Below, one piece after another: positions 1 through 64,000 of a stretch of DNA of 64,000 bases. Both the position numbers and the translations under genes were made by a program. The DNA lies in the NCBI RefSeq assembly GCF_000384075.1, contig NZ_KB913025.1, forward strand, positions 872,119 through 936,118, given 5' to 3'. Every line of letters begins with the position of its first letter. The stretch's first letter is position 1. Origin of the DNA: Methylovulum miyakonense HT12. Lineage in GTDB: Bacteria > Pseudomonadota > Gammaproteobacteria > Methylococcales > Methylomonadaceae. The notes under the pieces are model-generated. The model made no database searches, was not told the DNA's origin, and was given only the letters and a program-made list of their open reading frames with translations.

Positions 1-1049
1 ACGTCAATACAAAGCCGCGAATCCAAGTACTTGTCAACAAAACCGTGCGGGATCGCGTAGCTGAGCAAGTCATTGGGATCACTGAAAGCAACCAGGGACA
101 TTTTAGTCAAAATACGCCCGGCGTATTTTGCCCCTTCAGGCCGGCAATATGCGGCCTGTTGGTTGCTGACTTCAGGCAACTTAAGCCCCAATTGCAGCAT
201 GGGCAATTGGTTGGAAAGCATATAAATGGGGATTTCTTTGAGTTTGACCGCATCCCTAAAATCCGCGTCGCGGTTATTGATGAACGAGGCTATCCGTTGC
301 ATCCCGTCTATTGTGATACGGCTGCCCAGGCTGTGTGAGACAAAAGCATAATGGTCGTTAACCAGATTGGATATGTCCGAGTCGTCATTAAACGAACAGG
401 CCTGGGTGGCATCATCAGGCAATTTATCCCAATTGCTTTTGGTCATCCAACAAAAGGCCTGCGCGAATGACACCAGAATATCTTCCCGGCTTTCCCCCAA
501 ATAAATGATCGGGTCAGGGCCTGTGTCATTGGAGAATTTCTTCATCAAATCATTGACTTCAGCCCGGCGGAAAGAATATTCGCCGGAATTGTCATAAGCC
601 AGCACGTCTTTTTGCTTGGCGGTGATCGCCGACCAGGCCAATTCGTAAAACAACAATTCCCTATGCTGATCCTTGCTCAATAAGCGGCTGATCCGTAAAT
701 TCCCGAGGTTTTTGCCTTGGTTAAAACGGTCTGTCAAACCGATGTTCTTGTACCGGCTTGCCATGACCGGCAAATCCAGCTCCCTAGCCAGTTTTTCAAC
801 AAATTCGGTGCTGTACCCCGGAAGATGGTTGCCAACCCCATGGATCATCAAGACTTTCATCTTGCCGTGTTGGTTGTCCAAATACGGTGCCAGCCCGTTT
901 ATGGGTTTGCCCCATATTTCACACAGCCGCGTGTCGGCAGCCTGTTGTTTTTCCAGAAAAGCTTCCGCCACACCCTTACCGATGCTGGCACAGCCACTTA
1001 AGGCAGCGGCCACCGTCAAGGCCGCCAAGCCTTTATTTAATAGTTTCAT
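1..1049 (-). CDS. Lipoprotein alpha/beta-hydrolase-like protein (3' end outside window)
   Basis: The frame is open from an ATG at 1049 down to base 1, so the C-terminus lies beyond the left edge; about 349 residues are visible. The N-terminus is a lipoprotein signal peptide with an L-S-G-C lipobox (Cys20). An I-H-G-V-G stretch near residue 69 resembles an oxyanion region, and S-H-S-L-G around Ser240 resembles the nucleophile elbow of alpha/beta hydrolases (Ser in place of the usual first Gly). This suggests a membrane-anchored serine hydrolase; the substrate cannot be told. No clear Shine-Dalgarno precedes the start, but the start fits the signal peptide exactly. Confidence 0.75.
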   Translation of the reverse strand, partial: MKLLNKGLAALTVAAALSGCASIGKGVAEAFLEKQQAADTRLCEIWGKPINGLAPYLDNQHGKMKVLMIHGVGNHLPGYSTEFVEKLARELDLPVMASRYKNIGLTDRFNQGKNLGNLRISRLLSKDQHRELLFYELAWSAITAKQKDVLAYDNSGEYSFRRAEVNDLMKKFSNDTGPDPIIYLGESREDILVSFAQAFCWMTKSNWDKLPDDATQACSFNDDSDISNLVNDHYAFVSHSLGSRITIDGMQRIASFINNRDADFRDAVKLKEIPIYMLSNQLPMLQLGLKLPEVSNQQAAYCRPEGAKYAGRILTKMSLVAFSDPNDLLSYAIPHGFVDKYLDSRLCID

Positions 1050-1186
1050 GTTTAGTTACAGTAAATGGGACAAAGGGTTTAAACCGCCAAAGTTTAAAGG
1101 ATGTCATTTCCATTTGCTGTAAAAAAATCCAAATCGGCTTAGATGCCTAACCGGCCTTATCCAGCCCTGCGTCCGTTTGGCAAAGC

Positions 1187-2692
1187 TCAGCCACGCGTGT
1201 AGCGGTGCTTCACGCCAACGGGGAAATAGCCGGGGTCTGCAAAGGGATGCAAGGTGATTTGTGGCATTTGCCGCTCTACTGGCGTGTAATTGGCAAATTC
1301 ACTGTTTAAACGCAATAACTGCTTGCGGATAGATGCGGCGATGGCAGGTTTCATGGCCTCGTCGGGGATAATCTCCGGCAATAGTTCCACGGCTATATGC
1401 AGGTATTTATCGCCAGCATCCGATTCTGCCGTTTCCAGGACAAATTTTCCGGTCACCCAGGCCAAAATATCGGGTTGTTCAAGGCCAACCGTGACATTTT
1501 CAGGGTAAATATTCGCCCCATAATAAGACACCGTGAAATCAGCCCGCCCGAACACATAGACAAACGGTAAGTTACGCGGCTGGAAATCGCCGTTTAAACC
1601 CAACTCGCCTAAGGAATGCACACCATACGCCCGCAAAAACGCCCAGAGCCCATCGTATCCCAACAAACCGCCCTTATCGGCAATATGGTAACGCAGCAAA
1701 GGCACGCTGTTTTCTCCTGAAACCACTAGCGTACCTTCATGCACTTCAAAGAAACGGCTGCTTGGGTCATATTGCACCAGCGTTGGCAACCGCGATTCGC
1801 CAAACAGCTCACGGGCGGCTTCGGGACGCGTGGACAACCAGCGGCGTATGGCGATGCTGAGCGGCGTTTCATTGCCCAGCACACCGCCGTCAGCCGTCCC
1901 ATAGAGCGATGCCGAATCGGAACACGGCGACTCCGAACCGATGCGTTGGCCGACCAAACTGCGCCATTCCTCGCTGAACACTTCCCCGGCAAACACCAGT
2001 TTTGGATGGTAAGCCCGCCAGTCGATGCCCTCGGCCGAACCGGCATCAAGCACATCTTTGACAAAAGGCGGATAACCCAACAGCACGGTCTGCTCGAAAT
2101 GCGGGGACAGCTCGCGCACCACCCTGAAAATTTCCGCTTTGTTATTCCCAGGTGTCGCGACCAATAAGGGATAACCTTTACGGGCCAAATGCCAGCAACA
2201 AGAGGTCGTGAACAAACCGCCCACCCAGTTGCCCAAAGCGAAGCAAACGATGGCCAAGGTGCTGCGTTCGTGGGCGCGGAAGCTGTCATGGAACACCTGC
2301 TCAAACCGCACCGCCACGTCCAGCTCATAGGTGGCGGAACGTGGCCAGAACGTTGGCCGCCCCGTCGAGCCGGACGACACGGCGATACGGTCGGCACCTT
2401 TAAGGCTGCCGCCAAAGCAGCGCTCCGGTAGCGGATAAGCCTGCATGTAATTGCTTTTGTCCATCAACGGCAAGGCCTGGAAAGCCGGGTAGGAACCAAT
2501 CCCGGCAGGATTGATGTGATGCGCCGCCAGAAACTGTCGGTATGCGGGAACCTCCACCGCGCATCGCCGGAACAAATCCAGGCATTTCCTTTCCGCTTGA
2601 CCTGGCTGTTGTCCGGCAAGCAAGGTATCTAGCGGCGTTGTGATGAAATGGTTGAAGCGGTCGTCAGATGGTGGCGGGGGCGGATTGGACAT
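1187..2692 (-). CDS. Adenylate-forming ligase, phenylacetate-CoA ligase (PaaK)-like
   Basis: A 501-residue member of the AMP-dependent synthetase superfamily. The phosphate-binding motif SSGSTGRPT is at residues 106-114, a YGTADGG stretch matches the A5-type motif, and LLRYHIADKGGLL near residue 337 resembles the A7/A8 region of PaaK/F390-synthetase-type enzymes. These enzymes activate a carboxylate to an acyl-adenylate and usually pass it to CoA or a carrier; the substrate here is unknown. The start is supported by AGAGG about 10 bases upstream. A proline run (residues 4-8) precedes the domain. It sits alone between the lipoprotein gene and a repeat-rich spacer, so context does not help with function. 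Confidence 0.8.
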   Translation of the reverse strand: MSNPPPPPSDDRFNHFITTPLDTLLAGQQPGQAERKCLDLFRRCAVEVPAYRQFLAAHHINPAGIGSYPAFQALPLMDKSNYMQAYPLPERCFGGSLKGADRIAVSSGSTGRPTFWPRSATYELDVAVRFEQVFHDSFRAHERSTLAIVCFALGNWVGGLFTTSCCWHLARKGYPLLVATPGNNKAEIFRVVRELSPHFEQTVLLGYPPFVKDVLDAGSAEGIDWRAYHPKLVFAGEVFSEEWRSLVGQRIGSESPCSDSASLYGTADGGVLGNETPLSIAIRRWLSTRPEAARELFGESRLPTLVQYDPSSRFFEVHEGTLVVSGENSVPLLRYHIADKGGLLGYDGLWAFLRAYGVHSLGELGLNGDFQPRNLPFVYVFGRADFTVSYYGANIYPENVTVGLEQPDILAWVTGKFVLETAESDAGDKYLHIAVELLPEIIPDEAMKPAIAASIRKQLLRLNSEFANYTPVERQMPQITLHPFADPGYFPVGVKHRYTRG

Positions 2693-3028
2693 GGCCGGTT
2701 ACCTCTAAAGTACAGTAGACAAAAAGCTATTGTATTTTAGGATGCGGCAACAAAATATGTTTTTGAAACCTAATAGGACGTTAGGCAGACGTAGGATGGG
2801 ATGAAGCGATAGCGCAATCCCAGCACCACCAGCCACTCTGCTGGGGTTACTTGCGCCACCCCAGCCTTTGCTGAGTGTCATAATGAGAATTGCTGGTCGG
2901 GTTACGCTGACGCTAACCCGACCTACGATTGGAACACCTCACAATAACCAATCATAACTATATGAATATTAATATTTATCCCTTAACTTAAGGACAGTGA
3001 GGCCTAGGCCTGCCTAACAAAACCCAAG
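2693..3028. repeat. Spacer with REP-like palindromic repeats
   Basis: This 336-base non-coding stretch holds repeat-like sequence from about 2791 to 2930. The clearest unit is a palindrome at 2895-2923: 10-base arms GGTCGGGTTA / TAACCCGACC around a 9-base loop. A second unit at about 2791-2870 has GGATGGGAT/ATCCC and CTGGGGT/ACCCCAG pairings. Sequences of this style recur in intergenic regions of many Gammaproteobacteria; no coding potential was seen. Dispersal in this genome cannot be tested here. Confidence 0.6.
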
Positions 3029-3292
3029 CTAACAAATGTCATGATACCAATCCAAAAGTTCTTCCCCGCCCCAATTCTCGGCCTCGGCAGGAAAAACTTC
3101 AGGGGTTTCGTAAAGCGTCATTTGCCCTGTCTTAGGTGCAGTAGTGACCAATAAACTTTCTGCATATTCAACTGAACAGCCTTGCTTGCCGTTGGCGTCT
3201 TTTAGCCATTGCGCCGCCATGGCGATAGCGGCTTGGCGGGTTTCGCCAAAGCCGAAAACAGCATAATCGTGTTGCACATATAAAACGGTCAT
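3029..3292 (-). CDS. Small hypothetical protein downstream of nifA
   Basis: An 87-residue protein starting 16 bases after the nifA stop, with GGAG seven bases before the ATG, so it is probably the third gene of a nifL-nifA transcript. It is soluble and acidic towards the C-terminus, with no signal peptide, no membrane segment and no recognised motif. The sequence begins MTVLYVQHDYAVFGFG and has several aromatic residues plus two Cys. The family is not recognised. Co-transcription with nifLA suggests, but does not show, a link to nitrogen control. Confidence 0.65.
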   Translation of the reverse strand: MTVLYVQHDYAVFGFGETRQAAIAMAAQWLKDANGKQGCSVEYAESLLVTTAPKTGQMTLYETPEVFPAEAENWGGEELLDWYHDIC

Positions 3293-3308
3293 AATTGCTC
3301 CAATTGCC

Positions 3309-4850
3309 CTAAATTTGCTTCATCGTAATATCCAAAGTCGAAATCCGGTAGGCAATCTGCCTGGGGGTCATATTCAGCAAACGCGCGGCCTTAGCTTGTA
3401 CCCAACCGCTTTGCTCCAAGGCGGCGATGACCCGTTCGCGGTCATCCAAATTTTCATCATTAAAATCCACCGCCGGCAATTTTTGTGGCTTCAACGTGAG
3501 CCCCGCTTGCGCCACGACATTTTCCAACCCGGTATTGACCATGACATCACGGTCGATGGTGCCGTTGGGGCTCATTATCGCCGCCCGTTCCAAGCAATTG
3601 GCGAGTTCGCGGACGTTGCCGGGCCAGTCGTGTTTCATCAGGATACGGATCGCGCTTTCCTTGATTTCCAAAGGCCGTCCGCCCTGTTGGTCAGAAATCC
3701 GGCGTAACAAAAATTCCGACAATTCCGGTATATCCTCGCTACGGTCGCGTAAGGCGGGCATTTGGATAGGCATGACGTTGAGGCGGTAATACAAATCTTC
3801 CCTAAATTTGCCTTCGGTCACTTCTTCTTCAAGATTGCGGTTGGTGGCGGCGATAATGCGGACATTGACTTTAATGGTTTGCGCCCCCCCCACCCGTTCG
3901 AATTCGCCTTCTTGCAAAACCCGGAGCAGCTTGGCTTGGAACGAGGCGGAAATTTCACCGATTTCATCCAAGAACAAGGTGCCGTTATTGGCAAGCTCAA
4001 AACGGCCTTTTCGCTGGCTGATCGCGCCGCTGAACGCACCTTTCTCATGCCCGAACAACTCCGATTCCAACAAGGTGTCCGGCAAAGCCGCGCAATTGAG
4101 TTTCAAAAACGGCCCGCTGGCGCAACCGGAATTGAAGTGGATGGCGTTGGCGACCACTTCCTTGCCCGTGCCGGATTCGCCGCGTATCAGCACGGTGGTG
4201 TTCCATTTGGCGACTTGCCGGATCAGGTCAAACACTTTCAACATCGGCGGCGAATGCCCGATGATGTTTTCAAAGCGGTAATTCTTGATCAGGGCCTGCT
4301 TGAGCTGGTCGCGTTCGCTTTGCAGGTTGCGTTGTTTGCGCTCGATCACGCGCAGCATTTTCACGCTTTGCGCGATCAGGTTGGCGATCATCTCCAGGAA
4401 CCGTGCGCGTTCGCCCAAAAACAAACGGTTATCGGGTTGTGCCGCCAAGACGCCGATAGTGTCGCCTTGTTCGATGTAAATGGGCGATCCGATGAATGGC
4501 AATTCCGGGTCATACAAACCCATACGGCCTAGAAACCTGGGCTCTTCGGCAACTTTTTCGACAACGATGGTGCTGCCCGCATCAAGTATCGCCCCCATCA
4601 CGCCTTCCCCCGGATGGTAGCGTATGGGTTGGTTGAGTTGGCTGTCGGCATTGGCGTGCACCGCGCTGACAATCAGGCTATCGCTTTCAATCTCCTTGAG
4701 GGTGATCATGCCCGAGCGCATCCCTGAGCGTTTATGCAGCACTTCCAGCACGGCTTGCAATTTGGCATGCAAATCATGGGTGCTATTGAGGATCTGGCTG
4801 ATCAGATACAACGTGTCCAGCTCCGCCTCGATCAATTGGTTGCGTTCCAT
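3309..4850 (-). CDS. nifA: NifA, sigma-54-dependent activator of nitrogen fixation genes
   Basis: A 513-residue bacterial enhancer-binding protein. Residues 1-170 form a GAF-type sensor. The AAA+ domain (about 195-430) has Walker A GESGTGKE at 224-231, the sigma-54-contacting loop GAFSGA at 271-276 and Walker B TLFLDEIGE at 291-299. A Fis-type helix-turn-helix occupies the last 45 residues (AAARLLNMTPRQIAYRI). NifA binds TGT-N10-ACA enhancers and drives sigma-54 polymerase; two such sites lie in front of rnfA in this window. The start codon overlaps the nifL stop (TAATG), which implies translational coupling and a fixed ratio to its partner. The loop has Ser where GAFTGA-type activators usually have Thr. 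Confidence 0.95.
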   Translation of the reverse strand: MERNQLIEAELDTLYLISQILNSTHDLHAKLQAVLEVLHKRSGMRSGMITLKEIESDSLIVSAVHANADSQLNQPIRYHPGEGVMGAILDAGSTIVVEKVAEEPRFLGRMGLYDPELPFIGSPIYIEQGDTIGVLAAQPDNRLFLGERARFLEMIANLIAQSVKMLRVIERKQRNLQSERDQLKQALIKNYRFENIIGHSPPMLKVFDLIRQVAKWNTTVLIRGESGTGKEVVANAIHFNSGCASGPFLKLNCAALPDTLLESELFGHEKGAFSGAISQRKGRFELANNGTLFLDEIGEISASFQAKLLRVLQEGEFERVGGAQTIKVNVRIIAATNRNLEEEVTEGKFREDLYYRLNVMPIQMPALRDRSEDIPELSEFLLRRISDQQGGRPLEIKESAIRILMKHDWPGNVRELANCLERAAIMSPNGTIDRDVMVNTGLENVVAQAGLTLKPQKLPAVDFNDENLDDRERVIAALEQSGWVQAKAARLLNMTPRQIAYRISTLDITMKQI

Positions 4851-6469
4851 TAGCCTAACCTCCCAAGCTCCTGTCTGTGTAAAGGAAAGCTGATTTTGAA
4901 ACGGCAGCCTTGGTCATAACTGGGGTCTATATCAATAAAGCCATGATGCTGGTTGACAATTTCCTTCGCCATCACCAGCCCCATGCCCGCTTTGTGCCCG
5001 CCTAACACACGGGTGGTGTAGAAAGGCTCGAAGACTTTACTACGTTTTTCCATTGGAATGCCCGGCCCCGTATCCTCAATGCTGACATAGAGCAAATCCG
5101 CATCCGCATCGGTGGTGATTTTTATGCGCTGTTCGCCCGTGTCCGAGGCACAGACCGCATCAATGGCGTTATCCAGCAATTGGTGGAACAATACCCGTAG
5201 ACGGTTTTCCGACCCCAGAATACTGGGCAATTCCGCCAGCGGTTGCCAATGCACGTCTATGCCATTGCCCCAAATCCGTTGGTCGTTAAGCAGCAGCACT
5301 TCGTGCAAGATTTGGTTGATGTTGACCGGAATGACGGCGGTTTGCAAGATTTCAGGGATACAGTTTTGCATGGTGGCAATCGCCTCTTCACCGGAATGCT
5401 GGATTTGTTGCAAGATTTGCAATAACCCGGCGTTTTGGGCTTCGCACTTGTGCTTTAAAATTTGCTCCGCCGCCCGGATCTGGTTCATTGGCATGTGGAT
5501 TTGATGGATTGCGCCCAGTAAAGTTTCACGGATGCTGCGCACCCGCTCATCTTCCGACATGACGGTCTTTAAGGTCTGGATATGCAGCTCTTCCATTTGC
5601 CGCCGTTGACGGGAGATGTCGGTGATGGTCAGGATCAAATACTGTTTTGAGACGTTGTCGAAAAAGGCATCGGCATGGACTTCATTTTCCTTAAACCAAT
5701 TGCCTGCGCAAGAAAACCACCGCGCCCTACGGCCTGCCTTGCTTTCTATCCTGAATTCCCGGTTATTGAACCCCTGCTCATTCGTTTGCAGTTCCATCCA
5801 TAACCCGCCCATTTCTTCGCGCAATAAATGCAGGAAATACGCGGCCGGCTCGCCTTTGTCGAGATCGCTGACCAAGGCCTTGTAGTTATGGTTGTCCAAA
5901 ATCACTTTATCTTCATCGTCTATCACCACCATTGCAATTGGCGAGGAATTGATGACCGATTCAATCAACAGTTTTTGGTTGATGACCCGTTTGTCCGCTT
6001 CATGGGCTAGGGTAATATCCCGGTGCATCCCGATATAATGGCTAATCACCCCCTGTTCATTCAGCATCGGTGCGATGGTCAAATCGGCAATATAACGATG
6101 GCCCGATTTATGCCTGTTGCACAAAGTCCCGCGCCACACTTTTTTGCTGCGGATGGTATGCCATAAATCGTAATACACCGCCCTAGGCGTGCGTTTGTCC
6201 GATAAGACCGATTCGTTTTCACCTAAAATGTCTTCGGGCTTATACCCGGTGACCTTGGAGAACTCTTCGTTGACGTAAAGGATTTTGGCTTTTTTATCGG
6301 TGATGGAAATGGCAATGGGGACTTGCTCCACCGTTTCCACAAACAAGCTGTAAGGTGTGGTGTCACCGTTAAAATTGGCCGCCGAGCCAAACAAACCTGG
6401 GACAAGTTCGCCAATGACGCTGGTCATGTTGGTATGCGCCTGTAAAAATTGTAATGAGGTCTTTTTCAT
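4850..6469 (-). CDS. nifL: NifL, redox- and nitrogen-sensing inhibitor of NifA
   Basis: A 539-residue protein with the NifL layout: PAS1 at about 42-150 (probable flavin-binding redox sensor), PAS2 at about 165-290, a histidine-kinase-like helical region with IHQIHMPMNQIRAAEQ around residue 320, and a C-terminal GHKL nucleotide-binding domain with LLDNAIDAV and DTGPGIP boxes. In Azotobacter and Klebsiella NifL binds and silences NifA under oxygen or fixed nitrogen; GHKL nucleotide binding tunes this without classical phosphotransfer. Position directly upstream of nifA with a one-base overlap, and divergence from rnf, support the identity. A perfect TATAAT lies about 30 bases upstream. Confidence 0.93.
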   Translation of the reverse strand: MKKTSLQFLQAHTNMTSVIGELVPGLFGSAANFNGDTTPYSLFVETVEQVPIAISITDKKAKILYVNEEFSKVTGYKPEDILGENESVLSDKRTPRAVYYDLWHTIRSKKVWRGTLCNRHKSGHRYIADLTIAPMLNEQGVISHYIGMHRDITLAHEADKRVINQKLLIESVINSSPIAMVVIDDEDKVILDNHNYKALVSDLDKGEPAAYFLHLLREEMGGLWMELQTNEQGFNNREFRIESKAGRRARWFSCAGNWFKENEVHADAFFDNVSKQYLILTITDISRQRRQMEELHIQTLKTVMSEDERVRSIRETLLGAIHQIHMPMNQIRAAEQILKHKCEAQNAGLLQILQQIQHSGEEAIATMQNCIPEILQTAVIPVNINQILHEVLLLNDQRIWGNGIDVHWQPLAELPSILGSENRLRVLFHQLLDNAIDAVCASDTGEQRIKITTDADADLLYVSIEDTGPGIPMEKRSKVFEPFYTTRVLGGHKAGMGLVMAKEIVNQHHGFIDIDPSYDQGCRFKISFPLHRQELGRLG

Positions 6470-6498
6470 ATCACGGCCTGGTGTGAAGGGTTATTTCT

Positions 6499-6504
6499 AT
6501 TATA
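6499..6504 (-). promoter_or_regulatory. Candidate sigma-70 -10 box for nifLA
   Basis: On the minus strand this reads TATAAT, 30 bases before the nifL start. No good -35 hexamer lies at the standard spacing (TTACTG at 16 bases is weak), so the promoter may be activator-dependent or only partly recognised. Confidence 0.35.
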
Positions 6505-6647
6505 TTAGCAATTTTGACGCCAGTAATTTTTACCTTAGCCGAAAGATACGCCAAGCGGGGCAACTATAAAATCCGGCATATCCCAATCCACCAATCCCCC
6601 GTGCCCCCCGGCCTTTTTGTAGCTAAAGATGTCCGCCAATTTCATTT

Positions 6648-6663
6648 TGTAAGGTTTACGACA
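6648..6663 (+). promoter_or_regulatory. NifA upstream activator sequence 1 (TGT-N10-ACA)
   Basis: Exact match to the NifA enhancer consensus, TGT-AAGGTTTACG-ACA. It lies about 108 bases upstream of the -24 element of the rnfA sigma-54 promoter, within the usual enhancer range. Confidence 0.8.
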
Positions 6664-6688
6664 AAATCTTTTCCCCTCCGCCACCGAC

Positions 6689-6704
6689 TGTAAGAAGTGC
6701 CACA
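6689..6704 (+). promoter_or_regulatory. NifA upstream activator sequence 2 (TGT-N10-ACA)
   Basis: Second exact match, TGT-AAGAAGTGCC-ACA, centred 41 bases from the first site (close to four helical turns) and about 67 bases upstream of the -24 box. Paired sites on the same face of the helix are common at NifA-controlled promoters. Confidence 0.8.
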
Positions 6705-6770
6705 GCCCCCAAAGCGGGGGTTGCCAACCACCAAGCCCATCCCGCCCGCCTCACTATCCCCTAAGCAAAT

Positions 6771-6786
6771 TGGCATAATTACTGCT
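6771..6786 (+). promoter_or_regulatory. Sigma-54 -24/-12 promoter for the rnf operon
   Basis: TGGCAT-AATTA-CTGCT matches the TGGCAC-N5-TTGCA consensus with the invariant GG (6772-6773) and GC (6784-6785) separated by exactly 10 bases. It lies 40 bases before the rnfA GTG start and downstream of two NifA enhancer sites. Confidence 0.8.
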
Positions 6787-6825
6787 GGGATCCAGAAAAG
6801 CCCTACCCTTCGTCAGGAAACAATT

Positions 6826-7407
6826 GTGAGTGAATATCTGCTTCTTTTATTAGGCACGGCTCTGGTCAATAACGTCGTCCTAGTGAAATTCCTCGGCCTG
6901 TGCCCGTTTATGGGCGTATCGAAAAAACTCGATTCGGCCTTAAGCATGGGCCTGGCGACCACGTTTGTATTGACGTTGGCGGCGATGACCAGCTGGCTGT
7001 TGGAACATTATATTCTCGCCCCGCTGCATATCGAATTTTTGCGCATACTTGCCTTTATTTTGGTGATAGCCGCCGTGGTGCAATTTACCGAAATGGTCGT
7101 GCATAAAACCTCCCCGGTACTGTATCAGATCCTGGGCATTTTCCTGCCACTGATCACCACCAATTGTGCGGTGTTGGGCGTGGCCTTACTGAATGTGCAG
7201 GAAAAATACGGTTTTATGCAAAGCCTGATTTTCGGCTTCGGTTCTGCGGTCGGTTTTACCCTGGTGATGGTGCTGTTTGCCGGATTGCGCGAACGGCTGG
7301 CATTAATGGCCGTCCCGGCGCTATTTGCAGGCACACCGATTGCTTTCATCACCGCCGGGATTTTGTCGCTGGCGTTTATGGGGTTTGCAGGGCTATATAC
7401 AAAATAA
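6826..7407 (+). CDS. rnfA: RnfA, membrane subunit of the Rnf electron-transport complex
   Basis: A 193-residue integral membrane protein with six predicted helices, characteristic of RnfA (early motif [17 protein letters not shown]). Rnf couples NADH and ferredoxin/flavodoxin redox chemistry to ion movement across the inner membrane; in diazotrophs it makes reduced ferredoxin or flavodoxin for nitrogenase. The GTG at 6826 was chosen because it gives the standard RnfA N-terminus ([10 protein letters not shown]) and length and has AGGAAA about 6-11 bases upstream; an in-frame ATG at 6697 would translate promoter sequence. It is first in rnfABCDGEH and follows a sigma-54 promoter with NifA sites. 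Confidence 0.95.
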
Positions 7408-7422
7408 GCACAGGAAAAAAAC

Positions 7423-7977
7423 ATGTACGTTTTCTACGCTATTGTCAGTTTAACGTTATTAGGCCTCTTTTTAGGTTTATTGCTGGGGATTGCCGGCAAG
7501 TATTTGAAAGTGGAAAGCAGCCCGATAGTGGATGAATTGGAAGCCATGCTGCCCGGTTCGCAATGCGGGCAATGCGGGTTTCCTGGTTGCCGTCCTGCCG
7601 CCGAAGCGTTGGCGGAAGGCAACGCCCCCGCCACCATTTGCCCGCCCGGTGGCAGCACGCTAGCGGAACAAATCGCCGCGCTTTTGGGTTTGGATTTGGA
7701 TTTAAGCGAAGTCAAGGAACCGGAATTGTTGGTTGCCAGAGTCAGCGAAGCCACTTGTACGGGTTGCACCCGTTGCTTTAAGGTTTGCCCTACCGATGCC
7801 ATCGTCGGCGCGCCCAAACAAATCCATGCGGTCGTTGCCGATGCTTGTATAGGATGCAAAAAATGCGTCGAGGTTTGCCCGACCGAATGCTTGCAAATGC
7901 ACCCGATAGAAGTCACTTTACGGAACTGGCGATGGGCCAAACCCAGCGCCCCAATGACGGGTAACGCCCTATGTTAA
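7423..7977 (+). CDS. rnfB: RnfB, iron-sulfur subunit of the Rnf complex
   Basis: A 184-residue protein with an N-terminal membrane anchor (residues 4-26). A [4Fe-4S]-binding motif follows (Cys48, 51, 56 and 73), then two ferredoxin-type clusters (Cys112, 115, 118, 122 and Cys142, 145, 148, 152). RnfB is the entry/exit point for ferredoxin electrons on the cytoplasmic side. The ATG is 15 bases after rnfA and the 3' end overlaps rnfC by 7 bases, which suggests coupled translation. Confidence 0.95.
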   Translation: MYVFYAIVSLTLLGLFLGLLLGIAGKYLKVESSPIVDELEAMLPGSQCGQCGFPGCRPAAEALAEGNAPATICPPGGSTLAEQIAALLGLDLDLSEVKEPELLVARVSEATCTGCTRCFKVCPTDAIVGAPKQIHAVVADACIGCKKCVEVCPTECLQMHPIEVTLRNWRWAKPSAPMTGNALC

Positions 7978-9458
7978 GCCTGTTCAGCAAACCGCGCATC
8001 AGGGGCGGCGTCCATGCCGAAGAGCATAAAGCCATCACGGCGTCCCAAACGATAGCCTATGATTTCCCGTTGCCGGAAAAACTCTATATCCCTTTGCAGC
8101 AACATGTCGGCAAACCCGCCGAACCTTTGATCCGGGTCGGTGATGCCGTGTTGAAAGGCCAATTGTTGGCCTACAGCCAAGGCCTGATTTCCGCGCCCGT
8201 CCACGCGCCTAGCTCCGGCGTCATTTTGGATGTCAATGACTACCCTGCCCCGCATCCGTCCGCCTTGCCAATCAGGATGATCGTATTGGCAACTGACGGC
8301 AAAGACGAGTGGGTCAAAACACCCGACATTGGCGACCCGTTCCAATTAAGCCCGGAAGATATCAGCTTGCGCGTCGGTGCGGCCGGCATCGTGGGTTTGG
8401 GCGGCGCGACCTTCCCGACCGCCGTCAAGCTGAATATGGGCCGCGAGAACCGTATCGACACGCTGATCATCAACGGTGCGGAATGTGAGCCGTATTTGAG
8501 TTGCGATGACCGGCAAATGCAAGAACGTAGCGCCCAAATTATCGATGGCGTGCGCCTGATGCTGCATGGCATGGAAACCCATCATGCCGTGGTGGCGATT
8601 GAAGACAACAAGCCCCACGCATTTTATGCCATGCAAGCCGCAGCACAGGCTTTTCCAGAAATTAAGGTAGTGCAAATCCCCACCCGTTATCCGATGGGTT
8701 GGGATAGGCAATTGATCCGCTATGTGACGGGCCGCGAAGTGCCGGTAGGCTGCCGCTCGTCGGAAATCGGCGTCACTATCCACAATGTCGGCACGGCTTA
8801 CGCCACACACCAAGCGATACGCTACGGCCAACCCTTAGTCAGCCGGGTGGTCACCGTCTCCGGCGGCGCGGTCGGGCGGCCGATGAATGTCGAAGTGCCG
8901 TTAGGCACGCTGATTTCCGAATTGTTCGCGTTTTGCGAAGTTGACCTGGCGCAAACCGCGCGCATCGTCATGGGCGGGCCGATGATGGGTGATTCCTTGC
9001 CACACACGGGTTTACCGACCGTCAAGGCCACCAGCGGCATTTTGGCCTTGACGCAACACGAACTTAAGAGCACCGATGAACAGCCCTGCATACGCTGCGC
9101 CAGCTGCGTGAGCGTATGTCCGGCGGGTTTGCGGCCTTTGGATATGGCCAACAACATTAAGGTCAACCAACTCGATGCTGCCGTGGATATAGGCCTGAAA
9201 GACTGCATCAGTTGCGGCTGCTGTTCGTACATCTGCCCGTCCAATATCCCGCTGGTGCAATATTTTAAATACGCTTCCGGTGAAGTCGCCGCCAGACAGC
9301 AAGCCCAACATAAATCCGAACAGACCAAACGCCTGATGGAAGCGCGGCAAGCCCGCCTGGAGCGCATCGCCCAGCAGCAACGGGAGGAAGAAGAGGCGCG
9401 TATCGCCGCCAAACGGGAACGCGAACGCCTGAAAGCCGAGCAGGAGGCTGCCGCATGA
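7971..9458 (+). CDS. rnfC: RnfC, NADH- and FMN-binding subunit of the Rnf complex
   Basis: A 495-residue peripheral subunit. The N-terminal RnfC barrel-like region (GGVHAEEHK near residue 12) is followed by an NADH/FMN-binding NuoF-like domain (VGLGGATFPTAVKL at 141-154, NGAECEPYL at 168-176), an SLBB region, and two [4Fe-4S] motifs at Cys373/376/379/383 and Cys412/415/418/422. A charged, Ala/Glu/Arg-rich coiled-coil tail (about 440-495) is common in gammaproteobacterial RnfC. It overlaps rnfB by 7 bases and rnfD by 4 (ATGA). The tail is shorter than in the very long enterobacterial RnfC proteins. Confidence 0.95.
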   Translation: MLSLFSKPRIRGGVHAEEHKAITASQTIAYDFPLPEKLYIPLQQHVGKPAEPLIRVGDAVLKGQLLAYSQGLISAPVHAPSSGVILDVNDYPAPHPSALPIRMIVLATDGKDEWVKTPDIGDPFQLSPEDISLRVGAAGIVGLGGATFPTAVKLNMGRENRIDTLIINGAECEPYLSCDDRQMQERSAQIIDGVRLMLHGMETHHAVVAIEDNKPHAFYAMQAAAQAFPEIKVVQIPTRYPMGWDRQLIRYVTGREVPVGCRSSEIGVTIHNVGTAYATHQAIRYGQPLVSRVVTVSGGAVGRPMNVEVPLGTLISELFAFCEVDLAQTARIVMGGPMMGDSLPHTGLPTVKATSGILALTQHELKSTDEQPCIRCASCVSVCPAGLRPLDMANNIKVNQLDAAVDIGLKDCISCGCCSYICPSNIPLVQYFKYASGEVAARQQAQHKSEQTKRLMEARQARLERIAQQQREEEEARIAAKRERERLKAEQEAAA

Positions 9459-10528
9459 TAACCCACCATAAACCCAGCAGCGGCGCCCATGTCGGCGCCA
9501 ACAAAAGTGTCGGCCAGATCATGTGGCAAGTCATCTTGGCCTTAATGCCCGCAACGGCTTTTGGGCTTTGGTGCTTTGGTTGGCCCGCCATTTTTTTGTT
9601 CATTATCACCGTGTCATCGGCGATGTTGTTTGAAGCCTTGTGCATCCGCCTGAAAGGGCGTGCCGCCAAACCTGTGATTATGGACGGCTCCGCACTATTG
9701 ACTGGCTGGCTATTGGCAATGACCCTGCCGCCCTGGGCGCCCTGGTGGATAGGCGTGGTCGGCGCGGGTTTGGCAATCATCTTGGGCAAACAAGTCTATG
9801 GCGGGCTGGGGCAGAACCTGTTCAACCCTGCGATGTTGGCGCGGGTTGCCTTGTTGATATCCTTCCCGATTGAAATGACCACTTGGGCGAACGTCTCACC
9901 ACTGTTTTTTTCCGGCTCACCTGGATTTGCCGAAAGTTGGCGCATCACTTTTTCCGGCTTGGGAAATCTCGATGCGTATACAGGTGCGACCACGCTGGGC
10001 TATATTAAAACCGAATTTTCACAAAACCGGGTGTTGCCGGACATCCTCAATGATTATTCGGCGGTGCTGAATTTTATCGGCTGGACACGCGGCAGTTTGG
10101 GGGAAACATCCACTATTTTACTCGGGCTTGGCGGAGCCTGGCTGATCCGCGAGAGAATCATCCCATGGCAGATTCCCGTGGCCCTGCTGGCGACGGTGGC
10201 AGGGCTGGCCAGCGTGTTCCATCTGCTTGACAGCGACCATTATGCCAGCCCGTTTTTGCATTTAAATTCCGGCGCAATGATGTGCGTGGCTTTTTTCATC
10301 GCCACCGATTACGTCACCTCCCCGAACACCGCAACCGGACAACTGGTGTTTGGTGCCGGCTGTGGTTTATTAATTTTTGTCATACGCACTTGGGGCGCAT
10401 ACCCTGAAGGGGCGGGTTTTGCTATCTTACTGATGAACTCGGCGACACCGTTGATAGACCATTACATCCGGCCTAGGATTTACGGACGCGACCGTAAAGG
10501 TAAGCCGCTAGAAATACCGAAACCATAA
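9455..10528 (+). CDS. rnfD: RnfD, flavinylated membrane subunit of the Rnf complex
   Basis: A 357-residue polytopic membrane protein of the NqrB/RnfD family. The motif TGATTLG at 176-182 is the site where FMN is attached covalently to threonine (Thr179) by the flavin transferase ApbE. GQNLFNPAMLAR near 119-130 is another family signature. It lies on the membrane path of electrons between RnfG and RnfC. Translation is coupled to rnfC through a 4-base overlap. No apbE gene is present in this window. Confidence 0.95.
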   Translation: MITHHKPSSGAHVGANKSVGQIMWQVILALMPATAFGLWCFGWPAIFLFIITVSSAMLFEALCIRLKGRAAKPVIMDGSALLTGWLLAMTLPPWAPWWIGVVGAGLAIILGKQVYGGLGQNLFNPAMLARVALLISFPIEMTTWANVSPLFFSGSPGFAESWRITFSGLGNLDAYTGATTLGYIKTEFSQNRVLPDILNDYSAVLNFIGWTRGSLGETSTILLGLGGAWLIRERIIPWQIPVALLATVAGLASVFHLLDSDHYASPFLHLNSGAMMCVAFFIATDYVTSPNTATGQLVFGAGCGLLIFVIRTWGAYPEGAGFAILLMNSATPLIDHYIRPRIYGRDRKGKPLEIPKP

Positions 10529-10652
10529 AGCCCCAATCCAATCCCGTCTGCCCCGCCATAAAATGGGATTGCGTGCCTTGCCGTATGCGACTTACGCGGA
10601 TATTGGCTTTATCGCCGCATTGGAACGGCAACCATCTATCAGGAAGCAAGCG

Positions 10653-11360
10653 ATGAAACACCACATCCCCATAGACCACCTAAAAGCCCTGGGCGCCCAC
10701 TATTGGGGTTGCTTGCAACGGTGGCTAGAACCCGGCAACCTCGCCAACCTCAGGCCTAAACTTGAATTCCAAACTGGCATCTTAGCGGGGTTTGCATTGC
10801 TGGCTAGCGTCTTGCTTGGCGTGACCAATTGCAGCACCGAAAGCACCATCCAGCAACGCTTGGCTGAAGATTTGCAAAATTCACTTGCGGAAGTCATCCC
10901 TGCCGGACTGCATGATAACGACATGCTGCAAGATTTCCGGACCATCCCGTCCGCCAACTACAATATCGGCGCAGAGGAAACGGTAGTTTACCTCGCCAAA
11001 AAATCCGGCATAGTCACTGCCGTGTGCTTCAAATTCACCGCCCCAGATGGGTATTCCGGAGCGATAAATATGATCATGGGCATAGACCGTGATGGAAATA
11101 TTTTAGGCGTGCGGGTGCTAAGCCACAAGGAGACCCCTGGCCTAGGCGATAAAATCGAAGTCACCAAATCCAATTGGATATTAAATTTTGTCGGCCGATC
11201 CTTGGATAATTTGACTCCTGCGCAATGGGCAGTGAAAAAGGACGGTGGGGAATTCGACCAATTTGCGGGAGCCACCATCACTCCACGCAAATCAGTGCAA
11301 GCCATTCATCGCGGTTTACAATTGTTCAAAGAACATCAAGCCGAACTTATCAACCCCTGA
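10653..11360 (+). CDS. rnfG: RnfG, flavinylated subunit of the Rnf complex
   Basis: A 235-residue protein with one N-terminal membrane helix (about 41-58) and a periplasmic FMN-binding domain. The flavinylation motif is A-G-A-T at 205-208, with Thr208 the expected FMN attachment point; Ala replaces the more usual Ser/Thr at its first position. The ATG at 10653 is preferred to the upstream in-frame 10563 because AGGA lies just upstream and the earlier codons are unlike the family. There is a 124-base gap after rnfD, the largest in the operon, with no obvious terminator. The cytoplasmic N-terminal extension (about 40 residues before the helix) is longer than in many RnfG proteins. Confidence 0.92.
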   Translation: MKHHIPIDHLKALGAHYWGCLQRWLEPGNLANLRPKLEFQTGILAGFALLASVLLGVTNCSTESTIQQRLAEDLQNSLAEVIPAGLHDNDMLQDFRTIPSANYNIGAEETVVYLAKKSGIVTAVCFKFTAPDGYSGAINMIMGIDRDGNILGVRVLSHKETPGLGDKIEVTKSNWILNFVGRSLDNLTPAQWAVKKDGGEFDQFAGATITPRKSVQAIHRGLQLFKEHQAELINP

Positions 11361-11370
11361 GGGCATAACC

Positions 11371-12108
11371 GTGTTTTTACCTGAAAACTACCGCAAAATT
11401 GCCACAGATGGCATTTGGAACAACAATATCGTGTTCGGGCAAAACTTGGCCTTATGCCCCTTGCTTGCCGTCACTGGAACCGCCACCAACGGTCTGGGCA
11501 TGGGCTTGGCCACGCTGGTTGTCATCACCGCTTCCAACGCCCTAATTTCCATCACACGGAATTTAATACCCAGCCAAATCCGTATTCCAATATTCGTGCT
11601 GCTGATTGCCGCCTTAGTCACCTTAGTTGATATTTTGATGAATGCTTGGGCGCATGAACTGTACAAGGTGCTGGGGCTTTTCATCGCCTTGATCGTCACC
11701 AACTGCGCCCTGCTAGGCCGCGCCGAAGCGTTTGCTTCCAAACAGCCCGTTAAGGAAGCGTTATGGGATGGCATAATGATGGGCATTGGGTTTTTACTGG
11801 TTTTAGTGGCGCTTGGGGCCGCACGGGAAATCAGCTCGACAGGCACGTTATTTGCCAACGCTTCATTGCTGTTAGGCGAGTCGTTCCGGTTTTTAGAAGT
11901 CACGGTCATTCCCAACTACCAAGGCTTTTTATTGATGGCCCTACCACCTGGTGGTTTCATCATGCTGGCGTTTTTGATTGTCGGCAAGCGTTTGATCGAC
12001 CAAAAACTCGCATATAACCATACGCATGCAGGAGGCAAAGCAATGCCTGAAGCCATTATTGATAAAGAAACGCCTGCACCTATTTCAACTATTAGCATCG
12101 CAGACTAG
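11371..12108 (+). CDS. rnfE: RnfE, membrane subunit of the Rnf complex
   Basis: A 245-residue integral membrane protein of the RnfA/RnfE (NqrD/E) family, with the signature NNIVFGQNLALCPLLAVT near the N-terminus and about six helices. RnfA and RnfE form an inverted pair in the membrane that holds an iron centre between them. The GTG at 11371 is chosen because it gives the standard N-terminus and has GAGGG about 9 bases upstream; the frame upstream to 11245 only overlaps the end of rnfG. A hydrophilic tail of about 30 residues extends past the last helix. Confidence 0.93.
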   Translation: MFLPENYRKIATDGIWNNNIVFGQNLALCPLLAVTGTATNGLGMGLATLVVITASNALISITRNLIPSQIRIPIFVLLIAALVTLVDILMNAWAHELYKVLGLFIALIVTNCALLGRAEAFASKQPVKEALWDGIMMGIGFLLVLVALGAAREISSTGTLFANASLLLGESFRFLEVTVIPNYQGFLLMALPPGGFIMLAFLIVGKRLIDQKLAYNHTHAGGKAMPEAIIDKETPAPISTISIAD

Positions 12109-12122
12109 CTTTAGGGGGCTTT

Positions 12123-12383
12123 ATGAATGTCGGAGTGTGTTATGCAGAAGTCGATAGGCAATTGTGGATGCGTTTGGAAGTTCCCGATAACAGCACTATC
12201 GAGGAAGCCATTAAGTTGTCAGGCGTATTAAAACTTTACCCTGAAATCAACCTTAGCAACCAAAAAGTCGGTATATTCGGTAAAATAGCCTCGCTTGACA
12301 CGCTGGTGAAAGATGGCGACAGGGTGGAAATATATCGTCAAATTACCGCCGACCCCCAAACCGTACAACGGCGTAGGCGCTAA
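12123..12383 (+). CDS. rnfH: RnfH family protein
   Basis: An 86-residue protein of the RnfH/YfjF family, with a ubiquitin-like beta-grasp fold. Recognisable features are an N-terminal VGVCYAE motif and a C-terminal VKDGDRVEIYRQITADPQ, typical of the family. It ends the rnf operon 14 bases after rnfE. RnfH is found at the end of rnf operons in diazotrophs such as Azotobacter and Rhodobacter; its precise role is unknown, and it is not a core electron-transfer subunit. There is no obvious terminator in the 190 bases between it and the convergent ABC-F gene. Confidence 0.9.
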   Translation: MNVGVCYAEVDRQLWMRLEVPDNSTIEEAIKLSGVLKLYPEINLSNQKVGIFGKIASLDTLVKDGDRVEIYRQITADPQTVQRRRR

Positions 12384-12573
12384 AAAATGGCAATAGAGTG
12401 GACTTAAGCCATCTCAAACTCGATAGTTTAAGCGCCGCCGCTAGTTATACTCCGGCTAAACCCATCCTAGGCAAGCCATATGGCATTTTTTATAATTTAC
12501 ACACTGATCAAACACACAACCCACTGGTCTACCCAACATATGCGTTGCTAATAAGTTTTATGCCAGATTCAGG

Positions 12574-14457
12574 TTATTTCGCAAGTTCCAGCATTTCCTC
12601 TGCCTCCAACCATGCCATTTCAGCCATCTCCAAAGCCTTATCCACCTTAACCTTACGATCTAATAGCTCTTTCAAACGGATTTTTTCCGATTCCTCATAA
12701 ATTGACGGATCAGACAGTTTTTGTACCAATTGCTGTTGTTCTTGATGATATTTTTCAACGGCTAACTCTGCTTTTTTCGAAGCATCAAATAATGGTTTGT
12801 GACGTTGCCGACGGTCTGCATCTAATTTACGCTGGTCTTTACGTGATACAGTAGCGCTCTCAATAGGCGTTGTTTTCTCTTCATTCCTTTTATTTTCATT
12901 CAACCAGTTACGGTAATCATCAAGGTCGCCATCGAAATTTTGCACTTTACCGTCCGCCACCAACAACAATTGGTCAGTGACCGAGCGTAATAAATGACGG
13001 TCATGGGAAACCACTACCATTGCACCTTGAAAATCCTGCAAAGCAACGCTTAAGGCATGGCGCATTTCTAGGTCCAGGTGGTTAGTGGGCTCATCCAACA
13101 ATAACAGGTTAGGACTCTGGTATACCAACATCGCCAGCACTAAACGTGCCTTTTCACCACCCGAAAAAGGCTTGACCGCTTCTAATACCTTGTCCCCTTG
13201 AAAATCAAAACCACCTAAAAAATTGCGTAAATCTTTTTCACTGGCTTGTTTGTTAAGCTGTTGCAAATGCCATAAAGGGCTCTCATCTAAGCGTAATTGT
13301 TCGAGCTGATGCTGCGCAAAATAGCCTATTTTTAAAGCCTCCGCGTCTAACCGCACACCTGTCTTTGCAATCATGTCGCCCGCTAAAATTTTTATTAGGC
13401 TGGACTTACCTGCTCCGTTCGGCCCTAATAAACCAATCCTATCTCCAGGGGCGATCGATAAGTTCACGTTTTTTATTACTGTCTTGTCGCCATAGCCAAC
13501 ATCCACTTTGTCTAGTTTAAGCAATGGATTCGGCATTCTACCCAAGGCCGGGAAACTGAAATCGAAAGGCGAATCAACATGAGCCAACGCAATAAGTTCC
13601 ATACGTTCCAAGGCTTTAATACGGCTTTGCGCTTGCCGCGCTTTAGTGGCTTGTGCTTTAAAGCGGTCTACAAAACTCTGGATATGAGCTATTTCACGCT
13701 GCTGTTTTAAATACGCGGATTGTTGTTGTGCCAGTTTTTCCGATCGCATTTTTTCAAATGCTGAATAATTACCCGTATAAATTTCTGCTTTATTTTGTTC
13801 AATGTGGACGATGTGGTCGGTGATAGTATCAAGAAAATCACGATCATGTGAAATCAGCAGCAGCGTCCCTGGATATTTGCATAGCCATTCTTGTAGCCAA
13901 ATAACAGCATCTAAATCTAAATGGTTGGTCGGCTCATCCAATAGCAAAACATCTGAACGGCACATTAAAGCTTGCGCCAAATTCAGGCGCATCCGCCATC
14001 CACCCGAAAATGAACTGACTGCATTTTGTTCTTGATCGGGAGTAAAGCCCAGACCGTCCATTAACCGTGCTGCCCGAGCCTGGGCGGTATAGCCACCTAT
14101 TACTTCCAGTATTGCATGTAATTCCGCTTGCTTTAGTCCGTCATTAGCAGTTTCAGCTGCTACCAACTCTATTTGTAATTGCCGTAATTCAGTATCGCCA
14201 TCAATTACATATTCAATAGCAGGACGTCCAATCGCTGGTGTTTCTTGGGCTACATGTGCAATTTCCAAATTAGGTGGCATGGAAAACACACCCTCATCTG
14301 GATGTATTTCATTTCTGACCATTGCAAACAGACTTGATTTCCCGGCACCATTCGCTCCGGTAAACCCCACTTTTTGGCTTTTATGAATTGTAAACGAAGA
14401 GTTGGCAAACAAAACCTTTACACCACGGCGTAAGGTAATATTTTTAAAATTTAGCAT
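12574..14457 (-). CDS. ABC-F family ATPase, YheS-like ribosome-associated factor
   Basis: A 627-residue soluble protein with two ATP-binding cassettes and no membrane segments. NBD1 has Walker A GANGAGKSS near residue 34, signature SFSGGWRMRL and Walker B LLLLDEPTNHLDLD; NBD2 has GPNGAGKSS near 343, FSGGEKARL and LLLLDEPTNHLD. The linker is rich in Gln/Arg/Lys, and a coiled-coil tail occupies the last 90 residues. The whole length matches E. coli YheS closely. ABC-F proteins of this type bind the ribosomal E site and resolve stalled translation; they are not transporters. It converges with rnfH and lies downstream of pmoCAB, beyond the pmoB terminator. Confidence 0.9.
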   Translation of the reverse strand: MLNFKNITLRRGVKVLFANSSFTIHKSQKVGFTGANGAGKSSLFAMVRNEIHPDEGVFSMPPNLEIAHVAQETPAIGRPAIEYVIDGDTELRQLQIELVAAETANDGLKQAELHAILEVIGGYTAQARAARLMDGLGFTPDQEQNAVSSFSGGWRMRLNLAQALMCRSDVLLLDEPTNHLDLDAVIWLQEWLCKYPGTLLLISHDRDFLDTITDHIVHIEQNKAEIYTGNYSAFEKMRSEKLAQQQSAYLKQQREIAHIQSFVDRFKAQATKARQAQSRIKALERMELIALAHVDSPFDFSFPALGRMPNPLLKLDKVDVGYGDKTVIKNVNLSIAPGDRIGLLGPNGAGKSSLIKILAGDMIAKTGVRLDAEALKIGYFAQHQLEQLRLDESPLWHLQQLNKQASEKDLRNFLGGFDFQGDKVLEAVKPFSGGEKARLVLAMLVYQSPNLLLLDEPTNHLDLEMRHALSVALQDFQGAMVVVSHDRHLLRSVTDQLLLVADGKVQNFDGDLDDYRNWLNENKRNEEKTTPIESATVSRKDQRKLDADRRQRHKPLFDASKKAELAVEKYHQEQQQLVQKLSDPSIYEESEKIRLKELLDRKVKVDKALEMAEMAWLEAEEMLELAK

Positions 14458-14716
14458 TTGAATAAAACTTAAAACGAAGGCGTGTCATAGCCAGATTATC
14501 ATCTTCCAACAAATGAGATTATTAGAAAAAACTAAAAGCCACACAACGCTGGCCAGTTATTGATGCTTGACCGGTATTAATGACAATAGATGGACCAGCT
14601 TTACGTTATCCTGCGGCACAAAAAAATAACATACATCATAACGAGGATTTTTGTTGCTGATTTATAAACTACTAGCTATGGATGCCTAATAATCAACCAG
14701 GTCACACAAAATAAAA
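14458..14716. other. Non-coding spacer, no feature recognised
   Basis: AT-rich stretch between the ABC-F start and the pmoB terminator. It should contain the ABC-F promoter, but no convincing -35/-10 pair was found and no conserved ORF is present. Confidence 0.5.
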
Positions 14717-14744
14717 AACCCCTGCCAGTAAACTGGCAGGGGTT
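14717..14744 (-). terminator. Intrinsic terminator after pmoB
   Basis: A 12-base perfect stem (arms AACCCCTGCCAG and its complement) around the loop TAAA, followed in the minus-strand direction by a run of Us (the A-run at 14711-14718). It lies 37 bases after the pmoB stop. Confidence 0.9.
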
Positions 14745-14780
14745 CTAATTCTTAACTTTTAAACTAAATTATTGCTAATA

Positions 14781-16025
14781 TTAGATGAAAGTTGGAATTA
14801 ATGGAGCATCTATAGTGATCAACTGACGTTTGCCAGCTTCATCATAGAAGAACAACAAGCCAGCAAAACGGCTATCTGGATCGTAAATCAAGTCAGCTAA
14901 ACGGTAAACTTCCCATGCAGCGTCAGAAGCAGTAACTTGGACAGTTCTTGATTGACCTGGAGCCAGAGGGCTGTTATCACTAACAGTCAGACCTTCTTCA
15001 GCCAACAAATCATCAGGATATCCAGTTTCGTCTTGAGCAACATTAGCGTCCATGAAACGTACGCCAGCAGTGTTGAATTCGCCTAAACGAATAGCGGAAT
15101 CACCGTTATTTGTAATAGTCAAAGTCATTTGCATTGCACGACCAGGTACACGGTATGTAGCATCTTCTACTTTAACAGCTACAGAAGTAGCTGGCATTTC
15201 GATAGATTTAATACCACGCAACAAACCAGCTTGTAATGGAGTTGTTACTGGATACTGTTCGTTAGTTGAGCTCATTGACATAGCAACGATCGCAATAGTA
15301 CCAGCTGCAAAACCCATTGCCACTTTTCTGTCTGTACCACTGATTAATGAATCAGCTTTGCCAGATTCAACAGCGATTGAACGTGGAACGAACATTGGCT
15401 TTTTCATCCAATAGCCCATCCAAGCCAAACCTAAAGCATACCAGAATGCATGCCAAAAGTATGTGTTGTCCAGATTGTAAGTTTCTAGGTCGATTGTTTC
15501 ACCAGTCAACGTAGTAATTGGGTTTGTAAAGTCTTTCATAGAACCAGTAACAGTTACCCATTTACCTGGACCGATGATTGGACCACCACCTTTTACGTTT
15601 AACATGGTGTGAACATGCCAGTCACCTGGACGACGAGCTTTCAACAGAACTTTGAAGTCATAAGTTTCGCCCAGTTCCAAAGAAACTGAACGTGGAACCA
15701 ATTGACCACCGATCCAAGATCCGGCACGGATAAATACTGGACCAGGAATACCAATGTTCAAAAATGAAATTTCTGGTTTATCAACAGTTTCTGGCCATCC
15801 GCTGAAAACGAAGAATTTTCCGGAGATAGTCATTGTGTCGTTTACAGCAACCTCTTCTTTTGACCAGTTCAAATCGAACCAGTGAATAGTACGCATACGC
15901 ATAAACGCAGCTTGAGATTTTTCACCGTGTGCAGCAGCAGTTGGTGTGTAAAACATCGATGCTGTTACAGTAGCCAGCAATGCGACAAAGGATAATTTAG
16001 CAACCTTGTCTTTTAATAATTTCAT
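14781..16025 (-). CDS. pmoB: PmoB, particulate methane monooxygenase subunit B
   Basis: A 414-residue subunit with an N-terminal signal sequence (about residues 1-32), two periplasmic cupredoxin-like domains and two membrane helices in the middle and towards the C-terminal half. The CuB ligands known from Methylococcus capsulatus are all present at the same numbers: His33, which follows the signal sequence, and His137/His139 in WHVHT. pMMO oxidises methane to methanol at the intracytoplasmic membranes. It is third in pmoCAB, 95 bases after pmoA, with a strong GAGGAGG ribosome site, and ends at an intrinsic terminator. Codon third positions look more A/T-rich than in neighbouring genes, in line with very high expression. 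Confidence 0.98.
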   Translation of the reverse strand: MKLLKDKVAKLSFVALLATVTASMFYTPTAAAHGEKSQAAFMRMRTIHWFDLNWSKEEVAVNDTMTISGKFFVFSGWPETVDKPEISFLNIGIPGPVFIRAGSWIGGQLVPRSVSLELGETYDFKVLLKARRPGDWHVHTMLNVKGGGPIIGPGKWVTVTGSMKDFTNPITTLTGETIDLETYNLDNTYFWHAFWYALGLAWMGYWMKKPMFVPRSIAVESGKADSLISGTDRKVAMGFAAGTIAIVAMSMSSTNEQYPVTTPLQAGLLRGIKSIEMPATSVAVKVEDATYRVPGRAMQMTLTITNNGDSAIRLGEFNTAGVRFMDANVAQDETGYPDDLLAEEGLTVSDNSPLAPGQSRTVQVTASDAAWEVYRLADLIYDPDSRFAGLLFFYDEAGKRQLITIDAPLIPTFI

Positions 16026-16120
16026 ATATCCTCCTCTATAATAGAGAATCTATAGTTTTTAAGTATCTAGCGCTATACAAATTTTTCAATTTAAGCCACT
16101 AGGTCATTATATTTTAGCTC

Positions 16121-16864
16121 TTAAGAAGACTTAACGAAGTCAGTCTTATTGAACCATTGACCGAAGAAATGCCACAAGAAGTATATTAAGATACTTACGA
16201 AACCAGAGAAGAACGCTGATACTGGAGCAACGTCTTTACCGAAAGTTCTCAGTGTACCTTTTTCTACCATTCTGATGTACTCAGGAGTACCAGTTCTAAC
16301 GTAGTGGTAACCTTGCAAGTCAGCCAAAGTCATCATCATGCCGTTGTATTCAACAGGAACATGTAATGGAGCAATGATTGGCCAGTTACCAGGGTAGAAC
16401 AATAAGCCATAAGCCAATCCGCCCAATACTGCTGTCAAAGTCATGCTGCCTGAAAGCATCAAGATAACATCAAGAACGATAGCACCTGGCATCAAGTTTG
16501 ATGGGAAAACGAAGTTTACTGGGAAATATGTCCAACCCCAGAAGTTCAGGTATCTGTTAATCCATTCACCTAACAACAAACCCAAGATGCAAAGAACTGC
16601 ACCGAAAGGCAAACGGTAACGCCACCACAACATAGCTTGTACGGCAGCAGGGAAAGTGATAGAAACGATTGGTGCTACAGTTACCCATAGACGTCTATCT
16701 TTCCAGTCAGTCCAGAAATCCCAGTCACCACCAGTTAACATATAGTGAATGTGATAACCACCAAGAACAACGAAGAACAATGTAAAACAGATTAGCCAAT
16801 CGAACGTACGAGAAGCTTTAACAGCTTCAGCGCGTGAACGTACAGCTGATTGAGATGCGCTCAT
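16121..16864 (-). CDS. pmoA: PmoA, particulate methane monooxygenase subunit A
   Basis: A 247-residue membrane subunit, the standard length of pmoA, which is the usual methanotroph marker gene. Motifs GGDWDFWTDWKDRR (about 64-78) and VNFVFPSNLMPGA are those of true PmoA rather than AmoA; about seven membrane helices are expected. It packs against PmoC in the membrane part of the trimeric enzyme. The start has a strong AGGAGG about 8 bases upstream. It is separated from pmoC by 132 bases that contain a stem-loop (16920-16951). Confidence 0.98.
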   Translation of the reverse strand: MSASQSAVRSRAEAVKASRTFDWLICFTLFFVVLGGYHIHYMLTGGDWDFWTDWKDRRLWVTVAPIVSITFPAAVQAMLWWRYRLPFGAVLCILGLLLGEWINRYLNFWGWTYFPVNFVFPSNLMPGAIVLDVILMLSGSMTLTAVLGGLAYGLLFYPGNWPIIAPLHVPVEYNGMMMTLADLQGYHYVRTGTPEYIRMVEKGTLRTFGKDVAPVSAFFSGFVSILIYFLWHFFGQWFNKTDFVKSS

Positions 16865-16919
16865 TAGCTTACCTCCTAAAAGGATTTAAATTATTTTTAT
16901 AAATACTATCTTTTCATTC

Positions 16920-16951
16920 TCACCGCTCCGCAAACTAGGCCAAAGCGGTGA
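16920..16951 (-). promoter_or_regulatory. Intercistronic stem-loop between pmoC and pmoA
   Basis: An 8-base stem, TCACCGCT / AGCGGTGA, with a 16-base loop and no U-run after it. It could stabilise or mark a processing point in the pmoCAB transcript, or cause partial attenuation; this is inference from position only. Confidence 0.45.
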
Positions 16952-16996
16952 TCATTTAGGAGATAGTTGGTTTACTTTTTACGACCAGACTATAGA

Positions 16997-17749
16997 TTAA
17001 GCCAAGTCTTTTTTCAGAAGTTTAGATATTGAAGCAACTTCTGTATTTACAACACCCATTACACCCAAAGCAGCCCATCCGAAGAATACGAAACCGTAGT
17101 GTAAAGGAGCAACGAACAATTCTTCCATGAACCAGAAAGTGTGACCCCATTCGTTCAAACCTACGTTAGGCAGAATCATGAAAGGACCAACTACTGATAC
17201 CAAGTATTGCAGAGACAAACCTTGTTGGTAAGCTGGCAATCTAGTTTTTGCGTACAAGAAAGATGCGCCACCAGTGATGATGTAGATTGGGTAGCTCAAA
17301 TAGAATTCGATGATGTGACTTGGAGTGAAGTCAGTATCACGAACGATAGTTTGATGCCAAGTACCATCTTGCTCTGTAAAGTAGCTAGCACCGTAATAGA
17401 TAGCGATACCGTACATTACCAACCAAACCCAATGTGTAAAGTGTCTTCTCAATTCTTCTCTTGGAGTAATTGACATAACTTTACGGTCACGAGTTTTCCA
17501 GATATAGCCCCACAGGATACCTGCAGTAGACACTTCTAAAACGAACTCAATATAAAGGAAGTTCATCCAGTATGTTTCGAATTCAGGTGCAAATGAATCC
17601 AGACCAGCTGACCAGCCGTAGACACCTTCATACCAACGAACCCAACCATAGAAAATTATGTAAACTAGGGCACCTAGATACATATTTTTTTTATTTAACA
17701 GCGGTGCTTCCGCAGCATCAGCTTTCACTGATTCAGTTGTAGCTGCCAT
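16997..17749 (-). CDS. pmoC: PmoC, particulate methane monooxygenase subunit C
   Basis: A 250-residue polytopic membrane protein and the first gene of the operon. The metal ligands of the PmoC copper site are conserved: Asp128, His132 and His145, with the same D-x3-H-x12-H spacing as Asp156/His160/His173 of M. capsulatus. The N-terminal 20 residues are hydrophilic and Ala/Glu-rich. AGGAG lies 8 bases before the ATG. The operon order C-A-B and strong ribosome sites are typical of type I methanotrophs. Confidence 0.98.
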   Translation of the reverse strand: MAATTESVKADAAEAPLLNKKNMYLGALVYIIFYGWVRWYEGVYGWSAGLDSFAPEFETYWMNFLYIEFVLEVSTAGILWGYIWKTRDRKVMSITPREELRRHFTHWVWLVMYGIAIYYGASYFTEQDGTWHQTIVRDTDFTPSHIIEFYLSYPIYIITGGASFLYAKTRLPAYQQGLSLQYLVSVVGPFMILPNVGLNEWGHTFWFMEELFVAPLHYGFVFFGWAALGVMGVVNTEVASISKLLKKDLA

Positions 17750-17874
17750 TTCTATCTCCTAAAAATGATTAAAATCTTGGTTATTATCCAAGAATAGACA
17801 GTAACAATTCCATTTTCCCCAATCCCATTAGTGCTACTAATAAGAAAGACACCAACTCTATTTAGTGAGTAATC

Positions 17875-17902
17875 AGTCTACCAGTTCAAATAACCTTGTC
17901 AA
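17875..17902 (-). promoter_or_regulatory. Candidate sigma-70 promoter for pmoCAB
   Basis: On the minus strand TTGACA (17897-17902, perfect -35), a 16-base spacer and TAGACT (17875-17880, 4/6 match to the -10). It is 125 bases upstream of pmoC, leaving a long 5' leader. Confidence 0.5.
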
Positions 17903-17947
17903 GCCCAATCATTCCAGAAAATAGTTTATCGCTGTAGCAATTATTAT

Positions 17948-17975
17948 TTGCCAAAAATTTACTTACTCTTAAGAT
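17948..17975 (+). promoter_or_regulatory. Candidate promoter for the 149-residue protein gene
   Basis: TTGCCA (5/6 to -35), 16-base spacer, TAAGAT (4/6 to -10), 65 bases before the ATG at 18041, divergent from the pmo promoter. Confidence 0.3.
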
Positions 17976-18040
17976 GTTGATGTCTGTTAAAATTCTTAGA
18001 TGAACTCAAACACCATATCGACTCAATCCAACCAGAATTT

Positions 18041-18490
18041 ATGAAAAATTTTTTCAAAAAATATCCTTTTATAGCATTAGTTTTTGGCCTAGGGGCGCTC
18101 CTGCTTACCCAACAAAAAGTCATTATGCCATTCGTCTATAAAGTAATTCAGTCAGACTTATTTCTAGTCGACAGCAACGACAAAGCAAGCCAACTCCCTA
18201 TATCCACCCACCTAACCGAAATAGCGTTTAGTCATTGCAATAGATACATTAAAAACAAACTGGATCCCAACATATCCATCACCTTCCCTGACAAGCCCAT
18301 AAATGCCTGGAGCCTTGGCAATTACCAATTTGTTATAAATGCCGAAATCACAACCTCTACCGACCCATCAAAATTGGCTAACCATAAATATGCATGCCGC
18401 ATAACTTACAACAATGGTGACGACCAAGAAGGGGTCTCTGACTTCAATAACTGGACAATTGATGGGCTATCAGGGTTGGATAATGTTTGA
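18041..18490 (+). CDS. Hypothetical membrane-anchored protein divergent from pmoC
   Basis: A 149-residue protein with a Lys-rich N-terminus and one hydrophobic segment at about residues 9-25, then a hydrophilic domain that probably faces the periplasm, containing two Cys and an ITYNNGDDQEG turn. The family is not recognised. No Shine-Dalgarno is visible before the ATG, but the signal-anchor begins directly at it. It shares a 291-base divergent promoter region with pmoCAB; a role with the methane monooxygenase is possible but not shown. Confidence 0.55.
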   Translation: MKNFFKKYPFIALVFGLGALLLTQQKVIMPFVYKVIQSDLFLVDSNDKASQLPISTHLTEIAFSHCNRYIKNKLDPNISITFPDKPINAWSLGNYQFVINAEITTSTDPSKLANHKYACRITYNNGDDQEGVSDFNNWTIDGLSGLDNV

Positions 18491-18683
18491 TTATATTTTT
18501 GACATAGCGCCATCGTATTAGATGTTAGACCGGTATAAATCCTATGCCCCAACTTTTCTACGCGACCCACTTTTAAAAGGCACTACATTTAGTTATATAT
18601 TGTGGGATAAACACATATCCTTAGCTTATTGATACCGATGCGCGCGTATATACATTGGCATCCTAAATCATCGCTTCGCCAGA

Positions 18684-18717
18684 GGATATGGCCAGTTAAA
18701 CTCGCCAGGCCATATCC
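18684..18717 (-). terminator. Hairpin downstream of the lipoprotein gene
   Basis: Perfect 10-base inverted repeat GGATATGGCC / GGCCATATCC with a 14-base loop, starting 13 bases after the lipoprotein stop. There is no U-run, so it may be a stabilising 3' hairpin or a Rho-associated end rather than a classic terminator. Confidence 0.4.
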
Positions 18718-18729
18718 ACACCGAGCTAA

Positions 18730-19443
18730 TTAGTGCTTGTGATGCGGTGTCCCCATAACCTGTTCAAGGTGCTTTACCATCAGGTCATCTTCCATATCAC
18801 CGAGGTCGGTATAGTCCAAATGGCGGAAGCTGTCTAGCTCGCCCTTGTTAATCGGTTTTATTGGCCATTTTGGCTCCTTTGCACATTCCAATAGAGTTAA
18901 GCTAGTTTGGCCCTCGGAAGCTTTTTTCACCATCCGCAAAGGCAATTGTAAACTGGGCAGCCAATCAACTTCCATGGGGACACCCCTAATCGAACCACTA
19001 TAATGCTCAACGACAATATCGCCCAAGCTGTCCTTGCCCTGCAAGGACAGCTCCCTTCCCAAGGTACTAGGCTCGATAAGCGATGACAGTTGTTGCCAAG
19101 AAGCCACATTTCCTATCGCGGCCAAATCGCCAGGCACAAATTCCAGAGCAACCCGCTCTTTATAAAACAACCGCGTGTAGAACAATTGCCCGGCCTTATT
19201 TTTCTCCCATATTTCCCCTTGGCCAGAAAGGTCATCTAGCGTTTCCGTACGCTGTGGTTGCCGCCAAAAATACCAACTTGAGCTTTGCAGGTTGTTTTCA
19301 AGAGCCAGCTGCTTTTCAAACTTGCAGGATATTGGGTTTTTTACGGAAAGTTCGCCCAAGCCATTAGGGATGGCGTACATTTTTGTCGGCCCGGCACATG
19401 CGGCCAAAACCAGAATCAATGAGGTTGAAATTATTGTTTTCAT
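18730..19443 (-). CDS. Hypothetical outer-membrane-type lipoprotein
   Basis: A 237-residue protein with a clear lipoprotein signal peptide, lipobox L-A-A-C at 13-16, followed by Ala-Gly, which does not carry the inner-membrane Asp retention signal. The mature part is mixed alpha/beta and has a Cys near residue 37 and another near 196. No known domain was recognised. The C-terminus is short and His-rich (TPHHKH). It follows the phoA gene on the same strand, 137 bases downstream, with a hairpin between them. Confidence 0.7.
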   Translation of the reverse strand: MKTIISTSLILVLAACAGPTKMYAIPNGLGELSVKNPISCKFEKQLALENNLQSSSWYFWRQPQRTETLDDLSGQGEIWEKNKAGQLFYTRLFYKERVALEFVPGDLAAIGNVASWQQLSSLIEPSTLGRELSLQGKDSLGDIVVEHYSGSIRGVPMEVDWLPSLQLPLRMVKKASEGQTSLTLLECAKEPKWPIKPINKGELDSFRHLDYTDLGDMEDDLMVKHLEQVMGTPHHKH

Positions 19444-19489
19444 TAAAACAGTCCTAAATAATACTTATAGTCGCCTGATGCCACAAACA

Positions 19490-19516
19490 AACGAGGGTGC
19501 ATTGCGCACCCTCGTT
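19490..19516 (-). terminator. Probable terminator after phoA
   Basis: An 11-base perfect stem (AACGAGGGTGC and its complement) with a 5-base loop. On the minus strand it is followed by a U-rich TTGTTTGT. It lies about 65 bases after the phoA stop and 46 bases before the lipoprotein start. Confidence 0.6.
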
Positions 19517-19580
19517 GAGCATCCAGCCAATAGTGTCCGTATGAAAGGCGGGGATATCCAGCCAATAAAGGGATGACCCT

Positions 19581-21176
19581 TTATTTTTTGGTCATTTTTC
19601 TGTTCATAACATGGAAGATTACATTTTGCTCAAGCGAACCCCGGAAAAGGTGCGCGCCCGGGCCTCTTGCGTAAATGGCCACATCTTCACCCGCATGAGT
19701 TTCGCCGCCCGCCAAAGGCACAACAGCTTCTTGGTGGAAACCAGAATCGGTAGTGTCCACTGCAGTCATATCGGCAACGCGACCCACTTGAACGCCAGCA
19801 CTATAAACGTTATCACCTGCCACGCCGACGTGGTAACCCAAACCGTTAGCGTAAGTCAAAGTAGTGTAAGGGGCACCATCAGAAGCTTTTGTGTAACTTG
19901 CCGCACCTGGATCGATAACCTTACCCAGAATGTTGTTGCCCCGTTGTGGGTAACCGCCAATAGTAAATACATGGCTATGATCGGCAGACACAATAATCAG
20001 TGTATTTTCCAGCTCGCCATTCGCAGTCAGGGTATCAACCGCCTTCTTTACTGCATCAGACAAAGCAATCGCATCAGTCAAAGCGCGGTATGCGTTACCG
20101 GCATGGTGACCGTGGTCAACACGACCCGCCTCAACTTGCAGGTAATAACCTTTTGGGTTATTGCTCAGAATTTGGATAGACTTTTCGGTCATTTCCGCAA
20201 GACTTGGTTCGCCAGCCGTATCGGCTAAGCGATCCGCCTCATATTCCATGTGCGAACGCTCAAACAAACCCAACAAATGACCGGTTGTATTTGTGTCGAT
20301 AGCATCGAATTCGCTTTTCTTATAAATGAAAGCACTATTGGCACCATTTCTGGTTGTCCATTCAGCAGTCAAATCGCGGCCGTCCTTACGTTTACCGAAT
20401 TTACCATCGTCTTCAGGGTCAGCTTGGGCTGTGTTACGGAAATATTCACGGCCGCCACCTAAAACAACATCAATACCATCGCCGTATGGGAATTCAATCA
20501 ATTGGCGGGCGATATCAGGAACAGCACAGCCTGCTGGCTGGTTAAAATCACCTTCCCAGTTGCGTTCTGGCGTATGGGCATAGTTAGCCGCAGGTGTGGC
20601 ATGGGTAACGCGGGCGGTTGAGACAATACCAGTAGATTTGCCGGCTATTTCGGCAATTTCCAAAATTGTTTTCAATTTGCGGGCTTTAATATTTGTAGCA
20701 CAGTCAGCACGGGTAACGCCTTGATCAACAGACAAAACACCATCAAGCGTTTTTACGCCAGTGACCATTGCAGTCATAGTTGGTGCAGAATCAGAAGTTT
20801 GCTGGTTGGCGCTGTAAGTTTTTGATAAAGCCAAATTGGGGAATAATTCGAAGCTCAGGGAATTTTCTTCGCCGCTGCTGCCAGGGGTAAGGTTGCTCGC
20901 GTCGATAATGTTGGGTTGTTGACCAGCCAAGATACGTGCGGCAGTTACCGTAGAAACGCCCATGCCATCGCCGATAAACAAAATGACATTTTTAGCCCCG
21001 CTAATATTGTTTTTCAACGCCGCGTTCTTTGCAACGGCGGCTTGACCTGCTGCAAACCAAGTATTACGGTCTGAATGCGGCGCAGGAAACGCATCAGGGG
21101 TAGCGGCTTGGCTAACAATGGCCGTGCCGGCTGACAGGACAGCTGCCACAGCGATTGTCGTAATTTTCAATTTCAT
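19581..21176 (-). CDS. phoA: Alkaline phosphatase, PhoA family
   Basis: A 531-residue periplasmic phosphomonoesterase. The N-terminal signal peptide (about 1-24, ending SQA-A) is followed by the metal-binding IGDGMG motif (Asp70), the phosphoserine nucleophile in D-S-A-P-T (Ser130), and the downstream VEAGRVDHGHHAGN and SADHSH metal-ligand motifs. It releases phosphate from organic phosphates. GGAG lies 11 bases before the start. The length is about 60 residues more than E. coli PhoA, in line with many environmental PhoA proteins. A possible PHO box lies about 145 bases upstream. Confidence 0.92.
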   Translation of the reverse strand: MKLKITTIAVAAVLSAGTAIVSQAATPDAFPAPHSDRNTWFAAGQAAVAKNAALKNNISGAKNVILFIGDGMGVSTVTAARILAGQQPNIIDASNLTPGSSGEENSLSFELFPNLALSKTYSANQQTSDSAPTMTAMVTGVKTLDGVLSVDQGVTRADCATNIKARKLKTILEIAEIAGKSTGIVSTARVTHATPAANYAHTPERNWEGDFNQPAGCAVPDIARQLIEFPYGDGIDVVLGGGREYFRNTAQADPEDDGKFGKRKDGRDLTAEWTTRNGANSAFIYKKSEFDAIDTNTTGHLLGLFERSHMEYEADRLADTAGEPSLAEMTEKSIQILSNNPKGYYLQVEAGRVDHGHHAGNAYRALTDAIALSDAVKKAVDTLTANGELENTLIIVSADHSHVFTIGGYPQRGNNILGKVIDPGAASYTKASDGAPYTTLTYANGLGYHVGVAGDNVYSAGVQVGRVADMTAVDTTDSGFHQEAVVPLAGGETHAGEDVAIYARGPGAHLFRGSLEQNVIFHVMNRKMTKK

Positions 21177-21319
21177 AAAAAGCTTCTCCAGTTATTTATT
21201 ATGATACTTTTGACGTTGACGAAACCATTTTCCAATGGCCGCATCGGCTAAAGACAAGGAAGCACTAACCTTCCAATCGCTATTCTAAGCACCAAAAAAG
21301 TAGACTGGATTAAGAAATG

Positions 21320-21337
21320 GTTAAAATTACGTTACAA
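21320..21337 (-). promoter_or_regulatory. Possible PHO box upstream of phoA
   Basis: On the minus strand, two 7-base direct repeats TTGTAAC and TTTTAAC separated by 4 bases (GTAA), the 7-4-7 layout of PhoB sites. Similarity to the CTGTCAT consensus is only moderate. Confidence 0.3.
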
Positions 21338-21413
21338 TTTAGTGAAAAATTACCTGCCTACAATTGCAATCTTAATAAATAGAGCGGGGCAAAGAACCGA
21401 ATACACTTGATAC

Positions 21414-23129
21414 TTACCCTAACCCTTTGACCGCATCTTCGGTTCTGAAAAATACTTGCCCCGGCTTAATCTGTTCAAGGAAATCAGTTTTTTGTAACTT
21501 ATCCAGCACCGGGCCTTTGGCTTCCGCAAGATTCAAAGTTTTCCCGGACATCTGCAAGGACTGGTTGATCGCTTCCAACGACTCCAAAGCCGTGGTATCA
21601 ATGTCATTGACCGAATTCAAAATCAGGACAACGTGCTTGGTGTTGGGCTGCCGCCTTAATTCCCCGTTAAGATAGTCTTCGATATAACTAATATTCGCAT
21701 AAGTGATGCTTTCGTCTATCCTCACCAACAAGAGATGATGCCAAGTTTCGACGCCATGACGCTTAACATTGCGGAAGTGCTCGGTATCCGGCACACGCCC
21801 CACCACGGCTATATGTGGCTGGCTCGTTTTGCGCAAATGGCTGGCAATGGTCAGCACAATCCCTAGGGCAATCCCTTGCTCTATACCTAAGATAAGCACG
21901 CCCAGCAAAGTCGCCAACTCAGCCATGCCATCGCCACTGTCATATTGCCAAGTATGGAATATGTGCTTGATACGCACTAGCCGGAATATAGCGACCAAAA
22001 TAATCGCAGCCAAAGCCGCTTTAGGGATGTCCGCAAACCAGTCGCTTAAAAAAATAACGGACAGCGCCAAAATGGCAGCCGCAACCAGCATCGCCATTTG
22101 TGTCCGCGCGCCCGCCGAGAAATTCACCATCGTCCGGCTAAAGCCGCCCGCCACAGGCATCCCCCCAAACAACGCCGAAACTAAATTGGCTCCACCCAAG
22201 GCGATCAACTCCTGATTGGGGACGATTTTTTCACCCCTGAGATTGGCGGTTACCTTAGCGATCGCAACACTTTCGACATAAGCGATCAAACCGATGAAAC
22301 TGGCATAAGGCAATAATAGCCGCCATTTCTCAACATCAACAAAATTCAGGCTTGGAGACGGGAAGCCAGAGGGTATCGTGCCGACGACGATGACGGCATA
22401 ATCGGTCAATTGCCAATAACTGACGGCTGAAGTCGCCAAAATAACGGCCAACAAAGGCCCGCATTTGCTAACGGCGGTAACGACGGAGAGATTGACGCGC
22501 AGTTTTTTCAGCAACCCGGTTAATGGCGGGCCAAAAAAGACCAACAGCGCCAACGCACTTAGGCTGAGCACCAATGTCGCCGGAGAGAACCCGTGCAATA
22601 CTTGCGGATAACACGCCCAATCCAACCCGCAGGAAGGCAATTTAACGCCAAAAACTTGGGGCAATTGGCTGCCAATAATCAACAAGGCCGCGCCACTGGT
22701 AAAACCCGCCAAGACCGGATGGCTAATGAAATTGACCAAGCCCCCCATGCGCAACAGAGCCATCGCCAACATAATCGCGCCACTTTCTGCCGATAAAATC
22801 AACCCGCTTTGCACCGGATTGCCTAGCGCCTGGATTTCTGGCGCCGTCAAAGCGCTGGCGACCATTATTGCGGCAATCGACACAGGCCCTACGGACAAAG
22901 TACGGCTAGTCCCCAAAAACGCATAAATGACAGGCGGCACAATACTGGCGTATAAACCCAATTGGGGTGGCAATCCCGCAAGGACCGCATAAGCAATACC
23001 TTGAGGGACCAATAAGATGGCCGTAATGACACCTGCAAACAAATCGTCGCTGACATCTTGGCGGCGGTAGGTTTTCAGCCAACCAACAATAGGCAAAAAA
23101 CTGACCAGCGACAATTTGCTAGAGGCCAT
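21414..23129 (-). CDS. SulP-family anion transporter with STAS domain
   Basis: A 571-residue inner membrane carrier. The SulP transporter core spans about 20-430 with the family motif GLPPQLGLYASIVPPVIYAF near residue 50; a cytoplasmic STAS domain (about 440-560) contains VLILNSVNDIDTTALESL. Such proteins move sulfate, bicarbonate or related anions with H+ or Na+. The start MASSKLSL at 23129 is preferred over the in-frame ATG at 23189 because AGGAG lies eight bases upstream. The next gene upstream on the same strand is a sulfur-oxidation-type MBL/rhodanese protein, which favours a sulfur anion as substrate, but bicarbonate cannot be excluded. Confidence 0.88.
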   Translation of the reverse strand: MASSKLSLVSFLPIVGWLKTYRRQDVSDDLFAGVITAILLVPQGIAYAVLAGLPPQLGLYASIVPPVIYAFLGTSRTLSVGPVSIAAIMVASALTAPEIQALGNPVQSGLILSAESGAIMLAMALLRMGGLVNFISHPVLAGFTSGAALLIIGSQLPQVFGVKLPSCGLDWACYPQVLHGFSPATLVLSLSALALLVFFGPPLTGLLKKLRVNLSVVTAVSKCGPLLAVILATSAVSYWQLTDYAVIVVGTIPSGFPSPSLNFVDVEKWRLLLPYASFIGLIAYVESVAIAKVTANLRGEKIVPNQELIALGGANLVSALFGGMPVAGGFSRTMVNFSAGARTQMAMLVAAAILALSVIFLSDWFADIPKAALAAIILVAIFRLVRIKHIFHTWQYDSGDGMAELATLLGVLILGIEQGIALGIVLTIASHLRKTSQPHIAVVGRVPDTEHFRNVKRHGVETWHHLLLVRIDESITYANISYIEDYLNGELRRQPNTKHVVLILNSVNDIDTTALESLEAINQSLQMSGKTLNLAEAKGPVLDKLQKTDFLEQIKPGQVFFRTEDAVKGLG

Positions 23130-23440
23130 ATCCTTGCTCCTATCATTAAGCCTTATAAAAAGAAAAGATAAATAAGGTGGCACCATCATCCCCTTACAGT
23201 CCGCACTGAAAATTTATAATCAAGACCCGAACACCAAGGAGCAGGGCTTGCCCACCCTTGGCTTCCGCATTCTTCCTGCACGCTATGGCAGGCCTTTTCC
23301 GCTTCATATTTGCATTTTGCCAACAATCATTTTTTCTGATAAGCCGGGCCAACACAATGACGCCGGAAAACCCGTTAGAAACCCGCCAGGACAGGCGCCA
23401 TTCCCCGCCCCAAGCAAATTGATTTTTGAAACGGTTAAGA
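23130..23440. other. Non-coding spacer, no feature recognised
   Basis: About 310 bases between the SulP start and the MBL-rhodanese stop. An open frame on the minus strand crosses it but overlaps the neighbouring gene and has no ribosome site or protein-like composition. Probably holds the SulP promoter. Confidence 0.5.
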
Positions 23441-24535
23441 TTATTGGCCCAAATTTTTCTGCCAAGCTTCAAAACCACCCGCCATAGACAATACATTTTT
23501 GTAGCCCATTAGCTGCATGCTCTGCGCGGCCATTGCCGAACGGCCTCCAGTCCGGCAGTAAACCAGCACCGCCTTGGCTTTGTCGGACAACTCAGGAACA
23601 GCGCCGATCTTAAATTCCAGCACCCCCCTAGGCAGCAAAACCGCCGCATCCAAATGTCCCGCCGCATATTCGCTTTCTTCACGGGTATCAACCACCACCA
23701 AATTGCCTTCATCAATCAATTTCTTAGCCGTTGCCACGGTGACTTCGGTGATGTGCTGCTTAGCTTGCGCAACCAAATCCTGTGCTGTCAGCTCTTGCCT
23801 GACCGGAGCCCGGCCTTCCCGCTGTGCGACCGCATCTTGGCGTTCATTTTCATCCAACCCGCAATACCGATTGGCGGGGACCGCCTCGTCAATCAGGCGC
23901 GGCTTAGGTAAGTTCAGGTTCGCCATAATATTGATAAATTCCTCCCGGGATTTTCCGGCCAAACGCGCATTGGTGGTGCGCTCTTGCATGATGCTGCTGA
24001 CCCAACGGCCTTGATAATCATGCCCCGGATAAACCAGGGTTTCATCCGGCAAAGTAAATAGCCGTTGGGTAATGCAGTCATACAAAGCCCCGGCGTCACC
24101 ACCCTGAAAATCTGTGCGCCCGCAACCGCCGATAAATAACGAATCCCCCGTAAACACACGATCCCGCCACAAAAATGACAAGCTGCCTTTGGTATGGCCT
24201 GGGGTGGCAATCACTTTAATTTGTTCGCCATCGCCAAAAGGGAAAATATCCCCATCTTGGATTTGAATATCCGCCGTTGTCGCACCGCATAATTCGCTGA
24301 CCGCCGTTTGCGCCCCCAAACGTTGCCGTAACAAACCACCAGCCGTAATGTGGTCGGCATGGACGTGGGTTTCCAGCGTATATTTCAGCTGTAAACCGTG
24401 CCCGTCCAGCAAAGCGATGTAATCGTCAATATGGGTGTTGACCGGATCAATAAACACGGCATCCTTGCTGACAGGATCAGCAATCAAATAAGTGTAAGTC
24501 CACGTTTCAGGGTCAAATAATTGATTGAATAGCAT
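23441..24535 (-). CDS. MBL-fold hydrolase fused to rhodanese domain, persulfide dioxygenase type
   Basis: A 364-residue two-domain protein. Residues 1-235 are a metallo-beta-lactamase fold of the ETHE1/glyoxalase II type, with the metal motif T-H-V-H-A-D-H (His57, His59, Asp61, His62), ATPGHTKGS and GCGRTDFQGGD, the last being characteristic of persulfide dioxygenases. Residues about 260-364 are a rhodanese domain with active Cys327 in CRTGGRS. Such fusions oxidise glutathione persulfide to sulfite and exchange sulfur to thiosulfate. GAGG lies 8 bases before the ATG. Placement next to SulP fits export or import of the oxidised sulfur product, by inference. Confidence 0.85.
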   Translation of the reverse strand: MLFNQLFDPETWTYTYLIADPVSKDAVFIDPVNTHIDDYIALLDGHGLQLKYTLETHVHADHITAGGLLRQRLGAQTAVSELCGATTADIQIQDGDIFPFGDGEQIKVIATPGHTKGSLSFLWRDRVFTGDSLFIGGCGRTDFQGGDAGALYDCITQRLFTLPDETLVYPGHDYQGRWVSSIMQERTTNARLAGKSREEFINIMANLNLPKPRLIDEAVPANRYCGLDENERQDAVAQREGRAPVRQELTAQDLVAQAKQHITEVTVATAKKLIDEGNLVVVDTREESEYAAGHLDAAVLLPRGVLEFKIGAVPELSDKAKAVLVYCRTGGRSAMAAQSMQLMGYKNVLSMAGGFEAWQKNLGQ

Positions 24536-24846
24536 GGTGTCGCCTCTTGAGATTTTGTGGTTAGCGTTCTAAATCATCGGTTTTAATGCTTGGGGCTAAT
24601 GTAATCCCCAGCGCACTTTATTGGTTTTATTTATCACAAAGCAAGGCTTATGCCACAAAAATAATAAGCCACCACCATAATAACTATCTGTAAAACAAGC
24701 ACAACTAGAAACCCATGGCGTTTCACAACATAAATAATGAAACATTATTATGGTTCACAAATAAAGATATGAAACAAATCAAGAAACATCGCTTAGCCTA
24801 GCCCACGACCAAGAACCGGAAACACCTGAAAAAAAATTTGTCCGCC

Positions 24847-24875
24847 AAGTTGAAATTCTTACAGACCGCCATATA
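24847..24875 (+). promoter_or_regulatory. Candidate sigma-32 heat-shock promoter for hsp20
   Basis: AAGTTGA, 13-base spacer, CGCCATATA. This is close to the GGCTTGA-N12-15-CCCCATWT consensus of RpoH promoters. It lies 67 bases before the hsp20 ATG. Confidence 0.5.
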
Positions 24876-24941
24876 TCCACGGTGGGTACCCAATAAACTT
24901 GTTATTTTTAAGTAATTTAACCGCATTTATCGGAGGTTATT

Positions 24942-25379
24942 ATGACTATTGTCCGTTATCAGCCCTGGGGCTTATTAAACCAATTACAAAAAGAACTGGA
25001 ACGCGGCTATCAAGGCGGGGCAAGCGATGGTTCGGCCGCTACGGCGGAGTGGGCTCCGGCCGTCGATATTAAAGAAGAAACCGACAAATTCGTGCTTCAC
25101 GCCGATATTCCAGGCGTCAAACCTGAAGAAATCGACATCAGCATGGAAAACGGGGTGCTAACCATCAAAGGCGAAAAGAAAACCGAAGCGACCACAGAGC
25201 AGGAAGGTTATAAACGGGTTGAACGTTCGTATGGCAGCTTTTACAGGCGCTTCAGTTTGCCCGATTCCGCCAATGCGGACGCCATCAGCGCCAAATCAAG
25301 GCACGGCGTGCTGGAAATCGTCATCCCTAAGCGGGAAGCCGTGCAGCCCAAAAAAATCAACGTCTCTTCTGAAGAATGA
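24942..25379 (+). CDS. Hsp20 small heat-shock protein
   Basis: A 145-residue alpha-crystallin-type chaperone. The conserved domain spans about 38-130, with ADIPGVKPEEIDISMENGVL strands and a GVLEIVIPK motif near the C-terminus. It lacks a clear I-x-I/V tail of the IbpA type; the end reads PKKINVSSEE. It holds unfolded proteins for ATP-dependent chaperones. GGAGG lies 6 bases before the ATG. A sigma-32-like promoter lies upstream and a UUCG terminator follows, so it is probably a single-gene heat-shock unit next to a Lon-type protease. Confidence 0.92.
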   Translation: MTIVRYQPWGLLNQLQKELERGYQGGASDGSAATAEWAPAVDIKEETDKFVLHADIPGVKPEEIDISMENGVLTIKGEKKTEATTEQEGYKRVERSYGSFYRRFSLPDSANADAISAKSRHGVLEIVIPKREAVQPKKINVSSEE

Positions 25380-25386
25380 CCGCCTG

Positions 25387-25408
25387 ACGGAGCCTTCGGG
25401 CTCCGTTT
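25387..25408 (+). terminator. Intrinsic terminator after hsp20
   Basis: An 8-base GC-rich stem ACGGAGCC / GGCTCCGT with a UUCG tetraloop, followed by TTT, 8 bases after the hsp20 stop. Confidence 0.8.
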
Positions 25409-25570
25409 CCAGCCCAGTTGCCCGCCGCCTCCCCTCTAGCAAAAAAACATTCTGAAACCCCTTTATTTTGGCCACACACCAACGCCCCTATCAACTGGAC
25501 GGATAGAAAGGCCGATTGTGCAACACATATCATAGCCGCCATAAATCATGCTAAAATCAACAGTTTGATT

Positions 25571-27985
25571 ATGCTCCGGTTACCATTTTCCATGCCCAAT
25601 ACCCAAAAACTGCCCGTCACCGCCTTGAAGCTCCATCTTGATCATCTGGGCAGTTTTGACTTTTCCGGCCCCACACAGCCACCGCCCGGCATCCTCGGCC
25701 AGGCCAGGGCGCGGGCGGCGTTGGCGTTTGGTATCGCCATGCCACAGTCCGGCTACCATGTTTTTGTTATGGGCGAACCGGGCATGGGGCGGCTGACGTT
25801 GATCAACCAACAACTTGATGCTGTCGCCGCGACATTGCCACCCCCCGCTTCTTACGCCTATGTCGATAATTTTGACAATCCCCGTGAGCCCATCGCCCTA
25901 GCCTTACCTTCCGAATTCGGCCAGCCGTTCAACAAGGACATTGAAGCCTTGCTGGACAAACTGCTGCACATTTTCCCCGCCGCGTTTGAAAGCCCTGCGT
26001 ACCAGCAAAAAAAGACCGCCATCGAACGCCAGTTTAACCAGTCTTACCACCGCGCCATTGACCGCGTTGACAAAAAAGCCCGCACCATGGACGTCGCCTT
26101 GTTCCGCGAAGACGAAAACATCACCTTCGCACCCATCCGTGACAAAAAAACGCTCAACGAAAAACAGTTCAGCCAATTGCCGGAAGCCGAGCGCGAAACC
26201 TTCCATAGCCAAGTCGAAGAACTGGAAGATTTCCTCAGCGAAGCGCTACTGGAACTGCCTTTGTGGCGGCGCGAAGTCTTGGAAAAGCTTAAGGAATTGG
26301 ATAACGCCACGATCGGCCAGGAAATCCAGCCCTTGCTGGCCGACCTGCACGACAAATATATCGCCGTTGATGATGCCATCAGCTATTTGTCGGCTTTGGA
26401 ACAAGAGCTATACACCACCATCAGCGATTACCTGATGCCGGCACGGGGCTTGGAATCCATCAGCCACGCCGCCAAGCGCGCGCGCCTGCTGGAGCAATTC
26501 GCCCCGAACATCCTCATCGACCATTCGCAAGACAACGGCGCGCCCGTAGTCTACGAAGCGCACCCGACTTACCAGAATTTGTTCGGACGCATCGAATACA
26601 CCAGCGACCAAGGCCTATGGGTCACCCATTACCAGCGCATTTGCAAAGGGTCATTGCACAAAGCCAATGGCGGCTACCTGATCCTCGACGCGGAAAAGCT
26701 GGTGGACTACCCCTTCGTTTGGGATGCGCTGAAACGGGCGTTGAAATCCGGCACCATCGAAATTGAATCGCCCTATTCGGACATGGGCATCAGCACCATG
26801 GCATTGAAACCGGAAGTGATCCCGCTCCATGTCAAAATCGTCTTGGTCGGCTCAGCTGACATTTATTACCTATTGGAAGAACTGGATAACGAATTCAACG
26901 AGATGTTTAAAGTGCTGGCGGATTTTGATTATGAAATCCCCATCACCCCCGAATCCCTACGCCATTTTGCGGGGTTGATGCATAAACAGGCCGCCGATTC
27001 GGGCGCAAAACCCTTGGCCACATCAGCCATAGCCAGCCTGGTTGAACACAGCTGCCGGCTTGCCGAAAACCAGCACCGTTTTTCTGCGCATATCAATGAC
27101 ACGTTAGACCTTATTGGTGAAGCCAACCTCTTCGCCAAACAATCCGCCGTCACCGAATTGGGACGTGAACATATCGAACAAGCCTTAGTTGCCCGCGACT
27201 ACCGCAACGGCGGGTTGTCCCAACGCATCCTCGACGACATGCTGGACGGCACCATCTTGATCGACACCGACGGCGAAGCCATAGGCAAAATCAACGGGCT
27301 GACCGTGTTGAGCATCGGCGGCAGCAGTTTCGGCGCACCGGCCCGTATCACCACCTCCGTCTATCCCGGCTCACGCGGCATCGTCGACATTGAGCGCGAA
27401 GCCGAATTGGGGGAGTCCATCCATTCCAAAGGCGTGATGATCTTGACGGGCTATTTGGGGCATTTTTACGCCCAGCAATTCCCTTTGGCCATTTCCGCCA
27501 GCATCGCCATTGAGCAATCCTATAGCGCGATAGACGGCGACAGCGCGTCGTTGGCGGAACTGTGCTGCCTGATTTCGGCGCTGACCCGCACCCCGATCAA
27601 CCAAGCTTTTGCAGTGACCGGCTCGATCAACCAATACGGCGAAGTGCAAGCCATCGGCGGCGTGAATGAAAAAATTGAAGGTTTTTTTAGGCTGTGCCAA
27701 GCACGGGGGTTGACCGGCGAGCAAGCCGCGATTATTCCGGCGGCGAACAAACGCAACCTGATGTTGAAACAGGAGGTGATAGATGCGGTGGAGCAGGGCC
27801 TGTTTGCGGTTTACGCCGTCTCCACGGTCGATGAAACCTTGGAACTATTGACCGGGCATCTGGCAGGAGAAGCGGACGAAGAAGGCAATTACCCCGAAAA
27901 CAGCATCAACTTCAAAGCCATTTCACGCTTGAAAGAGATTTCAGAAATGGCGGGGGATGATGAGCATAAAGAAGAAGGGGGTTGA
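25571..27985 (+). CDS. Lon-type ATP-dependent protease (AAA_32/Lon_C, AsrA/LonH-like)
   Basis: An 804-residue serine protease. An N-terminal AAA_32-type domain (FVMGEPGMGR Walker A near residue 60) with a helical insertion is followed by a second ATPase-like half with ANGGYLILDAEKL. The C-terminal Lon protease domain has catalytic Ser658 in GDSASL and Lys701 in NEKIEG, 43 residues apart as in E. coli Lon. The family includes Pseudomonas AsrA and E. coli YcbZ (LonH). The ATG at 25571 was picked (25592 is the alternative; neither has a strong ribosome site) because the in-frame extension to 25418 overlaps the hsp20 terminator region. Neighbouring hsp20 suggests a protein quality-control role. 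Confidence 0.88.
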   Translation: MLRLPFSMPNTQKLPVTALKLHLDHLGSFDFSGPTQPPPGILGQARARAALAFGIAMPQSGYHVFVMGEPGMGRLTLINQQLDAVAATLPPPASYAYVDNFDNPREPIALALPSEFGQPFNKDIEALLDKLLHIFPAAFESPAYQQKKTAIERQFNQSYHRAIDRVDKKARTMDVALFREDENITFAPIRDKKTLNEKQFSQLPEAERETFHSQVEELEDFLSEALLELPLWRREVLEKLKELDNATIGQEIQPLLADLHDKYIAVDDAISYLSALEQELYTTISDYLMPARGLESISHAAKRARLLEQFAPNILIDHSQDNGAPVVYEAHPTYQNLFGRIEYTSDQGLWVTHYQRICKGSLHKANGGYLILDAEKLVDYPFVWDALKRALKSGTIEIESPYSDMGISTMALKPEVIPLHVKIVLVGSADIYYLLEELDNEFNEMFKVLADFDYEIPITPESLRHFAGLMHKQAADSGAKPLATSAIASLVEHSCRLAENQHRFSAHINDTLDLIGEANLFAKQSAVTELGREHIEQALVARDYRNGGLSQRILDDMLDGTILIDTDGEAIGKINGLTVLSIGGSSFGAPARITTSVYPGSRGIVDIEREAELGESIHSKGVMILTGYLGHFYAQQFPLAISASIAIEQSYSAIDGDSASLAELCCLISALTRTPINQAFAVTGSINQYGEVQAIGGVNEKIEGFFRLCQARGLTGEQAAIIPAANKRNLMLKQEVIDAVEQGLFAVYAVSTVDETLELLTGHLAGEADEEGNYPENSINFKAISRLKEISEMAGDDEHKEEGG

Positions 27986-27992
27986 TGCGGTT

Positions 27993-28155
27993 GAGACTGT
28001 GAAAGTATTGCAAAATGCTCTAAAAATTAATGATTGCCCACAAAAAACATGAACCAATTAAATAATAACTTTCAATAACTTATACTTAATCTGGCTTTAC
28101 ACTTTCGTGTTTTTTCGTGATTTTCGTGGACATAAAATAATTCTTTCACAGTCTC
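27993..28155. repeat. Inverted-repeat-bounded spacer element (MITE-like)
   Basis: A 13-base perfect inverted repeat, GAGACTGTGAAAG at 27993-28005 and its complement at 28143-28155, encloses about 137 AT-rich bases with a run of TTTCGTG-like units (about 28104-28130). It lies between the convergent Lon-type and NuoM-like genes. No transposase is encoded. It may be a small non-autonomous element or a long 3' structure. Confidence 0.4.
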
Positions 28156-28248
28156 GGTTGCGAAACTGCCGGGCATAAATGGCCCGCTGAATTTGCACGA
28201 AATTTACGATAAAGTGCTGGATGACATGGAAGAGTTGTAGGGCGTTTA

Positions 28249-29784
28249 TCAAGGCATAGCCAAACTCGCCAGCTCATCCCCTTCCATTCCAGGCTGGTCC
28301 AACAAGCGCGTCAGCCAAACTTCGGCGGCTTTTTGGTTGATGCCCAACAAACTGTTGGGGAACAAACCGCCTAGCAGCACCAATAGCAAAGCGGTGGCCA
28401 ACAATGCCAGTTCATGCGGGCGCAAATCTTGGGTTTGTCCGGCAACCGTCTTGGTGGCCTCGCCTAGAAACGCCCGCCGCGAAAATGCCAACAAACACGC
28501 GGCGCTCAAGACCGCGCCCGCCAATGCGGTGATGCCCAAACTGGGATGGGCTTGCAGCGCACCCAAGACCAACAATAAGTCGGCGGGGAAGACGCTGGCC
28601 CCGGGCATCCCTAAACCCGCCAACACGAAAAGGAAATAAAATCCGGCCAATTTAGGCATGGCTTTGGCGAGCCCGCCTAAATGGTGCAAGTCGGTGCTGC
28701 CCAAGCGCTGTTGGACAAAACCCGCCAGCAGCATCAACACGCCCGCCACCAACGTAAAATTAAGCAGCTGCAATAGTGCGCCTTGAATGCCCTGCATATT
28801 CAACGAAGCGATGCCGATGATCACCAGCCCGACGTGGCTGATGCTGGCAAACGCCAACAACCGCCGCAGGTTGCTTTGTTGCAGGGTCAGCAAGGCGCCG
28901 TAAATCAGCGTGATTGCGCCAATGATGCCCAGCACCCAATCGTATTCAACCGCCGCCGCAGGGGCTAAGGCCATGGCGTAACGCAATATCCCATAAGTGC
29001 CAAGCTTGAGGCTTATCAGTAAGGCCATGACGGGGGCCGGGCCCGCCATGGCGGCTTGTGGCAACCAAGTATGGAAGGGCACGAGCGGGGCTTTGGCGGC
29101 GAAACCGACCAATAACAATATAAAAACAATGCCTTGTAGATTATCCGGCAACTGTGTTTCCAGCAGCACCGGAAAGCTGAACGACAAATCCACCGGTAAA
29201 TTGGCATTGATTTGCGTGGCATGGTTCACCGCCAAAATGATAAACGCCAACAGCAAAGGCAAGCCACCGCAGATGCTGACGAGCAGGTATTTGCTGGCGG
29301 CATTGTGGCGTAACGGGTCTAAACCCCATAAGCCGATCAAGAAAAACAACGGCGGCAAAGTGAGTTGCCAGAACACGAAGAACAGCACCAGATCCAAAGC
29401 CGAAAAAACACCCAAGGAAGCCGCTTCAAGCACCAGCAGCAAAGCGAAATACAAGCGGCTGTGTGCAGAATGCCATGACGCGGCGATGGACATCAACGTC
29501 AGCAACGCCGTAAGCGGCAGGAACAGCACCGAAATCCCGTCGACGCCCAGCAAGTATTCAACATGCAGGCCGGGTATCCAGACATGCCGCTCAAGCAATT
29601 GCAAGCCGCCGTCGTCAGGGTTAAATACGTAAACCAGCCAAACACTGGCAAGCATCACGAGGCTGGCGGTTGTTAAGGCGATGGCTTTCGCCAGCCTGAT
29701 ATTTGCGCAAAAACCGATGATCAATGCACCCGCCAACGGCACTAAAACCATCAGGCTGAGGATGGGGAAATGGGCGTTACTCAT
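28249..29784 (-). CDS. NuoM-like proton-channel subunit (second copy)
   Basis: A 511-residue, about 14-helix antiporter-like subunit of the NuoM family. Recognisable segments are VGFAAKAPLVPFHTWLPQ (Lys231 conserved) and NLRRLLAFASISHVG. The helix-5 motif usually written FWELML reads F-W-Q-L-T-L, so the conserved channel Glu is Gln140. The ATG at 29784 gives the normal N-terminus (MSNAHFPILSL) and overlaps the end of the preceding gene by 8 bases. It belongs to an operon of NuoL/NuoM/NuoM-like genes without other complex I subunits nearby. It probably conducts protons within an unusual or supplementary respiratory complex. Confidence 0.8.
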   Translation of the reverse strand: MSNAHFPILSLMVLVPLAGALIIGFCANIRLAKAIALTTASLVMLASVWLVYVFNPDDGGLQLLERHVWIPGLHVEYLLGVDGISVLFLPLTALLTLMSIAASWHSAHSRLYFALLLVLEAASLGVFSALDLVLFFVFWQLTLPPLFFLIGLWGLDPLRHNAASKYLLVSICGGLPLLLAFIILAVNHATQINANLPVDLSFSFPVLLETQLPDNLQGIVFILLLVGFAAKAPLVPFHTWLPQAAMAGPAPVMALLISLKLGTYGILRYAMALAPAAAVEYDWVLGIIGAITLIYGALLTLQQSNLRRLLAFASISHVGLVIIGIASLNMQGIQGALLQLLNFTLVAGVLMLLAGFVQQRLGSTDLHHLGGLAKAMPKLAGFYFLFVLAGLGMPGASVFPADLLLVLGALQAHPSLGITALAGAVLSAACLLAFSRRAFLGEATKTVAGQTQDLRPHELALLATALLLVLLGGLFPNSLLGINQKAAEVWLTRLLDQPGMEGDELASLAMP

Positions 29785-31336
29785 GGGGGGCTTCCAAAAC
29801 AGGGGCGGCTTCGAGCTGTTGTGACTGGTGCACCGGAAACGCCTGCACCAGCTCCGAGAGCCCCAGCCTGACATAATTGAGCCACGGGGTCGTGTAAAAA
29901 CCGCTGGTGACCAAGAGCAATGCCAGCACTATCGTAATCAGGCGTTCTTTCGGCGCGGGTTGCGGCACTCGGCTGTAAGGCTGGGGATGGCGTTTGCTGG
30001 TGACGATGAACATTTGCTGGAAAGCCCGTAGCAAAACCGCCGCCGCCAAGACATTGCCCAACAACACCACGATGGCTATCGCCCAACCGTATTCTTCGAT
30101 AATGCCTTCAACCAGCAAATGCGCGGAGTCAAAGCTAGGTGTCCCGGGCATCACCATGGTGCTGAAAGCAGCCAATAAAAACAACAGGCCGATAGCGGCG
30201 TGCTTATCAATCAAGCCACCCAGACGCGGCATAAACGCGGTGCGGGTGCGCTGGTAAACCAAGCCGACGCTGAAAAACATCCCCGCCGTCGCCAAGCCAT
30301 AAGCAATGGCCAAAAGCAAACCGCCTTGCAAACCAAATTCGTTAAAGCAGAACGCACCGATGATCAGCAGGCCGCTATGGCTGACGGCGACAAACGCCAG
30401 CAAGCGGCGGACATTGATTTGCATCATCGCCAGTAAGGCGCCATAAACGACACTGGTTAAGCCTAGCGTCAGCACGAAAACCGCCCATTGCTCGGCAACC
30501 CCGGGCAAAATCGGCAAAATGAAACGGATCAGCGCATACAGCCCTAATTTTAAGCCAACCACAAACACGCCGGCAGTGGCGACCGTGCCTTGTTCGGCAA
30601 GCAAAGGCAGCCAGCCATGAAAAGGGAACAAGGGCATACGGATGGCGTAACCAAAAAACAGCAGGATAAAAACCAGGATTTCATCGTGCAAATACGCGTT
30701 GTTTTCTTTTAAGGTCAGCCAATCGAAAGTCAAATCGTGGTCGGAACCCACCAAGCCAAACGCCAGGAACAAAAAACCCGCCAAGGTCATTAGCAAGCTG
30801 CTGCCCCAGTATTGCAGCAACAGCGTCACCACCCAGCGGCGTTTTTGCCCGGTTCCGGCATGCACGGTCAAAATGATCAGCGGCAGGGATTCCAACGCAC
30901 ACCATAACCAAAACTGCATCAAGTTCATGGCGGCAAACGCGCCGGTCAAAATGGCTTGGTATGCCAGCAAACACGCCACAAAGGTTTTGTTGTTGACGTG
31001 GCGGGTGATGACGGTATACACCAAGGTCAAAAACGCCAACACGGCGGTCAGCGGGATAAAGAGGATGTTCATGCCGTCCACGCCGACGCTGTAACTGAGC
31101 CAGCCCAAGCGGACATTTTCCATGAGCTGGACACCAGCTGCGCTTGGGTCAAAAACCGACAGCAGATAAATGCTCAGCGCGACATTGGATAAGGTTCCGG
31201 CAAAACCAAAGCGTAGCGACGCTTTTGGGGAGCGTGACAGCAAAATGGCGACCACCGCCAATAACGGGATCAGCGTCAGCGTAGTTAGCACAGGAAAAGC
31301 GGCGGTTTGTGACCACAGAGTCATTGAGGCTGTCAT
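29777..31336 (-). CDS. NuoM-like proton-channel subunit (first copy)
   Basis: A 519-residue polytopic membrane protein of the NuoM/antiporter family with about 14 helices. The helix-5 Glu is kept (Glu149 in WCALESLPL), but the helix-7 Lys of the AxKxPxFPFH motif is Arg233 (AIRMPLFPFH). NVRRLLAFVAVSHSG near residue 310 is the family broken-helix motif. It lies between a NuoL-like gene upstream (297-base gap carrying a palindromic element) and a second NuoM-like gene, whose start overlaps its stop by 8 bases. The distinct residue changes in the two copies suggest long divergence rather than a recent duplication. Confidence 0.8.
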   Translation of the reverse strand: MTASMTLWSQTAAFPVLTTLTLIPLLAVVAILLSRSPKASLRFGFAGTLSNVALSIYLLSVFDPSAAGVQLMENVRLGWLSYSVGVDGMNILFIPLTAVLAFLTLVYTVITRHVNNKTFVACLLAYQAILTGAFAAMNLMQFWLWCALESLPLIILTVHAGTGQKRRWVVTLLLQYWGSSLLMTLAGFLFLAFGLVGSDHDLTFDWLTLKENNAYLHDEILVFILLFFGYAIRMPLFPFHGWLPLLAEQGTVATAGVFVVGLKLGLYALIRFILPILPGVAEQWAVFVLTLGLTSVVYGALLAMMQINVRRLLAFVAVSHSGLLIIGAFCFNEFGLQGGLLLAIAYGLATAGMFFSVGLVYQRTRTAFMPRLGGLIDKHAAIGLLFLLAAFSTMVMPGTPSFDSAHLLVEGIIEEYGWAIAIVVLLGNVLAAAVLLRAFQQMFIVTSKRHPQPYSRVPQPAPKERLITIVLALLLVTSGFYTTPWLNYVRLGLSELVQAFPVHQSQQLEAAPVLEAPHE

Positions 31337-31462
31337 GGTAGGTGCGTTTAGTGTGGTGAAGAAGGCCTTAAGTCATGCGCATTTTGCCAATGCCGCCCGT
31401 TTTAAGCATAAAACCTTTAAGGACACGGAAAACACGACGTTTTTCGCTCATATACTTCAAAC

Positions 31463-31588
31463 GGTCAGGTTTTCGGTTTTTGGATTAACCGTTCGTCCTG
31501 AGCCTGTCGAAGGGTGGACGGTTAATCCGCTCATGGTTCGCCAAGCTCACCACGAACGGCTTAACCTAAAAAAACCGAAAACGTGACC
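31463..31588. repeat. Palindromic MITE-like element with ~35-base terminal inverted repeats
   Basis: A 126-base element whose ends, GGTCAGGTTTTCGGTTTTT and the complement of its right end (GGTCACGTTTTCGGTTTTT), match over about 35 bases with few mismatches. The centre contains the widespread bacterial repeat core GTTCGTCCTGAGCCTGTCGA. It lies within the 297-base gap between the NuoL-like and NuoM-like genes. No coding capacity is seen. Confidence 0.65.
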
Positions 31589-31633
31589 ATTCACAGTATA
31601 TCTAAATTAACACCATCCGATTCCGGTTACCGT

Positions 31634-33151
31634 TTAGAAAGCCACCAAAAAAGTGATGCAAACAAACAGCACCAGATAACGTGGCCTTAAGATGACCTGT
31701 TCAAACCGATTGACCGCGTGCCCTATTTGCCGCCCATACGTGGACGTCTGCTTGCCCGGGCTACGCAAGACCAAACGCTCTTCAAACCAATGCAATAAGG
31801 CCGAAAGCCATTCGGTGAGCTTGCCCGCCAAGCCACTGCTTTTGGCAAAGGGCGTGGCCTGCGGCGGTTCGCTGCCGGACTCCGGCCCGTCATACCCCGC
31901 AGGCAGCGGCAACACCCCCACAGACGGCAAGCCGACCAGACGGTCGATGATGCGGTCATCGACATAACTCAAATCCTGCGCCAACCCCCGCACGGGTTTG
32001 ACCAACGCCCAATCGGCAATTTGATCCAACCAGAATTGCTGTAAGGACAACAGGTACAGCCTGACAGAAACCAAAGCCGGAGCCTGGGCGGCGGGCTTGA
32101 AGGCATCCGCTACGGTCAAGCGCTGCAAACAGCACACGGTCAAGTTTGCGCACAAATGCCAGCTAGCCAATTCCCATAGCCCAAAGGCGCATTCCACGAA
32201 CATCAAAGCAACTTGCGCCAAGGCCGAAAAAAGCAACGAACCCTGCATTGTGGTTTGGGTTTTGCCGATGATATAGCAATACGCCACCGTGGCAAACCCC
32301 ACCAAGCCCAATACCGCGCGGGCGAAGGGCGACTGCATGAACACCGCCTCCAGCGCCACGACCACAAACACGCCCAGGTGGATCATGATTAAACTGACGG
32401 GCGCGGGTTCGTCCAACGTCCTGGCCAACCACGGCGTAAACGGCACCAGCGCGGCTTTGGCAAATGCCGCCAGTGCGAAACAAAGGCCGATCCCCGTCGC
32501 CTGCCCAATCGACAACTCACTCGCCGAGGCTTGCAATTGCGCCCAATTGACACTGTCCGTCCACGCATAGCAAAGGCTGATGCCCAGCACAAAACCCGCA
32601 TCGCCGAGGCGTTGGGTGATAAAAACCCGGGTGGCGTTTTCGGTCGCTTGTGGTTGCTGATACCGATGGGCCACCATTAAATATCCGCACACTTCGGCGA
32701 GTATCCAGCCGGCCAAGCAGCCAACCAAGTTGGCGGACAGCACCACCATCAAAACAGCGGCGGCAAACAGGCTAAGGGCCGCAAAAAAACGGTGGAAACC
32801 CGCTTGTCGGTGTAAGGCAGAAGTGGCGAAACGGCTGGTAAGCGCCAATAATAAAGACAACAAGGCCGCCAGCCCGACATTGAAACCCGTGGTGGTAAAA
32901 TTGACGCGGACATTCAGGCTATCGCTGCCCAGCCATTGCCCGACGCTGAAATAACCGTGGTTTTTGCCCAGCAAATCCCCGCCCAGCAAGGCCATCGCCA
33001 TCAGGCATGACAGGGTCAGCATCCATGTCGCCATATCAGCCGTGAAACCTTCCCGTTTTCCGCCTTGCAAGAGGCCAAACAACAGCCCCGTACCGATAAC
33101 CGCCATCGCCAGTAACGGCAACAGGGGGATCAAAATGACCAGTGCGTCCAT
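31634..33151 (-). CDS. NuoL-like proton-channel subunit (divergent)
   Basis: A 505-residue membrane protein related to NuoL/Mrp antiporter subunits, about 100 residues shorter than E. coli NuoL and without the long lateral C-terminal helix. The helix-7 Lys is present (Lys232 in AKAALVPF). The helix-5 motif GWE is GWI, with a Glu three positions later (Glu153), and the helix-12 HAFFKALLFL-type segment reads LTVCCLQRL, without the Lys. A soluble loop near 420-450 is Pro/Gly-rich. Start 33151 begins directly in the first helix; an upstream in-frame ATG at 33193 is possible. It is the first gene of the NuoL/M/M set. DabB/MpsA-type proteins are alternatives, but no DabA partner is adjacent. Confidence 0.72.
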   Translation of the reverse strand: MDALVILIPLLPLLAMAVIGTGLLFGLLQGGKREGFTADMATWMLTLSCLMAMALLGGDLLGKNHGYFSVGQWLGSDSLNVRVNFTTTGFNVGLAALLSLLLALTSRFATSALHRQAGFHRFFAALSLFAAAVLMVVLSANLVGCLAGWILAEVCGYLMVAHRYQQPQATENATRVFITQRLGDAGFVLGISLCYAWTDSVNWAQLQASASELSIGQATGIGLCFALAAFAKAALVPFTPWLARTLDEPAPVSLIMIHLGVFVVVALEAVFMQSPFARAVLGLVGFATVAYCYIIGKTQTTMQGSLLFSALAQVALMFVECAFGLWELASWHLCANLTVCCLQRLTVADAFKPAAQAPALVSVRLYLLSLQQFWLDQIADWALVKPVRGLAQDLSYVDDRIIDRLVGLPSVGVLPLPAGYDGPESGSEPPQATPFAKSSGLAGKLTEWLSALLHWFEERLVLRSPGKQTSTYGRQIGHAVNRFEQVILRPRYLVLFVCITFLVAF

Positions 33152-33275
33152 AGGTTTAATAGTTTTTGAGAAAAATGCGGGATAAAAAGGCATATCAGTG
33201 CCACAAAAGTCCGGACACCGTCACACGGGCTTAGTATCCATAAGCTGTCATTTTAACGGCTTCCCACTACATAAT

Positions 33276-33284
33276 TGCTATAAT
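33276..33284 (+). promoter_or_regulatory. Extended -10 promoter for the UPF0114-fumarase operon
   Basis: TGCTATAAT: a perfect -10 hexamer with the TGn extension, 29 bases before the start at 33314. No good -35 is present, as expected for extended -10 promoters. Confidence 0.5.
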
Positions 33285-33313
33285 ATCTGCAAATTTTTTC
33301 TGGTTCCTTAAAA

Positions 33314-33820
33314 ATGTCCTTACCACAGCAAATAGAACACGCTATCGAACGCTTGATGTATGCGAGCCGCTGGATTTTGGCTCCGATCTACGCGGGGATG
33401 GGCTTGGTTTTGTTGGCCTTGTCCGTCAAATTCTTTGAAGAACTGTACCACTTCTTGCCGCATATTTTTGAAATTAGCGAAACCGATTTTATCCTGACCT
33501 TGTTGACCTTGATTGACCTGACGCTGGTGGGCAGCCTGATCGTGCTGATTATGTTCAGCGGCTATGAAAATTTCGTCTCACGCCTGAACATTAGTGACGA
33601 CACCGAAAAGCTGGATTGGCTGGGCACACACGATTACGCGGCCATGAAAATGAAGGTGGCGACATCCATAGTGGCGATTTCGTCTATCCATTTGTTGAAG
33701 ATTTTCATGAACATCAACGCCACCGCCAATGACAAATTGCTGTGGTATGTGGTCATCCACTTGACCCTGGTCATTTCCGCCCTGTTCATGGGCTATCTGG
33801 ACAAACTCACCAAACATTGA
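33314..33820 (+). CDS. UPF0114 (YqhA-like) membrane protein
   Basis: A 168-residue inner membrane protein of the YqhA/TIGR00645 family, with about four hydrophobic segments and the family pattern [16 protein letters not shown] near the start and [12 protein letters not shown] in the middle. The function of the family is unknown. Its TGA stop overlaps the ATG of the following thioredoxin-fold/fumarase gene by one base (TGATG), so the two are translationally coupled. Confidence 0.88.
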
Positions 33821-35439
33821 TGATACAGTTACTATTGCTAGGGACTGCTGGCTGCCATTTGTGCGAAGAGGCGGAGGCCATTGTCGGCAACTTGCCCCCG
33901 GATGCCATTAGCCTTGAAACCATCGACATCGCCGACGCGGAACACTGGCAAGCCCGTTACGCCACCCGCATCCCCGTTTTATTCCATCCCCAAACCACAT
34001 CCGAATTGTGCTGGCCTTTTGGCCAGAGCGACGTTAACCATTTTATCGAGGCACTAATGACTGGATACCGATTAGAAAAAGATAGCATGGGCGAGCTGCA
34101 AGTCCCTGCCAGTGCATTGTATGCGGCGCAGACCCAACGCGCCGTTGAAAACTTTCCCGTCAGCGGCTTGACCATGCCACCTGCATTCATCAAGGCCGTT
34201 GCGCTGGTCAAAAAAACCGCCGCCCAGGTTTTGTGTGATTTGGGCGAGTTGGACGCCGAATTGGCTGATGCCATTATCGCCGCCGCCCAGCAGATTATTG
34301 ACGGCCAGCATAAAGACCAATTTCCGGTCGATGTTTTCCAAACGGGTTCCGGCACCAGCACCAATATGAACGTCAACGAGGTGCTGGCGTATTTGGCGTC
34401 AAAAATAGCCGGCAAACCCGTCAGCGCCAACGACCATGTCAACATGGGGCAAAGCAGCAATGACGTGATCCCCACCGCCATCCACATCAGCGCCGCGCTG
34501 GAATGCAAACGGTCGCTGTTGCCTGCTTTGGCGCACTTGGCCGACACCATAGAGCTTAAGGCCGCCTCATTAGACCACGTCACCAAAACCGGACGCACCC
34601 ATTTGATGGACGCCATGCCCGTGCGCATGAGCCAAGAACTGGGCGGCTGGGCCTTGCAAATCAGCAACGCCAGGGCGCGTTTGCACGCGACGTTGCCACG
34701 CGTTTATAAACTCGCGCAAGGCGGCACGGCGGTTGGTACGGGCATCAACGCCGACGCGCGTTTTGCCATACAATTTGCGCAGGCCTTGAGTGCGGAAACT
34801 GGCTTGCCGTTTGTGCCTAACGATTCGTTTTTTGAAAGCCTCAGCAGCCAAGACGCCATCGTCGAATTGTCCGGCCAATTGAAAACCATCGCCGTCAGCC
34901 TGATGAAAATCGCCAATGATTTGCGCTGGATGAACTCCGGCCCCTTGGCAGGCTTGGGCGAGATCGAACTGCCCGCCTTGCAGCCCGGCAGCAGCATCAT
35001 GCCCGGCAAAGTCAACCCGGTCATCCCCGAAGCCACCGCGATGGTCGCCGCGCAAGTCATCGGCAACGATGCCACCATCACCATCGCCGGACAATCCGGC
35101 AGTTTCCAACTCAACGTCATGCTCCCCGTGATTGCCTTCAACATCCTGCAAAGCATCGAATTGTTAAGTAACGTCAGCCGCTTATTGGCCGACAAAGCCA
35201 TCGCAGGCTTCACCGTACGCCAAGACAACCTGCAACACGCCCTAGCCAGAAACCCGATTTTAGTCACCGCCCTAAACCCCATCATCGGCTACGCCAAAGC
35301 CGCCGAAGTCGCCAAAGCCGCCTACAAACAAGGCCGCCCGATTATTGAAGTGGCTGCGGAAATGACGGAATTAAGTGTTGAAGAGTTGACTAAATTGCTT
35401 GATCCGGCACATTTGACTGAGGGTGGGATTAGCCAATAA
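33820..35439 (+). CDS. fumC: Thioredoxin-fold (DUF836/glutaredoxin-like) domain fused in frame to class II fumarase
   Basis: The 539-residue frame joins two proteins usually encoded separately. Residues 1-79 resemble the glutaredoxin-like DUF836 family: beta strand MIQLLLLGT, a C-x2-C pair (Cys12, Cys15 in GCHLCEEA) and a cis-Pro-type RIPVLF. Residues 80-539 are a complete fumarase C (460 residues against 467 in E. coli), with TGRTHLMDA and the catalytic signature GSSIMPGKVNP near 390-400. No stop separates the two parts. An ATG at 34057 (Met80) could also start a free FumC; only a weak GAGG precedes it. The enzyme interconverts fumarate and malate. The gene is coupled to UPF0114 by a one-base overlap. 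Confidence 0.85.
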   Translation: MIQLLLLGTAGCHLCEEAEAIVGNLPPDAISLETIDIADAEHWQARYATRIPVLFHPQTTSELCWPFGQSDVNHFIEALMTGYRLEKDSMGELQVPASALYAAQTQRAVENFPVSGLTMPPAFIKAVALVKKTAAQVLCDLGELDAELADAIIAAAQQIIDGQHKDQFPVDVFQTGSGTSTNMNVNEVLAYLASKIAGKPVSANDHVNMGQSSNDVIPTAIHISAALECKRSLLPALAHLADTIELKAASLDHVTKTGRTHLMDAMPVRMSQELGGWALQISNARARLHATLPRVYKLAQGGTAVGTGINADARFAIQFAQALSAETGLPFVPNDSFFESLSSQDAIVELSGQLKTIAVSLMKIANDLRWMNSGPLAGLGEIELPALQPGSSIMPGKVNPVIPEATAMVAAQVIGNDATITIAGQSGSFQLNVMLPVIAFNILQSIELLSNVSRLLADKAIAGFTVRQDNLQHALARNPILVTALNPIIGYAKAAEVAKAAYKQGRPIIEVAAEMTELSVEELTKLLDPAHLTEGGISQ

Positions 35440-35445
35440 TCAATT

Positions 35446-36063
35446 ATGTCTTTTGACCATTGGTGGTTCAGCTGTCACTTGACCCCTGCGGATGAAGAAC
35501 ACTTTCAGCCCGTGTTTGTTAATGCCGAAAAACAAGCGGCTCTCGCCCCTAACACAGAAGAAATATTCCAATACTGGCAAGCGCATCCCGAACGATTTTC
35601 ATCAGAATGGGAATATTCCGTTCCTGTTGAAGAGAGGACAAGGCACGTTGAATGGTATAACCGTTTTGTTTGGGCTTTTAATTTGCCTGGGTATACAGAA
35701 TTAGGGGAAGAAGTTGCCAGTTTTCTGGATGAGGAAACCTGTTTCCGTTTTATTATCATCAGACGCTGCTCCCCAGGTGCTGTGCTATGGCATTGCTTAG
35801 GTTACGAGCGGGCTTCGCTGCTGCCGGGTAATAAAGGAAATATTTTTCTCACCGCTTCTCAAGTTGAAGGTGCTCTGATTAAGGCAGAAAACGCCATGAA
35901 GGGCTTAGTGCTTGATGAGGCCATACAAAAAGGGCTTGCATTGGCTGGTCACAGCAACCAAGAACAAGATATTTTTAGTGTCATTACCCATTTATCAGAT
36001 GGATTACTTTACGCCTATGAAAACGGAAAAGGATTTATGGCTGTCGCTAGGCCGCAGTTATAA
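35446..36063 (+). CDS. Hypothetical protein downstream of fumarase
   Basis: A 205-residue soluble protein beginning 6 bases after the fumarase stop, so almost certainly in the same transcript. It is acidic and rich in Trp, Phe and Tyr, with no signal peptide or membrane helix. Visible segments include WWFSCHLTPADEEHF at the start and a RCSPGAVLWHCLG core. The protein family is not recognised. Confidence 0.7.
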   Translation: MSFDHWWFSCHLTPADEEHFQPVFVNAEKQAALAPNTEEIFQYWQAHPERFSSEWEYSVPVEERTRHVEWYNRFVWAFNLPGYTELGEEVASFLDEETCFRFIIIRRCSPGAVLWHCLGYERASLLPGNKGNIFLTASQVEGALIKAENAMKGLVLDEAIQKGLALAGHSNQEQDIFSVITHLSDGLLYAYENGKGFMAVARPQL

Positions 36064-36110
36064 GATCAAACCAACTTAAAACTGGCTGAATTTCTTTTGA
36101 AATCTTGCGC

Positions 36111-36219
36111 TCGTTCCCAAGCTCCAGCTTGGGAACGAAGGATGGGAAGCTCTAGCTTCCCGTCAGACTCAAAGCTGGAGCTTCAAGGACTTAGGTTACC
36201 AAGCCAGAGCTTGGTAACC
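36111..36219. repeat. Cluster of four consecutive palindromes
   Basis: Four inverted repeats follow one another: 36111-36138 (arms TCGTTCCCAAGC), 36144-36161 (GGGAAGC / GCTTCCC), 36172-36183 (AAGCT / AGCTT), and 36194-36219 (GGTTACCAAGC / GCTTGGTAACC). All share an AAGC-x-GCTT-like core. They resemble dispersed intergenic repeats known from several large-genome bacteria and lie between convergent genes. Confidence 0.7.
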
Positions 36220-36272
36220 AGCGAAATTCGCTTTGTTGTCCGCTCCCCGCCGGATTGCGAATAATAAAACGA

Positions 36273-37274
36273 TTATTTCGAACACACTGCCCAAGACCTA
36301 ACTTGCCGGCTATCGGGGCTGTTGTTGTAAAGATAGCATGACCATCCTGTTGTATTATTTAAGCTAAAGGGCATGGGGAAACTAGCGTTGATGGTTATAT
36401 CTTTTGCAGCGTCATTATAGTCCCGATGCCCGCAGCCACCACTTATCACAGTAGGATGAGTGGTTGGGCAGAGTGCCAGAGTGCCTAATTTTGAATTACC
36501 GGGGACTGTGTTATCTTGAGAGACTATAGTTGTAAGTCCATTTAAGGTCTGTGGGCCAGCAGGGCCTACGGGGCCAATATCGCCTTTTGGCCCCGGGGAG
36601 CCTTTAGGCCCGATGTCGCCCTTAGGCCCTATGTGTCCCGTGTCGCCTTTAAGCCCTCTGTCACCCTTCGGCCCTGGCGACCCAGGTTGCCGCACCAGGG
36701 AGATATCCAGATGGGCGGCATGGCTGGTATCCGTGTTTTCTTTGCTGTCGATAACCACTTCACCTATAGTCGTTTCAAGTGATAGTCCCTGACCACCAGG
36801 ATCAGTCGGGTTGTCCATCCAGAATTTGACAAGGTACGTGATGTCCAGCGCATACCAAAAAGGCACGCCGGAGACGATTATAGGGTCTATGCGCGGGGCA
36901 GGATCAGTGGCAATGCTTGGGGACGAGGCAACGGTGACCGATTCATTCCAAGCTTGTGCGATGCGGCTAACCTTGAACTGGGCGGTATCATTGGTAACGC
37001 TTTTAACCCAAATATGGAGTATTGCCCTCTCTATATCGGTTGATGCGCTTGCGTTGGTCGGCAAATAATTTGACAATGGCTTAAATTTTAACAACGCTTT
37101 TTTCGTATCGCTGTTCGCGACTAGCGATGTGGTTTTGCCGAAACTTGTGTGGACATCTTCTGGAAGCGTCGAAATATAAGTGTCAGCGCGGATGGGAATT
37201 TCCACTGCCAACAAGGGCGATGAAAGGAATATGCACAGACTTGTTAGGTAGATTGGATTTATGCGTATGTTCAT
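36273..37274 (-). CDS. Secreted protein with DNRLRE-like domain and collagen-like repeats
   Basis: A 333-residue protein. The signal peptide is about 1-24 (LSSPLLA-VE). Residues about 25-195 resemble the DNRLRE/carbohydrate-associated beta domain found in secreted proteins (RADTYISTLPEDVHTSFG, AQAWNESVTV). Residues 198-241 are 14 uninterrupted Gly-X-Y triplets, rich in GPK and GDI/GDR, a bacterial collagen-like stalk. The C-terminal 90 residues contain four Cys and may form a trimerisation or binding head. Start 37274 is chosen because a GGGGGG run lies just upstream and the signal peptide begins there. It is likely displayed or released at the cell surface. Confidence 0.75.
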   Translation of the reverse strand: MNIRINPIYLTSLCIFLSSPLLAVEIPIRADTYISTLPEDVHTSFGKTTSLVANSDTKKALLKFKPLSNYLPTNASASTDIERAILHIWVKSVTNDTAQFKVSRIAQAWNESVTVASSPSIATDPAPRIDPIIVSGVPFWYALDITYLVKFWMDNPTDPGGQGLSLETTIGEVVIDSKENTDTSHAAHLDISLVRQPGSPGPKGDRGLKGDTGHIGPKGDIGPKGSPGPKGDIGPVGPAGPQTLNGLTTIVSQDNTVPGNSKLGTLALCPTTHPTVISGGCGHRDYNDAAKDITINASFPMPFSLNNTTGWSCYLYNNSPDSRQVRSWAVCSK

Positions 37275-37490
37275 GGATCCCCCCTTTATGGATAGTACGA
37301 ATTCTGGTAAAGCCAATTTGGCTGTTGTCAACTCGGTAAGGCGCACTCAGTAGAACACAATATGGATTTTTATTGCAGCATTTTTGTTGCGCCCATTCCC
37401 AATCCAGAGCTTTGGAATCAACGTCCTATTTTTTTTATGCCCTGTAGATACAACCCATTTTACAATTACTAATAACCTGCAATTGACAAC

Positions 37491-37880
37491 ATGACCACAC
37501 AACCCAGCAAAGACTTAGAAACCTTCCCTAACCCACAACCCGAACGTGATTTCACGATCCGTATCGACATCCCCGAATTCACTTGCCTGTGCCCCAAAAC
37601 CGGACAGCCGGATTTTGCGAAAATCCAAATCGAATATGTACCAGCCGATGCTTGCGTGGAGCTGAAATCGCTCAAGCTGTATATGTGGACATTCCGCGAG
37701 CGGGGCGCATTCCATGAGGCGGTGACTAACGAAATTTTGAATGACATCGTAGCCGTCACCCAACCCAATTTCATGCGCATTCGTGCCGAGTTCAACGTGC
37801 GCGGCGGTATTTACACCACTGTGGTAGTCGAACACCGCAATCCGGCGTGGCAAGCTCCCGCTTTGGTCAACTTGCCGTAA
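37491..37880 (+). CDS. queF: QueF, NADPH-dependent 7-cyano-7-deazaguanine reductase
   Basis: A 129-residue single-domain (YkvM-type) QueF. It reduces preQ0 to preQ1 on the queuosine tRNA-modification pathway. The active-site Cys lies in [12 protein letters not shown] (about residues 33-44), and the [20 protein letters not shown] motif is the family NADPH/substrate signature. The T-fold relates it to the GTP cyclohydrolase encoded further along. It is followed 13 bases later by psd. Confidence 0.95.
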
Positions 37881-37893
37881 GCACAGGACAGAC

Positions 37894-38751
37894 ATGACGC
37901 TAAAAGAAGCCCTGTGCGTGTTGCCGCAATATGCTTTGCCACAACATAGCTTGTCGATATTGATGGGCAAGCTCACCCATTGTGAAAACCCCGCCGTTAA
38001 AAACTTGTTTATCCAGCAAATTATCAAGCATTACGGCGTGAATATGGCTGAAGCCCTACAACAAGACATCCAGCAATTCAAAAGCTTTAACGATTTTTTC
38101 ACCCGCGAATTGAAACCGGGCGTAAGGCCGTTGACGACCGGGCGCAACGCGATTGCTTGCCCCGCCGACGGCGCAGTCAGCCAAGCAGGCGCGATCACCG
38201 ATGGCACGATTTTTCAGGCCAAAGGCAAAAGCTTCACCGCCCAAGAATTGCTAGGCGGGTGCGCCGAACGCGCCGCGCCGTTCCAAAACGGCATGTTCAC
38301 GACCATTTATTTATCGCCCAAAGATTACCACCGCCTGCACATGCCCTTGACCGGAACCCTCAAGGAAATGGTGCATGTCCCAGGCCGTCTGTTCAGCGTC
38401 AACACCATCACCACCAACAACGTGCCTGGGCTCTTTGCCAGAAACGAGCGCGTCTGCTGTTTGTTTGACACCGAAATTGGCCCAATGGCTTTGGTTCTAG
38501 TGGGCGCAATTTTTGTTTCCAGCATCGAAACCGTTTGGCATGGCGTGGTCACGCCACCGACAATTGAGAAAGTCCGTACTTGGGATTATGCAGACAATGC
38601 GCCGACCTTGAACATCGGCGAGGAAATGGGCCGTTTCAATATGGGCTCCACCATTATCGTGCTGTTTGGGAAAGACAAAATGCAATGGGACAGTGGTTTT
38701 GTTGCCGATAAGGCCGTTAAGCTGGGTGAAAAAATTGGGGAGCTGACGTGA
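37894..38751 (+). CDS. psd: Phosphatidylserine decarboxylase proenzyme
   Basis: A 285-residue membrane-associated enzyme that makes phosphatidylethanolamine. The proenzyme is cut within the motif N-M-G-S-T near residue 250, where the serine becomes the pyruvoyl group. SFNDFFTREL near 65-74 and DYHRLHMP (catalytic His) near 145-152 are family signatures. The length matches E. coli Psd. It lies directly after queF and may be co-transcribed with it. Confidence 0.95.
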   Translation: MTLKEALCVLPQYALPQHSLSILMGKLTHCENPAVKNLFIQQIIKHYGVNMAEALQQDIQQFKSFNDFFTRELKPGVRPLTTGRNAIACPADGAVSQAGAITDGTIFQAKGKSFTAQELLGGCAERAAPFQNGMFTTIYLSPKDYHRLHMPLTGTLKEMVHVPGRLFSVNTITTNNVPGLFARNERVCCLFDTEIGPMALVLVGAIFVSSIETVWHGVVTPPTIEKVRTWDYADNAPTLNIGEEMGRFNMGSTIIVLFGKDKMQWDSGFVADKAVKLGEKIGELT

Positions 38752-38858
38752 AAGCCCATAACATAAGCAATGTGCTTCGTATCTTTTGTTTCCCAAAAAA
38801 GATACAAAGTTGCTTCATTTTTATACGCAGTTTCAATTTCCGCCCTTTTTAATTTTTT

Positions 38859-40160
38859 GTGAATAATTTTACGGGTCTAGCAGACCCCACCCTCAAAAAA
38901 CAAGTCGCCATCATCGGTGGCGGCCCGGCCGGATTAATGGCGGCGGAAGTTTTGTGCCAAGCGAATATCCAAGTCGATGTTTACGATGCCATGCCTAGCG
39001 TCGGGCGGAAGTTTTTGATGGCGGGCAAAGGCGGGATGAACATCACCCATTCCGAACCGTTCCCGCAATTTTTGTCCCGCTATGGCGGCCACGCTTCTGA
39101 CCTTGAGGCCATGCTTGAGGCGTTTTCACCGGCAGCTTTGCGCCAGTGGCTGCAAACCCTGGGCATTGATACGTTCGTAGGTTCGTCAGGCCGGGTGTTC
39201 CCCACCGATATGAAAGCCGCCCCCTTATTGCGGGCATGGATACGGCGGTTACGAGAAGCGGGCGTGGTTTTCCATACCCGGCATTGTTGGACGGGATGGG
39301 CGGGCGACAACACGGACGGCTTGATTTTCCAATCCCCGGAAGGTGCACAAGAAATCAAGGCCGACGCGGTGGTGTTTGCGTTGGGCGGGGCCAGTTGGCC
39401 CCAGTTAGGCTCGACTGGCAATTGGGTGCCGATATTTCAGGGGCGGGGAATTCCGGTACGCGCTTTGCTGCCGTCAAATTGCGGGTTTGAAACCGCTTGG
39501 ACTAATTATTTTAAAAGCCGCTATGCCGGGCAGCCCGTCAAAACCGTGGTAATTTCGTTTACTGATGCCCAAGGCCAAGCATTCGGCCACAAAGGCGAAT
39601 TTATCATCACCGAAACGGGTGTGGAAGGCGGATTAGTTTATAGCTTGTCCTCGTATTTGCGTGCATCCATTGCCAGCACAGGCAAGGCTTTGGTTTACGT
39701 GGACTTGCTCCCTGACAAGGGGGCGGCTTGGCTAAACCAACGGTTAAGCCGGATCCGCGGCAAAGAGTCCATGTCCAATTATCTCCGTAAAAGTGTTGGC
39801 ATAGACGGCGTGAAAGCCGCTTTATTGCGGGAGCTGTTGCCAACGGCTGATTTTGATAACCCTGAAAAATTGGCGCTTGCCATTAAGTCATTGCCAATCA
39901 CGTTGTTGGCGGCACGACCCATCGAAGAAGCGATCAGCAGCGCAGGAGGCGTGCCTTTTAGCACACTCGACGAAGGCTTGATGCTAAGGTCAGCCCCAGG
40001 GCTGTTCTGTGCAGGGGAGATGCTGGATTGGGAAGCCCCGACAGGCGGGTATTTGTTGACCGCCTGTTTTGCCAGTGGGCGCAGGGCGGGTGAAGGGGTT
40101 ATTGACTGGTTTGAAAGCCAAACGGCGGAACAAATCCGCTCAGTCAAGGATAGTATCTAA
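38859..40160 (+). CDS. HI0933/YhiN-like FAD-dependent oxidoreductase (TIGR03862 type)
   Basis: A 433-residue flavoprotein. The dinucleotide-binding motif VAIIGGGPAGLMAAE lies at about 16-30, followed by GRKFLMAGKGGMNITHSE, the HI0933 family signature; near the C-terminus FCAGEMLDWEAPTGGYLL completes the FAD fold. The reaction is not known for this subfamily. The start is a GTG with no clear ribosome site; the next in-frame Met lies inside the FAD motif and would be too late. The gene ends 21 bases inside the convergent HAD gene. Confidence 0.85.
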   Translation: MNNFTGLADPTLKKQVAIIGGGPAGLMAAEVLCQANIQVDVYDAMPSVGRKFLMAGKGGMNITHSEPFPQFLSRYGGHASDLEAMLEAFSPAALRQWLQTLGIDTFVGSSGRVFPTDMKAAPLLRAWIRRLREAGVVFHTRHCWTGWAGDNTDGLIFQSPEGAQEIKADAVVFALGGASWPQLGSTGNWVPIFQGRGIPVRALLPSNCGFETAWTNYFKSRYAGQPVKTVVISFTDAQGQAFGHKGEFIITETGVEGGLVYSLSSYLRASIASTGKALVYVDLLPDKGAAWLNQRLSRIRGKESMSNYLRKSVGIDGVKAALLRELLPTADFDNPEKLALAIKSLPITLLAARPIEEAISSAGGVPFSTLDEGLMLRSAPGLFCAGEMLDWEAPTGGYLLTACFASGRRAGEGVIDWFESQTAEQIRSVKDSI

Positions 40161-40766
40161 TAAGCCCTTAAATTCTTCACCCTTAGGCAAGTGCAACACC
40201 TTGATCCCCAAAGTCCGCGCCGCCTCCACATGCATAAGGGTGTCATCAATAAACACGGTCTCCTCCGGCTTCAGGCCATTTCCCCGCAAGACAAATTCAA
40301 AAATTTCCGGGTCGGGCTTACGTAGGCCGATTGCACAAGAATAGTAAACCTTATGGAAAAACGGCTCCAGATTTGCGACCGAATGCGTGTCTGACAAGTC
40401 TTTTTCAAACACGCGGATATGCGCAGTGTTGGTGTTGCTTAACAAAAACGTATTGTAACGTTGCTTATAAGCCCTCAACTGCTCCAAACGATGTCCCGGA
40501 AAATCCAGCAACATGGCATTCCAAGCACGTTCCAATTCTGCTATAGGCTGCTTCAAATTGAATTGGGTTTTGATGCTGTTAAAAAACTCATCCTCGGAAA
40601 TCAGCCCCCTGTCAAAATTGTCGAACAATGGCGTTTGCGCCAGTTGGCTAAACACGTTGCCAAATCCGGCGATGCCCAGCTTTTCAAATTCGCTGATGGT
40701 GCGTGGAATATCAAGGTTAATGACCACGCCGCCCAAGTCAAAGATGATGTTTTTGATAGTTGCCAT
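40140..40766 (-). CDS. HAD-superfamily phosphatase (YihX-like, subfamily IA)
   Basis: A 208-residue hydrolase. The nucleophile motif is F-D-L-G-G (Asp10); as in YihX the second Asp of D-x-D is Gly. Motif II is LLSNTN, motif III is around GLRKPDPEIF, and motif IV is VFIDDT. A helical cap lies between about residues 15 and 85. Likely a small-molecule phosphatase, for example for a sugar phosphate; the substrate is not predictable. Its 3' end overlaps that of the convergent flavoprotein by 21 bases. Confidence 0.85.
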   Translation of the reverse strand: MATIKNIIFDLGGVVINLDIPRTISEFEKLGIAGFGNVFSQLAQTPLFDNFDRGLISEDEFFNSIKTQFNLKQPIAELERAWNAMLLDFPGHRLEQLRAYKQRYNTFLLSNTNTAHIRVFEKDLSDTHSVANLEPFFHKVYYSCAIGLRKPDPEIFEFVLRGNGLKPEETVFIDDTLMHVEAARTLGIKVLHLPKGEEFKGLLDTILD

Positions 40767-40884
40767 AAATTACGCGTGGTTTCAGGGGTTGCCGCAAGGG
40801 AAAATAAGTCCGGTAATACTTAAGTGAGACCAGAGAAATCAAACCAGACAGTAGGTTACAGGGAGTGACTCTCCTGACGGCGGG

Positions 40885-41514
40885 CTATTCGGGATGTGTT
40901 CCCTTCCGCTTGTAAATGCCTGTAGATGTCGCCGCATACTCCCAACAGCCATATTCCAAGACACTGGCCTTATGTGGGGAGAAACTGAAAATAATACCGC
41001 AGTCCTCATCTTCGTTATAGCTGGCGGTATTTCCGACAAGCAATGCCTCGCCCTCAACTTGGTTGCTTTTTGGGGAAGAAAGTTTGTTTTTGTCATAAGG
41101 GCCGGTTACGAAGAGGTCAAACTTTATCTTATTGCCAGAAAGCTGCTGGACTAAAATCTCGCCATGGCTGCTTTCATAGCTACCGGAAAAATCAGCGTGG
41201 CGTTTCAAGCTAGACAGTATGGCTGTCTTGAGGATGGCAAGACGCCCAAAGTATGCGTTTTTTAAACAGGCGATGTCTAGGCATTGGTTTCTAGTGTCTG
41301 CAAGCCACTTTTTTTGGCTGTCTTTTATAGGTTGGGGATTAGTACCAGTGGCCTGTTGGTAATACTGTGACAATAAATAGTCTAGGGCGGAAAGGTGGCT
41401 ATCCGAGCAGATGGACTTTTCGACGCTGGTCGCCGCTTTTTTGCAATCAAAGCCTGCCGGGCGGGCATTGGCAATTAGCGATAGCAACGCACAGGCAACA
41501 ACAATCCGCAGCAT
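40885..41514 (-). CDS. LprI/DUF1311-type periplasmic protein
   Basis: A 209-residue protein with a signal peptide (about 1-19). The N-terminal half has the LprI/DUF1311 pattern: paired Cys (FDCKKAATSVEKSICSD), then LDYLLSQYYQ, a QKKWLADTRNQC motif and LKNAYFGRLAIL. This domain includes mycobacterial lysozyme inhibitor LprI and many proteins of unknown role. The C-terminal half (about 100-209) looks like a small beta-rich domain with GSYESSHGEI. It lies 20 bases after a lytic transglycosylase gene on the same strand. Confidence 0.75.
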   Translation of the reverse strand: MLRIVVACALLSLIANARPAGFDCKKAATSVEKSICSDSHLSALDYLLSQYYQQATGTNPQPIKDSQKKWLADTRNQCLDIACLKNAYFGRLAILKTAILSSLKRHADFSGSYESSHGEILVQQLSGNKIKFDLFVTGPYDKNKLSSPKSNQVEGEALLVGNTASYNEDEDCGIIFSFSPHKASVLEYGCWEYAATSTGIYKRKGTHPE

Positions 41515-41534
41515 GCAAGGTGCTGGCTGGTCAC

Positions 41535-42128
41535 TTAGTGGTTATACAACGCCAAAACCTGACGGACATAGTTTTGGGTTTCTGGGTAAGGCGGGATGGA
41601 GTTGTTGTATTTGATCACGGCATTCTCACCGGCATTATAGGCGGCGACGGCGAGGTCGAGGTTAGGTTCAAATAGGGCGATGAGGTGCTTTAAATAGCGG
41701 GTTCCGCCATCGACGTTTTGGTTGGGGTCAGTGCTGTCCATGACGCCAAAACGCTGTGCGGTGGCGGGCATAAGCTGCATCAGGCCGACCGCGCCTTTCG
41801 GTGAAATGGCACCGGAATTGTAAGCCGATTCGGTTTGGATCACGGCATGGACGAGTTTGGCATCGACTTGGTGTTTGGCGGCGGTCTGTGCGATCAGCTC
41901 GGCAAAGCGCATTTTGTTGGCTGAAGAATACCGCCCTATCCGTGGGCTGGTGTTGCTGAAATAATTGACGTGCCGTATGGCTTTGGATTTGATAATGCGT
42001 TTATAGAGGCCGCTTTTGGGCTCGTCGGTGTAATAAGTGCGTCCGTCGCTATCGACATATTTATAAATATCAGCGACCGCCTCGTGGGTGAGGCATAAGG
42101 TGAATACAATAAACAGTGTTCTCAGCAT
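41535..42128 (-). CDS. Lytic transglycosylase with DUF4124 and SLT domains
   Basis: A 197-residue periplasmic peptidoglycan lyase. After a signal peptide (about 1-19) comes a DUF4124 motif (IYKYVDSDGRTYYTDEP, about 21-37), then a C-terminal SLT domain with catalytic Glu100 in QTESAYN and GLMQLMPATAQ at 115-125. It cleaves glycan strands non-hydrolytically, leaving 1,6-anhydro ends. Downstream of purT by 12 bases on the same strand, and upstream of the LprI-like gene. Confidence 0.9.
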   Translation of the reverse strand: MLRTLFIVFTLCLTHEAVADIYKYVDSDGRTYYTDEPKSGLYKRIIKSKAIRHVNYFSNTSPRIGRYSSANKMRFAELIAQTAAKHQVDAKLVHAVIQTESAYNSGAISPKGAVGLMQLMPATAQRFGVMDSTDPNQNVDGGTRYLKHLIALFEPNLDLAVAAYNAGENAVIKYNNSIPPYPETQNYVRQVLALYNH

Positions 42129-42140
42129 AGTGGTTACCTG

Positions 42141-43340
42141 TTATTCGGTTTTAATGACTATCAAATTAGCGGCTTGCACCGCTTTGAGTCGGGCGGCATC
42201 AACACTTTCCGCAGTTGCCAAGGCAACACCCATGCGCCGATGGGTGTAAGCGACAGGCTTGCCAAATAAACGGATGTCACTGTCGGGCACGGCAAGCGCT
42301 TCTGCAAGCCCGGCATAGACTACACCCTCGGCATCCAGTCCGCCAAGAATTACCGCGCTCGCACCGCAATTTTGCAATGCGGCATTGACCGGTAAGCCTA
42401 AAATGGCGCGGGCGTGCAGGTCAAATTCATTTTGCCGTTGGGTGACCATTGTCACCATACCCGTATCGTGTGGCCTAGGGCTGACTTCGCTGAACCAAAC
42501 ATCATCGCCTTTGATGAACAACTCGACACCAAACAATCCCTGCCCCCCCAAAGCGGCGCATATTTTAAACGCAATATCCTGCGCACTGGCAAGGGCTTTT
42601 TCCGTCATCGCTTGCGGTTGCCAACTTTCGCGGTAATCGCCGTGTTCTTGGCGGTGCCCGATTGGGGCGCAAAAATGCGTGTCAATAGAACCTTGTACGT
42701 TCATGGCGCGGACGGTCAGCAGCGTGATTTCAAAATCAAAGTCAATTTTTGCCTCGACGATCACCTTGCCGGTATCGACGCGCCCGCTGGCTTTTGCCGT
42801 ATCCCAAGCCGCTTGCAAAGCCTCTTCAGATTTGACCATGGACTGGCCTTTGCCGGATGACGACATGGTGGGCTTGATGAAGCACGGATAGCCTATGCCC
42901 GCATCCACCGCCGCCTTTAATTCTGTAAACGACCCGGCAAAAGCGTAAGCGGAAGTGGGGATTTTTAGTTCTTCGGCAGCGAGGGAGCGGATGCCTTCGC
43001 GGTTCATCGTCAATTGGATGGCTCGGGCGTTGGGGACAACGGTGCAGAGGCCTTCCGCTTCAATTTCCGCCAACGCCGCCGTGGCAATGGCTTCAATTTC
43101 GGGGATGATGAAATGGGGTTTTTCCAAGGCGATTAGCCGCTTGACTGCAACTGCATCGGTCATATCAATGACATGGCTGCGGTGCGCAACGTGTTGCGCA
43201 GGGGCGTTGGCGTAGCGGTCAACGGCAATGACTTCAACCCCGTAACGTTGCAGGGCGATAGCCAATTCTTTGCCTAGTTCGCCGCTACCTAACAACAAGG
43301 CGCGGGTGGCGTTGGGCGATAATGCAGTGCCTAGGTTCAT
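42141..43340 (-). CDS. purT: PurT, formate-dependent GAR formyltransferase
   Basis: A 399-residue ATP-grasp enzyme of purine synthesis that uses formate and ATP to formylate glycinamide ribonucleotide, an apt route in a C1-metabolising organism. It begins with the [17 protein letters not shown] nucleotide-binding motif (about 17-33), then MSSSGKGQS and [13 protein letters not shown], typical of PurT. Length is close to the 392 residues of E. coli. Its start overlaps the stop of the MutS-like gene by 4 bases (ATGA), so they are coupled. Confidence 0.95.
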
Positions 43341-44920
43341 TTCGTCTCCGCTAAGTAGTTGTCGATGTCTTCTTTGGAAAAACCAATTTTTTTGGCGACG
43401 CGGTCGGCGTGGCTGACGCGGGAAATGCCGGGGACTAGCTTATAAGTCGGGGCGTCATTGGCGAACTCGACTTGTTTGGGCATACCGATTTTTTTCTTCA
43501 CAAAATAATCGACCAATTGATGGTTATGGGTGATCAGCACGGTGCTGTTGCCTTTGCGGTAAAAACCGTTGAGGACATTGGTGGACGATTCCATTTTTTC
43601 CTCAAAGGTCGTGCCTTCGGACAATTCATCCAACACCACCAAGCTCTTTTCGGTGGTTGCCAAAAATATGTCTTTGGTACGTTTAAGTTCCGTGCCGAAG
43701 CGGCCCTCGCCGTCGTTCAAATGGCTGATTTCCGGCACTTGGTAAAAAATGCGGTCGGCGACGGTCAAAGTCGCGGCCTTGGCGGGGACAAAACAGCCGA
43801 TTTGCGCCAGCAATTGGATTTGCGTGATGGTCTTGCAAAACGCCGTTTTGCCGCCGCTGTTGGGGCCGGTGACCAGCATCAGTTTTTCATCGTCCAGCAC
43901 CAAATCGTTACCGACATAATCATTGTAGGCTTTGCTCAATACCGGGTTCCTGGCTTCGGTCAAATTCATCCGGTGGTGCGGGCTATCAATCAGCGTCGGC
44001 AGCACCATGCTATGCCCAAAATGTTCGGCAAATTTTAAGAATGACAACAGTTCATCCAATTGCCCCAACGCGTCCAAAGTTTCGCCGACGGCATCGGAAT
44101 TTTTATAAATATTGCGCAACGGCACAATACATTTGTCACGGTCGAAACCACCGACGATAGGGAAATACAGCAGCAATAGTGGGGCGAGGAACACGGTCTG
44201 GTCCGGCAAATCCAGCCTCATATCCGCCGGGGTGAAGGTGCTGAGCAACCAGTACACACCAAAGACAGCCGCCAGCAATAAGGGTTTGATGATGCGCGGC
44301 ATAAAAATGACCGCCGGCAACAAGGAGCCGCGCCGCTCTTCCTTGCAATAGATGCCTTTTTCAGTCAGATACGCCGGCCCTTTCATCAGCGAATAGGAAC
44401 GGGTGTCGGCGAATGCGGTGATTTTGTCAAACAGGCTTTTCAAGTAAGCGCTTTTAGGGGCTTCCAACGCTTGGATTTCCTCCACCAGCTCCAACAAAAA
44501 ACGCACGCCTTTTTTATACTGGGCATAACCATAGCCGTCTATTTCGTGGCTTTCGCGGGCGGAGGTGAATGAACCGACAAATTGGCCGAACAATAAGCGA
44601 TAAAAATCATTTTCCTGCCCTGCGGCAAGCCCGATGATGTTAGCCAGTGCGGCGGCCAAATGCGGGTTGTCGCTCAACTCCCGCACCGCTTCCTGCTTGG
44701 CGTGCAGCTCCTCAAGATTGTCCGAAGGCTGTGTCAAGGAGCGGTACAGCACCGCTTGCCCCACCGTGGTGGTGGCGTAATTCACCGCATCGAACACCTT
44801 ATCCACTTCCAAGGTGTTAAACGCGCTTTCGTCAATGACACCTTCGCCCGTCGGCAACGGTTGGGTGGCTTTTATGCCAGGCCAGGCATCTTGCCATATT
44901 TTTAACAGAGTCTCTTTCAT
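43337..44920 (-). CDS. MutS-related ATPase with internal membrane segments
   Basis: A 527-residue protein. The C-terminal part is a MutS domain V ATPase: Walker A GPNSGGKT near residue 352, then a Walker-B-like [16 protein letters not shown] and a [13 protein letters not shown] His switch. The N-terminal part resembles the MutS core helices ([26 protein letters not shown]). Between them, about 200-265, are two hydrophobic stretches that could span the membrane. The mismatch-recognition and connector domains are absent, so this is not a canonical MutS; the role is unknown. It is coupled to purT by a 4-base overlap. Confidence 0.8.
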
Positions 44921-45068
44921 GGTTGCCTCTCTTTATTGTTATTTTTGGGGATGGATGGGTTGGGCGAAGTTCATGATAACACAGGGAATAAAAGCACAGA
45001 TGAAGGATGCCCGATAACACTAGTATTGGCCGGGAATCAGCCTAAAGGCGGCACAGGCCCTGGCTAAC

Positions 45069-46034
45069 CTAGATCCCCAGCACCCCGGCCAAAGCCTCGA
45101 CATGGGCATCGCTATCATTCAGGCAAGCAATATACCGATACGCCTCCCCGCCTGCTGCCATGAAAACATGCTTGTTTTCCATGGCAATTTCCTCCAAGGT
45201 TTCCAGACAGTCCACGGCAAACCCAGGACAGACCATGTCCACAGTTTTAATCCCTTGTCCAGGCAGTGCCTCCAGCGTATCCACGCAATACGGTTTCAGC
45301 CATTGTGCTTTGCCAAAACGCGATTGGAAAACGATCTTCCATTCCTGGTCGCTTAAGCCCAATTGTCCGGCAATCAGGGCGGCGGTTTTATGGCAATGGT
45401 GGAAATACGGGTCGCCCCATTTCGTCAGCTGCTCAGGCAAGCCGTGGAAAGACATGAGCAGCAGTTCATTTTTTGCTTGTTCTTGCCATGCTAAGCGGAT
45501 ACTCTCGGCGACGGCGGCGATGTACGCGGGGTGTTGGTGGTAATCGCTGATGAACCGGAAACTGGGCAGATGCCGCCATTGGCCCAGTTCTTTGAACATA
45601 TCGTCATAAACCGACGCGGTGGTGGTCGAGGAATATTGCGGATATAGCGGCAAGACGACAAGTTGCTCCACGCCCTGTTCCTTAAATTGGCGCAGCTGCG
45701 TGGCGATGGAGGGCTCGCCATAGCGCATGGCGTAAGTGACTTGTAAGCCCTGCCCCGCTAGTCTGGCGGCAAGTTTTTCAGTCACTTGCCGGGTCAAAAA
45801 CGTCAACGGCGAACCTTTTTCCGCATCCCAGATTTTTTGGTAAGCTTGGGTGGATTTGCCCGGACGGAAGGGCAACACCGCCCCGTGCAGGATCAGCCAC
45901 CAGACCGGCCTAGGGATATTGACCACCCGAGGGTCCCAGAGGAATTCTTTAAGGAACCGCCGCACGGCAGGCACTGTGGGCGCACTGGGCGAACCTAAAT
46001 TCGCCAGCAGGATACCTGTTTTCGGGGTGGCCAT
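45069..46034 (-). CDS. hemH: HemH, ferrochelatase
   Basis: A 321-residue enzyme that inserts Fe2+ into protoporphyrin IX to make protoheme. Family motifs include GILLANLGSP at the start, VLPLYPQYSSTT near 126-137, and SFHGLPEQ with the catalytic His near residue 194. Seven bases downstream of folE on the same strand. Heme demand for cytochromes in methane oxidation is plausible context. The C-terminal end (GVLGI) is complete. Confidence 0.95.
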   Translation of the reverse strand: MATPKTGILLANLGSPSAPTVPAVRRFLKEFLWDPRVVNIPRPVWWLILHGAVLPFRPGKSTQAYQKIWDAEKGSPLTFLTRQVTEKLAARLAGQGLQVTYAMRYGEPSIATQLRQFKEQGVEQLVVLPLYPQYSSTTTASVYDDMFKELGQWRHLPSFRFISDYHQHPAYIAAVAESIRLAWQEQAKNELLLMSFHGLPEQLTKWGDPYFHHCHKTAALIAGQLGLSDQEWKIVFQSRFGKAQWLKPYCVDTLEALPGQGIKTVDMVCPGFAVDCLETLEEIAMENKHVFMAAGGEAYRYIACLNDSDAHVEALAGVLGI

Positions 46035-46041
46035 AAATATC

Positions 46042-46584
46042 CTATCGGTTGATCAAGTTCAAAAACTCGGTGCGGGTGCTGATGTGTTTACGGAAAATAC
46101 CGGTCATGACCGAGGTGGTCATGACCGAATTTTGTTTTTCCACGCCACGCATCATCATGCACAAATGTTTGGCTTCAATGACCACCGCCACGCCGCGTGC
46201 GCCTGTGGCCAATTCAATGGCGTCGGCAATTTGTTTGGTGAGTTTTTCTTGGATCTGCAAACGGCGGGCGTACATATCAACGATACGCGCCACTTTTGAC
46301 AAGCCCAACACTTTGCCTTGCGGCAAGTAGCCGACGTGGCATTTGCCGATGAAGGGCAACAAATGATGTTCGCATAGGGAATACAGCTCGATATCCTTCA
46401 CTATCACCATGTCTTCGGTGTCGGCGGTAAAAATGGCCCCGTTCAACACCTCTTCCAGGGTTTTTTCGTAACCGTTGTTTAAAAATTTAAACGCCTTGGC
46501 TGCCCGTTTAGGGGTGTCAATTAAACCTTCACGGCTTAAATCTTCCCCGACAGCTTCGATAATTTTGGCGAAATGTTCTTCCAC
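46042..46584 (-). CDS. folE: FolE, GTP cyclohydrolase I
   Basis: A 180-residue T-fold enzyme catalysing the first step from GTP to dihydroneopterin triphosphate, which feeds folate (and so tetrahydrofolate C1 carriers and methanopterin-like routes) and 7-deazaguanine synthesis. The zinc ligands are in [10 protein letters not shown] (about 69-78) and the later CMMMRGV Cys. [17 protein letters not shown] is the family signature. It lies between dusA (29 bases) and hemH (7 bases) on one strand. Confidence 0.95.
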
Positions 46585-46613
46585 GTTATTGTTCTCGTAA
46601 TAAAAAAAGCGGG

Positions 46614-47606
46614 TCAGTATACATCAGGAACGGTGAATTTTAACGCCTGTAACACCACGGCTTCATCTGCACCGGCTTTATTGCCATACTCGCTAAGATA
46701 ACGCCGCCAGCCCCGCGCCCCGTATTCACCGTGGAACAATCCTAGCGTATGCCGCATGATGCTATGCAAGCGCGTGCCCAAGGCAAGTTGTCCGCTGATA
46801 TAAGGCAGCAGCGCGTGGATAGCTTCGGCGCGGGTCAAGACGGGGTGCGTATCGCCATATAAGCGTTGGTCGACTTCGGCGAGCAGGTAGGGGTTTTGAT
46901 AAGCCTCACGCCCGACCATCACGCCGTCAACGTGTTGCAGGATAGCTTCGGCTTGCCCGATGGTGGTCACACCCCCATTCAATATAATTTCCAAGTGCGG
47001 AAAGTCAATTTTAAGCTGGTAGACCGTGTCATATTGTAAAGGTGGAACCTCGCGGTTTTCTTTAGGCGACAAACCGCTCAGCCAGGCTTTGCGGGCATGG
47101 ACGATAAAAGTCTGGCAACCGGCATCGGCAACCGTGCGGATAAAATGCACCAGCTCTTCATAAGAGTCCTTATCATCAATCCCGATACGCGACTTCACCG
47201 TCACCGGAATCGCCACCACTTGATTCATCCTGGCCACGCACTCCGCGACCAGTTCCGGTTCCGCCATCAAACACGCGCCAAACCGCCCGTTCTGGACCCG
47301 GTCACTAGGGCAGCCGACATTCAGGTTGACTTCATCATAACCATAATCCTCAGCCATCTTCGCACAAACCGCCAACTCACGCGGATTACTACCGCCCAAT
47401 TGCAAGGCCACCGGATGTTCGGACGGGTTGTATTGCAGGAAACGGTGATGGTCGCCATGGATCAACGCGCCTGTCGTGACCATTTCAGTGTAGAGGAACG
47501 CGTGTTTTGACAGCAGGCGGTGGAAATGGCGGCAATGGCGGTCAGTCCAATCCAGCATCGGGGCTACGCAGAAGGTTCGGCGCGGGGTGTTATTGGTATT
47601 GCTCAT
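46614..47606 (-). CDS. dusA: DusA, tRNA-dihydrouridine(20/20a) synthase
   Basis: A 330-residue FMN enzyme that reduces uridines 20/20a in the tRNA D-loop. [12 protein letters not shown] at about 16-27 and [11 protein letters not shown] (catalytic Cys near residue 99) are diagnostic of DusA. The length is normal, so the gene looks intact. Its 5' end faces an integrase gene 110 bases away. The dusA 5' region is a described attachment target for a family of integrative elements, and the first codons may therefore have been restored by the element. Nothing abnormal is seen in the reading frame. Confidence 0.95.
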
Positions 47607-47655
47607 AAATTGTAATTTATTTAGTGTTATTTTAAATCATTTTAGGTTATTTTTA

Positions 47656-47700
47656 CTGCACATCTGCACTGAATCTGCACCGCGTAAGAATCGCGGTGCA
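47656..47700 (+). promoter_or_regulatory. CTGCAC direct repeats and hairpin upstream of the integrase
   Basis: Three copies of CTGCAC (47656-47661, 47664-47669, 47675-47680) are followed by a 9-base perfect stem TGCACCGCG / CGCGGTGCA (47676-47684, 47692-47700) and TTTT. It lies 17 bases before the integrase start. It could be a terminator that insulates the gene or a set of integrase arm-type sites; the sequence does not decide. Confidence 0.4.
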
Positions 47701-47716
47701 TTTTGCCGTATAAAAT

Positions 47717-48733
47717 ATGTCTAAACCCACGAAAATAAAGAACAAAGACGGCAAAACCGTCTACCGAATATTTGTCAACCGCACCGTCGATGGAGTCCCT
47801 GTACGGGAGAGCAGACGGTTCTCGACCCGGCAGCTTGCCATAGATTGGGCGGATAAACGAAAACGCGAGATCGAACGCTCCGAAATCTACGGTGACGAGT
47901 CGGTTGAAACCATCGCCGCCATTATAGAACGTTACCAGGCCCAGTTTGCGCATGGATTTGGGCGCACCAAAAATTATGATATTGCCCGGCTTCTTAAATA
48001 TGACATTGCCAAATTACAAGTCAAAAAGCTCACAGCCAAAGCCATCATCGCCCATTGTATCGAACGCAACAAAAAAGCCAAACCTCAGACAGTGGCGAAT
48101 GATGTAATTTGGCTACGGACGATCATCAGAACCATGAGCCATGTCGAAGGGTTTGACTTCGACATGGGCATATTCGATAAGGCCTCGACGGTGCTCCAAT
48201 CTGAAAAGTTGGTGGGTAAGTCGAAGCGCCGGAACCGGAGACCTACGAAAAAAGAGCTTTGGCAGTTATCCCGGTATTTTGGCAAGAATAAACGAAGCCG
48301 TGTACCGATGCTGCACTTGATGTGGTTTGCGGTCTATTCGTGCCGGCGGGTTTCTGAAATTACCCGGTTGGAGTGGGCGGATAATGACGACGACAAACAG
48401 ACCGGCATGGTGAGGGACGCCAAAGACCCGCGCAAGAAGGAAGGAAACCATCGGCGGTTCAAATATACGGCCAGTGCGTGGAAAATAGTGTTACGGCAAC
48501 CAAAAGAAGGGAATCTTATCTTCCCTTACAACAGTAAAACCATCAGCACCCTGTTTGCTAGGGCTTGCCACATATTGGAGATCAATGGGTTGGACTTTCA
48601 TGACTTAAGGCATGAAGGGGCCAGCCGGTTATTCGAAGCAGGGTACCGTATTGAACAGGTGCAGATGTTCACTCTGCATGAGAGTTGGGAAACATTAAGG
48701 CGTTACACGCATTTAAGACCTGAGGATTTATAA
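47717..48733 (+). CDS. int: Tyrosine recombinase / phage integrase
   Basis: A 338-residue site-specific recombinase. The N-terminal region has an arm-binding-like segment (VYRIFVNRTVDGVPVRESRRF) and a core-binding SAM-like domain. The catalytic residues are visible: Arg211 (CRRVSE), His295 and Arg298 (HDLRH), His321 and Tyr330 (LRRYTHL). It mediates integration and excision of the element. Its position back-to-back with dusA points to the dusA-targeting integrase family, by context. It converges with the tail gene at 48742; only 8 bases separate their stops. Confidence 0.9.
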   Translation: MSKPTKIKNKDGKTVYRIFVNRTVDGVPVRESRRFSTRQLAIDWADKRKREIERSEIYGDESVETIAAIIERYQAQFAHGFGRTKNYDIARLLKYDIAKLQVKKLTAKAIIAHCIERNKKAKPQTVANDVIWLRTIIRTMSHVEGFDFDMGIFDKASTVLQSEKLVGKSKRRNRRPTKKELWQLSRYFGKNKRSRVPMLHLMWFAVYSCRRVSEITRLEWADNDDDKQTGMVRDAKDPRKKEGNHRRFKYTASAWKIVLRQPKEGNLIFPYNSKTISTLFARACHILEINGLDFHDLRHEGASRLFEAGYRIEQVQMFTLHESWETLRRYTHLRPEDL

Positions 48734-48741
48734 AGGGTGGT

Positions 48742-50691
48742 TTAGATAGTATAACCCCTCTCCTCGACCACGTTTGGGGCCCCCCAATCAGTCTCGTTAG
48801 TAATAGATTTTATAGTGGTGGCCGTTGCCAAATTATTGACACTATTACCTTTTAAAATAAAATCTTTCGGGGCAAACCCTTGGGATGCAGCGATCCAGAA
48901 TGCGGTGGGGGAGATCGCCGCCCCTATATCAATAGCTAACCACTCCCCGGAGTTTCCGGTAGCCCTCCATCTATTAGATAGGGATAAACTACGGTCAAAC
49001 GCATGGAAGGCTTCTGACCCTGAGAAATTACTACTGGCTGAAGACGTGTACCCTCCTGGACCTGAATCGCTAGTCATTGCATTGGTCGGGTATTGGGTCG
49101 CCCCAACCCATATCTTCAATTCCACTACCATAGTAGTGGACGCCCCATTGTTAGTGGTTACCACTAACCAAAAATACCGGTAACCGGAGGTGGACGTAGT
49201 CAAATCCCCGGTAATTGTGGAATCTCCAGAAACACCTCCTGCCAGATTTATTGAAGTGGTCAAGTCTCCTGTTACTGTGCTGTCTCCAGAAACACCTCCT
49301 GCCAGATTCATTGAAGTGGTCAAGTCTCCTGTTATTGTGCTGTCTCCAGATATCACGCCTGCCAAATTTACTGAAGTGGTCAAATCCCCGGTAATTGTGG
49401 AATCCCCTGATACATCGCCAGATATGTAACTAGGAATAGTTAAATCCCCGGCTATTGTCGAATCCCCTAAAGCATCCCCAGCCAAATCAATGGATGTGGT
49501 CACATCCCCAGTTGCCGTAGAATCTCCTGAGATACTACCGGCTAAGTCCACGGAGGTAGTCAAATCTCCAGTGATTATGGAATCCCCTGAAATACCTCCT
49601 GCCAAATTTACTGCAGTGGTCATATTCCCAATGACCGTACTACCCCCTAAAGCATCTCCAGCCAAATCAATGGATGTGGTCAAATCTCCAACGATAATTG
49701 AATCTCCTGAAACATCCCCGGCCAGGTTTATTGATGTGGTCAAACCTCCGGTGACTGTGGAATCCCCCAATACACTTCCCCGGATACGTGCATTTATAAT
49801 TGGGGTTCGAGACACGTCAGGAACGTCGAACATTTCGAATACCGGACTCGTCAATATCCTGGCAGCCAGGTGGTTAAGCGGGCTGCCTGATCGCGTATAG
49901 TCTTTCGGATAAGGTCGTAAGGATTTCACACGCAGCTCTATAGTAGCCCACGAACTTGGGCTAATAGCTAACGATAAAGACGGTACAATAAAAGTCTTCC
50001 AGAAGTTATACCCGACCGGAAATCCCGTGACCCGGTTTAGCTGGACCAGCTGCATGGAGTAATAAACAGATGCGGGGGTATCTTGGCTGCCTGAAACCGG
50101 GGCTGTTTTAAACCATTTAATATCAGATCCAATAGGAAAGGCGAGGCTATCTGAATTTAACCCTACAAGAGGGGAAGCTGCATAAATATCGACAACCGCA
50201 TAAGTGGCAGGGGACACTGGGGCGGTAAAGCTGCTTACCACACAGGCGCTTACCCGGCCAGGGTTATTAGCTGCGTATATAGTGATAATGTCCCCGGCAC
50301 TTAAGCTAAACCCTGTCGGGCCTGATAGCCACAATCCTAAATTCTTCCCGATATCCAAACCCTCACCAGGATTAACGACATTTCCGCAAACGTCTGCAGC
50401 GGTCGTAGGCTCCAATAGGTTTCCCAATAAGAAGTTAAGGTTACGGCGGCTTGCTTCTTGGAGTTTACACGTAAACCCTGTTAATGTGTGGGTGGTTGCC
50501 GAATCTACAAGCTTTGGCATATATCCGGTCTTGAAATCATAAGATTCCGCTGTGAAATCCAGTTTCACGTCATGGACAACCCCGACTGATTGGTCAGAGG
50601 TCAGTCGTCCGGCATTGGCGAGAGTGCCAATCCGCAATTCGCACGCCCCTATCGCCGCCTTTGATGTTTTTGGTGCCCCTATCGTACCCAT
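48742..50691 (-). CDS. Phage tail-associated repeat protein with discoidin-like C-terminus (copy 1)
   Basis: A 649-residue protein, paralogous to the next gene upstream. Residues 1-300 match that paralog throughout (CELRIG, SATTHTLTGF, EASRRNLNFL). Residues 307-503 are ten tandem 20-residue repeats of the form V-S-G-D-S-T-I-T-G-D-L-T-T-S-x-N-L-A-G-D, probably a beta-solenoid-like stalk. Residues 504-649 resemble an F5/8 type C (discoidin) carbohydrate-binding fold (AFDRSLSLSNRWRATG, GEWLAIDIG). The last gene of the tail cluster is the usual place for a receptor-binding fibre. Function inferred from position and architecture only. Confidence 0.7.
   Translation of the reverse strand: MGTIGAPKTSKAAIGACELRIGTLANAGRLTSDQSVGVVHDVKLDFTAESYDFKTGYMPKLVDSATTHTLTGFTCKLQEASRRNLNFLLGNLLEPTTAADVCGNVVNPGEGLDIGKNLGLWLSGPTGFSLSAGDIITIYAANNPGRVSACVVSSFTAPVSPATYAVVDIYAASPLVGLNSDSLAFPIGSDIKWFKTAPVSGSQDTPASVYYSMQLVQLNRVTGFPVGYNFWKTFIVPSLSLAISPSSWATIELRVKSLRPYPKDYTRSGSPLNHLAARILTSPVFEMFDVPDVSRTPIINARIRGSVLGDSTVTGGLTTSINLAGDVSGDSIIVGDLTTSIDLAGDALGGSTVIGNMTTAVNLAGGISGDSIITGDLTTSVDLAGSISGDSTATGDVTTSIDLAGDALGDSTIAGDLTIPSYISGDVSGDSTITGDLTTSVNLAGVISGDSTITGDLTTSMNLAGGVSGDSTVTGDLTTSINLAGGVSGDSTITGDLTTSTSGYRYFWLVVTTNNGASTTMVVELKIWVGATQYPTNAMTSDSGPGGYTSSASSNFSGSEAFHAFDRSLSLSNRWRATGNSGEWLAIDIGAAISPTAFWIAASQGFAPKDFILKGNSVNNLATATTIKSITNETDWGAPNVVEERGYTI
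49183..49773 (-). repeat. Ten tandem 60-base repeats in tail gene copy 1
   Basis: Ten imperfect 60-base units encode the 20-residue repeat. Some neighbours are nearly identical at the DNA level, for example the units at about 49240-49360, which favours recent expansion. Confidence 0.85.
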
Positions 50692-50715
50692 GCCTGAATC
50701 CTTGGTGGGGTGTGT

Positions 50716-52296
50716 TTAAGGTATGGGGTAGGCTCTCTCTTCGAACAGCCCCCATTGTATGCTTTCGGTGACGGATAAATACGTGACCTCCTCCCCTGTA
50801 AACGACCCTGTGTTAGACCCTAATAACTGCCAAACCCTTGGGCCATTGTTGCCATTACCCGTTAAGTACAGATAATCAGGGGTGATGGCCGTCCCTAGGT
50901 CTATTTGTACCCATCCTGCTGTATAGCTTGCCGTCCAATGTGTCGTCGTATCGGAGTCGAATGCGAACCATGCGGAGTGGCCAAGGTATATATCACTAGC
51001 TGACGCCTCCAGAGGCGGCTGGCTATCACTGCTCATATCGCTAGGGTAGCGGGTTCCAGACTTAGCAACCCTAAACTGCGCCTCTACGACAGACCCTGAG
51101 AAAGGTTCATTAATATTTAACCTAAAATATCTGGAACCGCCTGCTCCCGTAGTCAGGTCCCCTGTTACCGTAGAATCCCCTGATACATCACCGGCTAACC
51201 CAGCAGAGATAGACGCATTCCCTGTGATTATGGAGTCACCTGACACATCCCCTGCCATCCCTGCCCCGATAGACACGGTTCCGGTGATTATGGAATCCCC
51301 TGAAACAGCTCCAGAAAACCCGGCCTCGACGGTTATATCCCCGGTAACAGAACTATCCCCGTAAACAGATCCCGATATTCCGGCCAAATCTAAGAGAGGG
51401 TTTTCAACCGTGGTGTTGTCAGACAAATCGAGGACTTCGAATATAGGGCGGTAACTGATGCGGGACACAAGGTGGTGTAGGGGGCTGCCTATCTCCAAAT
51501 AATCAGAAAGATACGGACGGAGGCATTTGACTTGCAGGCCAAATTTGCTCCAATCGCTGGCTTTAAATTCCACGGATAGAGACGGCACAATGAAATTCTT
51601 CCAAAACAACCATGTCATCGGTTTCCCGATAGGGCGGTTCAGTTGTATTAACTGGACGGAATAATACTGTGGCCGGTAGATGGAAACCCCTATTTCAACA
51701 GGCAAAGATTTAAACCATTTGACGGATGCTCCTGATGAAAACGCCAAAGTGTCTGTACCTGGCCCGACCAAAGGATACCTGTCATCCATATCAACTACCG
51801 CATATTCCTCAGGGGATACCGGGGCGGTGAACGCATCGACAACACAGACACTTAGTTTTCCGGGGTCCGAAGGTTGGTATATGACCACAGTGTCCCCGGG
51901 CACCAATGTAAATCCGGTAGGCCCTGTCAAATGGAACCCTGTGTGTTTACCAATAGGCAAATCCGAAGATACATTGGCAATATCTCCGCCCACCTCGGTG
52001 GACAGCGCGTCATAATTGGCGATGCGGTTAGACACTAAAAAGTTTAAGTTGCGGCGGCTAAATTCTTGAAGTGTTCCGGTGAATCCGGTGACGGTGTTGG
52101 TGGTTGCAGAATCAAACAGCGAGAGAGGGTGGCCTGCACGTAAGTCGGCCATATTGGATTGGATGTCCAACTTCACATTGTCGATATACCCAACGGAGTG
52201 GTCTGCAGTCAGCAACCCGGCCTCGGTCAGTTCCCCAATACGAAGCTCACAGGTTCCGATAAATGCTTTCGCTGTTTTTGGTACTCCTATACCCAT
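50716..52296 (-). CDS. Phage tail-associated repeat protein with discoidin-like C-terminus (copy 2)
   Basis: A 526-residue paralog of the preceding product with the same architecture: conserved N-terminal 300 residues (CELRIG at 16-21, DSATTNTVTGF, SRRNLNFL), four 20-residue repeats at 311-387, and an F5/8-type-C-like C-terminus at about 389-526 (AFDSDTTTHWTAS, GWVQIDLGTAITPDYLYL). The two genes are 24 bases apart. The C-terminal domains are much less alike than the N-terminal ones, as in receptor-binding proteins with changing specificity. Not assignable to a named phage protein family with certainty. Confidence 0.7.
   Translation of the reverse strand: MGIGVPKTAKAFIGTCELRIGELTEAGLLTADHSVGYIDNVKLDIQSNMADLRAGHPLSLFDSATTNTVTGFTGTLQEFSRRNLNFLVSNRIANYDALSTEVGGDIANVSSDLPIGKHTGFHLTGPTGFTLVPGDTVVIYQPSDPGKLSVCVVDAFTAPVSPEEYAVVDMDDRYPLVGPGTDTLAFSSGASVKWFKSLPVEIGVSIYRPQYYSVQLIQLNRPIGKPMTWLFWKNFIVPSLSVEFKASDWSKFGLQVKCLRPYLSDYLEIGSPLHHLVSRISYRPIFEVLDLSDNTTVENPLLDLAGISGSVYGDSSVTGDITVEAGFSGAVSGDSIITGTVSIGAGMAGDVSGDSIITGNASISAGLAGDVSGDSTVTGDLTTGAGGSRYFRLNINEPFSGSVVEAQFRVAKSGTRYPSDMSSDSQPPLEASASDIYLGHSAWFAFDSDTTTHWTASYTAGWVQIDLGTAITPDYLYLTGNGNNGPRVWQLLGSNTGSFTGEEVTYLSVTESIQWGLFEERAYPIP
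51136..51366 (-). repeat. Four tandem 60-base repeats in tail gene copy 2
   Basis: Four 60-base units encoding the same VSGDSxxTG-type repeat as in the neighbouring paralog; six units fewer than copy 1. Confidence 0.8.
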
Positions 52297-52311
52297 AATC
52301 CCCTCCTTGGG

Positions 52312-54600
52312 TTAACTCAACAGGTAATAAGTGAATGTATGCCGTTGCCAGCTGTCCTTGCCGCCCCTAGTCGCCCACAGCTCAACTGTGTTCGAGCTGC
52401 CCACGTAGTGGGAGATGTCCGTATCGGCGCTGGCGGCGACAGCGTCGGCAAAATCAGCCGCTGAATAAGTGTATGTGGCGGCAGTCAGACCTGTCTGGTT
52501 TACCAGGCTCCCTAACAAGGAGTTAACCACCGTCAGGTTATAAGTCACACTTGTTTCGGTTGTGATGGAACCTTCGGACTGCAACACAAGATAGGCTGTT
52601 TGCTGTGTCCGGTTACGGTGTGCCCACGTAATCACAAGGTCAATAGCCAAGGACAACACAGGCGGATATTCGGAACCGTTCAGTCGAAACTTTCCAGGGG
52701 GGTAAGGCCTGTTAGGCCGACCAGCCAACGTTGAAGTCACCACCGTGGCATCCGATCTGGCCAATGTGCCTAGCGGAAATTGTGGCCGGATATAACTATA
52801 GACCGTCTCCCCATCCCCGTACTCCCAAGTGCTGACGGCTTTTAAGGAGCTGGTGACATAAAGGCGGCTGGCACTATGTGCCATAGGTGTGGTGTCCAAT
52901 ATGCCCCGATCCAATGTGATCGAGTGAGTGCTTGTATCAATGGCGGATATCAGAACAACTTCATCGTCGATATACCCAAAATCCCCGACAGCCACGATGG
53001 ACATATCGGTGTCGTCGGAATAAGTGAAAGTGGACACCAGTTCTTGGATTAAGCTTGGGGTCACACAGGATGGGCAAAAATACCCGGTGAATATGCCATC
53101 GAACGGGCCTGATGGACCCACTCCGCTGGATTCAAACTGGAAAGAAGCAGCCAAACTGCCTGGTTTGACCGCCACCCCGGTCAGGAACGCGGCGGTGTCC
53201 GATTGTGCCAAAGCGTTTGGGGTGCCTACCCGTTTCATCACATCCCAGAACGTTGCCTCAATCGTACGTTGATTCGTAGCAGGTATAGGGGATGGCGTGC
53301 TGGTGGGGATGCTTGGTTGGACAGAAGAGAAATAGGAAACCGCAGGCAGGGCGAAAACGTCCTCCGCCGCTTCGATGGTGATTGTGCGGTTTGCCAACGT
53401 GCCGTACCGGATAGCCCCGATACGCACCACCATGGAGGATATGTCAAGTTTGGCCCATTTGAACACCACTACATCACCGACCTTTAAGTTCCAGGCGGTA
53501 CGGTTAGCAGTGAACTTCACTTTGCTTAACGGGGCGGACAATATCTGCAGGTCACGCTGGGCGACCCTGGCGGCGAGATCCCCGTTAGTGATACCGGGGT
53601 AATCGGATGCGGTATTGACCACGGATTGTTGTACCTGGATATTGGCGATGTCCTGTACCGTCACACCGTGGGTATTGCCGGTAAACCGGTCTGTGTACCG
53701 GACAGTCACTTCATTGACGGTTTCACTCCAGGACGCACGTTGGTAACTATCGACACTGATGATATTTGCTTCGTCGAATATTGGCAGATCCCCGACCGTG
53801 TAGTCCGCCCTTAATAATGTAAGCTCAAATTTTCCGGTAGTCCGTGAAACAACCAAGACCCCGTTGATATGGTTCAGGATTTTTTGGATAAACTCCTCAA
53901 TAGAAGATTGCCGGTCCCAAAGGAAGGATAACCCGAATCCTTCGTTGAACAGCGTGATTGCCGCATACTCGAAAGAAGTTGCGTCCACCTTGGTAGTGGA
54001 GTACCCCATGTTCTTGGAATCAGTTATCAGCCACCGCAATGTATGTGCAGGGTTTGCGTCTATGTGGTGGTCAGGAGCAACGATGGAAGCATAATCTGGC
54101 ATCCAGTCGCTTTGGGGGATACGGCGAACCAGGAATGCCCAATTCTTTAAATATGGGTTTACCCCAATATAAACCCGCTTGAGAATCAGGGACACGACGC
54201 CACGGAATGCCGGGGTGAAATCCCCGAATTGGGTCTGCAGGTACGGGTCTTTGACTTGGGTGGCTTCCCCTAAGCGAAGGCCAACCGTGCCTCTAACCCC
54301 TCCTTCGCGCATGTCCCCGCCGAAAAGCTCCATCTTATCGACTTCAAAATCGACCGATGACTGTAATCCAACTGTGGTGAATCCGGCATACCCAGAGGTT
54401 GGGGTTTCAGCGGCGAAAGAAGCCCCGAAGTTAACAGGCAACTGGTCCACCGGAACCCCTGTTGATGTGTTGTCCCAGCCGTACAAAATCCGGTCACCGA
54501 CCGTGATGCCTAGTAGCGCGTCGATCTTTCGGGCAATAACCAGGTGCATACCTAAGTAGTACCTGTACCCGATAATATTACCCCCCGCTTTCGATGGCAT
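52312..54600 (-). CDS. Phage tail tip / host-specificity-type protein
   Basis: A 762-residue protein. The N-terminal half has the look of the TipJ/GTA phage-tail tip proteins: MHLVIARKIDALLGITVGDR, a helical IEEFIQKILNHINGVLVVS segment and NEVTVRYTDRFTG, followed by a barrel-like WNLKVGDVVVFKWAKLDIS region. The C-terminal third (about 560-762) is beta-rich with fibronectin-like segments (PNRPYPPGKFRLNG, ATYTYSAADFADA). It likely closes the tail tube and holds the fibres. Its 5' end overlaps a 68-residue gene by 23 bases. The assignment is by fold-like pattern and position. Confidence 0.75.
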   Translation of the reverse strand: MPSKAGGNIIGYRYYLGMHLVIARKIDALLGITVGDRILYGWDNTSTGVPVDQLPVNFGASFAAETPTSGYAGFTTVGLQSSVDFEVDKMELFGGDMREGGVRGTVGLRLGEATQVKDPYLQTQFGDFTPAFRGVVSLILKRVYIGVNPYLKNWAFLVRRIPQSDWMPDYASIVAPDHHIDANPAHTLRWLITDSKNMGYSTTKVDATSFEYAAITLFNEGFGLSFLWDRQSSIEEFIQKILNHINGVLVVSRTTGKFELTLLRADYTVGDLPIFDEANIISVDSYQRASWSETVNEVTVRYTDRFTGNTHGVTVQDIANIQVQQSVVNTASDYPGITNGDLAARVAQRDLQILSAPLSKVKFTANRTAWNLKVGDVVVFKWAKLDISSMVVRIGAIRYGTLANRTITIEAAEDVFALPAVSYFSSVQPSIPTSTPSPIPATNQRTIEATFWDVMKRVGTPNALAQSDTAAFLTGVAVKPGSLAASFQFESSGVGPSGPFDGIFTGYFCPSCVTPSLIQELVSTFTYSDDTDMSIVAVGDFGYIDDEVVLISAIDTSTHSITLDRGILDTTPMAHSASRLYVTSSLKAVSTWEYGDGETVYSYIRPQFPLGTLARSDATVVTSTLAGRPNRPYPPGKFRLNGSEYPPVLSLAIDLVITWAHRNRTQQTAYLVLQSEGSITTETSVTYNLTVVNSLLGSLVNQTGLTAATYTYSAADFADAVAASADTDISHYVGSSNTVELWATRGGKDSWQRHTFTYYLLS

Positions 54601-54784
54601 TCCGTTGCTCCGCTTGTTGTATCAACCTTTCGACCATGGCATCCTCGCCTCCGGCCCTTAATTCTTCATAAGTCAGCCCCTCCCGGAGCAGCTTATCCCA
54701 CGACAACCCTTTCTTTTCGCAAAATTCCCTAGCCCCTCTGGAGCAGTAATTTAGTGCCCTTACATCTTGAATAGTTACGGTCAC
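54578..54784 (-). CDS. Small phage tail-module protein
   Basis: A 68-residue hydrophilic protein (VRALNYCSRGAREFCEKKGL) overlapping its neighbours at both ends: by 4 bases with the upstream gene and 23 with the downstream tip gene. Overlaps of this kind are typical of phage tail modules. The pattern resembles small tail-assembly proteins found beside tip genes of GTA-like phages. It could help assembly of the tip; no catalytic motif is seen. Confidence 0.7.
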   Translation of the reverse strand: MTVTIQDVRALNYCSRGAREFCEKKGLSWDKLLREGLTYEELRAGGEDAMVERLIQQAEQRNAIESGG

Positions 54785-55125
54785 GACCCACCTCCTGACG
54801 ACCCTCCACCCGGTGCGGGAATCGGGTCCGTATACGGGTTGCCGTACCAGACGACGTTAGGCCCTTTGATACGGACAGTGCCGATCACCTCTGGGATAGC
54901 CCTGCCTTCCCCTGCGGTCGGCACTTGGAAATCGGAAAGGCTGGCAGCGGCAGGCGGTATGGGGCGGGGTCTGAATACTGTTGAGATGACCGTTGCCACG
55001 ATCATCAATATTAAGGCGATGATCTCACTGATGCCGAAATCTGCGGCCAAGGTGGTGGTTGGGTGCCCTAAATAGACCCCGTACCAAAAAACACAGCTAA
55101 AAACGAAATTAAGTAATATTTTCAT
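54781..55125 (-). CDS. Phage tail assembly protein with membrane segments
   Basis: A 114-residue protein starting at MKILLNF (55125); an in-frame ATG at 55146 would overlap the preceding gene more. It has an N-terminal signal-like segment, a second hydrophobic segment (about 40-55, ISEIIALILMIVATVIST), and a C-terminal IPEVIGTVRIKGPNVVWYGN motif seen at the N-terminus of tail tip proteins. The Gly/Ser-rich end (GGGSSGGGS) looks like a linker. This may be the detached N-terminal part of a TipJ-like protein. Confidence 0.65.
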   Translation of the reverse strand: MKILLNFVFSCVFWYGVYLGHPTTTLAADFGISEIIALILMIVATVISTVFRPRPIPPAAASLSDFQVPTAGEGRAIPEVIGTVRIKGPNVVWYGNPYTDPIPAPGGGSSGGGS

Positions 55126-55126
55126 A

Positions 55127-55963
55127 TCAGTACAACGTCGCCCCATTGAATGGATTGTCTAACGGCATGAAGGGTTGCCCGCCGTAATTGTCCAAGTTAT
55201 TGAATTTTTCAATGCAGTCGGTCAGCGTATGATTACAGCCGGGATAGAGATTAATTGAGGTGCCGACTTCCAAATCTCTTCCGTAAGTGTCTCCGGGCGG
55301 CATGAAAGGAAAATTAACCGAAAGGGTGGTGGCGTCGTTGGACGTGATGAACCGATACTGGAGGCCTATCGAGGATGTCCATGACATCATCCCGCCATTG
55401 AAGCTGTTGGCTGTCAACATGCCGGAGACCGCGATGACTAAACCACTGACGCTGGAGACGGTGGCTATGACCTTAAACGCTTCAGGGTCTACAAGACACC
55501 CGCCTTCGTCCTGGCCGTAGAGGATGTGCGGGCATTGGCGCTGGAATATGCGGCGCAAGCCCAGCCGCCTCATGGACGTCGAAATGGGTTCGCACTGTAT
55601 TTCCACATGCGCCCCCATATACTCGGTAGTCCGTACCCGTCCAATCCAGACAACCACAACTTCGCTGTCGCCGTGGTGGCATTCCCAGATTGTCAGGAGA
55701 ACCACCCCTGTGGGCGGGTAAAACTGAAACATCTGGGCAATGTCATTGCTACGGGGTACAGTGACTTTTAACACCTGTTTATTCAGTTCCGTGGTGCCAC
55801 CGATCTCGGTATGGGAAATTTGTTCGGGGACAAACACCTCGGAGAATTGGTTGACCAAATATTCAGAGCTTGTATACCGCCACGTCATAAACCCGTTGCT
55901 GAACTCATATAAATGGTAAGGTTCGCTATCGTAACTGCTGACTTCTAACGCATTAAATGTCAT
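55127..55963 (-). CDS. Phage BR0599/DUF2163-type tail hub protein
   Basis: A 278-residue protein whose C-terminal half has the BR0599 pattern: CPHILYGQDEGGC (Cys144, Cys156) and YPGCNHTLTDC (Cys243, Cys250), followed by FNNLDNYGGQPFMP. In the homologous gene-transfer-agent hub the four Cys hold an iron-sulfur cluster, as also in lambda tail tip protein L. The N-terminal half is a hub-like beta domain (VEIQCEPISTSMRRLGLRRI). It overlaps the upstream gene by 11 bases and ends two bases after the next start. Confidence 0.85.
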   Translation of the reverse strand: MTFNALEVSSYDSEPYHLYEFSNGFMTWRYTSSEYLVNQFSEVFVPEQISHTEIGGTTELNKQVLKVTVPRSNDIAQMFQFYPPTGVVLLTIWECHHGDSEVVVVWIGRVRTTEYMGAHVEIQCEPISTSMRRLGLRRIFQRQCPHILYGQDEGGCLVDPEAFKVIATVSSVSGLVIAVSGMLTANSFNGGMMSWTSSIGLQYRFITSNDATTLSVNFPFMPPGDTYGRDLEVGTSINLYPGCNHTLTDCIEKFNNLDNYGGQPFMPLDNPFNGATLY

Positions 55964-57146
55964 GGTTTAGTGTCCTTACAGGAGTAACGGCCTTAGCTAA
56001 TGACGCGTGCATATATGCCACTTCAATTCGGTCGGCATCGAACCTGACTAACCACAGGAACGAAAAACCGGTAACTTCAGAAGCCGTTATTGGCAGCGAT
56101 GTATCAAGTGTCAAAGTTTCCAGATCTCCACCACTTGCCGAACTTACGATTTTTCGATAATAAGTGCTGAACGCGGAGGTGATGCGGAGGTGTTGGCGAT
56201 GGGGCTTATTAGGCACCAAACGGGCATACGCCGAATCCGTGATGACAATGGATGTGCCTGTTATCGACACTATTTCGGCGTCCCACGTCCCTGACGGCAC
56301 CCAAAAAGGTTTTAACCTTCCGGCACAGAAGTGAGAGAAACGGAGAAAGTTGGTAATGGCGTCATGGCCATTCAGGAACCATTGCTTAGGTTGCGCTATA
56401 CCGGGGCTGTAGCTTTCAATATCGACCCAGGGCGATCCGACCCCATTGTCCAATGTGTCCGTTTTGTAAACGTAGTCTAAGGTTGTGCTTTGGCCTTGCT
56501 CGAAGGGCTGCTCAAGCACATAGAACCCAGCGTAGACCGGATAAGGTGTGTCAGACGCGTCGAACGGGGATAGGGATGGCAGACAGTTGAACGAGATAAT
56601 AGGTTCGGCTAATAGGCCAGTTGTGTGCACAACTGCTTGCTCTTTGTTCAATAGGGCAGGGATAACTGGATGGACTAATGTGCCAGGAGGCCAATCAACT
56701 GCGCCGTCTAGTTGAACCCCTGCCCCGTCGATTGCAACGACCTTCCTTAATTCATAAAGGGTAGGGTCTATGAACCCAACTATATAACCATCGGCAATAA
56801 AGCCAGTAGTGGAAATAGGCAGATAATAGGAGAGGTCTTGGGTTGTGGTAGGTTGGAGCATCTCACCCCAGTTCCAATCAGGAACTCCATATAGTGTGGA
56901 GGCTCCAGCCTGAAGGAAGTGGTTTAGGGCGGCTTTGTCAGAGCCTTGGGCAAATACTTGGTATTCGAAGGAGCGGCGGGGATATTGGCGTATGGCGGCA
57001 CGCTGTTCATCACCATTGAATGAGGTAAGGACGGATGTTTTCCATTCCCATCGTTCGATGAAATCGCGCTTGTAGTTTGGCCAGAACGGGAAAACCTCGA
57101 TGGTCTTTCCGTTTATTGTATATTCCGGCCCACTGCTTTTATACAT
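55953..57146 (-). CDS. Phage distal tail-type protein
   Basis: A 397-residue protein between the tape measure and the hub, the position of the distal tail protein (GTA gp12/DUF2460-like). N-terminal segments FPFWPNYKRDFIERWEWKTSV and RQYPRRSFEYQVFAQGSD match the style of such proteins, which match the tube to the tip. No catalytic motifs. It overlaps the BR0599 gene by 11 bases; a 68-base gap separates it from the tape measure gene. Exact family assignment needs a profile search. Confidence 0.7.
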   Translation of the reverse strand: MYKSSGPEYTINGKTIEVFPFWPNYKRDFIERWEWKTSVLTSFNGDEQRAAIRQYPRRSFEYQVFAQGSDKAALNHFLQAGASTLYGVPDWNWGEMLQPTTTQDLSYYLPISTTGFIADGYIVGFIDPTLYELRKVVAIDGAGVQLDGAVDWPPGTLVHPVIPALLNKEQAVVHTTGLLAEPIISFNCLPSLSPFDASDTPYPVYAGFYVLEQPFEQGQSTTLDYVYKTDTLDNGVGSPWVDIESYSPGIAQPKQWFLNGHDAITNFLRFSHFCAGRLKPFWVPSGTWDAEIVSITGTSIVITDSAYARLVPNKPHRQHLRITSAFSTYYRKIVSSASGGDLETLTLDTSLPITASEVTGFSFLWLVRFDADRIEVAYMHASLAKAVTPVRTLNHDI

Positions 57147-57214
57147 GTAAAATCCTTTTTACTGACGACCCATCCTGGGTTTGGGTAGTTTACCAAACTA
57201 CCTGGATAAACACA

Positions 57215-60200
57215 CTAGCGTAATGTTTCCCTGATACTTGAAGAGTTGTTGTGGATGGTGTTAAGGATCACTTTCTCCCCTTGTGAGCTGGACATATAGT
57301 CGTGGACAACTGACGGATCCACGGCATTAATGACCCGGACATTAACTTGTGGGGCTGCAGGTTCGGATCCGTTGTAATTATTGACGGAGTTATTGTTTTG
57401 CACGGACATGCCGGACAAGCTTTGCTTTGTGCTGATGGGTGAGCTATTGACGAACTGGGCCGCCCCGGCTGTATTTTGAACCAATGAGCCGGCGGCCAGG
57501 ATAGTGGCTGCTTGATCTAGGATGGGTTTATATTTGTCGGCGGACAAATACCCGGCCAAAGCCCCATACTTAGTATCGGTGCCGGATGGCGACAACAGCG
57601 TGGGGTCGCTTGTCGGCAGCACCGGGGCGTCGTTGTTATGGGCTGTGGCTGCTTTCAGGACGGCGTCATAATTGTCTACGCTGTCAAAATATGAAGACAG
57701 CGTGGTACCAATAGACAACAGGCTGGTGCCTATTGACAAAGCAGACCCTGCCATGGATGCTGCTGACTTCGTGAACCCCAGATAACCTAAAAAGCCGTCG
57801 GCGTTGCTGGAGGTGTTTGTTGATACCCCTCCTGTGACACCCCCCATACCTTGAGGGACGGAGACGGAGGTGCCGGAAGGGGTTGCCCGACCTGAAAACC
57901 AGGAAGAAATGGCATTGCGTATCCCGCCGGTATCGGCTGACTGGGTACCGGAGGCGACGGCTGTAACAGATGGGAGGCCGTCGGCAATAGTGACCTTCAG
58001 GTTTCCGGCGATGTCGTATTGGTTTTTCTGTTCGCTGAATCCCAGGAGGTTCTTGATGCCCTGCCCCAAGAAATCCCGTACCAACGTGGAGATGATACTT
58101 TTGGTAGAGTCGGAGAAAAACTTCGACAACTGCCCGCCGAGTGAATTCTCCCGTAAGACTTGAGCCTGCTGGGCTTTGGCAATGGCCACCTGTTGCGCGG
58201 CGGCAGCTTCCGCCGCTTTCTGTGCGGTGGTCGCTTGTTGGATAATCAATGTCTGGACGGCTTGGCTTTCTTTGGCAAAAGAAGGCGAGGCCTCAATTGG
58301 GTAGAGTAAATTAGCCCGGTTTGATACCGTTGACTGGTAATTGCCTTGGGCCTGGGCCACATTCTGCAGAGCGGATGACAAAGCTTGTAGGTCTTTTACG
58401 GCGGTGAAACCGTTGGCGATGAAATCCCCCACAACACTGGTGATCCCGTCTAACGTACCTGCCAAATGAGATTCCAGCTGTTGCCTAACTTCGGTGAAAC
58501 CAGGGTTGAGTTTTTCAAACTCAGCAAGCACCCCAGAATCGCTGATTGCTCTAACCCCATCCATAAATGTGGCAGTCAACGTGGCGATACGGCCTTTATA
58601 TTCCCCGATAGTCAGGTTAACTTGGTCTAATTGCTTGTGGGACTCTTCCAGGCGTTGAGTGAATAACGCCACCCCTTCTTCCGTAGTCGCCAAAGCCTTG
58701 GCCTCTTCCTGGGCTTTGATGACTTGTTCTATTGCTTGTTTGTGGGTTTCGGCGACGGATAACTGCCCTTGCGATTCAGCCAAGACTTGCCGGCTGGTCA
58801 TATCCCTGCCGGTGGCTTGGCGGAAACCTTTTTGTTCATCAGTAAAAAGAGTGAACCGCTTACTGGACTGAAACTCCTTGTTTAGGTTATCCAGATATTT
58901 TGCTGAAGTGTCGGCCTGTTCTTTGTAGTGCTGGTTACGTATATTGCTGACACCATCATCCTTCCTAGCGGTTATGTCATCGGGCAGAGACCTCTGGGCA
59001 ATCATCGTAGCCAGCTCATTTTCGAGCCGTCTAAATGCCAACGCATCCCTATCCTTTTGTAAAGCTCCCAAACCTTTGAGGTTACCTGACGCAACAGCAA
59101 ATTCGACGGCCTTATTGGCGGCCCTAAACTCTTTCCCTAAGGACGCTTTCTCCTTCTCAAGACGAAGCCGGTTAGCATCCTCCAGTAATATTTTGCGTTC
59201 ATCCTCCGCCGTTTTCCGCTTAGCGGCTAACTGGGCTTCTACGACTTTGGAATCCTCAAAGTGCAGTGATGCCAAGGCCCGGTCAACATTGATAGATTCC
59301 AGTTTCAACCCGTACTGCTCATTAGCCAGCTGCACGGCTTGCTGGTCTAATGTATTTTCCAGTTTCGCCAATTGCACTTGGCGATTAACGTCATCCAGTT
59401 TGGCCTGAATAAGCGCCTGTTGTAGATTCAGGTCTTTTTCCTGTTGCTGCCGGTCAATACCAGCCAACGACGCGGAAGTGTCCCCAGGCAGGGTGATAGT
59501 TGAAGAGGTATATGCCTTAACCACATCAGCCAGTGCTGCCTTCAACTCTGCCGATGATATTGATACTTGGTTGTAAACCTGTTCCTTGGGGTCTGTGTAC
59601 AGTTTTGCCCGTTCATCGACAGGCAGGTTCTTTAACCCGTCCAACTGGACAGCAGTTTGGCCGCTTTTATCAAAAAGCTCTTCAAAGTGCGCCACTTTTG
59701 TGGCCAAATCCCTCTCTGACTCCTGTTGCTTAATAGCCAGCAATTCCGCCTGTATGGCTTTTTCGCGGGCCAGGTTGCGGGTTTCCTTAGCCTTCTTTAG
59801 CTCCTCCTCCAGCATAGCTTCTTTGCTATTGTTAGCTAGGTCACCGATATACTGAGCCTGTCCCGCTTTGCTAGTGGCGGAGCTAAACTCGGACTCCCTC
59901 GCCATTTTTTCTTTGGCGAGTTTGTCAGCTATTTCTTTGTCCTTACGTTCCTTCTCTGTTTGAGTCTTTTTAGTTTCTAAATCAGTACGGGCTTCGTTGA
60001 TCTGTTCGTCCAGAAATGTCAACAGCACATGGCGTTTTTCTTGTGCCGCTTTTTCTTCTTTGCTGACAGGGGTGACAAAGCCAGAGGAGTTGCTGGCAGG
60101 GCTGTGCGACATATCCCCTTCAAGCTTCCGTTTGGCGGCTTCCAAAGCAGAAATGTTGTTTTCAATAACTTGTTCGGTAGCCGTGGCGGCTGCAGCCGAT

Positions 60201-63200
60201 GTGGCACGGATAGATAGTATTAGACGGTCAAACCCGGCGGAGTCCACACCTTCCAGGTTGGTCCAGGCAGCCGCCATCGCATCAACTTTGTTGTTTAGCA
60301 TGTCCGCCATTTGATTGGGGGCATCTTCAAAAACCAGTTGGTAAGCTTTAGCTAAAGCACTGGATACCTTTTCAAAATTTTCAGGGGTTACAGCTTTGGT
60401 GGTCGTGATTAGCTGTTTTTCTTCCTCAGACAATTTGTTATAGGTGGCTAATATGGATTTTTGGACAGCACTCGGATCAGCAGAATTAATAGCCTCATTA
60501 ATCTCCCGTAATTGTTGCTCCGTCTTGCTGGCAATAATGGCCTGGCTGGCGGCCACACTTTGTCCGGCTTCCGAAAGGGATTTCACTTTCTCATCGGAAA
60601 CGTCGATCAGCTTACGCAACCTCTCCAGGACTTCCTTCTGGGCAGGGGATCCAGACTCTACCCCTTCTGTACCCAGTTTGGTGACCTCTTTTATGATCTC
60701 GTCAGAAAGAGTAGCGACGCCCAATTGTTTTGCAATTTTCTCCTTTGCTTCAGTAAAATCTTTGCGAGCCTCATCAACAATGGCGGCCTGTCCATCCTTG
60801 GTAGAGGAAGAGAACGACGCATACGCTGTCGTATGCTCGTCAATCTGTTTTTGTTGGTCAGCCATTTGCTTAGTGGCTGCCTGAAGCCTGGCCTGTGGGT
60901 CTCCTTGGCCTTTGAATAACTGGTATGTGCCATAAAGCGTTGCGGCTGCGGCAGCAGCCACAGCTATTGCCCTGATTATCGGGATTTGCTTTAGAAACAA
61001 TAAAGGGGCTTCGGCGAACAACTGAATACCTGCATAAAGGTCTCTCCAGACTACCACCCCTTTCTTGGCCACATCCCCTGTTTTCCCGGCCAAGGAAGAT
61101 AAGGCAGCAGCATACAAGGCAGCCTCTCCGGCCATGGCCAAATTATCCCCGGTGTCACCTTGGGTGTGGGATAATGTATCCGCACCGGAAGCAGCAGACC
61201 CTACGCCTAACGCCGCCGCACCTCTTTTGATAAATCCACCGGAGGTTTTAGCATAAGCCAACCCCCCGGCCACAGCGCCGAATATTAATGACCTCTGGGT
61301 AGACCCTGACGACTCGCCATTGGCTTGTATGACATTTTGCCGGGCAGCCTCCAGTAAAGACTTTAGCGTTTTAGTGATATCAACTATGGTAGGGAAAAAA
61401 CCACTTATTAACTCGTGGTTAAGTGACACAGCGGAAGATTCAAGGCCGCTGAGGGCGTTACTGACCGCCTCCATGTTAGTGGCAGCCCCACGGTCAATCG
61501 CGCCTGATTGGGAAATTTGGGCGATATTTTCGATGCGCTTGTCGAGTGAATCTAATAATGGCAGCAAGACGTTTTGTGCGCGTGTTTCAGTGACCCGGTT
61601 AAAGTCATTACGGGCCACCCCAGCAACACCAAGGCGTTTCAATTCCAGCAATACGGACTGGATAGGGTCATCGGATTTCGTAAAGCTTTGGTATTTTGCA
61701 CGAATCTGGGCTTCCGATATAAGCCCTTCACCAATTTTGGCATACCGGTCTTTCAAGAAAGACATCAACTTGGCATCCGGGGAGAACAACTCGACCATCA
61801 TCTCCCGTAAACCGGTGGCGATGGTGGAGTCCTTTACACCTCTATTAGACAGCACAGCCGCAGAAGCCAGCAATTGGGTATCGGATACCCCGGTCAGCTT
61901 GGCGGTAGACGCACTCAAAGAGATGATGGTGCGCAGCCCTTCCGTAGTCAGTTTGGACACGTTGACGGCTTGCGCCAGTCGATCCGCCAAGGCGGCCATT
62001 TGCATCGGTTCAGTTTTGTCAAACGCCTCGCTGAGGGATGTCAACACTTCCGAAGAGGTCTTAAGGTCTGCTGACGTGGTTGACGCCAATTTCGAGACCG
62101 TAGAAAGGATGCTGGGCAGGTTATTGATCTGAATACCCGCTTGTGCCAACACTTGTGCCGCCTGGGCAATCTCGGACGTAGAGAATTGGCTGGCCTCGGA
62201 TACGCCTTTAATCGCCTCTTCGACTATAGCCATCTCGTTCTTGCTGGCTTGCGAGATGGCCTGGATGGCGTGCAGGGCTTTATCTAATCCGGTGGTGTCT
62301 GAAAACAAGGATCCAACGCCGGACAATAGTTTATATCCCGCCCCATAGAGGACAGCATAACGTAGGAATTGCTGTGTGGCGATGGCTGCCTGATGGGTGA
62401 ACCCGGCAAGCCCACGCATCTCACTATTAACAAATTTCAAGCCTTGCTGAAGCTCTGGTAGCCTGCCGCCAAGTTTTTTGTATTCGTCATTGAGCAGCTT
62501 GAAATCAGCGGAGGCGGGGTTTTTGCCTGCCATCTCTTGCAGCAAATCCTTACGGGCTGCTTTAATATTCTTAATCTGTGCGGTCAGGCTATCAGAAACA
62601 GCCGCTTGTTCATGTGGTTGCAGGGATAGTAGTTGGGAAGGTGAAAACCCACCTACCCGATGTACGGCTTGGTCGGATATACTACCTAAAAGGGCGGTTG
62701 CGGCCACCTCCCGCTGTTTCTGTTCATCCTTACGCTGTTCGGCGGCCATCCGCTTCCGGGCGGCATAGTTCAGCTGGCGAAGCCGGTCCGCTTCCTTTTC
62801 TGCAGCCGTCGATACTTTAGCCTCGTCGGCGGCCATCCGCTTCCGGGCGGCATAGTTCAGCTGGCGAAGCCGGTCCGCTTCTTTCTCGGAATCAATAGCA
62901 GATTTTTGAGTGGATGCTTTCTCCCGCTTATCAATCTCAGATGGCTGCATGGCTTTAGTAGCTGCTGCCATTTGATTACTGAGTATTTGGGATACGCTAC
63001 CAAACCCCGGTAGGGATAGCTTTTCAGGTTTGATGATCTGAAAAGTCCCGCCAGCACCTGTGACGACTTTTACACCTTCCGAAGCCCTACGGTGTATATC
63101 TGAGATTTCTTTTTTATAATCATTGATATATTGAGTGTATGCCCTTAAGTTTTCCGCCCGCTTTGACCCATTGCGTTCTTTAAGGATTTTATCTATTTCA

Positions 63201-63610
63201 AAAGGATCGGACAAAACCCTCTGCATATCCTGCTTGGTTTTTGGCGTAACTTTTATTGTCGGTATCTTCTCCAAGGCATCATTGAAATCTTCAAACAGAG
63301 ACTTCACAGCGGCTTGCCGTTTACGTAACGATTTGCTGGTTTGGTCTGATTTGCCAATATTATCGGCAAGTTGTTCGTCGATTTTCGCAATCTCAGACGT
63401 CAGCCGTTTCTTCAGTTTGTTGATGTCGGTCTTGTTGAGTTTTATATCCTTCAGTTCAACTGGCAAATCAAAGGCAGCGGTTGGCGCGTCCATTTTGTGA
63501 ATCAAGGCACTGATGACTTGGTTCATAGATTTATGGAAGTCGGCCTCATTTTCGACTTTGCCGGCCTTCAAGACATAATCGACAATTGTTTCTAGTTTGA
63601 TGTCTGCCAC
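57215..63610 (-). CDS. Phage tail tape measure protein
   Basis: At 2131 residues this is by far the longest gene, as expected for a tape measure that sets tail length. Long coiled-coil regions (about 75-330, 880-1200, 1270-1700) flank a TP901-type core (about 400-650, DKALHAIQAISQASKNEM, then ATSTSADL-like pattern and LREMMVELF). Hydrophobic segments near 795-830 and 865-895 could insert in the host membrane during DNA entry. A 29-residue segment is duplicated at about 243-300. A length of 2131 residues suggests a tail of roughly 300 nm by the usual 1.5 angstrom per residue rule. Start at 63610 has an AAAGGAG site 7 bases upstream. Confidence 0.92.
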   Translation of the reverse strand: MADIKLETIVDYVLKAGKVENEADFHKSMNQVISALIHKMDAPTAAFDLPVELKDIKLNKTDINKLKKRLTSEIAKIDEQLADNIGKSDQTSKSLRKRQAAVKSLFEDFNDALEKIPTIKVTPKTKQDMQRVLSDPFEIDKILKERNGSKRAENLRAYTQYINDYKKEISDIHRRASEGVKVVTGAGGTFQIIKPEKLSLPGFGSVSQILSNQMAAATKAMQPSEIDKREKASTQKSAIDSEKEADRLRQLNYAARKRMAADEAKVSTAAEKEADRLRQLNYAARKRMAAEQRKDEQKQREVAATALLGSISDQAVHRVGGFSPSQLLSLQPHEQAAVSDSLTAQIKNIKAARKDLLQEMAGKNPASADFKLLNDEYKKLGGRLPELQQGLKFVNSEMRGLAGFTHQAAIATQQFLRYAVLYGAGYKLLSGVGSLFSDTTGLDKALHAIQAISQASKNEMAIVEEAIKGVSEASQFSTSEIAQAAQVLAQAGIQINNLPSILSTVSKLASTTSADLKTSSEVLTSLSEAFDKTEPMQMAALADRLAQAVNVSKLTTEGLRTIISLSASTAKLTGVSDTQLLASAAVLSNRGVKDSTIATGLREMMVELFSPDAKLMSFLKDRYAKIGEGLISEAQIRAKYQSFTKSDDPIQSVLLELKRLGVAGVARNDFNRVTETRAQNVLLPLLDSLDKRIENIAQISQSGAIDRGAATNMEAVSNALSGLESSAVSLNHELISGFFPTIVDITKTLKSLLEAARQNVIQANGESSGSTQRSLIFGAVAGGLAYAKTSGGFIKRGAAALGVGSAASGADTLSHTQGDTGDNLAMAGEAALYAAALSSLAGKTGDVAKKGVVVWRDLYAGIQLFAEAPLLFLKQIPIIRAIAVAAAAAATLYGTYQLFKGQGDPQARLQAATKQMADQQKQIDEHTTAYASFSSSTKDGQAAIVDEARKDFTEAKEKIAKQLGVATLSDEIIKEVTKLGTEGVESGSPAQKEVLERLRKLIDVSDEKVKSLSEAGQSVAASQAIIASKTEQQLREINEAINSADPSAVQKSILATYNKLSEEEKQLITTTKAVTPENFEKVSSALAKAYQLVFEDAPNQMADMLNNKVDAMAAAWTNLEGVDSAGFDRLILSIRATSAAAATATEQVIENNISALEAAKRKLEGDMSHSPASNSSGFVTPVSKEEKAAQEKRHVLLTFLDEQINEARTDLETKKTQTEKERKDKEIADKLAKEKMARESEFSSATSKAGQAQYIGDLANNSKEAMLEEELKKAKETRNLAREKAIQAELLAIKQQESERDLATKVAHFEELFDKSGQTAVQLDGLKNLPVDERAKLYTDPKEQVYNQVSISSAELKAALADVVKAYTSSTITLPGDTSASLAGIDRQQQEKDLNLQQALIQAKLDDVNRQVQLAKLENTLDQQAVQLANEQYGLKLESINVDRALASLHFEDSKVVEAQLAAKRKTAEDERKILLEDANRLRLEKEKASLGKEFRAANKAVEFAVASGNLKGLGALQKDRDALAFRRLENELATMIAQRSLPDDITARKDDGVSNIRNQHYKEQADTSAKYLDNLNKEFQSSKRFTLFTDEQKGFRQATGRDMTSRQVLAESQGQLSVAETHKQAIEQVIKAQEEAKALATTEEGVALFTQRLEESHKQLDQVNLTIGEYKGRIATLTATFMDGVRAISDSGVLAEFEKLNPGFTEVRQQLESHLAGTLDGITSVVGDFIANGFTAVKDLQALSSALQNVAQAQGNYQSTVSNRANLLYPIEASPSFAKESQAVQTLIIQQATTAQKAAEAAAAQQVAIAKAQQAQVLRENSLGGQLSKFFSDSTKSIISTLVRDFLGQGIKNLLGFSEQKNQYDIAGNLKVTIADGLPSVTAVASGTQSADTGGIRNAISSWFSGRATPSGTSVSVPQGMGGVTGGVSTNTSSNADGFLGYLGFTKSAASMAGSALSIGTSLLSIGTTLSSYFDSVDNYDAVLKAATAHNNDAPVLPTSDPTLLSPSGTDTKYGALAGYLSADKYKPILDQAATILAAGSLVQNTAGAAQFVNSSPISTKQSLSGMSVQNNNSVNNYNGSEPAAPQVNVRVINAVDPSVVHDYMSSSQGEKVILNTIHNNSSSIRETLR
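62739..62881 (-). repeat. Internal 87-base tandem duplication in the tape measure gene
   Basis: The 56 bases at 62739-62794 recur exactly at 62826-62881, a period of 87 bases (29 codons), encoding a repeated KEADRLRQLNYAARKRMAA segment of the coiled coil. Confidence 0.9.
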
Positions 63611-63622
63611 GGTAAACTCCTT

Positions 63623-63994
63623 TTACCTAAATAACGCACTAATATCAGCCGCCGAGGCTCCGGTAAGGTCTAAATCTTCTGATCCGCCTTCATCCCCGTC
63701 ATATTTGCCTCCAAAACCATACAACACCGCTTCATACAGAAAAGTATTTGACTCTTGCTGTAGCGATAAATAATCTTCAATAACCTGCACCGCTATAGAC
63801 GCATCGACAGTGGAATAAAGGTGGTCCGCTTTGGCTATATCCCACCCACATGCCATCACCAGCACCCGGTCGGCTGGAAGTTTAGAAAGGAATTTGTTAA
63901 AGGAGGTACCTAACGACTTACCTTGGGGGTTTTTGTTGGTGGACTTTTCCTTGGGCTTATCCAACTCCTTAACCCGCTCCAAAAAGTAATCCAT
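63623..63994 (-). CDS. Putative tail assembly chaperone (5' end may lie outside window)
   Basis: A small soluble protein of at least 123 residues directly upstream of the tape measure gene (12-base gap), the normal place of the tail assembly chaperone. The N-terminus is charged (KELDKPKEKSTNKNPQ), the middle has ACGWDIAKADHLYSTVD, and the C-terminus is acidic (GDEGGSEDLDL). The frame stays open through the last six bases of the window (Glu-Asp before the Met), so the true start may be to the right. No frameshift slip site was identified. Confidence 0.6.
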   Translation of the reverse strand: MDYFLERVKELDKPKEKSTNKNPQGKSLGTSFNKFLSKLPADRVLVMACGWDIAKADHLYSTVDASIAVQVIEDYLSLQQESNTFLYEAVLYGFGGKYDGDEGGSEDLDLTGASAADISALFR

Positions 63995-64000
63995 ATCCTC

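Follow-up and report, generated by a model that had tools for sequence, protein, structure and literature searches.

A predicted two-way NifA/sigma-54 control region between the divergent nifLA and rnfABCDGEH genes

Nitrogen fixation in aerobic methanotrophs requires low-potential electrons, and a locus in which rnfABCDGEH lies back to back with the regulatory genes nifLA raises the question of what controls the expression of the rnf operon. This locus lies in a 64-kb stretch of DNA, which was analysed as a whole and is referred to here as the window. An earlier note on its sequence had described two NifA-type sites and a sigma-54 promoter in front of rnfABCDGEH, with nifLA transcribed in the opposite direction. 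The present analysis leads to a wider reading, according to which NifA and sigma-54 would act in both directions from the spacer 6470-6825, driving rnfABCDGEH when NifA is active and probably nifLA as well. A probability of about 0.88 is assigned to this reading.

The divergent layout is evident from the gene map and from profile matches, which are listed with the coordinates in Table 1. NifL contains PAS and kinase-like ATPase domains, and NifA contains GAF, AAA+ and HTH domains, as is characteristic of a NifL-NifA pair. About 2.4 kb past rnfH, a methane/ammonia monooxygenase operon with the gene order C-A-B is encoded on the minus strand (14784-17749). The bacterial AmoA/B/C NCBI models outscore the joint methane/ammonia models in all three monooxygenase subunits, and the host can fairly be read as a gammaproteobacterial methanotroph. 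Just 3' of nifA, an 87-aa open frame (3029-3292, minus strand) matches no NCBIfam or Pfam family, and a 501-aa protein (1187-2692, minus strand) is weakly matched by phenylacetate-CoA ligase models and by none from Pfam. A second RnfB-like gene with 43% identity over the match lies elsewhere in the genome (C1:3277349-3277741), with no RnfA found within the surrounding 12 kb.

The spacer extends over 356 bp between the minus-strand ATG of nifL (6469) and the plus-strand GTG of rnfA. A pattern scan of the window returned two exact TGT-N10-ACA sites in it, UAS1 (TGTAAGGTTTACGACA) and UAS2 (TGTAAGAAGTGCCACA), whose starts are 41 bp or about four helical turns apart; UAS1 is enclosed by the larger dyad ATTTTGT-N10-ACAAAAT. 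The -24/-12 element of rnfA, TGGCATAATTACTGCT, has GG at 6772-6773 and GC at 6784-6785 and is correctly oriented. Thus, the order and spacing that the earlier note had given for the two sites and the GG-N10-GC promoter were confirmed at the level of coordinates. With an rnfA transcript start assumed at about 6797, UAS1 and UAS2 are centred at about -141 and -100, respectively. An IHF-like site between UAS2 and the rnfA promoter was no better than in shuffled sequences. In the same interval, a G+C-rich inverted repeat (CCCCC-AAAGC-GGGGG, 6706-6720) was spotted by eye.

Table 1. Genes and predicted control elements at the nifLA-rnf locus (window coordinates).
Feature	Position	Strand	Evidence and remarks
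nifA	3309-4850	-	TIGR01817, 678.1 bits (cut-off 528.85); GAF, sigma-54 AAA+ and HTH_8 domains
nifL	4850-6469	-	TIGR02938, 605.6 bits (cut-off 242.45); PAS and HATPase domains
nifLA -24/-12 (sigma-54-like) promoter, predicted	6507-6522	-	Expected transcript start about 6496; match at 9 or more of 12 positions in 114/114 spacers
UAS1, NifA-type TGT-N10-ACA	6648-6663		Dyad 6644-6667; agreement 0.835 over 14 related spacers (whole spacer 0.489)
UAS2, NifA-type TGT-N10-ACA	6689-6704		41 bp from UAS1; pair (39-42 bp) and promoter in 100/114 spacers
rnfA -24/-12 (sigma-54) promoter, predicted	6771-6786	+	Expected transcript start about 6797; agreement 0.924 over 14 spacers
rnfA	6826-7407	+	GTG start most likely; TIGR01943 and NF003481 above cut-off
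rnfB	7423-7977	+	TIGR01944 above cut-off
rnfC	7971-9458	+	TIGR01945 above cut-off
rnfD	9455-10528	+	TIGR01946 above cut-off
rnfG	10563-11360	+	TIGR01947 above cut-off; ORF start probably too early, match from residue 73
rnfE	11245-12108	+	TIGR01948 and NF009070 above cut-off; ORF start probably too early, match from residue 48
rnfH	12123-12383	+	NF002490 (RnfH family) above cut-off

In the proposed mechanism, NifA at the two dyad sites would contact sigma-54 RNA polymerase waiting at 6771-6786, and rnfABCDGEH would be made when NifA is active, i.e. when NifL does not restrain it. By analogy with relatives, the Rnf complex would use the membrane ion gradient to drive the reduction of a low-potential ferredoxin or flavodoxin by NADH, and this carrier would then feed nitrogenase. 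The rnf operon is very probably switched on together with nitrogenase via the conserved switch in the spacer. The earlier note had named redox state as the signal read by NifL; this is a partial statement, as NifL responds to fixed nitrogen as well as to redox.

Single TGT-N10-ACA sites are common. The window contains 9 compared to a mean of 13.85 expected, which is no enrichment, and the genome contains 709 compared to 779 for a reversed control pattern. One site therefore means little, and the case rests on the arrangement. The 356-bp spacer was subjected to 20,000 dinucleotide shuffles: at least one site arose in 575 of them, at least two in 11 and a strict plus-strand promoter in 35, and the composite of sites and promoter arose in none. 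In the 4.69-Mb genome, one site located 50-80 bp before TGGCAYN6TGC was found three times, with no match for the reversed-pattern control. These three matches precede rnfA, an iscA-like gene followed by nifU, nifS and nifV, and nifB. A chance origin of the composite was ruled out by the spacer shuffles together with this genome scan. At gaps of 81-110 bp, seven genome matches and one control match were obtained; the seven are the farther sites of the rnfA, iscA-nifUSV and nifB promoters, a match at nifH, and three (near 3501728, 3808417 and 3923725) for which no link to nif genes was found and some of which, given the one control match, may be due to chance. The second of these (3808417-3808552, locus L295:1501-1637) consists of a NifA-type site and a -24/-12 motif beside an ammonium-transporter gene on the opposite strand, with a downstream frame that has no Pfam match; this arrangement may also be fortuitous.

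The earlier note had proposed to look for the spacer motifs in relatives and had named a lack of them there as a refutation of its reading; the motifs proved to be widely conserved, so that this check did not refute it. Of the 237 family genomes searched, 128 gave a NifL match, and 128 upstream loci were read (G134, G162 and G183 were left out; three genomes contribute two loci each). At 114 of these loci, rnfA was visible with at least 200 bp upstream and adjoins nifL. A site pair 39-42 bp apart (start to start) together with a strict promoter is present in 100 of the 114 spacers. No spacer among the other 14 is devoid of sites, and all but one contain the promoter: nine spacers from genus g26 carry two sites just 18 bp apart, four carry a single exact site, and one carries two sites with no strict promoter. 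At 14 of the 128 loci rnfA was absent from the DNA read, and in five of these cases it was located farther away. In one genome (G013), it lies about 1.65 kb from nifL and has two sites and the promoter; in four genomes of genus g27, it lies at least 13 kb from nifL on the same contig, always with the promoter and with two sites in two genomes and one site in the other two. When 14 spacers including that of the window (13 from genus g1, one from g24) were aligned, the mean share agreeing with the window's base was 0.714 in UAS2; the values for UAS1, the rnfA promoter and the whole spacer are given in Table 1.

Two further samples gave a similar picture. In a collection of titled genomes, 80 loci were listed, and the best 22 of these, which are NifL-like, were examined; the other 58 are mostly distant kinases. 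Among these best 22, 18 have rnfA, all 18 with at least one site, 10 with at least two and 17 with a promoter-like match. They include Methylobacter marinus A45, Methylobacter luteus IMV-B-3098 and Methylomicrobium sp. RS1 as well as Marinobacterium mangrovicola and Halochromatium glycolicum; Methylococcus or Methylocaldum does not occur by name among the 80 loci listed. A thin sample of the class had NifL in 21 of 369 genomes, and the pair and promoter were present in 9 of 14 rnfA-bearing loci checked, with the window's own locus excluded.

The distance between the sites and the rnfA promoter is also patterned. In the 100 standard spacers, the gap from UAS2 to the promoter is 53-55 bp in 6, 63-67 bp in 53, 75-78 bp in 36 and 86 bp in one, with four at 100, 110 or 143 bp, and several of these steps occur inside single genera (g1, g11, g13 and g17). 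For the thirteen distinct gaps of up to 90 bp, a period of about 11 bp fits so well that only 1 of 5000 random sets did as well. Such stepping is the trace expected if contact is made on a single face of the helix, and the result is suggestive because relatedness stays in the gap sampling. On the nifL side, weak helical phasing was seen at distances of up to 105 bp, a level attained by 10 of 5000 random sets, and none was found beyond. The random sets on both sides use distinct gap values, among which kinship of the genomes remains. Rayleigh figures on 40 genus-gap pairs were set aside, as related genomes are not independent.

In the sister family f4, most rnf1 genes are found apart from nifLA. 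A search of 26 NifL-positive genomes (25 from f4, one from f6) yielded an rnf1-type RnfA with about 78-85% identity in 23 genomes, all belonging to f4. nifL adjoins rnf1 in four of the 23 copies and was not found within 1.5 kb upstream in the other 19. The pair and a promoter match (last -12 base relaxed) are present within 420 bp of rnfA in 13 of the 19 unlinked copies; one more has a single site and a promoter, and five lack a site up to 700 bp from rnfA. All four linked copies have a promoter match, two of them with a pair (one at 31-bp spacing) and two with a single site. In two of the five site-less copies (L190:12253-19501 and L191:11766-19501, both genus g41), rnfA is preceded by genes encoding a GlpC-like iron-sulphur protein and a Rieske protein. 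Near rnf1 and away from nifL lies a NifA gene that scores above the model cut-off. A site is located 77 bp before a GGGCATCGTTATTGCT element at the head of this iron-sulphur/Rieske/rnf1 row. Thus, control seems to have been mostly kept in f4 while adjacency was lost, and in these two copies it may have been shifted to the front of a longer operon.

The association of nifLA with rnf, apparently in divergent orientation, has been reported for most NifL groups, and the separation of the two in group G3 (Methylococcus capsulatus and Methylocaldum szegediense) was described as 'more difficult to rationalise' (PMC6490700). Judging from kinship, family f4 would correspond to G3. The sister family offers a simple answer to this published puzzle, as its genes are mostly apart and their control is mostly kept. 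We lean slightly towards a more general proposal, in which selection in gammaproteobacterial methanotrophs acts on the grammar of the rnf1 promoter and not on its neighbourhood. This grammar would consist of a pair of NifA sites four turns apart and at whole turns from the -24 element; it would persist after the separation of rnf1 and nifLA, and the spacer would double as a self-activation switch for nifLA as long as both are linked. If true, this would explain the Methylococcus/Methylocaldum exception.

On the nifL side of the spacer, a sigma-54-like -24/-12 element, TGGCGTCAAAATTGCT, had been overlooked by the earlier reader. It is encoded on the minus strand and ends 37 bp before the nifL start. 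Between UAS1 and nifL, every one of the 114 spacers has such a match compared to 4.6 expected from shuffles, with TTGC at -12 in 111 of them. A narrower count over the last 150 bp before nifL gave 76 of 114 spacers compared to 2.6 expected; many of the misses there have a nifL match that starts inside the gene. Between the sites and the nifL promoter, distances range widely from 35 to 367 bp, which makes the role of the sites at this promoter less sure. As nifLA has its own sigma-54-type promoter in the spacer and an NtrC-like site is missing, self-activation by NifA is likely: NifA probably activates its own operon, and UAS1 and UAS2 would probably also serve the nifLA promoter.

It could even be argued that the sites mainly serve this self-activation and that rnf is expressed from another promoter. 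The match before nifL in all spacers is in line with this, as is the NifA dependence of nifLA in P. stutzeri (PMC2820453). However, the sites have a tight, stepped spacing to the rnfA promoter as opposed to a wide one to the nifL promoter, they are kept at rnf1 copies away from nifL, and no sigma-70-like promoter was found in 6300-7000, all of which makes this alternative improbable. A search of 6300-7000 for a terminator gave none either. It is still less likely that another sigma-54 activator such as NtrC drives the promoters and that the NifA-like sites are incidental: dyad sites are used by many sigma-54 activators and nifLA is under NtrC control in enterobacteria, but TGCAC-N7-GTGCA has no match in the spacer at up to two mismatches, and the sites are of the NifA type that is common to nifH, nifB and the nifU row.

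Just as little weight falls on the possibility that the operon is an rsx operon for SoxR reduction, located beside nifLA by coincidence. The NCBI models match under Rsx as well as Rnf names, and a survey of 97 Methylobacter genomes describes the cluster as rsxABCDGE and mentions a role with SoxR, yet it notes that the cluster coincides with Nif (PMC12810054). Against an rsx function, the nif-linked RnfA type is absent from all of the 24 NifL-less family genomes that were tested, of which 23 have at least 90% completeness and at most 5% contamination; ten of the 24 have only more distant RnfA matches with 45-68% identity. Among 16 regions upstream of distant RnfA matches, one contains a single site and none a strict promoter (one region comprises only 87 bases). 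In family f4, no site was found in the seven upstream regions examined for a second RnfA type with 66-70% identity (one comprising only 338 bases); 16 further matches to this type lie outside the seven counted. NifA sites thus occur at an RnfA type that is encoded divergently from nifLA in the window and is absent from the NifL-less family genomes tested. The sites favour a nitrogen-fixation reading of the Methylobacter cluster.

NifA/sigma-54 control of rnf, which the earlier note had proposed, is strongly supported by position, genome-wide specificity, conservation and the behaviour of mutants in other diazotrophs. The note had also presented the compact nifLA-rnf unit as a feature of a methanotroph; the unit is present, but it is not special to this organism, since the divergent arrangement has been published as widespread (PMC6490700). 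NifA control of rnf adjacent to nifLA is established elsewhere, and the wiring described here is not new. The present analysis extends it to many methanotrophs, including some in which the gene sets have separated, and adds the change of site-to-promoter distances in steps of about 11 bp. The sequence evidence speaks for an Rnf complex under NifA control in the window's family and makes the locus a clear knockout target for genetically tractable methanotrophs.

For methanotrophs, no description of these promoter elements in gammaproteobacterial strains was recognised in the open-licence literature. In RNA-seq data of the related methanotroph Methylomicrobium buryatense 5GB1, rnfCH and rsxABDEG are raised at one CH4/O2 ratio along with nifHDK and nifLA (PMC7154130), which agrees with control of rnf by NifA but is no test of NifA itself. 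According to PMC12727197, NifA and -24/-12 motifs occur at the nif operons of Methylosinus sp. 3S-1, an alphaproteobacterial methanotroph; a word count of the accessible text returned no mention of rnf. For a type Ib methanotroph, the Rnf complex is mentioned without a link to NifA in the accessible part of the source (PMC6553558).

Divergent nifLA-rnf1 genes under NifA control have been published for Azotobacter vinelandii, Pseudomonas stutzeri and Azoarcus (PMC6490700, PMC2820453, PMC3916325). In A. vinelandii, rnf1 is linked to nifLA, regulated by NifA and proposed to form a dedicated electron path to nitrogenase (as summarised in PMC6490700); this organism belongs to another lineage, and the likeness described here concerns linkage and regulation. 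P. stutzeri A1501 has nifA, nifL and rnfA-H in one row with TGT-N10-ACA sites, and rnf and nifLA are both among 11 NifA-sigma-54 operons; the NifA dependence of rnf was determined by qRT-PCR in nifA and rpoN mutants, given as data not shown (PMC2820453). In contrast to the window genome, where nifH is about 0.67 Mb away and a methane/ammonia monooxygenase operon lies near rnf, the row in P. stutzeri runs on into nifHDK (PMC2820453). In Azoarcus sp. BH72, tandem NifA sites are located upstream of rnfA1 and nifL, and rnf1, but not rnf2, is raised under N2 fixation in a NifA-dependent manner according to a nifA mutant array (PMC3916325); this strain is a betaproteobacterium. Methylococcus capsulatus and Methylocaldum szegediense of group G3 are likewise methanotrophs with nifLA; rnf and nifLA are apart there and adjacent in the window (PMC6490700), and rnf1 of family f4 from the same order mostly keeps the NifA-type promoter.
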